64,000 nt of DNA from the NCBI RefSeq assembly GCF_002127325.2, contig NC_035435.2, positions 12,779,893-12,843,892 of the forward strand, written 5' to 3'. The notes beneath the pieces are model-generated. The model had not been told where the DNA came from, ran no database searches, and saw only the letters and a program-made list of their open reading frames with translations. The DNA comes from Helianthus annuus. Lineage: Eukaryota; Streptophyta; Magnoliopsida; Asterales; Asteraceae. A program made the translations under genes and the position numbers. This document shows, in pieces, positions 1-64,000 of this stretch (position 1 is the stretch's first letter; each line of letters begins with the position of its first letter).

Positions 1-317
1 GTGCCCCAATACGGATCGTCTAATATGCATTATATGGTAGTAAGTGTAGATATAGACATAGATACAAATAACTAATAATTAATCACTTTTAACAATTTAT
101 ACAATCAACTACAAGGGAGCATTATTCTAAATGATGTTCTTTTATATGTATTTGTTTTTTTTTTTTTTTTTTAATCTCTTGCTCCTAATTAACAAAGTTG
201 GTTATATATATTTACGTGAGATTAGAGGAAGCAAATGAAAGGATTATAGAATGGATAGTTAGAATAATGTTTACATTTGTTGGAAGTTAGAAGGTAGGAT
301 TTCAAAACAAGAAGTTA
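1..317. other. AT-rich non-coding flank
   Basis: No gene is visible. The stretch holds a T homopolymer at about 159-171 and ends in TTA (315-317), which is the left target-site duplication of the next element. Confidence 0.6.
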
Positions 318-1180
318 GGTAGCGTTTGGTATGCAGGAATGAAAGGTGAAATTAAATGGACCATTGTGAGGGAACGAAGAAAAGAGTGTTTGGTTGGTCG
401 ATGGAATGGAATCATCTATTCCAAAATGCATTCCATTCCCTCAAAATCATTTCATCCGCCCCCCCTGTTTTTATTTCATTCCCTCTTCACCCTTCATTAA
501 CAATACCACAACCCACCACCGTTGCTACCATACACCACCACCACCGTCATCCGCCGCAATCACCCACCTCCACCGTCACCCGCCTCCGCCGTCACCCGCC
601 TCCGCCGTCACCCGCCACCGCGCCACCCACCTTCGTCCTCGCCACCGCCGTCGCCGCCACCCACTGTTGCCACTGCCACCTCCGATCATCGCCACCACCC
701 AGCTTCGATCATCGCTGCCACCATTGCATTGCCACTGCCACCTCTGATCACCGCTGCCACCCACCGTCGCCACCGCTATCAACCGCCACCACACACCGCC
801 ACCTCCGACCACCGTCGCCGCTGCTACCACCCTTGCCATCGCCATCGATACCGCCACCACCTACCTCCACCGTCATCCACCACCACCACCGTTGTCACCA
901 TCAGCCGTCGTCTCCACCCACCACCACCGCCAACCACACCGCTACAACTGACACCTAGCACCACGCCACATCATCGCCCATCACTGACCACCGCCATCTG
1001 ATTTTATTCCTTCGTCTTTTTTCGCATACCAAACAACAAAACGTAATTGTTCATTCCATTCACACATGGTAACCAAATAAGACATGGAATGGTAATGATC
1101 AATTCCATTACCTCATCCATTCCATTACTTCGTCCATTCCATTCCCCCGTCCATTCCATTACCCCATACCAAACAGACCC
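318..1180. mobile_element. PIF/Harbinger (Tourist-like) MITE
   Basis: Imperfect terminal inverted repeats are visible: the left end GGTAGCGTTTGGTATG matches the reverse complement of the right end, GGGTCTGTTTGGTATG, at 12 of 16 positions. Both ends are flanked by TTA (315-317 and 1181-1183), the target duplication typical of PIF/Harbinger elements. Sub-terminal ATGGAATGG/CCATTCCATT motifs occur at both sides and are repeated at 1085-1160. No transposase is encoded. The centre is a low-complexity C-rich block (separate entry) that gives long but meaningless open frames. At 863 bp it is long for a MITE, mostly because of that block. Confidence 0.7.
480..960 (+). repeat. degenerate CCACCG/CCGCCA low-complexity block
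   Basis: The block consists of diverged trinucleotide and hexanucleotide repeats rich in CCACC, CCGTC and CCGCC. Translation gives only His/Pro/Thr/Ser runs in all three forward frames at once, which is how simple repeats behave. It sits inside the Harbinger MITE and probably expanded there. Confidence 0.8.
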
Positions 1181-1320
1181 TTAATTTCACCATTACTATA
1201 TATAATTATTACTATATAGTAATATATATTAATAAGCGAATTAAAACGAATAGTGATTTTAATATTATAATAATAGTTATTTTCTTTAATTTTTAACTTT
1301 AATCCTTTTTTTTTTAATAT

Positions 1321-1890
1321 CAGGGGTTGGGATAAGCTTGATGTCAACCGGTATCGAACCAGTACTGGTATCGAAAACACCGGTACGGTCCTGTTCGGTA
1401 TCAGTACATGAAGGTAAAAACCGGATCTAATACAGAAAACACCAAAAGTTGGTGCCGAATTGATATTGGAAATCTTTTGGTTCGGGAAATTCAGTGCTGC
1501 TACCATTTGCTCATCCCTGATCACGGTTACCGTACGAACAACCGTATCGTGCAACTTTTTTTTGTTGATTTTCTTCAACTTTTAATTTTTTCTTTTTTTA
1601 GTTTCAGGGGTAGGGATGAGCTCGATGCCAACCGATACAGAATCGGTACTGATACCAAAAATACCGGTTATGTTACTGGTATATGAAGGTAAAAAACGGT
1701 AGTGAACCGGTACCAGGAATGCTAAAAGTCGGTACCGAATTGGTACTTAAGATCTTTCGGTTCAGCAAATTTGGTACCGCTACCCAGAACAATTTGCCCA
1801 TCTCTGACCACGGGTTTCATACGAACAACATCGTTAGCATACAACTTTTTTTTGTTGATTTTCTTTCGGTTATCTTTTAGTGTTTTTTTT
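1321..1890. repeat. tandem duplication, about 284-bp unit
   Basis: Two diverged copies start at 1321 and 1605, each with CAGGGGT-GGGAT-AGCT. Both then share GGTATCGAA/CGGTACCGAA stretches, ATGAAGGTAAAAA and CAACTTTTTTTTGTTGATTTTC in the same order. The open frames in this area read through both copies in unrelated frames and look fortuitous. Origin unknown. Confidence 0.7.
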
Positions 1891-2291
1891 TTTCTGCATT
1901 TTCTTTTTATTCTTGTTAGCAGTTCTGCTCGTAACAAGCTCGTAGTGATTTCAAAACACATGTAAACACCGACTAAATAACAAAAGAAATTCGTCGCAAC
2001 GCGGCAAACTTAAATTAATACATAAGAGAGAAAAATAAAAATCAACATGTTAAACTTTATGTTTTAAACTTCTTTAAAAAGATAAAATCCTCGAAAATCT
2101 ATATAGGAACTTTAGAAAAATAAACTTAAATGGGTTAATATGTTAACCCATTTATTAAGCATATTATGTGCCGTGTTCAAGTAGGCCAATCTAATCAAAT
2201 ATGTTATGATAATAGACCCGAAACGTGATTGTTTTTGTGTTGTACTACATTAATGCCTGGAATTGCCGACCATACGTTTTTGAAGTAATTA
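1891..2291. other. AT-rich non-coding spacer
   Basis: I see no gene or repeat that I can name. It ends in TTA (2289-2291), the left target duplication of the large TIR element. Confidence 0.5.
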
Positions 2292-2479
2292 GAGCATTCA
2301 CATCCATGGTATCACATTCTGTGTGCGATGTTTTTAAAATATAAAGAGTATAAAAAGTGGTTGTGAGTAAAGGAGAGAGAAAATGTTACAGTACATCTGT
2401 ATATTTGGGGGGACACTGTTCACCACCTATAATCTATACAACCTAATAAAAGCCATAATTAGGGGACACATGTCCCCCT

Positions 2480-2770
2480 CCTAGGGCCTCTAAACCTCAT
2501 TTTCCCGCCAAAAATTGCAATCTCCTCATTTCCCTTGAGTGAACCCAACACGAGATCCATTAACTCATTCGGGTCCTCAATTTTCGGTCCATATTTAAAC
2601 CAATAAACCGATGAACTTTCCCATTTACTCTTCTTCTCTCATACTCTTTGTGATTTTAGGGTTTTTTTCCTTTCTTTCGTTCGATTCTTCCCCAAATCTT
2701 CCAGGTAAGATTCCAAATCTCTAATCGTCGCCTGGAAATCTTCAACAATAAGGTTAGATTACGATTTCTT
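2480..2770 (+). other. possible captured 5' gene fragment (leader plus splice donor)
   Basis: The stretch resembles a plant 5' untranslated region. It has a TATA-like TATTTAAA at about 2592, CT-rich leader sequence (TTCTTCTCTCATACTC), TTTTAGGGTTTTTTTCC, and a canonical donor at CCAG|GTAAGATT (about 2702). No reading frame of useful length follows. This is inferred from composition only; it may be a captured promoter and first exon or a chance likeness. Confidence 0.25.
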
Positions 2771-4012
2771 TCGGTTAATCATGTTTATTTTCTCTATTAT
2801 TCGAAAACCATTCAAGTTTGATTTTGATTGTTTTTGTATTAGTATTCGTTCATATCTAGGGTTCTGCATCTTGGATTAAACATACCGATTTTATCATTCC
2901 AATGTCAATCTTCGTCTCTTCCTCTGTTGCAGATTACAAAATGCTCCGTGGATTTCTTCCATAGAGGTAGCATCCCGATTTGTTTATTTTAACATCAATG
3001 TTTTCGATTGTTTCACTTCGGTCCATATATCATATTGATTTTATAGTTTTCCTACGATTGTGTTTATTATAAGTTAAAGGGTTATGATAAGATTTTAGGA
3101 TTTTTCCATAATCTCTTTTGATTCAGTTGCATTCCTAATCTTAGGGTTATCATATAAATTGTTAAATTTTGATAAAGATGATAAAATCACATGGGGGGTT
3201 ATCTAAAGGTAGTATTATGTGTGGCCATTGTTGATTGGGTGAGACTGGAATTGGTTTCCCTAGCGGCTAGGGTTCCACTGTGAACCCGACAACGTCTCTG
3301 AGTGAAGATAGTTGGTTCTGCGGCGGCTAGGGTTCCACATTAAGTGTTTGGAAATAAAAAAAGTGAACCTCTTGCTCTTTGGGCTTGGGGTATAATTTCT
3401 TTCTTTCTACTTCTTTAAATATTTGTGACTTTTTTTTCTTAATTAGTTTGCTGGTTGATGCAGATATTGTGGTCGATAATTGAGTAATATGTATGAACCA
3501 CGTGATGGATCTTTCTGAGTTCTAAATTTTCCTATTATTACTTTATCAGACTTTTGGTATAGTGAATATTGGTATAACTTAGTGATTCTCTATAGGTCAA
3601 ATAAATTTAGGAGTTAGCTGCAACAACACACACTCTGATTTTTTTTTAATCTCTATTCACATCTAAACATTATATAATCTGAGTTTTCAAATGGTATGCT
3701 CTAACCGGATGGACTTTTTCATGCAGGCAAATGATACACGTGCCTTTGATTTTGTCAAATGTAAATCAACGTTGGTTATCTCAAAGGTTGATGACAAACA
3801 TTCATCCGGGTAGGTCCTATTTGTCCCAAAGGTTGGTTATCTCAAAGGTTGTTTCTTGAATTTACAAACTGCCTGCATGTCACCTTTTTGATGGTTTTGT
3901 TTGGTTGGTTTTGCATGAATTTTGGATGTTTAGTCTTTAGTTTGCAATCGTTTATAAAACATATATTATATTTTCATGGCTTTTCTTAGTAGTTGAATGT
4001 TATATGTTATTG

Positions 4013-4014
4013 AT

Positions 4015-4053
<39 letters not shown>
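4013..4053. repeat. (TA)n(TG)n microsatellite
   Basis: About nine TA units run directly into about eleven TG units, with no interruption. Confidence 0.95.
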
Positions 4054-4197
4054 TACTATATGCATTATAAAGAATGCGCATCAAGTTATATGAATAGTTA
4101 TCATTGTTAAGTTGAGACAATGAATTTAATTGCCATTTATTTAGTTTAATTTTTTGTTGTTGTAATTAATAATTTACTAATAATTTTCATTCTAAAA

Positions 4198-4277
4198 TAT
4201 TATCTATCTAGAATTTAAGTTTTTTAAATATGGTAAATATTATCTATCCAGTATTTAAGTTTTTTAAATATGGTAAA
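4198..4277. repeat. 40-bp tandem duplication
   Basis: Two copies (4198-4237 and 4238-4277) share TTTAAGTTTTTTAAATATGG and differ at only a few positions. It is AT-rich and non-coding. Confidence 0.9.
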
Positions 4278-5279
4278 TAGTTTCATTTATTATAATTTTG
4301 ACATTTTAGTCAAACTTTTAACGGTTTTGACTATACTTATAGTAAGGTTTTTTCTAGGGAAACTCAAGAGTATTTTTGTTCGTTTCAAGTCGCGATTCTT
4401 CCATGTACTACATTAAATATTGTTATGGTAAATTTATAGTTATATTTTTGTTAACTTAACCAAATTTATGTAAGTTTTTAAAATGAATTTCTTTCATTTC
4501 CATAACTTTTGCTAAATTTTCTTTTTAAATTTATAAATACAGTCATTATTTATACATAAAATCATTTTTGTTAAACTTTTGTTGAAGTCAAATTTGAGAT
4601 TTCTATTAAATAAGAAATTATTTTCCTACAATATATTTACCGTAATTAAAGCATGTTCCATTAATTTTGGAAATTATTTTAATTTGAATTTTAAATGTTC
4701 ATGTTGATTCCATTAATTTTTATTTAGATAATTTAAATAACTTTCCTTAATTTTTATTTAGATAGCTAAATGACTTTCGTATAATATATTAATATATTTA
4801 TTACTATGATCAACGAATTTTAATAAATTTTGAAAATAAATAGGAAATTTCAAAGGTTGAATTAGATTAATTTATACACATGGAATTCTTATACAATTAG
4901 AACTCCCTAACAAATTGTAAATCTTTATTTGCAGCAACAACAACAGCCGGTCGGTCGAAATATAGGCTCAAAATGCTTGCGGTCCTCAATTTGGTGAGGA
5001 GTGCATAAGCCTTGGGTTAAGAGGCATAGCCTAGGTAGATATTCTTTCATTATATATTTACTTTTGGTTAATCTTTTTCTGCAATAACTGGTCAAGCTAG
5101 ACTCAAATACTATTTCAACTATGGTGTATACCAGTTAGGCGTTTGTAGGAAAATTTTCAAGCTCGAGTTCGATTCTTCATTATTTTCTAATTACTTTTTG
5201 TTATTTATACAAATTTTTGTTTATTTGCATCAACCATTCAGGGTATCATTAAAGACTTACTCGAAAAATTACTCAACCA

Positions 5280-5442
5280 AAAATAAGAGCTTTGAACTGA
5301 AGTTATAAGTGTCTTGACCCCAACAGTAAATGGGTGATAGGAACCACTGGTAAAGGGGCACCACAACCGGTACCGACTATGGCATTGGTGCAACAGGGTC
5401 ATGTTGGAACTGCTCTTCAACAACACCCTATAAGGCCCGTGT
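5280..5442 (+). other. exon-like fragment of unknown gene
   Basis: This is a compositionally distinct, GC-richer patch in AT-rich DNA. One forward frame reads through a Gly/Gln/Pro-rich peptide (IGTTGKGAPQPVPT, then ALVQQGHVGTALQQ) up to a GT at CCCGTGTAAGTG, which could be an old splice donor. I do not recognise the family. Codon-like character plus a donor suggests a captured exon, but no matching start or next exon is visible. Confidence 0.25.
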
Positions 5443-5450
5443 AAGTGTTA

Positions 5451-7869
5451 TGCATTAGGCTAAATTTAAAATATTGATTGAGCATTTTTGATTTCTTACT
5501 TTGTGTAATAAGAGGTTAAAGGGCATTTGTTTGGATTGTAAATAACTAAACAAAAAAGGGTGATTTTGCGTCCTGTGTAAGGTTGCATGGCATTGTGGGA
5601 TCAGTTGCCTTGCCTGTTTAACCTCCCAATCTTATTTTTAGATTGACCACCCTCTGGAGATGAAGCCAACATATATGAAGCAATGAGAAACCAACTTAGA
5701 TCAGTTGTCAATGAAGTCATGATAAAATCATAGAACTTGAACAGATCTAATATTATTTTAAAACTGTGATATTTAAGGTCTTATATCATGTAACCACTTT
5801 CGGCTCACTTAACTAATCCAGACAATGGAAGGAAAGCCTTCTGGGTTATCTTTCCATGATCAATTGTGTTAAAAAAACAACTGATGCTACAACAAGAAAG
5901 AACTATACAACCAACTTAAATGAGGTAATAGCCTGCCTGGCTTTTATTACAACACAAATTAATAGTATTCATTTTAATCAGGTATCATTGTGCAGTACTT
6001 GGCTTTGATAAACACGTAACAGCTGTCATAGATTTATAAAGATGCGAGGCAAGTTTACTTATTTATAACCATGTAATGTTGCATTTATTCTCACGGTTGC
6101 ATTTTATTTTTTATGTTTTTAATTTTTTATTTGTTAAATGGGTTGTCAGGTTGCCGTGGATCACTTTAAGTAACTTCATGGCTGCATTTTTATCTCTTAA
6201 ACGGGTTGTCAGGTTGGTGAAAGGTCTACTAATCTAAAACTTTATATTCTTCATCTGATTTGTTTTCTTATTAATTTATCGAATCTGAAACGGGGTGTTG
6301 TATTTTCCAGTCGAGCATCTAATTTTGGACTGTTAAAGTTTGATAACAAGGGTAAAGTTATCTAATTTGCTAAAAAAAACCTAAAGGTGAATATTTTCAT
6401 GCTATGGTGAGTATACATCATGTAAATAAGTAACACTTATGATTTTAAAGTCATTTTGTTGACCTTTTGTTCTGTTTTTGCATATGATTGATATAACTTT
6501 ACTTGGCTTATCACAAAAAGAGGCTAAGCATTACCGTAGATTGCATCAACGGGTATATATGTGTTTTAAGAAAGATGTTTTGTTAAAGCTACTAAGGTGC
6601 TTTGGAATGATAAATTTTATCTTTTTTTTATTGATAATACAAGGTATTACTTTTGTGACACTTACCATTCAACGTAATTCATCAAATGTAAAACTTATTA
6701 TGTTTTGTGCATGTGGCCACCCAATCATTTTTGTAATTTTAATTTGGTACTTACACTGTTCACCTCAAATTTCCAAAAACAGGTTAGGTGGTTTGGGCAA
6801 AGGGTTAAAATGGTATTTACAGGGGATAAGCCATTTGATGTTCAATTCCTTCGGCTCTTCCCTATGAATGTGTTCTCCTTGTTGTAGCTAGGTAACATAT
6901 ATGCATCCATCTTCGTCTTTCTTCTCATTATATAAGCTTTGTTTGGTTGTGGTAGGAGTTTGTGTTTGTGATGTTATAGGATTAGGAGTTGTAGCTTTCT
7001 CAATTGTTTGTTGTCTTTTTGTTTTGTTCATTGTTTTCCATCCATTATTAGTCATTACTTTTGTTCGTGACCAAGGTTTATACTTTCTTGAATGGCTTAT
7101 TTGAATTTATTTAATATTTAGTGTTTTCATTGTCATACTACCTCTGTGATTACAAAGACGCTTGATAACCAAGAGGGTATGTTCTTTTCATGTGTTCGAT
7201 CTATCAGCGGTTCTCAATAAACGTTTATATTTACATTGAATTCACAGTTAATTATATTTATTTCCATTGCATTCTAAATAAACGTTTTAACTTTTATATC
7301 TTTATCTTAATTTTGTCTATAGTGTATTGAACTAAGTAATAATTTAAGACCGTATAGATTTCTAATCATTTGTTCTTAACCCCTTTGTTTATTATAGTGT
7401 GTGCAAGCATGTGAAATTTTGTTCATTAAATAGGAGTTATAATTTAGATTATTTGTTCTTAAAGTAATGTTTGCATTCACATCTAATTTAGCATCACTCT
7501 ATATGCTATTTGTTTTCGTTGTACATGCTATGTGTTGTTTAATATGTTTGACATCCAGAAATGAATTTTCATGACTTGCATCGTGATTCTTAAGATTCTC
7601 ATTAAGTAGTTGTTGATGCTTCTTATACTTTTGATAGACAGAAGAAGCAATTTATCATGAATTCTTTGTGGTTTCATCAATGTATTTACTTACAATTTGC
7701 TGTTTATAGGTTCAAGTTAGATAAGGAAAAGACACCAATTCAAGAATCTGAAGTTTGATATCCATAACAAGTATTTAGATACTTATAATTATATTTTTTC
7801 ATTACTCAAAGAAATTTTACATAGTTGTAAATTATATTAAGAATATTGTTATATTTCACAACGTATTAT
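5451..7869. other. non-coding stretch, no recognised gene
   Basis: This is AT-rich sequence with scattered gene-like pieces, for example GC-richer text near 6780-6890 next to a pyrimidine-rich tract. The open frames here (the longest about 130 codons near 6478-6867) contain no domain I recognise and have intron-like composition. Confidence 0.4.
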
Positions 7870-8212
7870 TTATTCTACCCCGTGAAGTTCGCGGGGTTTT
7901 AGCACTATTTTGGTTATAAACAACTTGGGCGTGTTGATGGTAAACCTGAGAGTTCCATAATAATTTCGTTCAGATAATTTCGTTATGATCATCATATACG
8001 TATAATATTCTTTGTCAATACCTCTACATATTATTTAATCAAACCCGCGAAGTTCTATAGTACGATGCTTCGTTTTATTTTGATCTTCAACTTCATATTT
8101 CCATAATAAGTTCCCGCGTACAGTTTCTTTATAATCAATAACGTAATTTTTTTTCTAAAAGTAACAAACATAACATTTTTCAACACTGCAAAATTCGTGG
8201 GTATTAGCACTA
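7870..8212 (+). mobile_element. Helitron-like 3' termini (two in tandem)
   Basis: A hairpin CCCCGTGAAGTTCGCGGGG (7878-7896) is followed by TTTTAGCACTA. A second, weaker version ends with ATTCGTGGGTATTAGCACTAG just before a T-run (about 8187-8213). A partial third copy (AACCCGCGAAGTTC) lies near 8043. Plant Helitrons typically end in a short GC-rich hairpin, then CTRR before T. The 5' end was not found; A|TC at about 2397 is one possibility. No Rep/helicase is present, so any Helitron here would be non-autonomous. Confidence 0.4.
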
Positions 8213-9644
8213 GTTTTTTAATATATTTTGAAAGTGGTTGTGAGTGGAGGAGAGGGAATGTCACACCCCTATATTTCCACGTATTACCGGTGGGCCCGGT
8301 GGGGAGTATCGTGACGTAGTTGATATCATCATAGTCAAATAATCACAGTTAAATGCACAACGGAAGTCTAAAGTAAATATATTACAAACCGATTCAAAAG
8401 TAACATCAAATATTACAAACGGATTGTAAGATGGATCCACAGGCGGATCTTAAAACATAAATATAAACACTGTTCAACAGACTTTAGACGTTTAGAACTT
8501 GCAAGATTCCTTATTAACGCCCTGAGCTCCCAGCCAATTTACGTATAGTACCTGTCACTTAACCTTTTTGGAAAATACGTCAGTTTACACTGGTAAATAC
8601 AATTAACTGACTCTTTTGAAAATCTTTGTGAAAATTGATTTAAATGCACAAGGAACAAATATTCTTTTATAACTTGGGACAATTATATTAATAACAATCT
8701 TGTATCAGATTTACATGTTTGTCCAACATTTAGGGCTGGTGATTAAACAAACCGATCAAGATTAATCGACACACCACAAATATAAACTCCACAAGAAGTT
8801 ACCTCACGAGTGAGTATATCTTTTACATACGCAACAGACAGATGTATGCCTACACCCTGTGCTTAAGTTGTGGCCATTTACGCTTTTTAAATGAGCCAAG
8901 GATATCCAGGACACGGTTATCAAGCAATACTAATTAAAACGGGATTATGCAATTTACTCATCTCTGATTAAAAGGTTTCTACACCCGACCCAGCGGTATT
9001 TTTATAATACCGTATCCCAAGCCCGTATAACAGAAAATAAGTTAAAAGTATTTATCTGAGCTAAAATGTAATTTTATTCTCAGCCGTATATTCAAATCAG
9101 CAAGCATAAGTACCTCTACTGGGGCTCTCAATCTGGAACGAAGGTTTTATTAACCTATTAGATTCCTAACGGGTCTTATTTAAGTTGAAACTTAGACCGG
9201 TTAGTTTTAAGGAAAGGTTTACGGTTCAAAACGCAAGATTAAGCGAAGACCGGATTAGAATGTGATTTAGACCCGACAAGTATGGAGACTTGTATAATAT
9301 GGGTAAACTAAACACATTCTGAATTTGAAGTGAAAATGATAAGGTTTGACCCGTTTTGGTTAATTTATGCAAACTAGTTATATAAACCGTACCGAACGCG
9401 AAAATGCATAACGGGTAACCAAAAGAGTCATGAACATGTTTCACAAGTTGATATGCCTTCAATATGTTGTGATATCAGTAGGACACCTTCCACTATGCCC
9501 AAAACGGATTTAAAATCAATTTAAGCCCCGTATGGGTATTTTGGTCATTTTTAAAGTTATAAAAGAGGGTAAATAGTAATCTGAGGTTCTGGTCTAAAAT
9601 AATCAGTAAAATATTTATTTTAATAAGTTATATCAGTAAGATAT

Positions 9645-10090
9645 TGTTAGTGCATGCGTCTGTCGACTTCGTCTTGTATCGAGTCTTGTATGTAAATAGA
9701 TAGATTAGGGCACATATTACGAGAAAATGTCAAAAGTGGGCTTAGAGGTAATTCCGCATGAAATTACCCTTTGGTAATTCCGCAAGGAATTAAGCAGGTA
9801 ATCTCGCATGGAACTTAATTCCGCTTGAGTTCTAATCTCGCGTGAAGTATTTCCGTGCGGAATTAGCAGCCCTATATATAGCCTTGATTCCGTTTCATTT
9901 GTAGATTTTCCGGTCAGTGTAACGAAGTGCTGCCGAAGTGTCGTCTCGCTGTAAAGGTTTGTCAAATCAATCAAATCGACAGTTAAAGTGATATTCAAGA
10001 TGAATTGACCTCAATACGTCTGTTTCCGCCTTTCGTTATTGAGCAATAACTCTTCTGATCGACTCGTTCGGGTCTGAAAACGATCCTACA
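9645..10090 (+). repeat. element B 5' LTR
   Basis: 446 bp, TG...CA ends. The U3/R part is filled with degenerate AATTCCGCACG/AATCTCGCATG motifs at 9751-9870, which continue in the untranslated leader. A TATA box (TATATATA) is at 9873-9880. Confidence 0.93.
9873..9880 (+). promoter_or_regulatory. TATA box of element B 5' LTR
   Basis: TATATATA in CCCTATATATAGCC. The same position is kept in the 3' LTR (22248-22255). It would drive the genomic RNA of B. Confidence 0.7.
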
Positions 10091-10092
10091 AG

Positions 10093-10104
10093 TGGTATCA
10101 GAGC
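10093..10104 (+). other. primer-binding site of element B
   Basis: TGGTATCAGAGC starts 2 nt after the LTR end. It is complementary to the 3' end of initiator tRNA-Met, the usual plant LTR-element primer. Confidence 0.9.
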
Positions 10105-10602
10105 TCAGGAGGAATAGTTCTTACCAATTCAGCTGCAAATTCTGATTTCTACACCCTCTTTTTCTAATTGAACTTGTTTTCATGGTCAAAATGTCTTATT
10201 TTTTCATAGTATGTGCGCTTTTGTGTATTAACAAACCCTTGAAAGTTTCAGAACTAAAATCGGCCTAGAACTTGATCAATTTGACAAAAATTCAGCTCGA
10301 GATAATGACATTAGCATATTTCGCACGAAATTAGTACCTAATTCCGCACCAAAGTTGTAATTTCACTTGAGTGTTCCACGCGAAATTAGTAATTTCGCTT
10401 GAAGATTCTGATTCCGTTGGATAATTCCGCACGAAATTACAGATTTCGTTTGAAAAGGGGTTATCTCGTACGGAATTAGGGTAATCTCATTCCAAGGCTG
10501 CTATTTCATTTGAACTGAGTAATTTCGCTCCAAAGGGGATTTCGCTTGAAAGGCTAATTCCGTTTGAAACTGTCTGTTTGTGTAATTTTTGAAAACCGAA
10601 AC
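10105..10602 (+). repeat. element B leader with degenerate TTTCGCTTGA repeats
   Basis: From about 10310 to 10565 the leader consists of diverged copies of AATTTCGCTTGA, AATTCCGCACGA and related words, like those in its LTR. No coding is seen. The gag start follows at 10603. Confidence 0.7.
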
Positions 10603-13600
10603 ATGGAAGAGGAATTCTACAACGCGTTTGCTACTCCGATCACCATAACTCAGCAAGCAATGTTGGAAAATGGAACGGGCACTATGCAGAAACCGCCTAA
10701 ACTCATGAACATCGAGGAATATAAGGGATGGGAAGAATGGTTTGAGAATTGGGTGTAAGCAAACTATCTAGATGCTTGGGAATGTATTGAAACGAAATAT
10801 GTTAGGCCGACGAATTATGACGAAGAAGAGATTACTATCAAAGATCTTAGTGCGGATGAGAAAAAGAAATACAAGAATGAAAAGATGATGATCAGTTTAT
10901 TACAACAAGCTGTGAAAGAGGATATTTTGGTCTTATTGCAACACATTGGAAGTGCATATTCAATATGGAAAACATTAAGATACAAGTTTGTTGGAAGTCA
11001 AGAAATGATAAAGAACAAAAAATCGCTTTTGAAGAAAGAGTTTGATCTATTTCGTGGTTTGAAAAATGAGAGTACAAAGCAGATTATTGAAAGATACTGC
11101 AATTTGTTAGTCAATATGAAGAGAGTAAGCATCACCAAGGATAATGAAGAATTGATTGAGAAGCTGGCTAATGCATTGCCACATGAAACTTGGAGTACTT
11201 ACTTGATGATGTTAAGAAATAAGAAAGGGTTTAACAATCTAACTTTGAGCAAGTTCATTGAGAAATTGGAAGCTCAGGAAATGGAACAAAGGAAGTTTTC
11301 AAGAATGAAAGACTTCGATGGTGAACAAGATATCAGTTTGTATTACAAAGGAAGTATCGGTGATAAGACAAACGTGTCACCAAAAGTTGAAACTGTATTC
11401 AACGCAAAGAGTTCATCGGGAAGTTCTTCTAAAGGGTCAAACAACAAAACAAGTTTTTCATCATTTCTGTCATTTGATCCTAACCTTTCTGCAACAAAGA
11501 ATGGCAAGAAGTTACAATGCAATATTGTATTGAATCTTGAGGATGATCAAGATTACACAGAAGAAGTTGCAAAAAGCCACATGTCTTTGTTGGGGACTGT
11601 TTTAGAGTCGTATGGGAGTTTTGTAGCAGGAAGGATCGGGAATCCAATGCTTACAAAAGAGGATTACGATCAAATAGATGCTGAGGAGATGGATAATGGA
11701 CATAAAATGGTATTTGGTGAGTGTTTTGAGAGGAGCTGAGAAATTCAAACAAATCACAAGAAGAGATGACCTCCGTGATGCTAATGTTTCTACTTTAGGT
11801 TTTGATAAATCTAAAGTTACTTGTTTTCGTTGCAGGGAAAAAGGACACTTCAAGAGGGAGTGCACTAATCGCGAAGCAAGTGGAGCTCAAAATCCGTTCA
11901 ACAATAATGACTATTATCGGAAAGCGATCTACCATCAAGTTGCTCAACAATCAAATCAACAAGAACCACAAGTTGCACATGGGAGGAAGGTGATTGAAGA
12001 GTCTTCAAAGAGAGCATGTATGGTGAATCATGATGAGAAGAAATCGTCAACAGGATTCAGTTGGGACAAACATGTTTCAGCTGATGGTAAAGCATGTTTG
12101 ATAGATCAAGATGATGAAAAGTTACTTGAAGGTTTTAGTTGGGATGATTATGATCCTAACAAAACTCCAAGTCACCAAGCTTTTGTTGCTCGAATTGAAG
12201 AAGTTAGTGATGATGATAATGATTATTATGCTAAAAGAATGGCAAAGCATTTGAAAATGATGGCAGAAAGTGATAGTGAAAATGAAAAAGCTAAAAAGAA
12301 AAAGAAAAAGGTCAACACACCTGTCAGCAGTGATAATGAGGAAGTTCCAGTGATAAAAAGAAAAGTAAAGGAAGTTCCAAAGTTCAAGATTGATGAAGAA
12401 GCTGATGTTCGAAAGATTCCAGTGAAGTGTGAAACCTGTGAGATCATGAAAAAGAAAAATAGTGAATTGATTAATAACATGAACAGGTTGAAGGAATCTT
12501 ATGATGTGCTGAACAAAGCAATGAATATGTACAATGAAACAAGCGATGAACAAGCAACAACAATGAAGACACTTCAGGGAGCTTTCATGACAAAGCAGAA
12601 AATCGTGAACAATTACATTGAGAAGTGTGCTTTGCTGGAACAAAAGCTGGAAACACAAAGAATTGAAACAGAAAGAGTTAATAGATTGTTAAAAAGTTAC
12701 TCATGTACTTCTTATATCATTGACAGGATTTATCCAACCGTTGAAGGCATGAAGGCATTTGATGAAGAAACACCTGAAGAAAAGAATTCTGAAAAGAAGA
12801 AGGAAAATGAAATGAAGATTTCCAAAACAAAGAAGGATACTAAAGTGAACAAATCTGGTAAGAAACAAGGTGTTAGTTACAACAGTTGAAGGCATGAAGG
12901 CATTTGAAGAAGAAATTTCTGAAGAAAAGAAAGTAGACACAAAGAAAAAGACTGACAAGAAGAATTCTGGTAAGAAACAAGGTTTCAGTTACAACAAGTG
13001 TCCACCCCCGCTGGAAAATGGATATTTGCCAAGAAATCCAAATTTTGAAAGAGTCGAAAAGGCAACCAACTTAGTGTGGGAGTCTGAACCGTCAGTCAAT
13101 TTGCCAGAAAACATTGATGTGACGTTTACATCATCTGACACTGATCATGAGTTCGAGTTAATAAAGAAAGTGGTCGATCAGGTGTTGGATAAAGATGAAA
13201 CAGAGGAGTCAAAGTCGGAGTCAATACCAGAGTCAAAGTCTGAATCCGACACGTCATGTTCAAAAGTCAAACATGGCAAAAGAGTTTACAATAAAGAATT
13301 CTTGTTATCAAAATCTAATTTGAATGATGAAACATTCAAAGTGGTATATACTTTGAATGATTCGGACAAATTATATTCTGATGAGGAATTTCCAATAAGA
13401 GGTGTTAAACCAAAAATGATCAAAAAGGTTTTCAAACTAACAGAAATTAATATTTCTGAAATAAAAGATGAAAATCTTTCTGAAAAACCTAAACCTTACA
13501 CCTCAAGAGTTAAACAAAGAGAAAACAAGAAAAAGGTTACAGTTCTGGTTCTGGTTATCGAAAGAAACCAAACCATAACGGTAATTTCAAAAAGAAAGGT

Positions 13601-14410
13601 CTTGGTTTTATTCCACCAGAAAATTATAAAAATGATAAAACTTATAAACCAAAAACTGTATTTGTTTCAGGAACAAGCTCAGAGGAAGAGATGAAAAGCT
13701 CATTCTGGAAGCAATCTAACAAAGAATTCCTTGCAAAGAAGCAAGAAGAGATGAAAAATGGAGCTGAAACGAGAACCTGTTTTCAATGCAAAACAAGTGG
13801 TCATATTGCCAGAAACTATCCAAAGGCAATACAATCAAAACAGGGAGTTTCTCTTAAAATGAAAGAAAAGATTGTTGAAGATAAACCACCAACTGAACCG
13901 TTTGTTGTTTTCAATAATTCAAAATTTGAGGTTGGTGAGTGTTCAAAAATGTTTTACAAGAAAAAAACAAATCTTGGCACCCAAAAATGGGTTGTTAAGA
14001 AATCTGATGAAAGTTCTAGCAATGATTCTAATTTGTCAAAATCAAAGGAGCTATCTTCTGGCGATGAATCTGATTCCACAAAGTCAGAGGAGCCACAAGA
14101 TGAATTAAAAGGTGAAAAACCAGTACCTCCAATGGATGGTGCAAATTTTCCACCATTGAGGGCTGAAAATTTTAAACAAAAAGATGGTAAAGTTGAGATT
14201 TCAAATCAATTCTTTTCCGAAAAGAAAAAAATTGATGTTGAAAAAGCCTTTAACCCCAAAGTGAAACACATCTTTGGAAAAATGGTTGACAGAAAAGTCA
14301 AAGGGGTTAAAGAGTTCTATGAGAAGAAGATGGTAGGTAAGAAACCGAGTGTTGGTAACTCGGTATCACCCAAGGCTGGTCAGGCTTGGGTTGATATATT
14401 CTTTGACTGA
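10603..14410 (+). pseudogene. gag: element B gag (copia UBN2-type), broken
   Basis: Nucleocapsid/capsid precursor of a copia element. It starts MEEEFYNAFATPIT and has the gag-polypeptide (UBN2-like) region with W-rich N-terminus, LLKKEFDLFRGLKNEST and YCNLLVNMKR. A CCHC knuckle CFRCREKGHFKREC lies at about 11821-11862. A long Lys/Glu-rich coiled-coil-like part follows, then a second knuckle CFQCKTSGHIARNY (about 13777-13818) whose last Cys has become Tyr. The frame is broken by an in-frame TAA at 10756-10758, a small insertion near 11693-11702, a tandem duplication at 12740-12995 and a shift near 13535. It ends at WVDIFFD. Not functional here; it was the only protein of this element. Confidence 0.85.
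12740..12995 (+). repeat. 145-bp tandem duplication inside B gag
   Basis: Copy 1 begins GTTGAAGGCATGAAGGCATT at 12740, copy 2 at 12885. Both run to the GGTAAGAAACAAGGT...AGTTACAACA text. Copy 2 is about 33 bp shorter. The duplication throws the downstream gag out of frame. Confidence 0.85.
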
Positions 14411-15392
14411 AAAACCTGACTTGCCGGAGCTCCCAGGTTGGTAAGAGTGGAGCAGGAATCGGCATCATTATTTGTATCAGGTTTGATTGGTTTGGTCTAC
14501 AAGTGGTAAATCAGGGACATTAAGTTGTACTTGATTTTCTACAAATGGTATGTTTGGTTTGTGAACCTACAAGTGGTTGAATACAATGTGATGAGTTTTC
14601 CCCTATAAGAGGTAAAATCAACAAAACTAATTTTCCAGAAAAACCATTTTGATTAAAACAAAATTAAGTGTTTTGAAATCTTAATGGGAAATAGTTTGTT
14701 GAGAGGGGGAGTTCTGATTGTTTATGCCAAATGAATGGCGAATTGAAGCAATTCAACTGTTGCCAGTTTCTTGTACAGTTTGTTTTCAAGTTTCTTTAAA
14801 TGTTTTTGAATTTTAGGAGGAGTAAGAAAATTTCAGAAAATCCAAAAACATTAGAAAATTTGAAAAAGCCAAAAACATGATAAAATGAAAATGAGTTTTG
14901 TTGTAAAAAGAGGAAATGCTAGTACATCAGTGGACTATCACAACATGCTAAAGATTTGGAAAGTAAAATGTGATAAACAATCTCACTGTGGATATGCCAG
15001 TAGGTTTTTATACATTTAGTAGATTGTTTTCGAGATATAAACCTAAATTCAAACTTGCTTATGTCGTGGGGAACATTTCTCGGATATATGGGTAACCCCC
15101 GAAATCTTGATTGAAAGGTCCCTCTTTCTGAGATACTAGGTCTTTATACTCAGTGATATCTGGGGTATTATCCCGGGACTTCTGATTTTGCGGAAGCAAT
15201 GGCCTAGTCCCCGTATAATACTTTCTGCTTGCTTGAAATATAGCGTTGCCCTTAGTACAAAAAATTATGAAATATTGAAAAATGCTAATCATGTGCTGTT
15301 GAAGAAAAGATTCCCTAAAGGGAACACACCTAAAGTCGAACCATCATCTCTCTGCATGAACAGAAGTTCTGACTTGAGCTCTCATCGTTTCG
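14411..15392 (+). other. element B interior, non-coding
   Basis: This stretch lies between the end of gag and the insertion of C. It contains CTACAAGTGGT motifs (near 14500 and 14570), GAGAGGGGGAGTTCTG at 14699 resembling a second polypurine tract, and several AAAATCCAAAAA-like words. I find no pol similarity. An open frame at 15188-15454 runs into the LTR of C and is not a gene. Confidence 0.6.
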
Positions 15393-15846
15393 TGTTGGTG
15401 CATGTTTGTGACAACAACTTAGATTTGGTCTTTGGATATATTGTAATTAGTTAAACGATAAACAGTTAGCGGGTTTAGCTTTGTAATAGTGAATTAAGAG
15501 TGATTGGGCCAAACCAAACCCACATATGGGGAGTGGTTTGCGAAATGGGCCTTGCCCATGACCTAGCCCATATGCAAAGCTTTGTCCTATATAAACAAAG
15601 CTTAGCATTAGGGTTTAGGTTAAACTTCTAATCACCTTAATCATCTTGGAGAGAATTCGTGAAAGACAAAGGCTTGGACGAATTTGGAGATCTTGATTGA
15701 TTGTAATCGTTTGAAGATAATTAATAAAGATCGGGTTTAAAGTGATTCTTGTTCTACTCGTTTTCGTGAAATCTGATCTAGGGGATTCCGCACTCTAGGT
15801 TAGATCGACGATTCTGTTATGATCCGCACGGTTACGGGGACCTACA
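15393..15846 (+). repeat. element C 5' LTR
   Basis: 454 bp, TG...CA. TATA box TATATAAA at 15588-15595. The first 97 bp of U3 appear identical in element D, apart from three or so changes confined to this 5' copy. Confidence 0.94.
15588..15595 (+). promoter_or_regulatory. TATA box of element C 5' LTR
   Basis: TATATAAA in TCCTATATAAACAAAGC, about 190 bp into the LTR. It is conserved in the 3' LTR (about 20661-20668). Confidence 0.7.
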
Positions 15847-15848
15847 AT

Positions 15849-15860
15849 TGGTATCAGAGC
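15849..15860 (+). other. primer-binding site of element C
   Basis: TGGTATCAGAGC, 2 nt after the LTR; initiator tRNA-Met type. Confidence 0.9.
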
Positions 15861-16674
15861 GTTCGGCTCTTAATTTGCTTGGTTCAGAATCGTTTTCTGC
15901 AGAAAATCGACGTTTTTGGGAGTTTTTGGAGGCTGTGTTCGTGTTCTGCTGCTGTTTTCGGATAAACTGCTTGGATTTCGGACCATTACTGATAGAAATC
16001 TTGCATTTCGGATCAATTTCGGACCAGAAACAAGCATTTTGGACTAGAAACAGGCAATTTCGGATAGAAATCAAGCAATTTCGGACCATTTCGGATTCAC
16101 TGGCTTGCATTTCGGATCAAAACCTGCATTTCAGACTAGATTGACCTGCATTTCGGATCCACAGGCTAGCATTACGGATTAGACTGTTGATTTTGGATCA
16201 GTAGGTGATTGATTTCGGACCAGAGTGTTCCATTTCGGATCTGACTAGTGCATTTCGGATAAAAAGGTGTTCATTTCGGATAATCATCACCATTTCGGAC
16301 CATTCCGGATAATCATCAACATTCCTGACCATTTCGGACCCATTTCGGACCTTTTCTGATCATTTCGGAAAAGGGGGGAATTTTTCTTAGCTTGTGTAAG
16401 AAAAATTTCACAGTTTCGCGTTTAGAAAACTATCCGTAACTCGTCACACGAAACCGTTTGCACCGTTGGAATCCTTGGATTTTTAGGACAAAAAAAAAAT
16501 AAAAATTTGCACATGACTAAATTGAACGAACTCTTAAGGATGGTAATCTCGAAAAAGGTTTTCGACATTATATATCAATGGAATCGTAATCTCGAGACGA
16601 ATCTAACGGTATAATTTGGTAAAAACAGATTCCGGACAAAATTTGTACGGTTTTACCAGTCTGCTTACGTTAAA
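15861..16674 (+). repeat. element C leader with CATTTCGGAT repeats and a gag-like upstream ORF
   Basis: From about 15965 to 16380 the leader is an array of diverged CATTTCGGATC/GACCATTTCGGA words. Downstream, 33 bp (16511-16543) duplicates the gag start region (16682-16714) almost exactly. Its ATG (16513) opens a 33-codon frame with the same first residues as gag (MTKLNELLRM), ending at TAA near 16612-16614. This small frame precedes the main gag start at 16675. Confidence 0.75.
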
Positions 16675-19600
16675 ATGTCGAACATGACTAAATTGAACGA
16701 ACTCTTAAGGATGGAGCATGAGGTTGGCACAACCAACAAACCGCCTAAGATGATGAAGGTGGAGAACTACTTGACATGGAAGGATAGGTTTCAATCCTTC
16801 ATTGAATATCAGGACACTCGCATGTGGATCTGTATTGTTGAAGGGTACACAAACCCTACACATGACTTTGAAGGCAGACCTCGTGTGACAGCTTATGTGA
16901 ACATGCAGGAGAATGATAAGAAGATGTATGAGGCTGAAAAGAGAGCCTTGGCTGCTATCAAGATGTCCCTACCTGATAGCATCAAACATACCTTTAAGAA
17001 GGACACTACCTCAAAGGAAATATGGGATGCACTAGAGAAGAGATATGAGGGAAATCCTGATGTCAAGAAGAACAAAGTTGATCTACTGAAGAAACAGTTT
17101 GCTGTGTTCAAGTATATGAAGAATGAGTCACTTGAGGACATCATCACTCGATACTATCATCTGATGTCAGAATTGGATAATTATGATGTAGACTGCTATA
17201 CTGACATAGAGAAAAATGACAAGCTGCTTGATGCTCTACCTGCTAAATGGGATATCTACACTCTCATGATCAAGGGAGAAGCAGATTATGACACAAAAGA
17301 ACTAGAAGAAGTTGTTGGAAAGCTAAGAGCTTATGAGCTCAGTATGAAGAAGAAGGACACTGGATATGATCAGGTTCAAGATCCAGGGATCTACAATGGG
17401 CTTACATCTTCTTCATCACATGATGCTTCTAGCGACTCTGCTACTGCATTTCTTTCATGTGACAGTGAGCAGGTTACAGTGAATGAGGATGGTGATGTGT
17501 GTTTTGTGGCTGCTTCAGGAGGATCAACAGGAGCCAAAAGAACATCAGTTGTTAAGCAGAGTAGTAGTGTAAAGTCGATGCCTATGAGCGTGAAGTCTGC
17601 TGAAGAACATCTTGCTCTACTTGCTTCGTTTGTTGCGTCATATGAGAACTACATTCAGGGGAAGATATCTGATCCTGCAACTTTAGATGAAGATTATGAT
17701 TAGATTGACCCTGATGATCTAGAAGAGATGGATTTACAATGGCAGATGGCCATGATTTCAAGACGTGTGAAGAGGTTCATGAACAGAACTGGAAGGAAGT
17801 TTGTAGGAAAGAGTGTTGGTTTTGACAAGGCCAAAGTCAGGTGCTTTAACTGTCAGAGTTATGGTCACTTCGCTAGGGAATGTCAGAAACAAAAGCATGA
17901 GACTTCGAGTCAGAGTTCAAACAACAGAAATGCATCAAACAACTCTAACTCAAGGGCATTGATCTCTACTGCAAGAGAAGGTTCATATGACTGGAGTGTT
18001 CACTTGGAAAATGATGAGAATGTCACTCAGGCATTTATGGCAGAGATTGTGCCAGTTGATGAGGGTGAAGCTACAGTAGATGATGCTAAAGTTGAGAAAA
18101 AGGGTGAAGCTGAGGTAGATAAGGCCGATCAAGCAACAGATGCTGAAAAAGAAAAGCCGCAGTCTGAGCATGAAAGGGAAGATGAAGAGAAAGATGAAAT
18201 CATCAAAAGACTGGGAGCTCAACTTGCTGCTCTTATGGCCAACTCAGAAAAATCGGCAGGAGAGGTAAGTAACTCTACTACTTCTGTTTGTTTAAAGTGT
18301 CGTGAATTACAGGGTGAAGTTGACAGGTTGTTAACTCAAAACAAAAGTCTGGTGAGCGAAAAGTCTAACGTAAAAGAATCAAATTTCTTTGCTAAAAGAA
18401 ATGAGTCATCATATTTGAAAAAGATAAAAGGTTATGAAGCTGAAATTGAAGTTTTAACCTGCAAATTAAACGAAAAACTTCAAGTCATAGACTTAGCTCA
18501 TGACATGATGGCTAAGAAAACAAAAGAGATTTCTGAAAAATGCAAAGAGTTGTCAGATGCACAACTCAAAATTGTTGACCTTGAAAAGAAATTAGGTTAA
18601 TTCAGGGATTCTACTTTTGTTATGAAACACGTGATGGGTGGGTTAAAGAAGAGTAATGACAAGAAGACTGTGGGATTCCAGGGCTTTAATGAAGTCCCAC
18701 CTCCTCTTAGTCATAACTATTCTTTCTTACCTGATGAAGATGAGTTCACAGACTTTTTGTCAACATCACCAAGTAGTTTCACATCCAGTCAAGGTGATTT
18801 GTTTGTAGATAATGATGCTAAGAAGGAAAATAACAGCAAACCTGTTTTGAAAAAGAAAAATACACCTTCTAAAAACAAAAATCAAACTCTTGTTAAAAAG
18901 GTTAATTTTGTTCAAGGAAGTGACATGAAAAACGAAACAGCTGTTATAGAAAATGAATCAAATGTAGAGTTTGCTAAAAACAAACACCAAGAAAAATCTG
19001 AAACTAAGCAAACTGAACCTTCTAAGGCATCATCATCAAAACCAGAATCTAGTTCAAAGGCTTCAGGTGAGAAGTCTTCGAAAAAGAGATCGTGCTTCAA
19101 ATGTCACACAAAGGGACATGTAGCTAGCTGCTGTCCTAACAAAAAGATTGACGCACAAGTTAGTGAGAAACAAAGAGGGAAGTCACCAGAGAAGAGTGGT
19201 GATAAAAAGGAGAGACAAGCTAACTCTCCAAAGAAATCTGCTCTAAAGCAACAACAGGGTGTTGCTGGTGGGGTAGATAAGGCTGAAAAAGGAACTCCTC
19301 AAGTTCCTCATTTTCAAAGAAATCAACCTAGATTTCAGCCTGAATCTACATCAGGCAGATATGAGAGACCTAGAAGTAGTTCACCAAGAATGAACAACCA
19401 AAATTCAAATAATTTCAGAAGTCAAGGTCAATATCAAAATCGATACCAAAATAATGGTGGTCGAACTTTTTATAACAATGGCTTTAGGAATTACAACAAT
19501 CAAGCTTATTGGAATCAAAACTCAAGGTTTCAAAGGTCACAGAGTCCAAACACATATAGGAACCCTCAGGACCAGAGACCTTATGGAAATCAGACCCCAT

Positions 19601-19725
19601 TTCCATCAACAAGTCCAAGATCCAAGACTCCAGTTAGGAGTGATGGATATTGGATGGATGTTTAAGTAGTTGGTGAATCTGGACGACCCAAGACCATCAA
19701 GGCTTGGGTCCCCCACTCTAACTAA
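16675..19725 (+). pseudogene. gag: element C gag (copia), three internal stops
   Basis: Copia capsid/nucleocapsid precursor in a single frame of about 1017 codons. The UBN2-type capsid region (LLKKQFAVFKYMKNES, DKLLDALPAKWDIYT) is in the first 230 codons. A first CCHC knuckle CFNCQSYGHFAREC follows, then acidic and coiled-coil sequence. A second knuckle CFKCHTKGHVASCC precedes a Gln/Asn/Arg-rich tail ending in WVPHSN. In-frame stops are TAG 17701-17703 (elements B and D read on through the matching region; B has Gln), TAA 18598-18600 and TAA 19663-19665. Otherwise the frame is unbroken, so these are recent nonsense changes. The next in-frame TAA (19723-19725) also exists in D and is probably the natural gag end. 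Confidence 0.88.
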
Positions 19726-19740
19726 TCTTTTGGTTGGTGT

Positions 19741-20405
19741 GTGCAGGAGCTGCTAAGGAGGATTATCAACTTATGGTATGTTGATAGTGGCTGCTCCAGG
19801 CACATGACGGGGGATGCGAGGTTGTTTTCTGAATTCGAAGAATATGATGGTGGACATGTTAATTTTGCTAGTGCTAAAGGTGGTAGGATTACTGGACGAG
19901 GAAAAGTGACGAATGGGAAGATCACGTTGGACAAAGTGAACTATGTTGAGCAGCTGAAACACAATCTAATGAGCGTGTCACAAGTCTGCGACAAGGGTCA
20001 CTCGGTCCACTTTACAAATACTGAAGCATTGGTGTTGAAACCGGGTTTGGTCATTCCGGACGATTGGATAGTGATGCGTGCACCAAGGAAAAATGACACT
20101 TATGTCATGGACATGGGTGCCAAGGATCCAACTACTACGGTGGCATGTTTACTGTCAAAAGCATCTGAAGCTGAATCAATGTTGTGGCACAGGCGCATGG
20201 CCCATATTCACTACCGCAAAATGAACTACATTATTAAAAATGAGCTAGTGAAAGGGGTTCCATTGCTGAGGTTTCAAGTGGAAGATAAATGTCTTCCATG
20301 TCAAAAGGGAAAACAACACAAGAAACCTCATAAGTCTAAAACAGTAAATTCCATTAATGCCCCTTATGAACTACTTCACATGGATCTATTCGGTCCAGTG
20401 AACGT
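19741..20405 (+). pseudogene. pol: element C pol fragment: protease and integrase N-terminus
   Basis: The aspartic protease motif WYVDSGCSRHMTG is present (Asp codon at 19792). The GAG-pre-integrase zinc region follows, with LWHRRMAHIHYRKMNYI and CLPCQKGKQHKKPHKS. The integrase core begins with PYELLHMDLFGPV, whose Asp would be the first catalytic residue, and the sequence then jumps at about 20406 to non-coding 3' sequence and the polypurine tract. The integrase DDE remainder, RT and RNase H are absent. The reading frame matches that of gag across the TAA at 19723. Not able to support its own transposition. Confidence 0.9.
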
Positions 20406-20455
20406 AAGGAGCATTGAGATTCTGAAGACTGAAGTTTCCTTTGCGAGCTATTGTC

Positions 20456-20465
20456 AGGGGGAGTT
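20456..20465 (+). other. polypurine tract of element C
   Basis: AGGGGGAGTT directly before the 3' LTR; plus-strand primer site. The same text precedes the 3' LTR of element D. Confidence 0.85.
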
Positions 20466-20918
20466 TGTTGGTGCATGTTTGTGACAACAGCTTAGATTTG
20501 GTCTTTGGATATCTTGTAATTAGTTAAACGATAAACAGTTAGCGGGTTTAGCTTTGTAATAGTGAATTAAGAGTGATTGGGCCAAACCAAACCCACATAT
20601 GGGGAGTGGTTTGCGAAATGGGCCTTGCCCATGACCTAGCCCATATGCAAAGCTTTGTCCTATATAAACAAAGCTTAGCATTAGGGTTTAGGTTAATCTT
20701 CTAATCACCTTAATCATCTTGGAGAGAATTCGTGAAAGACAAAGGCTTGGACGAATTTGGAGATCTTGATTGATTGTAATCGTTTGAAGATAATCAATAA
20801 AGATCGGGTTTAAAGTGATTCTTGTTCTACTCGTTTTCGTGAAATCTGATCTAGGGATTCCGCACTCTAGGTTAGATCGACGATTCTGTTACGATCCGCA
20901 CGGTTACAGGGACCTACA
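20466..20918 (+). repeat. element C 3' LTR
   Basis: 453 bp. It differs from the 5' LTR by a handful of substitutions and a 1-bp indel in a G run. It is followed by the target duplication TTTCG. Confidence 0.94.
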
Positions 20919-20923
20919 TTTCG

Positions 20924-22019
20924 CATTTAACCCTTTACAGATATCATCTAGGTATACTCACCTGTAAGATTGAATATTGGGATATGGATATGGGAGTATA
21001 TTCAAGTGATGGGACACGCGAATAAGTTTAAGTACTTAAAACATTAATCTCATATCTCGGAACAGTTGAACTTTGTGTGAAAATTTAAGTGGATCAGTAT
21101 ACTGACAATCTAAGTGAAATGTTTAGAACTTAAAATGTTTAAAGCTTAACCGTGTTAGTGATTTGTCTCAAAAACTGAAATGATCCTCTTACACAAACTC
21201 ACAAAAATATTGTTTGTATATATTTCTTTACTGCATTTCTTTATAAAAAAAATCCAAAAAGATTTTGAGTGTGTTTTAGCATAAAATTTTGAAAAATCCA
21301 AAAAGATTTTCGACAACTGATGTTGGAGAGCTGATTTTCAAAATTCCAAGTGCTAGACATGATGAACATTTTGTGAGGGGGAGTTGGTGTATGTTTTTCT
21401 TACAAGCGGTCCTGCAAGTGCTCATCAGAAAATTTTAAATGTCAAATCATTATAATTATTCAAGTGGTCATCAGTGATTAAATTTGATTAAATCATTTTC
21501 TGATTTGTCTTCTAAAAATGATAAGTAGAGTATAAATTTGTCAATTTTTTAAATTTGTGAAATTTATTGTGTGGTAGAGATTGTGCAGGTAGGAAATCTG
21601 AGATGAGCCAGGTTCCGATACCTGAAGATTCTGTATCTAGAAAAAGCCAGATTTTGATTTCTAAACAGAATGAATGCCAGGTGACGATCCTGATTTCAAG
21701 CACAACTTGAGGGGGAGTCTGCTTACAAAAGGGGAGCCTGTAGATACAAAGAGCCAGATTCAAGTCTTGGGAAGTTGCTTAGAGCCAGGTTATGTTATTG
21801 GATCTGTGAATTGCTGATGAACTTAAAGAATCAAGAGATCTAATCAAGAGAACTGGAGAAAGATAAGAGCCAGGTTGAGACCTGAAGATGAAGACAAGAG
21901 AAGAAGAGATTGAGGATGCTTTACAGTGTCAGATTCTTCAAAGACGTTCGAAAGGATTGATAAAGACTGAAGATGCGAAGACTCGACACTGAAGACTCGT
22001 CAACATTCGAGGGAGAGTC
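20924..22019 (+). other. element B 3' interior and polypurine tract
   Basis: Non-coding. Several purine-rich GAGGGGGAGT-like words (near 21374 and 21709) precede the real tract GAGGGAGAGTC at 22009-22019. The words GAGCCAGGTT/GAGCCAGATT recur at 21607-21866 in a loosely repeated segment. No pol remnant recognised. Confidence 0.65.
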
Positions 22020-22464
22020 TGTTAGTGCATGCGTCTGTCGACTTCGTCTTGTATCGAGTCTTGTATGTAAATAGATAGATCAGGGCACATATTACAAGAA
22101 ATTGTCAAAAGTGGGCTTAGAGGTAATTCCGCACGAAATTACCCTTTGGTAATTCCGCACGGAATTAAGCAGGTAATCTCGCACGGAACTTAATTTCGCT
22201 TGAGTTCTAATCTCGCGTGAAGTATATCCGTACGGAATTAGCAGCCCTATATATAGCCTTGATTCCGTTTCATTTGTAGATTTTCCGGTCAGTGTAACGA
22301 AGTGCTGCCGAAGTGTCGTCTCGCTGTAAAGGTTTGTCAAATCAATCAAATCGAAAGTTAAAGTGATATTCTAGCTGAATTGACCTTAATACGTCTGTTT
22401 CCGCCTTTCGTATTGAGAAATAACTCTTCTGATTGACTCGTTCGGGTCTGAAAACGATCCTACA
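22020..22464 (+). repeat. element B 3' LTR
   Basis: 445 bp, collinear with 9645-10090, followed by the GATAT duplication. Many differences from the 5' copy are C/T changes at CG or CA/TG positions. Confidence 0.93.
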
Positions 22465-25168
22465 GATATCATATATATGTGAAATTTATTATTTATGGCC
22501 AAACTATGCACCATAGGGGCATTTTGGTCATTTCACATAACCCTGAAAGGTCAAATTTGGAAATCTGAGTTCAAAACTTTTACTTACTGTTAAAGTATAA
22601 AAATTTATTCATAACATCAGTAGGTAACAAGCTTTAGGTGCCAAATATGGTTTTAAACCATACTATGCGCCTAATCGCATAAAAGTCGGTATTTGACGGT
22701 ATTCGGGTTAAATAAGTAAATCTAAGATTTTAAACAGCCTTTACTGTTTAAAATAATTTATTTAATATATAAAATTAGTAGAAAAAGGTTTGATATGTAA
22801 AGGATGTGTAAAACTTATTTTATTAGCAAAAAGGGCATAACCGTCAATTACCGAGTCAATGCAAGAACCCTATGTTATGATCAGTTTAAAATTCAACAAA
22901 AATCTTCAAAAAACCCTAAATATTATATTACATCAGTGGGAAAAAGGTTTGGTGTCAAAATTTGGGTTTAAGTAGGTTTTATGCCGAAAATACCGTTTAA
23001 TTAATAAAAAGCTTTCAATTTACGATATCGAGCATAACTCTTAATTTAGACCTCAAACTGATGTCAAATTTTTAGGACAAGTTTATAAATCAGTAATAAA
23101 GGTTTTTGTCGTCTCACATTCTCCAAAATCTCGTTTTATATCAAAAGGGCATAATGCTCAACTTTTAAGCATTTAACGGAAACATGCAATGAACTAGGAT
23201 TTCTATGGAACCATGTTGTATAACCTTGGAGGGTTATACTAACATATAATATGGTCCTAAAGGAAACCTAAGGCATGACTAAACTAAGCTAAATCGGGTC
23301 AGAACTGAAAGTCAAAGCAAAAGTCTACTTTTGCGACTTTCGGTTCCGAACTGAGCCTAAACTTAGAATTGTCGGGTTGAACATGCCTAGACATGTTCAA
23401 TTAATATTTACCAAGTTATTAAAGTGAAAAAACTGATTTTATTGCCTTTACATCATTAGTTATGAATTTTATTTAAAAACCGACTCGTTTGACTTTTATT
23501 TTAATTAATTTGACCCGACAATTAACTAAGCAAACATGGTAATTAGGAGGTGCCCTTTTGAGGGTTTAATACCTACCTAATTACGATCACGTAGCCATGT
23601 TCGTTGCGAATAATGGCTCGATCATTTAAAAGTTAAAGCATTTATCGAGAACGCTTGACGTTTCGGCTTTAAGAGCCAAGCAATTTAACTAAGCACGAAA
23701 GGAACACTTACAAGTGGTCCTTAGGACTGAAGGAGGTTCCCAATTTGATCAGGATCCTCTTGAATCAGAGAGCAAATGCAGAAATGGAATGAAGTGAGAT
23801 GGGAGCCAAAACAAGTGGGTATATATAGGATTTTGAGAACCGTTAGGATCGTTCCTCGATAAACGAGCTTCAATTTGGTCCGTACAAGTATTACCCATTG
23901 TTTTGGTAATCTATGGGCGCCCAAAACAGGCCCCTAGAATGAAGAAACCAAGCACACAAACCATAAACCAAGCTGCTGATCAAGAAAAACTGGTTTTTGC
24001 AGTTCTGATGGGCTTACACGCCCCGTGTAGACTCAGGAAGAGTCTTACGCGACCCGCCATGACTGACTAGATCAACCAAAGTTTGATAATATTATAGAAA
24101 CAACCCCTGCATACTTAAAAGGCCCTTTTTGACGTGGTTAAGGCTCGTTAAGCCCTTTTCAAGGCTCTACAATGATGCCTAAACATAGGGAACATAAAAC
24201 ATGCTAAAAATATCTCGGATGTCGGTTCGTTTGGTCGTACGGTCACGTTGTTCGGCTAATTACGACGAAACATGAACGGACGCGAAAAACGATCCAAATT
24301 ACACGACGAATGTAATTTTATCAAGCCAAACACTAAAATAAACTATTTTAATGATTACATAAATTTTTGGATGTCCGGATATATTCAGAACGTAAGATAT
24401 GCGCGGAAATGCAAACTTATGCACTTTTGACGCATTTAGTCCCTGTTGATCAAATAAGTTTATTTTTGCGCACCAAACACCTCAAAGCCTATTTCTAAGC
24501 TATATAAAGGATATTTAGGGCATGTTTAACTTATGATCATATTCTGGAAGGTTCGATACCATACGAATTGGTATACTTTTGCAGTTTGACTCAATTAATC
24601 CCTCTAATGCGCAAACTTGAGTATATCATTGTTTAATAGCATCGAAGCCTTATCTAATCCATATTAGGCATTCTTGAAAGTATTATAAAACATCACGATG
24701 CTTCGTGTTCGTAAAAAGGTCATTCAGAGGTACAATTAAACATATTGACACTTTTAATCCCTTAAACTTGCAAAGTTGCGCGTAACGTCACTTAAACGCA
24801 TAAAAACCTTAGACGACCAATAATTGGCATTCCCGAGAGTATAATCAAATATCATGAAGCTCCCGGTTTGTTAAAAGGTCACTCAGAGGTAAGAATTAAC
24901 ATGTTGATGCTTTTAACCCTTTATCGCGCAAACCTTTAATTAATTACGCAAACAACTACTCTTGATCAACAAGTGGCTCATATGTGAATAGGAACATTGT
25001 GTAACGTCATTCGAAGGCTTATACTAAGCACGTTGACACTTTTAGTCCTTTCGCATTCAAATTTTTCGATTTTTCGAAAAATTAGTCCCTTAAATTCAAC
25101 GTTTGACTTTATTAGGGTTTATTACACGTGTCAATACATCATTGGACGTGATTTTACGAGGTGTTACA

Positions 25169-25184
25169 TCCTCACCCCCTTAAA
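25169..25184 (-). other. polypurine tract of element A
   Basis: On the minus strand, TTTAAGGGGGTGAGGA lies immediately before the 3' LTR (TGTAACACC...). It fixes the orientation of A as minus. Confidence 0.85.
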
Positions 25185-25551
25185 GAAATCTCGACCTCGA
25201 GATTTGCTAGAATAATGGAAGTATTTTCTGACGTATCATGGACTTAACCTCCATAGCATATTTGGGCCTCTAAGGGCATCTCAGTTGACCTATACAATAG
25301 GTACATACTTTCCTTCGGAGTTTCTTAACATGTCGATCCCTAATCGATACGGGCTTTTAAACAAACCATAAATCTACATATCATTATGTGATAATGCTTC
25401 TTGACTTATTGTCTATCCATATCTTTAAATCACAAGTGTGGAACACATTGCGAGTTCCACCAAACTCCTTAAGTAGGTTTTAGCTCATTAGCTACTGATC
25501 TTGACGTATTCGATTTCCTCGAATGATTCTATATATCTTAACTAACCCGAT
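25185..25551 (-). pseudogene. pol: element A pol C-terminus (integrase tail/chromodomain side), decayed
   Basis: Read on the minus strand in shifting frames, the pieces NVFHTCDLK and KPVSIRDRHVKKLRRK are visible. They correspond to the chromovirus integrase C-terminal text, compare FHVSNLRKC and [16 protein letters not shown] in element E at 50600-50740. The remnant ends at an IS-RFL-GG stretch that runs into the polypurine tract. Stops and frameshifts are frequent. It continues upstream at 53654 on the far side of element E. Confidence 0.7.
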
Positions 25552-26079
25552 TGTAACACCCCAGTGTTTCGAAAGTCAAAGTCAAAGTCAAGATTGAAGT
25601 CAAAGGTGGAAAAGATCGCTAATAGCAATCTGTCTCTCCTTGCTCAATCCCTGTTTTGACTTCTTTAACTGTAGCTAGTCTATTTTATGTTTTTATGTTA
25701 GTTGTATTATGTGGAGTAATTAATTACAACCGAAGTAATCGAAGTATATTTCTCAATACGAACTGCTTTACGGCTGTGAATAATAGGAAGTAACAATGCG
25801 ATAAAGTCAATTAAACACTAATCAATCTAATCTAATCAACATCGCGCTCGCAACTCGAAATACGCATTTTGGTGGTTAATATACGTGTGTGTGTGCCTTA
25901 TGTGTTATTTGTGCATGTATTATTTACGTTATGAGTGGTAATCAATCAAATCGCAATCGCAAATTGAATATGAAATAAGGATGATTGTATGTAAATATAG
26001 TAGTTGGGATTAGAAGTAATTTGCATCGCTCGCAATCGAAATATCAAAAATAGTCGCACCGAACACTCGAATCAGGCAA

Positions 26080-27420
26080 CTGATCGATCAGGCTACCAGC
26101 CGATCGAACAGCCAGCCGATCGGACTGCTGTCCGATCATGCTGCCCGACCGATTGGCCAGCCTTTACCTGTTTTGGCATCCTATAAATACCCCTGTCATT
26201 GTCATCATTTCCACTTTTGGAAACCTCTGTCCGACCAGCATGCTCAGCTCACTTTTTCTTCGATTTCTCTCAATCCCGGTAAGATCTCGTCCTAAATCTT
26301 GTACTTTCTTGATCTACATGCACTCCTACACCTTTCTATCTTTCAAATCTTAACTTTTAACCGTGAAATCATCAAGATTCAAGAGTTCTAGGATGATGTC
26401 ATCATGGTGTTCTTGAAGAACTTCATGTTTTGGCCTCAATCCACCAAGAATAACTTGGATCTAACCGATTTCCACATAAACAAACAAAGATCTTTCATAG
26501 ATCTAAACATATTCACAGTGAAAGGGTTTGAAAGATGGTTTTCCAACTTTCTTTCAACTCTTTTACACTCAATACCTTCAGAACCGATAGAAACGGAGCT
26601 TGTGCCAACTTGCTAATCATTCCAGTGGTTGCGTGGCCCCAGATCCAGATTCTATCCATGAGGTTCACCGATTTCGAGTTAAACGTTAAACACCGTCTCG
26701 AACCGTTTGCTAACCGGATTTGGGTGATGCCTGTCCGATCAGGAGAACCAAGTAAAGACGAGGGTTCTGTGGTTTGACTCGTTGTCAAAATACCTCGATA
26801 AAACGACAAACAATCAGAACAACCAAGTGTTAGACGAACAGGCCGACCAGGTCAGAGTGCTGACCGATCGGACTGCTGTCCGAACGGATAGCCAGCCGAT
26901 CGGACAGTCAGCCGATCGACTGGCCAGCCGATCAGCTAGCACATGGGTCCCACACTTAAATAATTCACTTGGAGTTGAGTATTGAACGAACTGCAGTCCG
27001 ATCGGACTACCGTCCGATTGGGTTACTCTTCGGATCATGAGATACTTGACTTCAACACTTAATCGATTTTTCAACATGTTCGACGCACTAGGAGTGCCAA
27101 CCGATCGAACAGCCGTCCGATCAGGTGACACCCTACTGAGAACCTATTTTGCTGAGGTACCTAGCCGATCGGGTTGCCGGCCGATCGAACGACCGTCTGA
27201 TCGACCGACCTGAAAGGTAAAGATACTTCAATGTCTTCATATACTACAACAAAAACTTCAAAAGTCAAACCATCACACACAAACACATCCTAATCAAAGG
27301 AAGAAACAATCCACTCGAACAGCTATCCGATCGGCCTCCCGTCCGACCGGACAACTGTTCGAACGGACTGTCAACCGAACGGTCAGCCGTCCGATAGGAC
27401 TACCGTCCAGCTGTCTGATC
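26080..27420 (+). repeat. dispersed CCGATCGG/GTCCGATC array in the E LTR
   Basis: Dozens of diverged copies of palindromic words such as CCGATCGG, CCGATCGAAC and GTCCGATCGGAC cluster at 26080-26160, 26835-26940, 26995-27200 and 27310-27420. The 3' LTR has the same arrays (51430-51530, 52200-52335, 52380-52600, 52660-52770) with a different copy number. Confidence 0.85.
26182..26189 (+). promoter_or_regulatory. TATA box of element E 5' LTR
   Basis: TATAAATA in GCATCCTATAAATACCCC. The same box is at 51543-51550 in the 3' LTR. Confidence 0.7.
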
Positions 27421-28303
27421 CTTCAACACTTGTTTCCGTTTTACGCGTTGCTTATCGTTATGCTATCGAACTATTCAGGCTAACTCTACTCTCAAGCGCT
27501 CCCTTCAATCCATCAACCGCTGTGAGTATATTCGATCCCATTTTGCTTTAAGCACTTTTGGGTGTTACATACGTTACTTATACGAAAATCACATCGAACA
27601 CACTACGCAACATTTTAAACGCTAACCGTTACCACTTGTTATCCGTGACTTAATGAATGCTTGTTGTTATGTTTACACATGGAATGCTGTCTACCTGCCT
27701 TAACGACGATAGTACTATAGTTTGGACTCAGCACCCGCTCATGCGGGGGTTGTTAAGGACAATTACTTGCATGGATTACAGTAGTGATCATGTATTGCGA
27801 ACTGCCTTGGGTAGACAACCCGCAGTCATTGGTATTGATAGATCCGTGTTGATAATTAACATGCTTTGTTTTCCTCTGTGTACGTGCTGGTTATGCGTAA
27901 ACGATTTCGAACTCTATATGCTATTACTAAACTTGTATGCTCACCTTTACACTATGTGTATTGACTTTTATTTTAACGTATGTGACAGGTAATTAGGATG
28001 CTTATCTACTAGGAAAGCGAGGCTAGAATAAGCTTCTAGGGCCCAACAAATAGTTGTCTGTATATCTTGAATCAAGAGTCTCTAGAAGCAGATAAACAAT
28101 TGCTATATTTAAATATGAGTTGTCAGAACAGAAATATTTTCCTAGATTTTATCTGTAATAATTTGTTTACTGTTTGAGACATGGTATGGGACATGTTACT
28201 TTAAATTGAATAGTAATGATAATTTTTATGGAAACTTCTGGACAATCTGTTTCGCTCAGTGCCGCGCCCCGAGGATTCCGCCATCGGTTGGGGTGTGACA
28301 GAT

Positions 28304-28316
28304 TGGTATCAGAGCC
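28304..28316 (+). other. primer-binding site of element E
   Basis: TGGTATCAGAGCC, 3 nt after the LTR; initiator tRNA-Met type. Confidence 0.9.
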
Positions 28317-29684
28317 ATAACTATAGGGAATTAGGCAAGACTCGACCTAGTCCGGGTCGATGTCTTAGAGACCTAGACTATAGTTAGGACCTAATAGACC
28401 AACTCCTGCATGTCCATTAGGGACTACGTAAGAGCGTATTACCATCCTTCGCTATTCTCGCCTACGCTACACTATCACTACCCTTGAATTTTCAACTAAA
28501 GACAAGCGATTAAGTCAAGATTAGGTGTGAAAGCCGCAAAATTCTCGGCTAAATTGCTTGATCAACCTGTAAATTTCACTATTCACCTTGCTCATATCAT
28601 TGCTGTTTTTGAGAATCATGACCTAGTATGACCAGCCGTCTTTACTTGGAACAGATTCTATCAACTTATCAATGAACTCTTCATTATTTTTGACACACCA
28701 ACTCTCTCCATTTGAAGTTTAAGATGACAGAATCTCTTAATCATTTGTGAAACAGTTTCACCTTTCACACAAGCAAGCGAATCAAAATTCTTTTTCAATA
28801 ACGAACGCTTGTTTGACGGGGGAAATTAGACCAAACCAGGAGTGAAATCCATATTTTGATGAATAATCTCCTCTATCTTATTAAAATCAAGTGGAAGTTG
28901 TCAAGCCAAGGGTGAAACCCTAACCTTGACGACTCGCCCATGTTTTATAAAACTCTCACCAAAGTCTCGACAGACTCCAACGATCTGAACTCACAGTACG
29001 GCTAGAAGGTTGTGCGCAGGATGCCCAAGAATCGAGGCGGAGGCCCTATCCTGAAAGTTAACATGTGTACGACGGATCCTTGAGAATAGTCGAATCACTT
29101 TGGATAGTCAATGTCTAAATAGCCGCAGACAATCTATTTCTCGATTTTTATGTGTTTCGATACTGAGCCCGCAACTGCTGATTCCGATGACTCGTTGATT
29201 TTATTTATGTTTAACTGTTTATGTTTTTAAAATTTTGAGATTTACTCGATTTTTGCTCTCACTTCGATCGACACACACGAACCGCATTGCTCTTCTACCT
29301 CAAAATGGTAACAAATCGTCGCTATTAAGAGGAAATGTCGAACACTACGATGCTTGCTATATTATACGCTTATGTTATACTAATCGCTGTGCTAGACGCA
29401 ACCGCTATATATATTCTAACAATCGCAGGCTTTGAATGATAGATTTCTGTATTCTGACTGCCTCTATGACTAAAATGTGTATGTGCTTCTGTGTTTCTGT
29501 GCCCTATGTGCCTACGTGCTTACGTGCTTATATGCTTATGTGTCCCTCTGTGAATCTGTGATTTCGTGCCTACGTGTTCATGCAATTATGCGACTGTGTT
29601 CTTAAGCTTTAGTAAGTACTAGACGTGTGAGGTGAGATTCGACTATGACGTGTCTGAGACATATGACACTGTCTATTGCAGACA
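28317..29684 (+). other. element E untranslated leader
   Basis: About 1.4 kb with no coding. The part at 29480-29600 is a degenerate run of TACGTGCTTATGTG-type words. Confidence 0.7.
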
Positions 29685-32600
29685 ATATCGTCATCCGGAC
29701 ACCGTCGCCCATCACTTTCTCGGCAAGAAAAGAGAGACAAACGTCTTGCTGCTATCATCGCCAAATAAGTAGCAAAAGCTGTCAGTGATGTCTACGAAAA
29801 CGTCAGCAAATCATCTGAGGAGTCGAGAACTGAAGCTCCTAAAGCTGCCCCCAAAACTTCCTTCAGTTTCAAGCAGTTCAAGGCTTGTGGGCCAATGGAA
29901 TTCTCTGGCGAGGGAGGCCCCACAGCACTGTTCCAATGGTTTGATTGCATAGAGGTTACTCTACGACAGAGCGGTTGCCCCGACGATCTTCGCACTCTCA
30001 ACGCTACTGGCGTCTTCTAGTCCCGCACGCTAGACTGGTGGACGGCCGAGAGAAACAAGCGAGGAAACGATGCAGCATACGGTCTATCATGGGAAGAACT
30101 CAAGGAGGTCATGCTGGAAGAATTCTGTCCTCCTCAGAAACGCCAGAAGTTGGAAGATGAATTCTGGCACATAAAGCAGAAGGATGGTGAAAACGCTGCT
30201 CTAACTGCTCGATTCAAGCAGCTCAGTATCATCTAACCTAATCAGGTGAAAACTTCTGACATGGCAATCAAGAAGTATATCCGAGCCCTGCCTGACTGCG
30301 TTGTTGATTTCGTACAAGTGGCTAAGACTAAGACGATCGAGGAAACTTACCTACTGGCCGCTGAAATCAACGACAAATGGTTCAAGACTGGTGTCTGGGA
30401 TAAAACTTCAAAGCATCTGCATCAAGGTACTACCGCACCAACCGCTGACTCCACCGCCACGGCACCTCAGTCATCAAAGTCCTCACGCCGGAAGAAGAAG
30501 AACAACAACAGCAGCTGCAGCAACAAGAACTTCGCTGCCACTACCACTGCTGCCCCACTACAAGTCGTACCGGCCCAGCAGCAGTCCCATCACCATCCAG
30601 CTCCAACTACCTATGCACCACCAGCAAAGCGTGCATACACAGGCCCCCACCCGGTTTGCCCAACATGCTCTTATCATCATCCGGTGGCTATTTCCTGTCG
30701 TTTCTACGCTCACTTCAACATGTACGACCACTTCACCGTCAACTGCCGTACTGGTCCTCGCAACACCGCAGCTCCTGCCACTGCTCATCAAGCTCTACTC
30801 CCTGCCCCGCAAGGCCAACACGCGGCTCCGGCACCCGCGGTCAACGCTAGAGTCTGCTTCGCATGTGGTAATCCCAACCACTTTGCAAACATGTGCCCGA
30901 ACAGGGTAGTGAAGCAAGAGCCCCAACAGCAGCAGCCTCACCAGCAGCAGCAGCCTCAGCAGCAACAACAAGCCGCACGCGCCAGAACTTTCAACATCAA
31001 CGTGCGCCAAGCCCAGACCGACAACAATGTGGTCAATGGTACGTTCCTTGTGAATGGTATTTATGCATCATGTTTGTTTGATACTGGAGCCGATAATTGC
31101 TTTGTGTCGTTCGAATTTGAGAAGCTCCTTAGTCGTAAGCGCTCTTATCTCTCCTCGACATTTGATGTTGAAGTCGCTACCGGAAGAACTGTCGCCATCA
31201 ATTATGTTCTCCGTGATTGTACTCTTGAGCTCAACAGTCACATCTTCCCAATCGACCTCATTCCGATGCAACTCGGAAGCTTCGACGTCATAGTAGGCAT
31301 GGACTTTCTTCGCGAAAACCATGCTGAAGTTGTATGCTTTGACAAAATGATTCGATTCTCGCTCTCGAATAGTGATTTATTATGTGTCTATGGCGAAACT
31401 GCTTCGAAACGTCTCAAACTTATGTCCTGCGTACAAGCTAGCAAGTATCTCCGCAAGGAATACAAAGCTTTCTTGGCTAACATTGTAGTAGCGGAGAAGG
31501 AAAAGATAAGGAAGACAGAAGTTAAAGACATCCCTGTGGTCCGCGAATTTCCTCAGGTTTTCCCAGATGATCTTCCTGGACTACCGCCAAGTCGTGATAT
31601 CGACTTTCGTATCGACCTCATTCCTGGAGCTAACCCTGTTGCCAAAGCTCCTTACCGACTTGCACCATCCGAAATGCGTGAACTTTCAAACCAACTCCAG
31701 GAACTACTTGAAAAAGGCTTCATTCGCCCGAGCACCTCTCCTTGGGGCGCACCAGTCCTGTTCTTCAAAAAGAAGGATGGGTCGTTCCGGATGTGCATCG
31801 ACTACCGGGAATTGAATAAGCTAACCATCAAGAACCGCTATCCCCTACCTCGCATCGACGATTTGTTTGATCAGCTGCAAGGTGCTACGTGCTTCTCAAA
31901 GATCGATCTCCGTTCAGGCTATCACCAGCTACGTATTCAAGTGGAGGATATACCCAAAACCGCGTTTCGCACTCGCTACGCCACTATGAGTTTGTTGTTA
32001 TGCCTTTTGGCTTAACCAACGCACCCGCGATCTTCATGGATCTGATGAATCGCATGTGTAAACCATATCTTGACCGTTTCGTCATCGTATTCATCGATGA
32101 TGTCTTGATCTATTCCAAATCGAAAGCCGAACACACGCAACATCTACGTTTGGTTCTCAAACTACTCCAGGGGAATCAACTCTATGCCAAGTTCTCAAAG
32201 TTTGAATTCTGGCTGGAGAAGGTTCAGTTTCTGGGTCACATAGTTAATAGTCAGGGTATCCATGTCGATCCTGCGAAGATTGAAGCAGTTAAGAGTTGGA
32301 TTACGCCAAAAACCCGTCTGAAGTCCGTTCTTTTCTCGGACTAGCGGGCTATTATCGACGATTTATCGAAAGATTCTCCAAGATCGCTATGCCGCTTACC
32401 GCTCTTACGCATAAAGACAGGTCTTTTGTTTGGGGAACTGAACAAGAGTCTGCTTTCCGAACCCTCAAGCACATGCTTTGCAATGCTCCTGTTCTCACAT
32501 TGCCCAATGGAAACAACGGTTTCATTGTCTATTGTGATGCTTCCAACCTCGGTCTTGGTTGTCTTCTCATGCAACGGGACAAGGTTATAGCTTACGCTTC

Positions 32601-33646
32601 TCGACAACTCAAAATCCATGAGAAGAACTATACAACCCATGATCTCGAGCTAGGTGCAGTTGCTTTTGCGTTAAAGATTTGGCGACACTACCTGTATGGT
32701 ACCAAGTGTACGATCTTCACCGATCATAGGAGCCTACAACATATCTTTGACCAGAAAGAACTTAATATGCGTCAACGCCGATGGGTAGAACTTCTCAACG
32801 TTTACGACTGTGAGATTCGTTATCACCCAGGCAAAGCAAATGCCGTTGCCGACGCGCTCAGCAGACGGAGTTATTTGCTCAGCATTCGTAATACCCAAGC
32901 CCAATACGATCTCGAAACCCTCATCCGCGAAGCCCAGCACGCCTGTTTTAATGAACGCACCTTGAAGAGGGAGAGAATCTATCACGATGGAGCTCAGCTT
33001 GTAAGCAAATCGAACAGGATCTTCTATTTTCTAGACCGAATTTGGATCCCTAAGCGGACTGAATTGCGAAAGATTTTGATGGACGAAGCCCACAAATCCC
33101 GGTATTCTATTCATCCCGGTGCCGATAAAATGTACCAGGGTCTTCGTTACAAGTACTGGTGGCCGGGAATGAAAAGGGATATCGCTGTCTACGTGGGGAA
33201 GTGCCTGACCTGTGCAAGGGTCAAGGCTGAGCACCAAAGGCCCTCTGGCTTACTCGAGCAACCCCCAATCCCTATGTGGAAATGGGAGAGTATAGCTATG
33301 GACTTCATAACAAAGCTTCCGCACACGTCATCAGGTCACGACAGCATTTGGGTTGTTGTTGATCGTTTAACCAAATCAGCCCACTTTCTGCCAATACGAG
33401 AAGACTAAAAGGTGGAATGATTAGCCCAAATCTACACTGACGAGATCATTTGTAATCATGGGACGCCTCGTGACATCATCTCTGACCGTGATGCTCGGTT
33501 TACCTCGCGATTGTGGGAAATGTTTCAAGCTACTCTTGGTACTACACTTAACCTGAGTACCGCATTCCATCGTCAGACCGACGGCCAGACTGAGAGAACA
33601 ATTCGTACTCTGGGAGATATCCTCCGTTTGTGTGTCATAGACTTCG
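29685..33646 (+). pseudogene. gag-pol: element E gag-pol, 5' part up to integrase
   Basis: Gypsy polyprotein. The likely start codon at 29685 is ATA instead of ATG. Gag has FKACGPMEFSGEGGP and EFCPPQKRQKLEDEF, a CCHC knuckle [14 protein letters not shown] (about 30857) and a CAG-coded Gln tract. The protease DTG is at 31080-31088. RT has [20 protein letters not shown] and FIDD (32090-32101). RNase H has [10 protein letters not shown] and ends in ADALSRR. The integrase HHCC region ([12 protein letters not shown]) is followed by catalytic Asp in MDFITKL, Asp in ISDRDARF and Glu in DGQTE. Lesions are TAA 29766, TAG 30018, TAA 30234, frameshifts near 31980 and 32313, TAA 33406 and TGA 33418. Element F interrupts it at 33647. 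Confidence 0.92.
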
Positions 33647-34723
33647 TGTGACACCTGTGTCACTTCAACCATCAAACAAACGCCAAACCAATGAAATATT
33701 GTATTTCATACTTTGGACTTGTATAAATATGTGTATCGTTTGCACATATCAACTCTTGTTCGATTTCAAGCTCTACATCGCTTTCTAGGGAATTATACGC
33801 AAACTGGTGCGTAAACGTACTCAGTTTAATGCGACAAATACTCCGGAACATCAACATATACTCAACATACCTTAAATAACCTTTACATAACTTAGAAATA
33901 AGTTTTGAAGGCTTTGGTATGGCAAAAATAAGTTAATTCGCTTACAGGGACTAAACTTGACAAACTGCGAAAGTATGTCAATTTGAACTGTAACAAACAT
34001 TCCGGAACATGTCCATAAGTTAAACATACCATAAATATCCTTTACATAGCTTAGAAATAGGCTTTGAGGGGTTTGGTATGCTAAAACAAACTTTTGGATC
34101 ATTTAGGGACTAAAAGTGTCAAAAAGTGCACAAGTTTGCACTTTCGCGCATAACTTATGTTTTGAATACATCCGGACACCCAAAAATTTATGTAAGCATC
34201 CTAATATTATGCCTTAGTGTTTGGCATGAGAAAAATCCATTCGTCGCGCATTTTGGATCGTTTTTCGCGCTTATGCGCATTCCGTCGTAATTAACCGAAC
34301 ATCGCATTCGTACGGCCAAACGAACCAACATCCGACATATTTTTGAGCATATTTCATGTCCACAATGTTTAGGCATCATTTTAGGGCCTTAAAGTTGGCT
34401 TTACGGGCCTTAGAAGTGTCGGAAATGGCTTAAATATGCAACATGGACTAAAACTGTAAATTCTGAAACTTGTTGCCTGATCTGCACCTCCAGGCGGCCC
34501 GCCTGGGTTTTGTGCACATCCTGAAGCGGGCCGCATGGCCCCTTCAGTAACAGAATTTTGTCTTTCTTGCACAACTTGGCCTTTCAAACAACCCAAAGGG
34601 CAATGCCCTTTCACCAAATCAGGAGCCAAGGGTCACATTAAGCCACCACAACTTTGTGACAAGTGTACGGCTTGGATCGTGGCACGATATTCAAGAAACG
34701 ATCCTAACGGCTCTACTTTTCCC

Positions 34724-34730
34724 ATAAATA
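34724..34730 (+). promoter_or_regulatory. TATA-like box of element F 5' LTR
   Basis: CCCATAAATACCCCCC. The 3' LTR copy reads CCTATAAATACCCCCC (about 47641), the better match to TATAAATA, so the 5' copy has probably lost a T. Confidence 0.6.
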
Positions 34731-35785
34731 CCCCCCTTTGATGTAAAACCCACACAAATCTGATCAAAATGCTCTAAGTTGATGCCATTGCTTCATACCC
34801 GAGCTCTTTGATCTAGATTAGCATTCGGGGACCCTCCGTAAGTATTCTTTCGTTCTTTTATTCGCTTTTCGAGTCCGAAAGTCAACGTTTTGTTGACTTT
34901 CTGCATTGACCAGCCTATGGTCAACACGAAGTTCATGGAACTTCATAACGTGAGCGTGATCACGATGGTTATAGTCCGTAGTGACTATACCTACTGATTA
35001 CCACGTTATCTAGGCTCAGTGACGAGTCGTAGTTTCGGCCAAAATGTGCATTCTTGCATATTTTGTAACCAAACTACTCGTGAGCATCAAAGCCGTTTGT
35101 TTTGGTGCCAAACCTGTTTTCTAAACTTAGTTAAGCATGTTCTAACATGCTTAGCTCGTCACTTTTAGATTAGTGCATATATAGGGTCGTAAGGTAAGCG
35201 ATCTAAACCATCACTTATACTTTCGAACCCGACCCATTTGGTCGATCATTAGGATCCGACCAAACACATTAGGTGACCATAGCTATAACCTTCCGAGGTT
35301 ATGCCTTGTGGTCACGATGTTAGGCGTTCCAAACGCGTTCTACGCGAACGACGCGTTAAGGTAGCATAAGCTACCTAAACGGGTCATAATGGGTCGCAAG
35401 CACTTAGGTTAGGTTTACGAGTCTCCATACTCGTTTGGTTTACGAACCCGCATACTATCCGATCCTTCCGATTTTGGTCCGGTATACTAATATAGCTACC
35501 TACTAGGTGCCGTTTGATATCCCGTGATCTCTAGCATTATGTGATTATTACACAAGGAATTCAAAGCAATCTCAGGTGAGTACATTGAACCCCTCTTTTA
35601 CTGTTTTCTAAACTGTTTTGGGGTGAAACACATGTGCCTATCTGTTACATTCATGCTTTCCATGTTTTCACATCATATGCCTGCTATGTTGTTAGTACAT
35701 TATAGTACACGATTTCATTACATTTCATGCTATGTATGCCCATTGTGTGCGTACTTAGTACATTGTTTTACATTACATTCCTGTT

Positions 35786-35965
35786 GCATATGTTTACTCA
35801 GCATATGGACACATTGATTTACATGAACATTTCTGCTGCATATGTTTACTCAGCATATGGGCACATTGATTTACATGAACATTTCTGCTGCATATGTTTA
35901 CTCAGCATATGGGCACATTGATTTACATGAACATTTCGGCTTCGTATGTTTACTTAGCATACTTA
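35786..35965 (+). repeat. 52-bp tandem repeat, about 3.4 copies (F 5' LTR)
   Basis: Units start at 35786, 35838, 35890 and 35942 with GCATATGTTTACTCAGCATA, each followed by CACATTGATTTACATGAAC. The last unit is partial and diverged. Apparent peptides here come from the repeat. Confidence 0.92.
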
Positions 35966-37200
35966 GTACAATTGTGTACATCACATGCCTTCATTTTGTT
36001 ATGACATTTGGTTTGTTTAACATGGGATAATGCATTCATTAACATTGATCACGCCGTTCGTTAGTAGGTAGTGGTACCATAGGAATTGACAACTCCCGTT
36101 CCTGAAATCCTGGGTTTGATAGGATTGTAAGGAATGACCGAATTCGATATACATAACTTAGATAAACCTTTAATTTGTTTAAGGGTTTATCGCCACAGTC
36201 TCAAGGCTTGGATGTATGCATATTTCACAATACCGCATAAATGTTAATATCAATAGAGCATGCATTTTTCCACAGAACATAACGTTGATTTAAACCACGT
36301 TTTACTTCAACGACTTGTTTTGTGCATTTTACATATGGTTTAAGTTGATACATTTCGCTTACCATACAAGATATATTTTGGGTACACATTACATTATCTA
36401 TATTGAACATAAACATTTTGACATTGATACACATACTTGGTGGTTTACATTGAACATAGACATTTCGATATGGTTTACACAATAACACTTGACACTTGGT
36501 TTATACATGAACAATTAACATGGTGGTTGGTTTGGGTAAATGATTAGCGTAACGTGGCGTATGTAATATGATACAAACATGGTGGATACGCCGCTGGTAC
36601 TTCCTATATATAAATGTTTGTATAATATTATGTATCGTAGCGTTATCTAAGTCATTTCAGTTTAGACATATTACATTTTACACAAATAACATACTCTTCA
36701 CAAGACATTATTTTTACAAACAACTTATCTCATTCAACTCATTTTACTTGGTTACTCGTTTAACCTTACACTTATTTATACATATCATCTGATCTTATCG
36801 TTTTTCAAATGATTTACAAGACAAAGCAAATTACAAGGTTCATGACTAAACATTTTCTCAAACATAAGTCATGAATTCCGTTTTCACAAAACCAATGTAT
36901 CTCACAGGCATTTTTATGCTGACGTACCTATTTTCACATGTGTTTTCAGGAGATGATGCATAGGACTTATCAAGATATACTTAGGCGGACCTGTGCCTTA
37001 GTGACTTAAAACGAGACAAGAACTAGTTAATTTATGTTATGTACCCTTTGGTTCTTGTTTAAACAATGTAAACTTTCATGTTTGATCAATGAAACGAAAC
37101 TTCAATTGCGATGGATTTGAAACAATTAATTCTGTTACAACACTCCCCGACGTTTCCGCCACGTTTTGTATGTTCCACGTGGTCGGGTGTGACAGAAAAG

Positions 37201-37214
37201 TTGGTATCAGAGCC
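37201..37214 (+). other. primer-binding site of element F
   Basis: TTGGTATCAGAGCC, 6 nt after the LTR end; initiator tRNA-Met type. Confidence 0.88.
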
Positions 37215-37822
37215 AATGGTTATAGGGAATTAGGTTATTAGTAATGCTTTGACCTAGTCTATAACCTTCCTAGGACCCTAACGCGAGTTTACTTGCGTTT
37301 AGTCATAAAACAATACCGTCACCTATCCTTAGGCGACGACCACAACAAGAACATAAATTTCAAAACCGCTTCGAAAACTAATCATCTGTTCTAGGATGAT
37401 TGATTACTAGGTTTTGAACCCTCTATTGTAAGGTTTTGAACCCTCTGTTATAAGGTTTTGAACCCCTTTGAATTTTCAAAACTCTCGTCAAAGTTTTGGG
37501 TCCTAAATAGTGTGAACACGTACAAACTGGAAGAGTGAATGCCTGTACCCTGGGTTTTCTGTCTAAGGTTAGAGTGTTCGTACAAATCCACATAATCGGA
37601 CCAGTCACTCTTACCTGGGAACTCTTGGGGTGAGTGTCCACTTATAGGCTAAAGCATGTCTTCGCGACACATTAATATGACCTGCTTACTTTGATTAGAC
37701 ACCGTCTCATTTGTTTGCCTTAGGTAACAAACAAATGATCGCAATTTCTATGCGTTGTCATCTTGTTTTATTTACCGATAACATTTCATTTATTTCCTCC
37801 TATATCCTTCATTTCCTCCAGA
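37215..37822 (+). other. element F untranslated leader
   Basis: Non-coding. It contains three close copies of AAGGTTTTGAACCC at about 37409-37465. Confidence 0.65.
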
Positions 37823-38404
37823 ATGTCTCTCCATCGCAACGATGCGCAGATATCCGAGCAGACTGCCAAATTTGCCCAGCGGATAGGCGAAGTAATTCTG
37901 AAGACTGTTGAATTAGGCTTTGCCATGTCTCGTCTCAACAATGAAGCCACTCAAGGGCCACCAAAGGAAGCGGAAGTCAAGCCTGCACCACCAGCCAAGA
38001 AACCAATCAAGGAATCAAAGACCATGGATGAACAGACTGGATCCCCTAAGAGGTCAAGGAAGCGAAAGGCTTCTCAGAACTTCGCCGTGGTCACTCGCAA
38101 TGCTTGAGACATCCCCAACCAACCAACTCAACCCCCTGCTAGGAAGCCATACAACGGAACTGCACCCTTGTGCAACCAATGTAGCCTCCATCATCATGTC
38201 AATGTAAAGTGCCGCAAATGCCAAACTTGTGGACTTATAGGCCATACAGCAAGAGTTTGCACAGCCGCAGCTGCACCAAACCAAGCTGGCAACAATCCCG
38301 CTCAAGGTCGTTTCCTACCAGGTTCTTGTTTCAACTGTGGCGAGATGGGTCATTTCCAAAGAAATTGCCCAAAGTTTACTAAGGCAAATCTAACCCACGG
38401 ATGA
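37823..38404 (+). pseudogene. gag: element F shortened gag with zinc knuckles, one in-frame stop
   Basis: A 193-codon frame beginning MSLHRNDAQISEQT. It has a basic Pro/Lys-rich middle (KPAPPAKKPIKESK is the style), then CRKCQTCGLIGHTARVC and a clear CCHC knuckle CFNCGEMGHFQRNC near the end. An in-frame TGA at 38105-38107 splits it; TGA could come from CGA by one transition. The central capsid (Retrotrans_gag) domain of gypsy gag is absent, so even without the stop it would mainly be an RNA-binding fragment. It is the only coding trace in F. Confidence 0.75.
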
Positions 38405-38917
38405 ACAATTGGCTGTTTAGAAGATGCTGTTGTCTTATGCTTTTGTTTCTTCTATTTTACTTGTTATGTAAAACAATCTGTCCCGTTCATAAATAAAAGT
38501 TGTTGTTCGCAATTCTCAGATACAAGTATGGTTACAAGTATGAATGGCATTCCCCTATAATGCCTACGTTAAGGAACTATGATCCTTGCAAACTACTTTC
38601 GTGAAAATTCTTCCCATTTTTTTGCGTTTACTCATGACTTTCTTGGTAATTTCTAAGTACTCGTTTTATTCTTAGAAACGAAGTACAGGAAATAAAGTGA
38701 CGTTATGAGTAATCGTGCTGCCATACCTTTGAATCCTTGTTTAGATAACCAAGGATATCTTCATACCCATTACGTTCTGATTTCTTCAAACATACATAGT
38801 TTCAAAAATATTTATCCTCATACATAGATTTAACTTTCAAACTCTGCTCCATATGTTGCCATGGCATATAGAGCATCTCAACCTCATAAGCATTTTACTT
38901 CGTGTTTTGACTTAAAC
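38405..38917 (+). other. element F interior, non-coding, left of D
   Basis: No pol similarity found. It ends at the ACGTC target duplication of element D (38918-38922). Confidence 0.6.
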
Positions 38918-38922
38918 ACGTC

Positions 38923-39413
38923 TGTAGGTCCCCTTGAGTCTATGGATCGTCACAGAATCGTCTTTCCAATCAAGAGTGCGGAATCCTCTTGATCAGAATC
39001 AGCAGAAAACGTGTAGGAAACAGAAACAGCAAGACACTTTCAATCAGGGTTTCTATTGATTATCAATCAAACAAGAATTACAATCAATCTAAACCCTAAC
39101 CCTCTCAATTTCGTCCAAGACTTAATCTCTCACGAAATCTCTCTCACACAAACTGTTTTGGCTGATTAACCTTAACCCTAATGTCTAACCTTGTTTATAT
39201 AACACAAGGTTCACAACTGGGCTAGGTTAAAGACTCCTGGGCTGCGAATTGGACAGGCCCAATTCGCCCCCATCACCCAATTCCTTGGGTTTAGTTAGCC
39301 CAAACATAACAACTAACTATTACAAAGCTAAACCCGCTAACTGTTTATCGTTTAACTAATTACAAGATATCCAAAGACCAAATCTAAGCTGTTGTCACAA
39401 ACATGCACCAACA
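38923..39413 (-). repeat. element D 3' LTR (left, complete)
   Basis: 491 bp from TGTAGGTCC to CACCAACA as written. The minus-strand TATA (TATATAAA) is at 39194-39201. It contains GGGC-(14 nt)-GCCC at about 39236-39257, the same small inverted repeat found at the turn of the right-hand palindrome. It differs from the right-hand R-U5 arms by many substitutions and indels. Confidence 0.92.
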
Positions 39414-39423
39414 AACTCCCCCT
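39414..39423 (-). other. polypurine tract of element D
   Basis: AGGGGGAGTT on the minus strand, next to the 3' LTR, as in element C. Confidence 0.85.
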
Positions 39424-41356
39424 TGACAATAGCTTCATAAAAACTTTGTCTTGAGTCAAAACTTTGTCTTCGGTCTTCTTGCAATCTTCAAGTAGTCTTG
39501 CACTGTCTTTGGTCTTTGGATAGCTTCAGCTTTAATAGCTTCTGCCAGCAACAGACTCCCCCTAAGCTGATGCATCCAATCACCAAATCTTCAACACGTT
39601 AGCGTTTGAGTAAACTCCAGTTTAGCATTTGCACAGCAATCTTCAACTCTTCAATCTTGTCTGCAATTTAGAAAGGAGGTTCTACCATGCAGCCAATCAA
39701 ACTCTCATCTTCACACGTCACAGCAACTTCTCAGCAACAAACCGCTTCAATCTGTATACTATAAAACAAACATCTCGAGAAAACATAAGAATTTTTCAAC
39801 AAAAGTTAAATAAATTATTATTTTTCAAGAGATTAGTTAAACTGTATCACAGATTAAGCTTTTTCAACTTATCACCAACACGCAAAACTTTTTGTTCAAC
39901 ACACAAGGACCTGCCTGATTGAAAATTTTGAACTCACTTTCTAACACCGTCTCCCCCTATCAGTAACAATTCCTCCAAGAATAACAGTTTTCCGTACGTT
40001 AAGAATTTCAAACAGAAAAAGACACTATTTTTGGATTTTTATATTTTTCTGAAAGCAAGTAAATAAACAAAAACAATAAACACTCTATTTTTGTGAGAAT
40101 CACTGGTAAGAAGATCATATCAGCACAAGCAAACTGTTTCACACAATCATGTAATTCTTTATTCAATTTTTCGTGAAAAGCAGTTCAAGACGATTACCAG
40201 TATGTTTGTCCACTTAAACAAAATGCATGAACATTTCAAGTACCATTACCGTATGATACATTAAGGTAATTTTATTTTCTGAAATACGAGCGTGTCCCAC
40301 AAAAGGATATACCCCCACGATCAAGGTATGCACAAAGATTCATCGTAGTAGGTGAGTATACTGATGTCATACTTTAAGATATTATGACTGTGTCTAGATC
40401 TGCATAAAATCTGTTTTATCATGTTTTAAATGCTTAACTATGAACACCCAAATAAATATTAATCAAATCCTGGAAATAAAAACAGCACACTCTATCATGC
40501 AAGTATCTTCCCTACCACATATTTCACAAGTCCAATCCTGAGTTCTGAAATCTTAACTGGGAATAGGTTGAGAAGAGAAAAGAATAGATCTTAGTAGAGA
40601 TGGTATAATATACAGATCAAATGAGATTTTCTCAGTTTGATATAGGTTTATTGGGTTTCTTTTGGGCACTAGAGGGCCTCTTTCGGGTGTATTAGATCTA
40701 TAGCGCGACAACGTACAGCTAGGTCAGCATGTATCTGGATGCAGCAGAAGCTGTCGTTGCCTAGCACCTCCAGGTCAGCATATATCTGGATGCAGCAGAG
40801 GAGGTACACGACTTTGTTTAGAGAAGATTTCAGAATCAGATCAAAATTGTGTGTATCGGGAAATATACAGACATTCAAATAGAAATGAGCTAATTCCAAG
40901 TGACTATCTTTCCTGGGGTCATGTACAATTTTAGTTCTAACAGACATACAGCCAAGATATCCCTAGATAAAACAACAGTATAAAGACCCAAAACTTCAGA
41001 TTTTGGCAATCTATCAACGCAAGAATTAAGGTCATTAAACCATACACCACTAATGTGTTCCCCACTCATATTCAGTTCATTTATGTTTATATCACATTGG
41101 TAAGTTGATTATTTCATGCTTTTTGCCTACTGGTACATCATATAATGAAGCTGCTATCACACTTAAGCAATTTAATTTCAAGTTCAGTGTGACAGTCTAA
41201 CTTGCTGATGTACTATCATTTCTTCTTTTCACACAGTGATAACTCATTTTTGATTTTCTATTTTTTTTTATGTTTTTGATTTTTCAATTTTTTTTTTGTT
41301 TTTGATTTTTTAAGAAAAGCAGTAAACTATTTACAAAAATTCTTATGAAAAACCAG
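39424..41356 (-). other. element D 3' non-coding region
   Basis: About 1.9 kb with no coding. It contains a 30-bp direct repeat (AGGTCAGCATGTATCTGGAT and on) at 40721-40750 and 40772-40801, and T-rich runs at 41250-41310. Confidence 0.7.
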
Positions 41357-41460
41357 TTATTCAGGATTCCTCATCCCGTTGAGTTCGACTAAGTGTTCAA
41401 AGCGAGCCCTGTCAAATGCTTTAGTATAAAGATCTGCCAGGTTATCCTCTGTGTCGACTC
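41357..41460 (-). pseudogene. pol: element D pol C-terminal remnant (RNase H tail)
   Basis: On the minus strand it reads DNLADLYTKAFDRARFEH and then GMRNPE followed by TAA. This is the hallmark C-terminal end of copia RNase H (NLADLxTKA...F..L...GM). Upstream of it, everything from the protease start to here is deleted, so D keeps the two ends of the polyprotein and nothing between. Confidence 0.85.
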
Positions 41461-41601
41461 AACACTTTGAACCACAAATTAAATCATTTAATATATATCA
41501 ATCATCAATCTCACACCCCCCCTTCATGTGCCTAGAGCAGCCACTATCAACATAAGTTGATAATCCTCCTTAGCAGCTCCTGCACACACTAACTTAAGAA
41601 A
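41461..41601 (-). pseudogene. pol: element D protease start, truncated
   Basis: On the minus strand GCAGGAGCTGCTAAGGAGGA and TTGATAGTGGCTGCTCTAGG match the protease start in element C, but 5 nt (GGTAT) before the Asp-Ser-Gly codons are lost. The deletion junction to the RNase H tail lies around 41461-41520. Confidence 0.75.
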
Positions 41602-43578
41602 TTAGTTAGATTGGGGGACCCAAGCCTTAATGGTCTTGGGTCGTCCAAATTCACCAACCACTGGAACATCCATCCAATATCCATTACTCCTAACTGGAGT
41701 CTTGGATCTCAGACCTGTTGATGGAAATGGGTTTTGATTTCCACTAGGTCTTTGGTCCTGAGGTTTCCTATATACATTTGGACAATTTGACCTTTGGAAA
41801 TTTTGATTTTCAAACCTTGAATTTTGATTCCAAGAAGCATTATTGTTGTAATTTCTGAAGCCATTGTTATAAAAATTTCGACCACCATTATGCTGGTATC
41901 GATTGTGATATTGACTTTGACCTCTGAAATTATTTGAATTAAAATTGTTCATTTTAGGTGAACTGCTTCTAGGTCTCTGATATCTGCTTGGTGGAGATCT
42001 AGGCTGAAATCTAGGTTGATTTCTTTGAAAACGAGGAACTTGTGGAGTTCCTTTTTCAGCCTTATCCACACCAACAGCAACTGTCTCTGGTTGCTTAGGA
42101 GCAGATTGCTTTGGAGAGTTGGACTCTCTCTCCTGCTTATCACCACTTTTCTCTGGTGACTTCTCTCTCTTCCTCTCATTCACTTGTGCTTCATTCTTTT
42201 TGTTAGGACAACAGCTAGCTACATGTCCTTTGGTGTGACATTTGAAGCACGATCTCTTTTTCGAAAACTTCTTATTGGAAGTCTTTGAACTGGATTCAGA
42301 TTTCTTTGTCTGACAACTTGATTTCACATTATTGCTTGACCCAACCTGATTCCCGTCAATAACTTCGTCAACTTTTTGCTTACCTTTCTTCAAAGGACAA
42401 CAACTCGCCACGTGCCCTTTGTTGTGACATTTAAAGCAGGATATTTTCTCTTTGTTTGATCCCTTTTTAAATGTGTTGGTCTTGTTGTCTTCAGTATCCT
42501 CATCCAATTTATGAGGTGTACTGTTAGACCCAACAGATTCTTTCAAAGAAACTGGACTACTTGGCAAGTCCACAGCTATCGGATCCACTACATGTGCAGT
42601 GGTTACAAAATCAGTTAGCTCATCTTCAGTTGGTAAAAATGAGTAGTCAGAAGATGAAGCTTTAGTAAACCCCACCCCTGTTTTATCATTACTTCTTTTT
42701 AAACCTTTTTGAATTTGAGTTCTGACTAACGAAGAATTCCCAAAATTATGTAACTTCCCCTGAAGTTCTACAATTTTGGCTTGTGCATCAGCCAATTCTG
42801 TGCACTTTTCTGAAAGCTCGTTATTCGTTTCTTTCACAGTTTCACGAGCCAAATCAATGACCTGTAACAGTTCATTGACTTTGCTTGTTAAACTGCTAAT
42901 TTCCTGTTCATTTGATTTGAGTTTTTCCAAACAGTTTGACTCTCGTTTAATCAAAAGAACATTTAACTCTTTTCGGTTTTCCAAATCAGCCAACAAAATT
43001 TTGTTTTGTTCCGATAGTCTGTCAACTTCACCCTGTAGTTCAGTGCAATTATGACACGTATGACTTACAGGTTCTGGTGTTACCTTCACCTCTGTTGTAA
43101 GTTCATTCACACCATCCATGCACTTTGAAACTTCTGCAGCCTTCTTCTCAACCTTCTGTTCAAGAGCTTTCTTCGTCTCTTCTTTCACAGCAACTGCTTC
43201 TTCATCTAACGCACGATCTCCTACACTCTGTCTTGATGAATTCTGATAGCGTTTTCGTAAAGCTTCCCACAGATCATAAGAAGTCCCATAGTGCTTGATG
43301 GTATGTTTAATTCCCTCAGGCAGGGACATCTTTATCACTGCTAAAGCTTTCTTCTCAGCATCAACCATTAGTTTCTCAGATTCATCCATCTTGTCATAAG
43401 AAATCACTTTTGTCCTTCCTTCAACACGACGTGTAGGAGCCATGTATCCATCTATAATACAATACCACATTCTGGTATCTTCGCTCTTCACAACCAATTC
43501 AAACTCCTCCTTCCAGACAGCATATTCGTTAACATTTGTAAGCTTTGGCCACTTCTCGACATTGTCCACTTTAATCAT
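41602..43578 (-). CDS. gag: element D gag, intact 658-codon frame
   Basis: Capsid/nucleocapsid-like protein of a copia element, uninterrupted. Residues 1-115 hold the W-rich capsid N-terminus (VWKEEFELVVKSEDTRMW, IKMSLPEGIKHTI, LWEALRKRYQ). Compared with C about 200 capsid residues after that are missing, so the capsid domain is shortened. Residues about 150-300 are coiled-coil-like with a CHNCTELQGEVDRL segment. Two CCHC knuckles follow, CFKCHNKGHVASCC and CFKCHTKGHVASCC; C has one at this place. The Asn/Arg/Gln-rich tail ends in WVPQSN. It starts MIKVDNVEKW at 43578, about 1 kb after the primer-binding site. Probably RNA-binding; capsid assembly is doubtful. Confidence 0.85.
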   Translation of the reverse strand: MIKVDNVEKWPKLTNVNEYAVWKEEFELVVKSEDTRMWYCIIDGYMAPTRRVEGRTKVISYDKMDESEKLMVDAEKKALAVIKMSLPEGIKHTIKHYGTSYDLWEALRKRYQNSSRQSVGDRALDEEAVAVKEETKKALEQKVEKKAAEVSKCMDGVNELTTEVKVTPEPVSHTCHNCTELQGEVDRLSEQNKILLADLENRKELNVLLIKRESNCLEKLKSNEQEISSLTSKVNELLQVIDLARETVKETNNELSEKCTELADAQAKIVELQGKLHNFGNSSLVRTQIQKGLKRSNDKTGVGFTKASSSDYSFLPTEDELTDFVTTAHVVDPIAVDLPSSPVSLKESVGSNSTPHKLDEDTEDNKTNTFKKGSNKEKISCFKCHNKGHVASCCPLKKGKQKVDEVIDGNQVGSSNNVKSSCQTKKSESSSKTSNKKFSKKRSCFKCHTKGHVASCCPNKKNEAQVNERKREKSPEKSGDKQERESNSPKQSAPKQPETVAVGVDKAEKGTPQVPRFQRNQPRFQPRSPPSRYQRPRSSSPKMNNFNSNNFRGQSQYHNRYQHNGGRNFYNNGFRNYNNNASWNQNSRFENQNFQRSNCPNVYRKPQDQRPSGNQNPFPSTGLRSKTPVRSNGYWMDVPVVGEFGRPKTIKAWVPQSN

Positions 43579-44562
43579 CTTTAAACACGTTTTACCGTAA
43601 CCGTACTGATAAAACCGTACAATATTTTTCCGAAAATTGTTTTTACCAAATTATACCTTTAGAATCGTCTCGAAAAGACGAATCCAATATTTTTTTTTTT
43701 TGTCCTAAAAATCACACGAATCTAACGGCGCAAACGGTTCTGTCAAACGAGTTACGGATCAATTTCTATTTGCAAAACACCGAAAAATTTTCGACGCTTG
43801 CCAACTGAAATTCCACCACTTAAATTTGCTACTAAATTCGCTGGTTATGGCTTAATTTCGCTGGCCAGTGGTTAAATTCGCTGATCAGTTTAAATTTGCT
43901 GGTTAATTCGCTGAACTGTTAAATTTGCTGGTCAAATTCGCTGCCAATTTCGCTCAGATTAATTTCGCCGGGTAACCAGTTCGCTATTATAACGACTGGC
44001 AAAATCGCTGAAACCGTGATAATTTCGCTGTGGAAACTAACACGATTACCAAAGTCGCCTTTGGATTTTAAATTCGCCGATCACCGTGAAATTATGTCCC
44101 AAATTCGCTGGTAAATATGCTGAATCACTTAAATTCGCTGGTCAGTCAGCAAAGTTAATCAATTTCGCCAAATCAATATGGAAATCCAATCTTTCCAAAA
44201 TTTTGAAGATCTTATCTCCTCTCCAACACAAATCTGCACAATCAAAACAGCCAAATATCAGTGATTTTCGAAAATTTTAACAAGAAACAGAACGAAGAAC
44301 GCGAAGAACACGAAGAACAGTCTTCGAATCTTCAAGTGTTTCCAGCCAAAATCCTTCAAACAGTCAACCAGAAACTATCCTGAAAACCTGCAAATCAGCA
44401 AACAAACAAACCAAAAGATCAAAATAGCCAAAATTTTCGAAAATTTTATCAAACCCACAAGAATTTCGAAAATTTTTAAAAACCCTAATTTTTCAGGTTT
44501 CACCAATTTTCGAAATTTTTTCTGCAAATCACAATTCTGAACCGAGCAATCAAGAGCCTAAC
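43579..44562 (-). repeat. element D leader with TTCGCTGG repeats
   Basis: Between about 43810 and 44165 the plus-strand text is an array of diverged AAATTCGCTGGT/AATTTCGCTG words (sense strand CCAGCGAATTT). The leaders of B and C also carry arrays built around TTTCG. Confidence 0.75.
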
Positions 44563-44574
44563 GCTCTGATACCA
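44563..44574 (-). other. primer-binding site of element D
   Basis: TGGTATCAGAGC on the minus strand, 2 nt from the start of the right-hand LTR arm at 44577. Confidence 0.9.
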
Positions 44575-44844
44575 ATTGTAGGTCCCCTTGAGTCTTATGG
44601 ATCGTCACAGAATCGTCTTTCCAATCAAGAGTGCGGAATCCTCTTGATCAGAATCAGCAGAAAACGTGTAGGAAACAGAATTCACTTTCAACTGGGTTTC
44701 TATTGATTATCAAACTTGCGTATTACAATCAACCAAACCCTAATTCGTCTAAGACTATGTCTCTCACGAAATTCCTCTCTCACACAACTGTTTTGGCTGA
44801 TTGACTGATTTACTGATCAACCTAAACCCTAAAGCCTAACCTTG

Positions 44845-44852
44845 TTTATATA
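44845..44852 (-). promoter_or_regulatory. TATA box in left arm of the palindrome
   Basis: TATATAAA on the minus strand, pointing into element D, in the position of a normal 5' LTR promoter but without its upstream U3 sequence. Confidence 0.6.
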
Positions 44853-44948
44853 ACACAAGGTTTACTATTTGGGCTAGGTCAAGACTCTTGGGCCTGTCCA
44901 ATTCGCAGCCCAAGAGTCTTGACCTAGCCCAAATAGTAAACCTTGTGT

Positions 44949-44956
44949 TATATAAA
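44949..44956 (+). promoter_or_regulatory. TATA box in right arm, pointing out of element D
   Basis: TATATAAA on the plus strand, the mirror copy of 44845-44852. It would start transcripts running right, into element F. Confidence 0.55.
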
Positions 44957-45803
44957 CAAGGTTAGGCTTTAGGGTTTAGGTTGATCAGTAAATCAGTCAA
45001 TCAGCCAAAACAGTTGTGTGAGAGAGGAATTTCGTGAGAGACATAGTCTTAGACGAATTAGGGTTTGGTTGATTGTAATACGCAAGTTTGATAATCAATA
45101 GAAACCCAGTTGAAAGTGAATTCTGTTTCCTACACGTTTTCTGCTGATTCTGATCAAGAGGATTCCGCACTCTTGATTGGAAAGACGATTCTGTGACGAT
45201 CCATAAGACTCAAGGGGACCTACAACGTCCAGTGCAAGGTTTCGAAACATCTTCAACTTCTAAAAATCCATATGGGATCTTTTATCCCCATAATTAGACC
45301 CTTGTGGATGATTATCATACAAATCAGAGTCCTTAATTGGATTCCTCATGTACCAAAATTTGATCATTTCGGTTCCTTAGAATCGAAATCGAATTTTCTC
45401 TTTAAGATCTTTCTATCTTTATAGTTAGATTCTTAGAAATATTTAAAGCACCAATCAAAATCCACTGATTGGATACCTGGTGTGCTTTGAATACATGTGC
45501 ACAGTTGGCAGAACAAATTAACAGAATGATAACAAATCAAGTTAAACAATCTTTGTGGTTATATGACTATGTGTTTATGCATCTTGTGTTTTCTATTATG
45601 CATTTTGTGTTTTTATATACTCTGGATATTCGTTATCCAAATCCTCGTGGAATCTTTCATATCTTCATATGAGGGATTCGTAGTAGGATATTCAAAAAGG
45701 TACTATCTTAAATCCTTAATGGACTTCTACGTTGTAGTTAAGTCCCTTAGATTATAAAGTACTATTCCAAGGTTTAAGGACAATATGTGTCGATTTAGTT
45801 GAA

Positions 45804-46110
45804 GAGATTGGTTCGACAATCTAGTTAAAGACATCCTACATCGATGTAGTTAAATACTCCCCGTGGGTAGTTTAGTTAAATAGATCATTCGTTGATCTAA
45901 GTTAAAGAGATTGGTTCAACAATCTAGTTGAATATATCATGCGTTGATATAGTTAAAAAGGCCCTCGGGTGGTCTAGTTAAAGAGATCCTACGTCGATCT
46001 AAGTTAAATAGATTGGTTCGACAATCTAGTTAAAGGCATCCTACGTTGATGTAGTTAAATATTTCTCTTGGGTAGTTTAGCTGAAGAGATTATTCGTTTG
46101 ATATTTTTCC
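45804..46110 (+). repeat. about 103-bp higher-order tandem repeat, three copies
   Basis: GATTGGTTCGACAATCTAGT recurs at about 45806, 45909 and 46011. Each unit is made of about four 26-bp sub-units ending in TAGTTAAA (GATGTAGTTAAATA, GGTAGTTTAGTTAAA, GATCTAAGTTAAA). Diverged but regular. Confidence 0.85.
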
Positions 46111-46528
46111 CATACGCATTATGAAATGAACTGTGCGGACTGTGCAAGGAAGTACGTAATTATGGAGGCCTACATAATTATGGAATTTAGTGCACAGAAA
46201 CCACAAGAAGTTTTGTCATGTGTTAAGACCTGCAGTGACAAGAGTAATGATACGGGAGAAGTCTTGGATTTTGACCAATGTCATTTATCCTTACACTCCC
46301 CAATTCTGATTTCAAAGCACACACAAGTTTCCTATGATAACTCTTCACGGGAAACGTTCTCCTGCCGTAGTTCGAAACTCCATGTTTTGTTACTACAAGG
46401 ACTTCACTTTGTGGGTTGAAATTTTCGCTAAGGATCCTAACATGGCCCAGAGTTTTACCTAAGGGTTCAATGGATTTGTCTGAAAGCGAAACCGTCACAG
46501 CTGTCTTCACAAGTTTCCTCTAAAAACT

Positions 46529-46547
46529 AAATTTCGGGACGAAATTT
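46529..46547 (+). promoter_or_regulatory. conserved hairpin before the F polypurine tract
   Basis: AAATTTCG-GGA-CGAAATTT, an 8-bp stem with 3-nt loop about 8 nt before AGTAGGGGAGAC. Element E has the same motif at 50861-50877. Confidence 0.6.
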
Positions 46548-46555
46548 CCTATAGT

Positions 46556-46564
46556 AGGGGAGAC
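46556..46564 (+). other. polypurine tract of element F
   Basis: AGGGGAGAC directly before the 3' LTR. Confidence 0.8.
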
Positions 46565-49500
46565 TGTGACACCTGTGTCACTTCAACCATCAAACAAACA
46601 CCAAACCAATGAAATATTGTATTTCATACTTTGTACTTGTATAAATATGTGTATCGTTTGCACATATCAACTCTTGTTCGATTTCAAGCTCTACATCGCT
46701 TTCTGGGGAATTATACGCAAACTGGTGCGTAAACGTACTCAGTTTAATGCGACAAATACTCCAGAACAACAACATATACTCAACATACCTTAAATAACCT
46801 TTACATAACTTAGAAATAAGTTTTGAAGGCTTTGGTATGGCAAAAACAAGTTAATTCGCTTACAGGGACTAAACTTGACAAACTGCGAAAGTATGCCAAT
46901 TTGAACTGTAACAAACATTCTGGAACATGTCCATAAGTTAAACATACCATAAATATCCTTTACATAGCTTAGAAATAGGCTTTGAGGGGTTTGGTATGCT
47001 AAAACAAACTTTTGGATCATTTAGGGACTAAAAGTGTCAAAAAGTGCACAAGTTTGCACTTTCGCGCATAACTTACGTTCTGAATACATCCGGACACCCA
47101 AAAATTTATGTAAGCATCCTAATATTATGCTTTAGTGTTTGGCATGAGAAAAATCCATTCGTCGCGCATTTTGGATCGTTTTTCGCGCTTATGCGCATTC
47201 CGTCGTAATTAACCGAACATCGCATTCGTACGGCTAAACGAACCAACATCTAACATATTTTTGAGCATGTTTCATGTCCACAATGTTTAGGCATCATTTT
47301 AGGGCCTTAAAGTTGGCTTTACGGGCCTTAGAAGTGTCGGAAATGGCTTAAATATGCAACAGGGACTAAAACTATAAATTCTGAAACTTGTTGCCTGATC
47401 TGCACCTCCAGGCGGCCCGCCTGGGTTTTGTGCACATCCTGAAGCGGGCCGCATGTCCCCTTCAGTAACAGAATTTTGTCTTTCTTGCACAACTTGGCCT
47501 TTCAAACAACCCAAAGGGCAATGCCCTTTCACCAAATCAGGAGCCAAGGGTCACATTAAGCCACCACAACTTTGTGACAAGTGTACGGCTTGGATCGTGG
47601 CACGATATTCAAGAAACGATCCTAATGGCTCTACTTTTCCTATAAATACCCCCCTCCCCTTTGATGTAAAACCCACACAAATCTGATCAAAATGCTCTAA
47701 GTTGATGCCATTGCTTCATACCTGAGCTCTTTGATCTAGATTAGCATTCGGGGACCCTCCGTAAGTATTCTTTCGTTCTTTTATTCGCTTTTCGAGTCCG
47801 AAAGTCAACGTTTTGTTGACTTTCTGCATTGACCAGCCTATGGTCAACACGAAGTTCATGGAACTTCATTACGTGAGCGTGATCACGATGGTTATAGTCC
47901 GTAGTGACTATACCTACTGATTACCAAGTTATCTAGGCTCAGTGACGAGTCGTAGTTTCGGCCAAAATGTGCATTCTTGCATATTTTGTAACCAAACTAC
48001 TCGTGAGCATCAAAGCCGTTTGTTTTGGTGCCAAACCTGTTTTCTAAACTTAGTTAAGCATGTTCTAACATGCTTAGCTCGTCACTTTTAGATTAGTGCA
48101 TATATAGGGTCGTAAGGTAAGCGATCCAAACCATCGCTTATACTTTCGAACCCGACCCATTTGGTCGATCATTAGGATCTGACCAAACACATTAGGTGAC
48201 CATAGCTATAACCTTCCGAGGTTATGCCTTGTGGTCACGATGTTAGGCGTTCCAAACGCGTTCTACGCGAACGACGCGTTAAGGTAGCATAAGCTACCTA
48301 AACAGGTCGTAATGGGTTGCAAGCACTTAGGTTAGGTTCCATTTTAGTATGTAGGCTTTGTTAAACCATATTACACGAGTCTCCATACTCGTTTGGTTTA
48401 CGAACCCGCATACTATCCGATCCTTCCGATTTTGGTCCGGTATATTAATATAGCTACCTACAATGTGTCGTTTGATATCCCGTGATCTCTAGCATTGTGT
48501 GATTATTACACAAGGAATTCAAAGCAATCTCAGGTGAGTACATTGAACCCCTCTTTTACTGTTTTCTAAACTGTTTTGGGGTGAAACACATGTGCCTATC
48601 TGTTACATTCATGCTTTCCATGTTTTCACATCATATGCCTGCTATGTTGTTAGTACATTATAGTACACGATTTCATTACATTTCATGCAATGTATGCCCA
48701 TTGTGTGCGTACTTAGTACATTGTTTTACATTACATTCCTGTTGCATATGTTTACTCAGCATATGGACACATTGATTTACATGAACATTTCTGCTGCATA
48801 TGTTTACTCAGCATATGGGCACATTGATTTACTTGAACATTTCTGCTGCATATGTTTACTCAGCATATGGGCACATTGATTTACATGAACATTTTTGCTT
48901 CGTATGTTTACTTAGCATACTTAGTACAATTGTTTACATCACATGCCTTCATTTTGTTATGACATTTGGTTTGTTTAACATGGGACAATGCATTCATTAA
49001 CATTGATCACGCCGTTCGTTAGTAGGTAGTGGTACCATAGGAATTGACAACTCCCATTCCTGAAATCCTGGGTTTGATAGGATTGTAAGGAATGACCGAA
49101 TTCGATATACATAACTTAGATAAACCTTTAATTTGTTTAAGGGTTTATCGCCACAGTCTCAAGGCTTGGATGTATGCATATTTCACAATACCGCATAAAT
49201 GTTAATATCAATAGAGCATGCATTTTTCCACAGAACATAACGTTGATTTAAACCACGTTTTACTTCAACGACTTGTTTTGTGCATTTTACATATGGTTTA
49301 AGTTGATACATTTCGCTTACCATACAAGATATATTTTGGGTACACATTACATTATCTACATTGAACATAAACATTTTGACATTGATACACATACTTGGTG
49401 GTTTACATTGAACATAGACATTTCGATATGGTTTACACAATAACACTTGACACTTGGTTTATACATGAACAATTAACATGGTGGTTGGTTTGGGTAAATG

Positions 49501-50153
49501 ATTATAGTAACGTTGCATATGTAATATGATACAAACATGGTGGATACGCCGCTGGTACTTCCTATATATAAATGTTTGTATAATATTATGTATCGTAGCG
49601 TTATCTAAGTCATTTCAGTTTAGACACATTACATTTTACACAAATAACATACTCTTCACAAGACATTATTTTTACAAACAACTTATCTCATTCAACTCAT
49701 TTTACTTGGTTACTCGTTTAACCTTACACTTATTTATACATATCATCTGATCTTATCGTTTTTCAAATGATTTACAAGACAAAGCAAATTACAAGGTTCA
49801 TGACTAAACATTTTCTCAAACATAAGTCATGAATTCCGTTTTCACAAAACCAATGTATCTCACAGGCATTTTTATGCTGACGTACCTATTTTCACATGTG
49901 TTTTCAGGAGATGATGCATAGGACTTATCAAGATATACTTAGGCGGACCTGTGCCTTAGAGACTTAAAACGAGACAAGAACTAGTTAATTTATGTTATGT
50001 ACTCTTTGGTTCTTGTTTAAACAATGTAAACTTTCATGTTTGATCAATGAAACGAAACTTCAATTGCCATGGATTTGAAACAATTAATTCTGTTACAACA
50101 CTCCCCGACGTTTCCGCCACGTTTTGTATGTTCCACGTGGTCGGGGTGTGACA
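46565..50153 (+). repeat. element F 3' LTR
   Basis: 3589 bp, collinear with the 5' LTR. The 52-bp repeats are at 48744-48795, 48796-48847 and 48848-48899. An extra 36 bp or so near 48340-48375 is absent from the 5' copy. Confidence 0.93.
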
Positions 50154-50158
50154 CTTCG

Positions 50159-50862
50159 GTGGTAATTGGGACAAATACCTGCCGTTAGTCGAATTCTCGT
50201 ACAACAACAGTTATCATACCAGCATCCAAATGGCACCATTCCAGGCTTTATATGGAAGAAGATGTCGATCGCCTATTGTATGGCACGAGATCGGTCACTC
50301 GCAATTAACCGGTCCTGAGCTATTGTAAGAAACGACTGACAAAATCCTCCAAATATGAGACAACTTGCTGAAAGCTCGAAGTATACAGAAAAGTTACGCC
50401 GATAGACGACGCAAGCCCCTTGAATTTGACGTTGGCGACTACGTACTCCTAAAGGTATAACCTTGGAAGGGTGTGGTCAGATTCGGAAAGAAAGGGAAAC
50501 TAGAGCCTCGATATGTTGGACCTTTTAAGATTCAGGAAAGGGTCGGAAAAGTCACCTACAGACTCGAGCTACCGGAGGAACTTAGTAACGTCCACCCGAC
50601 TTTCCACGTGTCGAACCTCCGAAAATGCCTGGCTGAGCATGATTTAACTGTACCACTCGACGACCTCCAAATAAACGAAACACTACACTTCGTGGAGAAG
50701 CCTGTTGAAATCATGGATCGCCAAACCAAGCAGCTCAGACGCTCGTGCATTCCTATCGTGAAGGTCCGATGGGAAGGCAAACGAGGCGCAGAGTTCACTT
50801 GGGAACTCGAAAGCGACATGAAGATAAAGCACCCACAGTTGTTTACTACGGCTTCGACCTAA
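50159..50862 (+). pseudogene. pol: element E integrase C-terminus and chromodomain-like tail
   Basis: This continues the frame broken at 33646: the codons for D-F-G-G rejoin across the duplicated CTTCG. Visible are the integrase pieces [20 protein letters not shown] and [11 protein letters not shown] and the GPF-type [17 protein letters not shown]. The C-terminal [19 protein letters not shown] ending in HPQLF has the look of a Tekay/Del-type chromodomain. In-frame stops occur near 50326 (TAA), 50356 (TGA) and 50458 (TAA). The last 130 codons (50473-50862) are open. Confidence 0.88.
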
Positions 50863-50895
50863 TTTCGGGACGAAATTCCCTAAACAAGGGGAGGC
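50861..50895 (+). promoter_or_regulatory. hairpin and polypurine tract of element E
   Basis: AATTTCG-GGA-CGAAATT at 50861-50877 overlaps the pol stop codon. The tract AAGGGGAGGC (50886-50895) lies directly before the 3' LTR. Confidence 0.7.
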
Positions 50896-53648
50896 TGTAA
50901 CACCCCAGTGTTTCGAAAGTCAAAGTCAAAGTCAAGATTGATGTCAAAGGAGGAAAAGATTGGTAATAACAATCTGTCTCTCCTTGCTCAATCCCTGTTT
51001 TGACTTCTTTGACTGTAGCTAGTCTATTTTATATTTTTATGTTAGTTGTATTATGTGGAGTAATTAATTACAACCGAAATAATCAAAGTATATTTCTCAA
51101 TACGAACCGCTTTACGGCTGTGAATAAAAGGAAGTAACAATGCGATAAAGTCAATTAAACACTAATCGATCTAATCTAATCTGCATCGCGCTCGCAACTC
51201 GAAATACGCATTTTGGTGGTTAATATACGTGTGTGTGTGCCTTATGTGTTACTTGTGCATGTATTATTTATGTTATGAGTGGTAATCCATCGAATTGCAA
51301 TCGCAAATCGAATACGAAATAAGGATGATTGTATGTAGATATAGTAGTTGGGATTAGAAGTAATTTGCATCGCTCGCAATCGAAATATCAAAAATCATCG
51401 CACTGAACACTCGAATCAGGCAACTGATCGATCAGGCTACCAGCCGATCGAACAGCTAGCCGATCGGACTGTTGTCCGATCGGACAGGCTGTCCGACCAT
51501 GCTGCCCGACCGATCGACCAGCCTTTACCTCTTTTGGCATCCTATAAATACCCCTGTCATTGTCATCATTTCCACTTTTGGAAACCTCTGTCCGACCAGC
51601 ACGCTCAGCTCACTTTTTCTTTGATTTCTCTCAATCCCGATAAGATCTCGTCCTAAATCTTGTACTTTCTTGATCTACACGCACTCCTACACCTTTCTAT
51701 ATTTCAAATCTTAACTTTTAACCGTGAAATCATCAAGATTCAGGTGTTCTAGGATGATGTCATCATGGTGTTCTTGAAGAACTTCATATTTTGGCCTAAT
51801 TCCACCAAGAATAACTTGGATCTAACCGATTTCCACATAAACAAACAAAGAACTTTCATAGATCTAAACATATTCACAGTGAAAGGGATTGAAAGATGGT
51901 TTTCCAACTTTCTTTCAACTCTTTTCCACTCAATACCTTCAGAACCGATAGAAACGGAGCTTGTGCCAACTTGGTAATCATTCCGGTGGTTGCGTGGCCC
52001 CAGATCCGGATTCTATCCATGAGGTTCACCGTTTTCGAGTTAAACGTTAAACACCGTCTCGAACCGTTCGCTAACCGGATTTGGGTGATTCCTGTCATAT
52101 CAGGAGAACCAAGTAAAGACGAGGGTTCTATGGTTTGACTCGTTGTCAAAATAACTCGATAAAACGATAAACAATCAGAACAACCAAGTGATAGACGAAC
52201 AGGCCGACCAGGTCAGGGTGCTGACCGATCGGACTGCTTTCCGAACGGACAGCCAGCCGATCGGACAGTCAGCCGATCGACTGGCCAGCCGATCGGACAG
52301 TCAGCCGATCGACTGGCCAGCCGATCGGCTAGCACATGGGTCCCACACTTAAATAATTCACTTGGAGTTGAGTATTGAACGAACTGTAGTCCGATCGGAC
52401 TACCGTCCGGTTGGGTTACTCTTCGGATCATGAGATACTTGACTTCAACACTTAATCGATTTTTCAACATGTTCGGCGCACTAGGAGTGCCACCCGATCG
52501 AACAGTCGTCCGATCAGGTGACACCCTGCTGAGAACCTATTTTGCTGAGGTACCTAGCCGATCGGGTTGCCGGCCGATCGAACGACCGTCTGATCGACCG
52601 ACCTGAAAGGTAAAGATACTTCAATGTCTTCAAATACTACAACAAAAACTTCAAAAGTCAAGCCATCTGATCAGACTCCCGTCCGACCGGACAACTGTCT
52701 GAACGGACTGTCAACCGAACGGTCAGCCGTCCGATCGGACTACCGTCCGATCGACCAGTTGTCCGATCCTTCAACACTTGTTTCCGTTTTACGCGTTGCT
52801 TATTGTTATGCTATCGAACTATTCAGGCTAACCCTACTCTCAAGCGCTCCCTTCAATCCATCAACCGCTATGAGTATACTCGATCCATTTTTGCTTTAAG
52901 CACTTTTGGGTGTTACATACGTTACTTATACGAAAATCACATCGAACACACTATGCAACATTTTAAACGCTAACCGTTACCGCATGTTATACGTGACTTA
53001 ATGAATGCTTGTTGTTATGTTTACACATGGAATGCTGTCTACCTGCCTTAACGACGATAGTACTATAGTTTGGAATCAGCACCCGCTCATGCGGGGGTTG
53101 TTAAGGACAATTACTTGCATGGATTACAGTGGTGATCATGTATTGCGAACTGCCTTGGGCAGTCAACCCACAGTCATTGGTATCGATAGATTCGTGTCGA
53201 TAATTAACATGCTTCGTTTTCCTCTCTGTACGTGCTGGTTATGCGTAAACGATTTCGACCTCTATATGCTATTACTAAACTTATATGCTCACCTTTACAC
53301 TATGTGTATTGACTTTTATTTTAACGTATGTGACAGGTAATTAGGATGCTTATCTGCTAGGAAAGCGAAGCTAGAATAAGCTTCTAGAGCCCAAAAAATA
53401 GTTGTCTGTAGATATTGAATCAAGAGTCTCTAGAAGCAGATAAACAATTGCTATATTTAAATCTGAGTTGTCGGAACAAAAATATTTGACTAGATTTTGT
53501 CTGTAATAATTTGTTTACTGTTTGAGACATGGTATGGGACATGTTACCTTAAATTGAATAGTAATGATAATTGTTATGGAAACTTCTGGACAATCTGTTT
53601 CGCTCAGTGCCGCGCCCCGATGATTCCGCCATTGGTTGGGGTGTGACA
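50896..53648 (+). repeat. element E 3' LTR
   Basis: 2753 bp. Compared with the 5' LTR it has an extra unit of about 42 bp in the CCGATCGG array (52255-52333) and lacks about 60 bp of the 5' copy near 27270-27330. TATA box at 51543-51550. Confidence 0.93.
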
Positions 53649-53653
53649 CTGAT

Positions 53654-53925
53654 GAATTAAAAATTCAGCACACCCTTCTTAGGGTGATACCTTCAATTGA
53701 ACCTTATTCCTTATTAAGGACTTAAGAGGGTTGCGACTTTCATCAATCCTTGATTTTCCGCCAATTACCAGTAACTTTCAGACGATTATGGATTTGTATG
53801 ATCTTATTCATTGTTTCCAAGGCAACTTTCATATCTTGATGATTATACTTACCAAACTTCTGTCCAATAACAGATGTCTAACATCCCATCTATACAAGGT
53901 CTCTAAAGGAGCAGCCTTGGTACTT
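53654..53925 (-). pseudogene. pol: element A integrase remnant
   Basis: On the minus strand, APLETLYRW (compare ALYGRR of element E), then LETMNKIIQIHNRLKV (compare ETTDKILQI) and NKVQLKVSP-EGCAEF (compare [15 protein letters not shown]) are readable in shifting frames with many stops. It is cut off at 53654 by element E and resumes at 25551. Confidence 0.7.
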
Positions 53926-54009
53926 ATATATCGACTATTAGTTATAGAATAGCTTATTTAAGGTGAGATGGTTATTCCAGCTACTGCTTAAAACCAATCT
54001 TAAGAAATA

Positions 54010-54900
54010 GCTAATCCTTACGGTTAGTTGAACAAACTGACGATCCTGGGCAGCTGATGGCGATTCTTAATTGTTGCCTAAATAGGGTTGCAGTAATCAA
54101 TGCATAAGCAAAATGAACCGTCTTTCTAATTAATAATACAGGAGCTCCCAGAATTTTGATTTTAGGATTTTATGAAGTCCTCTTCTAAAAGCTTTTCTGA
54201 TTGACTCTTAGTTATTCCATTCTGTTGGTACTAACCGATATGGGGCTTTTCAATAGATGCAACTCTAAGCGAGGCATTATTCTTAACTCTACTTGTCTCA
54301 GGAGGTAAACAGGGTAGTGTTCGGAGAAGACATTCAAGACACAAGGAGATTACAGAGATCTTTCCAAATCTCAAGCCCCGTTTCTACTATCATTACCTGT
54401 GCCAGACAAATGACACATTTTCTTTACGAATCCATGGATACCTTAATCAGAGACACTTACTTGGAAAATTCCATTCTGGATATCTTCTTTGAATACCATT
54501 AGCTGACTTTAGTACAATATGGCCATTGGAATATCTCAGTGGTTCCATGCATTAAACCTCCATACTGATCAGGCATGGAAGCAATCTATGGAACATATTA
54601 AGATACACCAATCCTCATATGGCGCTTTTATCATACAGTCTAGTATTCGCAGTTGATAGAAATCAAAGAGATATCAAACTAACATACACTGACGTACTCC
54701 ATCTGGAGAGAGAGTACTCTAGAATTTTACGAGTGAAGATTTCTGACAGGAACAGAAGAAATGGTTCCTATGATTTTCGTCTGTAAGTTTCACCTTACTC
54801 TTAATCTCTAGGGTTCTTATGGAAGATCTTAAAAGTTTGCCATACTTACAATTTATGAAAGGTTTATTGGTATCCGAATCAAAACAGAACTCTTCGCATT
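54010..54900 (-). pseudogene. pol: element A protease/RT remnant, heavily decayed
   Basis: Minus-strand remnants in order are FDSDTNKPFINCKYGKLL near 54880-54830 (protease; the DTG is destroyed), NVFSEHYPVYLLRQVELRI near 54330-54280 (protease-RT linker), and LLEEDFIKS, KDGSFCLCIDY and TIKNRHQLPRIVSLFN at 54185-54010. The last match [29 protein letters not shown] of element E. The RT fingers then stop. The rest of RT, RNase H and the integrase core are deleted before the remnant at 53925. Roughly one stop per 15-25 codons. Confidence 0.7.
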
Positions 54901-54978
54901 TATATTACTGATAAATGATAAGGAGTGTACCTGGTGTCATTATTGATGTGGACTGCCTCAGGCATTTATCGGGAGAGT

Positions 54979-55557
54979 TTAAGCGCTTTCATTCTTAGGC
55001 TTTCTATCCTTGGCCGCACTTCCCATGATATATTTAGGGCATGTAGTCTTGATGTGACCTTTCTCGTTACAGCCGAAGTAGACTGCATCCTTTATGTACT
55101 TGCAATCCAACGTTTTATGCTCACTTGATTTGCAGAACCCACAAGGTAGAGGCTGAGATTCAAATCTGTATTTCCCGAGATGGCGCTTCCTGCAGGTCTT
55201 GCATACAAGTTTCTTGTTGGACCTTTGTTTGTTCTTATTGAACTCAAGCTTACCCATTTTCTTAGAAGTCTGGGAGTTATCTTCTTTCCTTTTCCTTTTT
55301 AGTTCATTCTTTGCATCCGAGGTATGAACAAGATCCTTCTCGTGAGTAAGGGAGTGTAGTCTTAAATGGGATTTGGAGCAAGTAGTATTGGGCTCCTAGA
55401 ACTTTTTCATTACCTTTCTCACAGCTTTTCCAACAGCTGCGTCAATCATAGCTTGGGGAATATCTTTGTCAATTTTGAGGTTCACAATTGTAGCATCATT
55501 AGCATGCGTCACATCATCAATGGCGCGATTGACGGTTGTCTTATCCGAGTTTGTCAT
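54979..55557 (-). pseudogene. gag: element A second gag, capsid domain deleted, one stop
   Basis: A single minus-strand frame from ATG at 55557 (MTNSDKTTVNRAIDD) to TAA at 54979, broken only by TAG at codon 54 (55398-55396). The N-terminal QAMIDAAVGKAVRKVM resembles TMIDNAVTQAIDRQF of the upstream gag. The zinc region CKTCRKRHLGKY, CGFCKSSEHKTLDC and FGCNEKGHIKTTC parallels that gag's C-terminus, with the first Cys of the last knuckle changed to Phe. The central capsid domain is missing. It is followed directly by protease remnants. Confidence 0.75.
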
Positions 55558-55806
55558 ACTCGAGACTTGGTTCCTAACACCAAATGAAACAATTACTTAG
55601 TTGCAATCCACAACCGCTATTCATCATCCTGATGACCTAACATATACTGATCATGGTATTATTAAACCATACAGGCTAATCTAGTACGAACATTCTTAAT
55701 GAATGTTATTTAAATATATATCAATTATACTTAGCCTAGGCCATAAAAGACCATCAATGGCATTTAAGGTTTGGACCTAGTCCATCACCTTTTTGACAGG
55801 GGATCA
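55558..55806 (-). repeat. second leader copy of element A
   Basis: Diverged similarity with 57365-57660: TCATCATC...TGATGA, then CATGGTATTATTAAACCATA here against CATGGTATTAATAGACCATA there, then AAGGTTTGGACCTAGTCCAT against AAGGTTTGAATATAGTTCAT, in the same order. Confidence 0.6.
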
Positions 55807-55872
55807 AAATGTCACATTTGTCTTTATCATATTGACGATAAATGTCACATTTGTCTTTATCATATTGACGAT
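55807..55872 (-). repeat. 33-bp tandem duplication
   Basis: Two nearly identical units (55807-55839 and 55840-55872) of AAATGTCACATTTGTC and on, at the join between the protease remnant and the second leader. Confidence 0.9.
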
Positions 55873-56165
55873 TTTGGATAGATTGAAAGCTCGCCATAAG
55901 GATATTTGAGAAGAGTGATTCCTAATGGATATAAAGCATCCATCTAAGATTGTTGAAGCGGTCTCTAAAGTATCATCGGCCAATTCTACCTCGCGTTATA
56001 TGTCTAGAGTCCTAACAGGCGGATACAACAGTTTACAACCTTTATTGTCCACAATAGACTTATCTGTGCCAGGAACAAAATTCTAGCATAAACCTCATTG
56101 ATAATGAAGGTACCTGTTATGACGTTATCATCCTGTACTGCCTCTTGGGCGTTCATCTGGAAGAC
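55873..56165 (-). pseudogene. pol: element A first protease remnant, directly after gag
   Basis: On the minus strand, right after the gag stop, are FQMNAQEAVQDDNVITGTFI, then TDKSIVDNKGCKLL and VELADDTLETASTILDGC. This has the layout of the gypsy protease, but the catalytic DTG is lost and the frame shifts. A second protease remnant occurs after the second gag, so the module is duplicated. Confidence 0.65.
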
Positions 56166-57344
56166 TTACGCGTTTGTTTTCTTGGCCTCTTCAGGCTTCT
56201 TTATAAGTTTTGGGCAGTTGGTTTTGATGTGCCCTTCCTCGTTACAGTTGTAACAAGTCGCGTTCTTCAACTCCTTGCAATCTAAAGTCTTGTGACCCTT
56301 GGTCTTGCAAATTCCACACAGTTTAGCACGTGGGTCAATCGTACATTTTCCAGAATGTTGCTTTCTACAGTTGCTGCATTTGGGTCTGTTAGTAGACAGA
56401 TTTGAGTTTTTCCTAAACTCAGAATCTTTCCTGTGCTCAGAACTTCCCTTCTTTTTCTTGTTAGATTGATGAGAGCTTTCCTCTTCTCCTTTCCTTTTTC
56501 CCTCGCCAGAAGTCTTAACAAACTTATTCCTGATTGCATCTAAAGTGAGAGATAAGGATAAGTCCACCACGAACCTATATGTGGTAGGCCTAGATGCCTT
56601 GACATTTCCCTTAATTTTTGGTGCTAGGCCTCCAATAAAACGCGCTATGCGTTTAGGTTCAGGGGTGACTAAATAGGGAACTAGGCGGGACGTAGTGTTG
56701 AAACTTGTCACATATGCCCGACAATCTAAATTCTTCATGACCAGAGTCAAGAAGTCTGTTTCTATCTTTTCTACCTCATGCTGAGGATAGAAGTTTTCCT
56801 TGATCAATGCAACGAATTGATCCCAAGATAAGTTATAAAGTAGGATCTTCCCTGTGGCTTGGATCAATGATCTCCACCAAGCCAATGCTTCTCCTTTGAA
56901 TGATTGTGAAACAAACTTCACAATATCCTGCTCTGCACAACCACTGATGTCTACTACTGTGTCCATCTCATCCAGCCATGTCATACAATCGATGGCTCCT
57001 TTTTCTCCTGTGAAGTCCCGTGGTTTGCAAGAGACAAAGTGTTTATAAGAGCAGGTCTTAACATGTGGCTCCTGATTGAGCACAATTTGTCTGGATAGAA
57101 CACTTCTCTGATTTGAAGAATGATGAGAATCATTCTTATAAGATGTATGTATCTTAGAAGGTGGTTTTGTGTGAGGCACAGATTGGGTCCCACTGTGAGC
57201 ACCACTTGAACTTTTGAATTGCCTGTCAATAGCTTGAGTGACAGCGTTATCTATCATTGTCTGTAATTCTGTAGCCGTTACATTCATCCTTGTATTGTCA
57301 TTCCTCATATTGGGATGACTATTGACTTCATCTGATTCAGACAT
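56166..57344 (-). CDS. gag: element A gag, intact 392-codon frame
   Basis: Ty3/gypsy capsid/nucleocapsid protein. Residues about 1-95 are a variable N-terminus starting MSESDEVNSH with ELQTMIDNAVTQAIDRQF. Residues about 105-255 are the Retrotrans_gag capsid domain, with YKHFVSCKPRDFTGEKGAID, WLDEMDTVVDISGC, GEALAWWRSLI, LIKENFYPQHEVEKIE and RFIGGLAPKIKG. A Lys-rich linker follows. The nucleocapsid has CSNCRKQHSGKC, CGICKTKGHKTLDC and the canonical knuckle CYNCNEEGHIKTNC at about 360-375. No stop or frameshift is seen, in contrast to every pol piece of this element. Likely able to bind RNA and assemble if expressed. Confidence 0.88.
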   Translation of the reverse strand: MSESDEVNSHPNMRNDNTRMNVTATELQTMIDNAVTQAIDRQFKSSSGAHSGTQSVPHTKPPSKIHTSYKNDSHHSSNQRSVLSRQIVLNQEPHVKTCSYKHFVSCKPRDFTGEKGAIDCMTWLDEMDTVVDISGCAEQDIVKFVSQSFKGEALAWWRSLIQATGKILLYNLSWDQFVALIKENFYPQHEVEKIETDFLTLVMKNLDCRAYVTSFNTTSRLVPYLVTPEPKRIARFIGGLAPKIKGNVKASRPTTYRFVVDLSLSLTLDAIRNKFVKTSGEGKRKGEEESSHQSNKKKKGSSEHRKDSEFRKNSNLSTNRPKCSNCRKQHSGKCTIDPRAKLCGICKTKGHKTLDCKELKNATCYNCNEEGHIKTNCPKLIKKPEEAKKTNA

Positions 57345-58811
57345 GCTGAAGCTTGTTTTCTATAACACAATTGTCAATTAATTTTGCTTAGGAGTCTATT
57401 TTGGAATCATCATCTTTGATGATTCATTAACCATGGTATTAATAGACCATATTTGGTTAATTTGATAATCAGGTTTATTTTAGATTTTCATTATAATTAA
57501 TCCAGCTATAAGCTATTAAGGATATTGAAATGGCACAAAAGGCCTTGTCACAAGGACAGTTTTGAATTTATAAGCAATGATCTTATAGGATCGAGGCATT
57601 AAGGTTTGAATATAGTTCATTACCTTTCTTGACAGTGAGTCAAAGACTACAACTGTCTTTTGTCTTTTAGGACAATAGATATAGCCTGTAGGCATTTCAT
57701 CACTAAGGGATGTTTTTGATATGATCATCTTATCTGATGATTTGAGCCATGATTTCTAAATCACTAGGCTAGATAAGAAATTGGAAGAATCCAATATAAG
57801 GATGACTATTGTGATTTTCTCGAACCACATTTATCAAGAGTGTTAACACGTTCTTAGGTGTTAACAAGGATCTATTATCTTAAAAAGGCTTTACCATTTT
57901 AGCTATGTCAAAAATGACATATAGGCTAGGTTATACCTTTAAGATTTTCTTTGATATATAATGGCAGAGCAATCATAAATTGAAATGACGTTCTGATTTT
58001 GGACATAATACATACGTATACTGTTTAATACCAAAGTAAATTTCAAAAAAGGAAACTTTTCATAGAAAGTCTCAAAAATACAATAATTGCCCTAAACGGG
58101 TCTTATACAAAGAAATTCGCCCACGCGGGGACTTAAAAGATATATATGTCCTTATAGGGACTACAATAGAAATGAAATATAACAAGGAAGTCCCTTCTTC
58201 ATTCTAATTCTGAAAGTTTTCTCCTTGGTTCCCTGAGTACGGTTTGGGTACTGAAGGTTTTTATGGTTAGTCGAAATCTTCTATATTAGGAATCTTTGCA
58301 AAAGTGGAATCTAAGGATTCTATGGTTAATGAATATTATGAATCATGAATATGGTCAGGACAGGTATAATCCAAGTTGGGATTGCAAGACTTGGAGGTAA
58401 GAAATATGAGTCCTTTGGGTCCATAGGTATTATCTTTGGAGTGGGAGCTTCAGGGATAGCTGGTATGAACTCCTCCGATGTTGGCTTCTCACTTGAAGTT
58501 TCAAAAGTCTTGGGTACAGAATTTGAAATGTGGTTAATGGGTTCAAAAGGTCCTTTCTCCATACTGGTCGTATGCTAATTCGAGCTGTAGTACAAAGCTT
58601 TACATTCTTAAACTTCGGATTTGGAGAGTCTCCACCAATGGCAGCTTTGCTCGGCGACACGATCCTGAGATGCATAAATATCGAAAACAATGTATACATA
58701 TATCAGGGATAAGATCATTCCTAGTTCATGTCTTGACTCAGAAGTCAAGGAATGTGCTACTGTGTCATTGAGATTAAACACAAAAGGATAGTGTTTAATT
58801 CTCTCAATGTT
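57345..58811 (-). other. element A untranslated leader
   Basis: About 1.5 kb between the primer-binding site and gag. The part next to gag (57365-57790) is repeated in diverged form at 55558-55806. Overlapping small frames on both strands at 58326-58712 have no recognised domain. Confidence 0.65.
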
Positions 58812-58825
58812 GGCTCTGATACCAA
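58812..58825 (-). other. primer-binding site of element A
   Basis: TTGGTATCAGAGCC on the minus strand, 2 nt from the right LTR; initiator tRNA-Met type. It shows that the right LTR is the 5' LTR. Confidence 0.92.
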
Positions 58826-60259
58826 CCTGTCACACCCCTATATTTCCACGTATTACCGATGGGCCCGGTGGGGAGTATCGTGATGTAGTTGATATCATCA
58901 TAGTCAAATAATCACAGTTCAATGCACAGCGGAAGTCTAAAGTAAATATATTATAAACCGATTCAAAAGTAACATCAAATATTACAAACGGATTGTAAGA
59001 TGGATCCACAGGCGGATCTTAAAACATAAATATAAACACTGTTCAACAGACTTTAGACGTTTAGAACTTGCAAGATTCCTTATTAACGCCCTGAGCTCCC
59101 AACCAATTTACGTATAGTACCTGTCACTTAACCTTTTTGGAAAATACGTCAGTTTACACTGGTAAATATAATTAACTGACTCTTTTGAAAATATTTATGA
59201 AAATTGATTTAAATGCACAAGGCACAAATATTCTTTTATAACTTGGGACAATTATATTAATAACAATCTTGTATCAGATTTACATGTTTGTCCAACATTT
59301 AGGGCCGGTGATTAAACAAACCGATCAAGACTAATCGACACATCACAAATATAAACTCACAAGAAGTTACCTCACGAGTGAGTATATCTTTTACATACGC
59401 AACAGACAGATGTATGCCTACACCCTGTGCTTAAGTTGTGGCCATTTACGCTTTTTAAATGAGCCAAGGATATCCGGGACATAGTCATTAACCCCCAATG
59501 TTATTTGTTATCAAGCAATAATGATTAAAACGGGATTATGCAATTCAGTCATCTCCGATTAAAAGGTTTCTACACCCGACCAAGTGGTATTTTTATAATA
59601 CCGTATCCCAAGCCCGTATAACGGAAAATAAGTTAAAAGTATTTCCCTGAACTAAAATGTAATCTTATTCTCAGCCGTATATTCAAGTTAGCAAGCACAA
59701 GTACCTCTACTGGGGCTCTCAATCTGGAACGAAGGTTTTATTAACCTATTAGATTCCTAACGGGTCTTATTTAAGTTGAAACCTAGACCGGTTAATTTTA
59801 AGGAAAGGTTTACGGTTCAAAACGCAAGATTAAGCGAAGACCGGATTAGAATGTGATTTAGACCCGACAAGTATGGAGACTTGTATAATATGGGTAAACT
59901 AAACACATTCTAAATTTTGAAGTGAAAATGATAAGGTTTGACCCGTTTCGGTTAATTTATGCAAACTAGTTACATAAACCGTACCGAACGCGAAAAATGC
60001 ATAATGGGTAACCAAAACAGTCATGAACATGTTTCACAAGTTGATATGCCTTAAATATGTTATGATATTAGTAGGATATCTTCCACTATGCCCAAAACGG
60101 ATTTAAAATCAATTTAAGCCCTGTAGGGGTATTTTGGTCATTTTTAAAGTTATAAAAGAGGTTAAATAGTAATCTGAGGTTCTGGTCTAAAATAATCAGT
60201 AAAATATTTATTTTAATAAGTTATATCAGTAAGATATCATATATATGTGAAATTTTTTA

Positions 60260-60793
60260 GGGAAATTGGCCTGTAATAATCTCACCTAGACCTTATTGGC
60301 CATTAATAATCACACCTCAGAATATTCCCCCCACCAGTCCCACCTTTCACCTATTTTTCCTACAATGGTCCCCCGTTAAAAAAACTTAACGGAGTTAAGC
60401 TTGTTTGCAAATTATAAACAGATTTTTTAGGGCTTTTGATTAGAACGACGATAAGAGTCTATTGATGTAAAACTTGCCTCGAAACGGTTCTCCAAACGAT
60501 GAAAACGGCGCTTCAATTCGGGTGTTTAAATTTCCAATCAACCAAAATCAAGTCACTTGGAGCACCATTTCGAAGTAAGTTTTACATCAATGGACTTGTA
60601 TCATCGTTCTGATCAAAAGCCCGAAAAAATTTGTTTGTAATTTGGAAAAAAGCTTAACTCCGTTAAGTTTTATTTAACGGGGGACCATTGTAGGAAAAAT
60701 ATGTGAAAGGTGGAACTGGTGGGGGGAATATTCTGAGGTGGGATTATTAATGGCCAATAAGGTATAGGTGGGATTATTCCATGCCAATTCCCC
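60260..60793. mobile_element. Mutator-like fold-back MITE with 9-bp target duplication
   Basis: AATTTTTTA flanks it at 60251-60259 and 60794-60802. The left LTR of A has the empty site AATTTATTA, one base different. The ends GGGAAATTGGCCTG and GGGGAATTGGCATG (reverse complement) are inverted repeats. The inverted similarity continues far inward (AATAATCTCACCTA, TCACCTATTTTTCCTACAAT, TAACGGAGTTAAGCTT), so most of the 534 bp folds back as an imperfect hairpin. No coding. Confidence 0.88.
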
Positions 60794-62132
60794 AATTTTT
60801 TATTTATGGCCAAACTATGCACCATAGGGGCATTTTGGTCATTTCACATAAGCCTTAAAGGTCAAATTTGGAAATCTGAGTTCAAAACTTTTACTTACTG
60901 TTAAAGTATAAAAATTTATTCATAACATCAGTAGGTAACAAGCTTTAGGTGCCAAATATGGTTTTAAACCATACTATGCGCCTAAATCGCATAAAAGTCG
61001 GTATTTGACGGTATTCGGGTTAAATAAGTAAATCTAAGATTTTGAACAGCCTTTACTGTTTAAAATAATTTATTTAATATATAAAATTAGTAGAAAAAGG
61101 CTTGATATGTAAAGGATGTGTAAAACTTATTTTATTAGCAAAAAGGGCATAACCGTCAATTACCGAGTCAATGCAAGAATCCTATGTTATGATCAGTTTA
61201 AAATTCAGCAAAAATCTTCACAAATCCCTAAATATTATATTACATCAGTGGGCAAAAGGTTTGGTGTCAAAATTTGGGTTTAAGTAGGTTTTATGCCAAA
61301 AATACGGTTTAATTAATAAAAAGCTTTCAATTTACGATATCGAGCATAACTCTTAATTTGGACCTCAAACTGATGTCAAATTTTTCGGACATGTTTATAA
61401 ATCAGTAATAAAGGTTTTTGTCCTCTCACATTCTCAAAAATCTCGTTTTTATATCAAAAGGGCATAATGGTCAACTTTTAAGCATTTAACGAAAACATAC
61501 AATGAACTAGGATTTCTATGGAACCATGTTGTATAACCTTGGAGGGTTATACTAACATATAATATGGTCCTAAAGGAATCCTAAGTCATGACTAAACTAA
61601 GCTAAATCGGGTCAGAACTGAAAGTCAAAGCAAAAATCTACTTTTGCGACTTTCGGTTCCGAACCGAGCCTAAACTTAGAATTGTCGGGTTGAACATGCC
61701 TAGACATGTTCAATTAATATTTACCAAGTTATTAAAGTGACAAAACTGATTTTATTGCCTTTACATCATTAGTTATGAATTTTATTTAAAAACCGACTCG
61801 TTTGAGTTTTATTTTAATTAATTTGACCCGACAATTAACTAAGCAAACATGGTAATTAGGAGGTGCCCTTTTGAGGTTTTAATACCTACCTAATTACGAT
61901 CACGTAGCCATGTTCGTTGCGAATAATGGCTCGGTCGTTTAAAAGTTAAAGCGTTTATCGCGAACGCTTGACTTTTCGGCTTTAAGAGCCAAACAATTTA
62001 ACTAAGCACGAAAGGAAGACTTACAAGTGGTCCTTAGGACTGAATGAGGTTCCCAATTTGATCAGGATCCTCTTGAATCAGAGAGCAATTGCAGAAATGG
62101 AATGAAGTGAGATGGGAGCCAAAACAAGTGGG

Positions 62133-62140
62133 TATATATA
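62133..62140 (-). promoter_or_regulatory. TATA box of element A 5' LTR
   Basis: On the minus strand CCTATATATACCC. Conserved in the left LTR at about 23820. It would transcribe leftwards through gag. Confidence 0.65.
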
Positions 62141-63564
62141 GGATTTTGAGAACCGTTAGGATCGTTCCTCGATAAACGAGCTTCAATCTGGTCCGTACAA
62201 GTATTACCCATTGTTTTGGTAATCTATGGGCGCCAAAAACAGGCCCCTAGAATGAAGAAACCAAGCACACAAACCAGAAACCAGCTGCTGATTAAGAAAA
62301 ACTGGTTTTTGCAGTTCTGATGGGCTTACGCACCCCGTGTAGACTTAGGAAGAGTCTTACGCGGCCCGCCATTACTGACCAGATCAGCCAAAGTTTGATA
62401 ATATTACAGAAACAACCCCTGCATGCTTAAAAGGCCCTTTTTGACACGGTTAAGGCCCGTTAAGCCCTTTTCAAGGCTCTACAATGATACCTAAACATAG
62501 GGAAGATAAAACATGCTCAAAAATATTTTGGATCTCGGTTCGTTTGGTCGTACGGTCACGTTGTTCGGCTAATTACGACGAAACACGAACGAACGCAAAA
62601 AACGATCCAAATTACACGACAAATGGAATTTTATCAAGCCAAACACTAAAATAAACTATTTTAATGATTACATAATTTTTGGATGTCCGGATATATTCAG
62701 AACGTAAGATATCCGCGAAAATGCAAACTTATGCACTTTTTGACGCTTTTAGTCCCTGTTGATCAAATAAGTTTATTTTTGCGCACCAAACACCTCAAAG
62801 CCTATTTCTAAGCTTTATAAAGGATATTTAGGGCATGTTTAACTTATGATCATATTCCGGAAGGTTCGATACCATACGAATTGGTATACTTTTGCAGTTT
62901 GACGCAATTAGTCCCTCTAATGCGCAAACTTGAGTATATCATTGTTTAATAGCATCGAAGCCTTATTTAATCCATATTAGGCATTCTTGAAAGTATTATA
63001 AAACATCACGATGCTTCGGGTTCGTAAAAAGGTCATTCTGAGGTATAATTAAACATATTGACACTTTTAATCCCTTAAACTTGCAAAGTTGCGCGTAACG
63101 TCACTTAAAGGCATAAAAACGTTAGACGGCCAATAATTGGCATTCCCGAGAGTATAATCAAATATCATGAAGCTCCCGGTTTGTTAAAAGGTCACTCAGA
63201 GGTAAGAATTAACATGTTGACGCTTTTAACCCTTCATCGCGCAAACTTTTAAATAATTACACAAACGGCTACTCTTGATCAACAAGTGGCTCATATGTGA
63301 ATAGGAACATCGTGTAACATCATTCGAAGGCTTATACTAAGCACGTTGACACTTTTAGTCCTTTCGCATTCAAAGTTTTCGATTTTTCAAAAAATTATTC
63401 CCTTAAATTCAACGTTTGACTTTATTAGGGTTTATTACACGTGTCAATACATCATTGGACATGATTTTAGGAGGTGTTACAGGGAAAATGTAAGGATAAA
63501 GGTATAATAAAATATTATTAATTGAAAATGAGAGAGAAAATATAGTGTTTTTTAGTGTAATCTA

Positions 63565-63717
63565 GGGTGAAAATATGGTGGGATTGATATGAATGCTCTT
63601 AAAGTATTGAGAAACGGAACATGCATCTTGTATCATAAATATCCCCGTTACTAAATATCAAAAGGTTCATTTGGGTGAAAATATGGTGGGATTGATATGA
63701 ATGCTCTTAAAGTATTG
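63565..63717. repeat. duplicated right end of the host TIR element
   Basis: A 45-bp segment with GGGTGAAAATATGGTGGGAT and GAATGCTCTTAAAGTATTG occurs at 63565-63609 and identically at 63673-63717, 108 bp apart. It includes the right terminal inverted repeat plus the TTA target and 8 bp of flank. Confidence 0.92.
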
Positions 63718-64000
63718 CCACATCAGCGCCAACTCATTCTCGTTCTTTTTAGCAAAAAATATGTGTAGTTGTTAATGTCTCATAATGCCCTTCAATCATT
63801 ACTTAGTTATTTGCCTTTAGTTTTATTTCAATATTTTTAAATAGAGATAAAAAAAACTTGATGCCACATCAGCGTTCAACTCTTTTCTTTTCTTGATCGA
63901 ACGTGATGGATGAATTACATGTGTCATAATCTCCACCGTGAGTTCAACCACACTTTAGATTGCCTCGTCGATCTCATACGACGAAGACGTGCTATCCTCA
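63718..64000. other. non-coding right flank
   Basis: No gene seen. TGCCACATCAGCG occurs near 63716 and 63862 as a short direct repeat about 146 bp apart, possibly another small element. Confidence 0.4.

Follow-up and report, generated by a model that had tools for sequence, protein, structure and literature searches.

We describe a retrotransposon insertion, element D, that carries a U5 terminus at each of its two ends, the right end being a long palindrome, and that entered its target as a single event. We consider it quite probable that D goes back to a partial minus-strand DNA that primed its own copying, extended the copy into the end of its tRNA primer and, on a second cDNA of full length, took the role of plus-strand strong-stop DNA, the joint product then being integrated. 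D lies on the minus strand of the window (the whole stretch of 64,000 nucleotides analysed here, G000:C3:12779893-12843892, from a 3.01-Gb genome in 334 contigs), where it occupies 6,302 bp at positions 38923-45224 and is laid out as follows, in window coordinates:

38918-38922, no strand: left target-site duplication ACGTC, present as a single copy in empty sites
38923-39413, minus strand: 3' LTR of D, 491 bp, termed subtype B here; closest genome copies 98% identical over 1-491
39416-39423, minus strand: terminal polypurine tract AGGGGGAG, followed by TT and then the LTR
41602-43578, minus strand: 658-aa open frame, gag-like, with a sub-threshold Retrotran_gag_2 match
44563-44574, minus strand: primer-binding site TGGTATCAGAGC, adjoining the AT spacer
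44575-44576: AT spacer between primer-binding site and inner arm
44577-44893, minus strand: inner palindrome arm, comprising U5, R and part of U3, termed subtype A here and read as the copied strand
44888-44893, no strand: TTGGGC, which together with GCCCAA forms the 6-bp inverted repeat of the turn
44894-44907, plus strand: 14-nt loop CTGTCCAATTCGCA, continuous with the outer arm in intact LTRs
44908-45224, plus strand: outer palindrome arm, interpreted as the original minus strand; its tRNA-primed U5 terminus, CCTACA, faces outward
44908-44913: GCCCAA, the other half of the turn repeat and the first letters of the outer arm
45225-45229, no strand: right target-site duplication ACGTC, present as a single copy in empty sites

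On direct sequence comparison the two arms at the right end are reverse complements at 317 of 317 positions, with 14 nt between them; the window holds six inverted pairs of at least 100 nt, and the palindrome of D is the only one among them that unites full identity with a short loop. The left LTR runs on the plus strand from TGTAGG to CACCAACA, its outer end being the U5 terminus, and the join between inner arm and primer-binding site reads CCTACA-ATTGGTATCAGAGC, the same as in intact elements. We take TGGTATCAGAGC to be the complement of the 3' end of initiator tRNA-Met, CCA included. Besides the terminal tract, D has further AGGGGGAG copies about 150 and 545 bp upstream of its 3' LTR. The first-pass annotation had D start with TGTAGG and end with CCTACA between 5-bp ACGTC copies, and gave it a 317-bp arm that turns through a 14-nt loop and returns as an exact reverse complement; the borders read as claimed, and the arm coordinates (44577-44893 and 44908-45224) agree. 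Its "perfect 648-bp palindrome" is accurate for the arms and not for the loop, which is non-palindromic, and its turn at a small inverted repeat of the intact LTR stands with a correction of size, the words being the 6-bp TTGGGC/GCCCAA rather than the 4-bp GGGC/GCCC.

With the flanks of D joined through a single ACGTC as a 400-base query, the target proved uninterrupted at all 40 places scored among 2,163 candidates seen, at 95-99% identity (38 cover query positions 1-400, one 1-398 and one 1-399). Read base by base, four of five empty sites carry ACGTC and the fifth ACATC. Everything between the two ACGTC copies is insertion, palindrome included, and D and its palindrome therefore entered as one event. 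The marks of integrase-mediated insertion, a short target duplication and ends at processed CA/TG, are both present. Intact copies carry two extra bases at these positions, AT after CA and TT before TG. The exact borders of D would thus be accounted for by the loss of two bases per end, in keeping with 3' processing as set out in the available part of Bousios et al. 2010 (PMC2829016). Since the U3 end TGTTGG and the U5 end TGTAGG differ at only one base in six, acceptance of two U5 ends by the integrase is plausible. Together, the exact ends, the 5-bp duplication and the empty site bear out the earlier proposal that integrase joined the whole palindromic molecule to the genome by two U5 ends.

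The orientation of the loop distinguishes original from copy. Read in sense, intact LTRs have the order TTGGGC-CTGTCCAATTCGCA-GCCCA(A/G); in D this native order runs on into the outer arm, and the inner side departs from the native letters beyond TTGGGC. Outside D, the loop occurs in 80 distinct 500-bp contexts, preceded by TTGGGC in 78 and followed by GCCCAA in 56, GCCCAG in 21, GCCCAT in two and GCCCTA in one. A join of loop to inner arm was found nowhere outside D among 126 fetched loci, some of them overlapping; since the pattern that brought in a portion of these loci itself contains the loop end and outer arm (the native join), they are a non-independent sample. Since it is the outer arm into which the loop runs on in intact LTRs, we read that arm as the original minus-strand DNA and the inner arm as its copy. 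In the replication of LTR elements the tRNA-primed 5' end of minus-strand DNA is the U5 terminus, and the loop orientation thus indicates that the turning strand began at the outer U5 terminus, as predicted for a self-priming strand that starts there. D displays marks expected of such a product: inverted arms, a loop that continues the U5-started strand and a 3'-terminal inverted repeat at the turn. The first-pass annotation had the opposite direction, with an LTR that starts at the primer-binding site, turns and returns as a copied U5; we keep its single two-U5 integration and its fold-back or strand switch during reverse transcription and reverse its direction, because the loop joins the outer arm in intact LTRs. 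Snap-back of a finished 5' LTR end is rejected, as it would leave the loop in the opposite orientation, and a simple nested inverted LTR is rejected on the identity of the arms and the position of the turn inside U3.

The arms and the left LTR belong to two different subtypes. Over their shared part they are identical at 278 of 313 positions (88.8%) with 39 gap columns in addition; aligned against the arms, the left LTR is missing 16 nt, has extra blocks of 10 and 7 nt, and shows smaller differences besides. Sister LTR pairs are identical at 96.9% or more in all 36 cases, a sample that leans towards alike pairs since each was picked because both LTRs matched a query. The nearest copies of the left LTR are LTRs at C14:35.45 Mb and C16:10580 (98%). 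Those of the arms are the element at C13:39.15-39.16 Mb (97.6% over 332 columns) and the copy at C13:148.39 Mb (99.3% over 298 bases); these are the best matches obtained, and an intact LTR identical to the arms was not found among them. A dedicated search for the parent LTR with a 26-base pattern, at most one mismatch being allowed, gave 101 places including D, from which 30 loci and 20 more regions were fetched; D aside, the best whole-arm match among them was about 89%, and the C13:39.15-39.16 Mb element stays nearest. In normal replication both LTRs of one cDNA derive from one minus strand. Given the two subtypes, the palindrome strand most likely crossed to another molecule, and two templates most likely took part in making D.

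In light of these observations we propose a route whose steps of self-priming, tRNA copying, second transfer, co-packaging and trimming we infer from the product at one locus in one assembly. Minus-strand DNA, primed by tRNA on one RNA with a subtype A LTR, would have passed the first strand transfer into U3 and halted at GCCCAA, about 337 nt from the U5 end and about 20 nt beyond the edge of the arm. The halted 3' end would have folded back on TTGGGC across the 14-nt loop and primed on itself, whereupon synthesis would have proceeded through U3, R and U5 into the 3' end of the tRNA that had primed the strand, leaving primer-binding-site sequence at its new 3' terminus. Copying into the tRNA would thus furnish the very sequence needed for second transfer, and the junction of D is normal at this point. 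The hairpin strand could then have stood in for plus-strand strong-stop DNA. Its partner would have been a full-length minus-strand DNA reverse-transcribed from another RNA, one with a subtype B 3' LTR and a gag-only body, and annealing would have taken place at the complementary site that this DNA carried at its 3' end. Completion of both strands would yield a linear product with a U5 terminus at each end, which integrase would have trimmed to CA on both sides and joined to a target staggered by 5 bp, leaving ACGTC on either side.

The same letters would result if, in place of self-priming, one minus strand had switched to another at the 6-bp TTGGGC/GCCCAA repeat. In such a scheme the minus strand completing the 5' LTR on subtype-A plus-strand strong-stop DNA would have left its template at TTGGGC, annealed to GCCCAA of a second subtype-A minus strand and copied it to the U5 terminus. 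The loop orientation and the exact U5 end would follow from the same repeat, and template switching between co-packaged RNAs has been proposed for plant elements (PMC1950507). It would, however, need a plus strand of subtype A and minus strands of both subtypes, as well as a jump to an antiparallel strand at 6 bp, whereas self-priming needs only one fold with a 14-nt loop, and we regard it as unlikely.

It is very improbable that the palindrome formed after integration, by host repair or gene conversion that swapped the U3 half of the 5' LTR for an inverted copy of the other half. Fold-back repair events do occur in plant genomes, and scrambled LTR fragments without clean ends are present in this one (the C6:113530381 region, by eye), but the inverted copy would have needed to stop exactly at the border between LTR and duplication with ACGTC intact, and the difference in subtype between the arm and the other LTR would be left unexplained. 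Slightly harder still to credit is an assembly or sequencing artefact, in the form of a false inverted join or a hairpin read: long-read sequencing is known to produce perfect short palindromes as artefacts, but a false fold-back would run into the primer-binding site and body and hardly stop at an LTR terminus beside a second ACGTC, and the empty site is confirmed in other copies. Both later rearrangement and assembly artefact are rejected on the exact borders taken together with the empty site. Just as little credence goes to a scheme in which a truncated element cDNA and a free LTR fragment in inverted orientation were ligated before they integrated. The family does have LTRs joined head to head at what appears to be an unprocessed U5 end, ATTGTAGG, at loci on C15 and C4, but two independent truncations would have had to hit an inverted repeat at positions 14 nt from each other, in fragments identical over 317 bp.

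For the self-primed turn, the TTGGGC/GCCCAA repeat would make folding possible and does not appear to mark a hotspot. When stop and loop were varied over one intact LTR, a terminal stem of 5 bp or more resulted in 59 of the 11,984 combinations and one of 6 bp or more in 28. The 37-nt nascent end is predicted to fold with its 3' end paired at -5.1 kcal/mol, which is not exceptional against shuffled sequences (z -1.2; 27 of 200 as good), and by stem energy this stop ranks only ninth of the 79 stops with a stem of at least 4 bp in one intact relative, in which the turn words allow 5 bp. A genome-wide pattern for the turn at TTGGGC/GCCCAA returned three places against six for the reversed control and brought up no second D-like turn, the two other places having no LTR match beyond 15 bases.

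Ends like those of D appear to be rare, as judged from this turn pattern, from 56 LTR/primer-site junctions and from the scored candidates of a search with the whole palindrome. The 56 junctions comprise the first 20 places listed out of 1,228 exact matches and 36 from other loci, with that of D among the 56. An inverted copy upstream is seen in D alone; 50 of the other 55 are ordinary, and the remaining five lack TGTTGG at the expected distance and have no inverted copy. The whole palindrome was found at its own place only among the 40 scored of 2,888 candidates, a count that is a lower bound.

Judged by its reading frames and junctions, D is a gag-only, non-autonomous copia-type element that we place near the Sireviruses. 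Its 658-aa frame matches Retrotran_gag_2 in Pfam at E 3e-4 and 20.7 bits, under the curated cut-off of 27, and no other frame in D exceeds 97 aa; D itself has no pol frame. The 3' internal region is about 95-96.6% identical to its best-matching relatives of both size classes, taking the best matches, and does not tell the two classes apart, since both match at similar identity. In a relative with 5.66-kb spacing (L104) this region directly follows the gag-like frame, as in D, and a 4-kb piece of it holds one frame of at least 150 aa, which has no Pfam match. In a relative with 9.87-kb spacing (L103), a pol frame follows the gag-like frame with the integrase before the reverse transcriptase (rve 207-307, RVT_2 628-870), which is the Ty1/copia (Pseudoviridae) order.

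With the Sireviruses, a copia genus, as characterized in the available part of Bousios et al. 2010 (PMC2829016), D shares the 5' junction CA/ATTGG-TATCAGAGC, of which that source counts only TATCAGAGC as primer-binding site, the AGGGGGAG octamer, which lies exactly 10 bp before the 3' LTR, and the presence of several such tracts, three lying in its 2.2-kb 3' internal region. It differs in its lack of pol and in the spacer before the 3' LTR: the same portion of that source reports an AT/TG attachment site in 20 elements, whereas D has TT/TG, as do the 3' LTRs of its aligned relatives. The CGG-CCG repeated LTR motif occurs there in only 13 elements (PMC2829016, available part). Because the AT/TG mark is missing and the three other marks compared are present, we call D Sirevirus-like only.

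Unusual choices of end seem to be a recurrent trait of this family. At C15:89225146-89236220 (L033, L034) and C4:141471782-141478144 (L035, L036), an extra LTR is attached head to head on the U5 side; the join, ATTGTAGG, has the appearance of a U5 end that was not processed. The outer end of neither is an LTR end: it starts at TGTTGCTGACAG, which natively follows AGGGGGAG-TC, and looks like the end of DNA started from an upstream polypurine tract. The two loci are flanked by duplications of GGAAA (C15) and AATAT (C4), and the extra arm is identical to its partner at 646 of 647 positions in the former and at 92% over 653 columns in the latter. Three further copies, at C8:121186.5-121192.9 kb (L087, L088), C4:142814.3 kb (L077, L078) and C4:197447.7 kb (L082), have 5' ends at TGTTGCTGACAG after the upstream polypurine tract, 129-140 bp before the LTR, with duplications of ATAGT, AATGG and ATAGA, respectively; L082 resembles a solo-LTR derivative. 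A pattern for such an outer end gave 16 places genome-wide and none in the reversed control. All five loci read, four of the 16 places with borders plus the C15 locus, which the pattern misses, carry a 5-bp duplication (AATAT, AATGG, ATAGA, ATAGT, GGAAA). Furthermore, head-to-head U5 junctions with a gap of at most 30 nt number 12 genome-wide against none in the control, several with primer-binding-site letters in the gap, the C15 junction being the one read among them.

For Sireviruses, the available text of Bousios et al. 2010 (PMC2829016) argues that cDNA from the upstream tract is unable to insert, being without an attachment site, whereas the five loci here look inserted from that tract. 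In D's family, TC/TGTTGC comes after the upstream tract, and cDNA from that tract can apparently insert.

D resembles DIRS-type elements in that its terminal repeats are inverted. Those elements use a tyrosine recombinase and are not known to leave a target duplication, whereas the inversion in D would be an accident within a normal integrase-type family. Self-priming of minus-strand strong-stop DNA has been demonstrated with artificial HIV-1 substrates, depends on TAR (Guo et al. 1997, as cited there) and yields aberrant cDNA that nucleocapsid protein suppresses, according to the available part of PMC4668388. As in our model of D, the nascent minus strand folds, primes itself and gives an inverted repeat; the HIV-1 product, however, is described in that part as an aberrant species, whereas that of D appears to have been transferred, completed and integrated, with its turn in U3 after the first transfer. 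The complex insertions that Sabot and Schulman 2007 (PMC1950507) attribute to template switching in plants likewise involve aberrant reverse transcription of co-packaged RNAs and a 5-bp duplication round an abnormal element, but are direct, three-LTR structures with normal ends, in contrast to the inverted arm and two U5 ends of D. A search of the literature by title found no report of an integrated U5/U5 palindrome or of an upstream-tract end flanked by a duplication, and the available portion of PMC4468133 holds nothing on two U5 ends.

D may thus be a genomic fossil of self-priming carried through second-strand transfer and integration, in which the presence of two LTR subtypes reveals that the transfer was from one molecule to another. 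Should this hold, concerted integration of a plant element would require no more than a U5 terminus at both ends. Together with the five upstream-tract insertions, D would then show how aberrant cDNA intermediates can be recognized in genome assemblies. It also touches on the role of the extra Sirevirus polypurine tracts, a question raised in the available part of Bousios et al. 2010 (PMC2829016). We lean towards the more general view that self-primed minus-strand DNA can replace plus-strand strong-stop DNA, cross to a co-packaged genome and integrate, that the integrase of this family joins U5 to U5 and ends from the upstream polypurine tract to U3 or U5, and that the genome keeps failed intermediates of reverse transcription in readable form.

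Several minor observations concern the same genome. At C5:49541249-49542192 (L037), the 3' LTR is preceded by two extra tandem copies of the terminal polypurine tract with about 200 bp of U3, a pattern that slippage of the reverse transcriptase could produce. The C6:113530370-113531020 locus (L083), read by eye, combines a sense U3-to-R piece, an antisense piece from the TATA region to the U3 end and an antisense piece of primer site, U5 and R; it has no clean LTR end at either border and looks like captured cDNA fragments. Within the window, the host of D is a repeat pair at 33647-48971 spaced by about 12.92 kb (about 6.6 kb once D is subtracted), each repeat copy containing 52-bp tandem repeats. 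A second repeat pair, spaced by 5.07 kb at 15393-20765 and in inverse orientation, matches the U3 end of D at 96-98% over 103-113 nt and is probably another member of its family.
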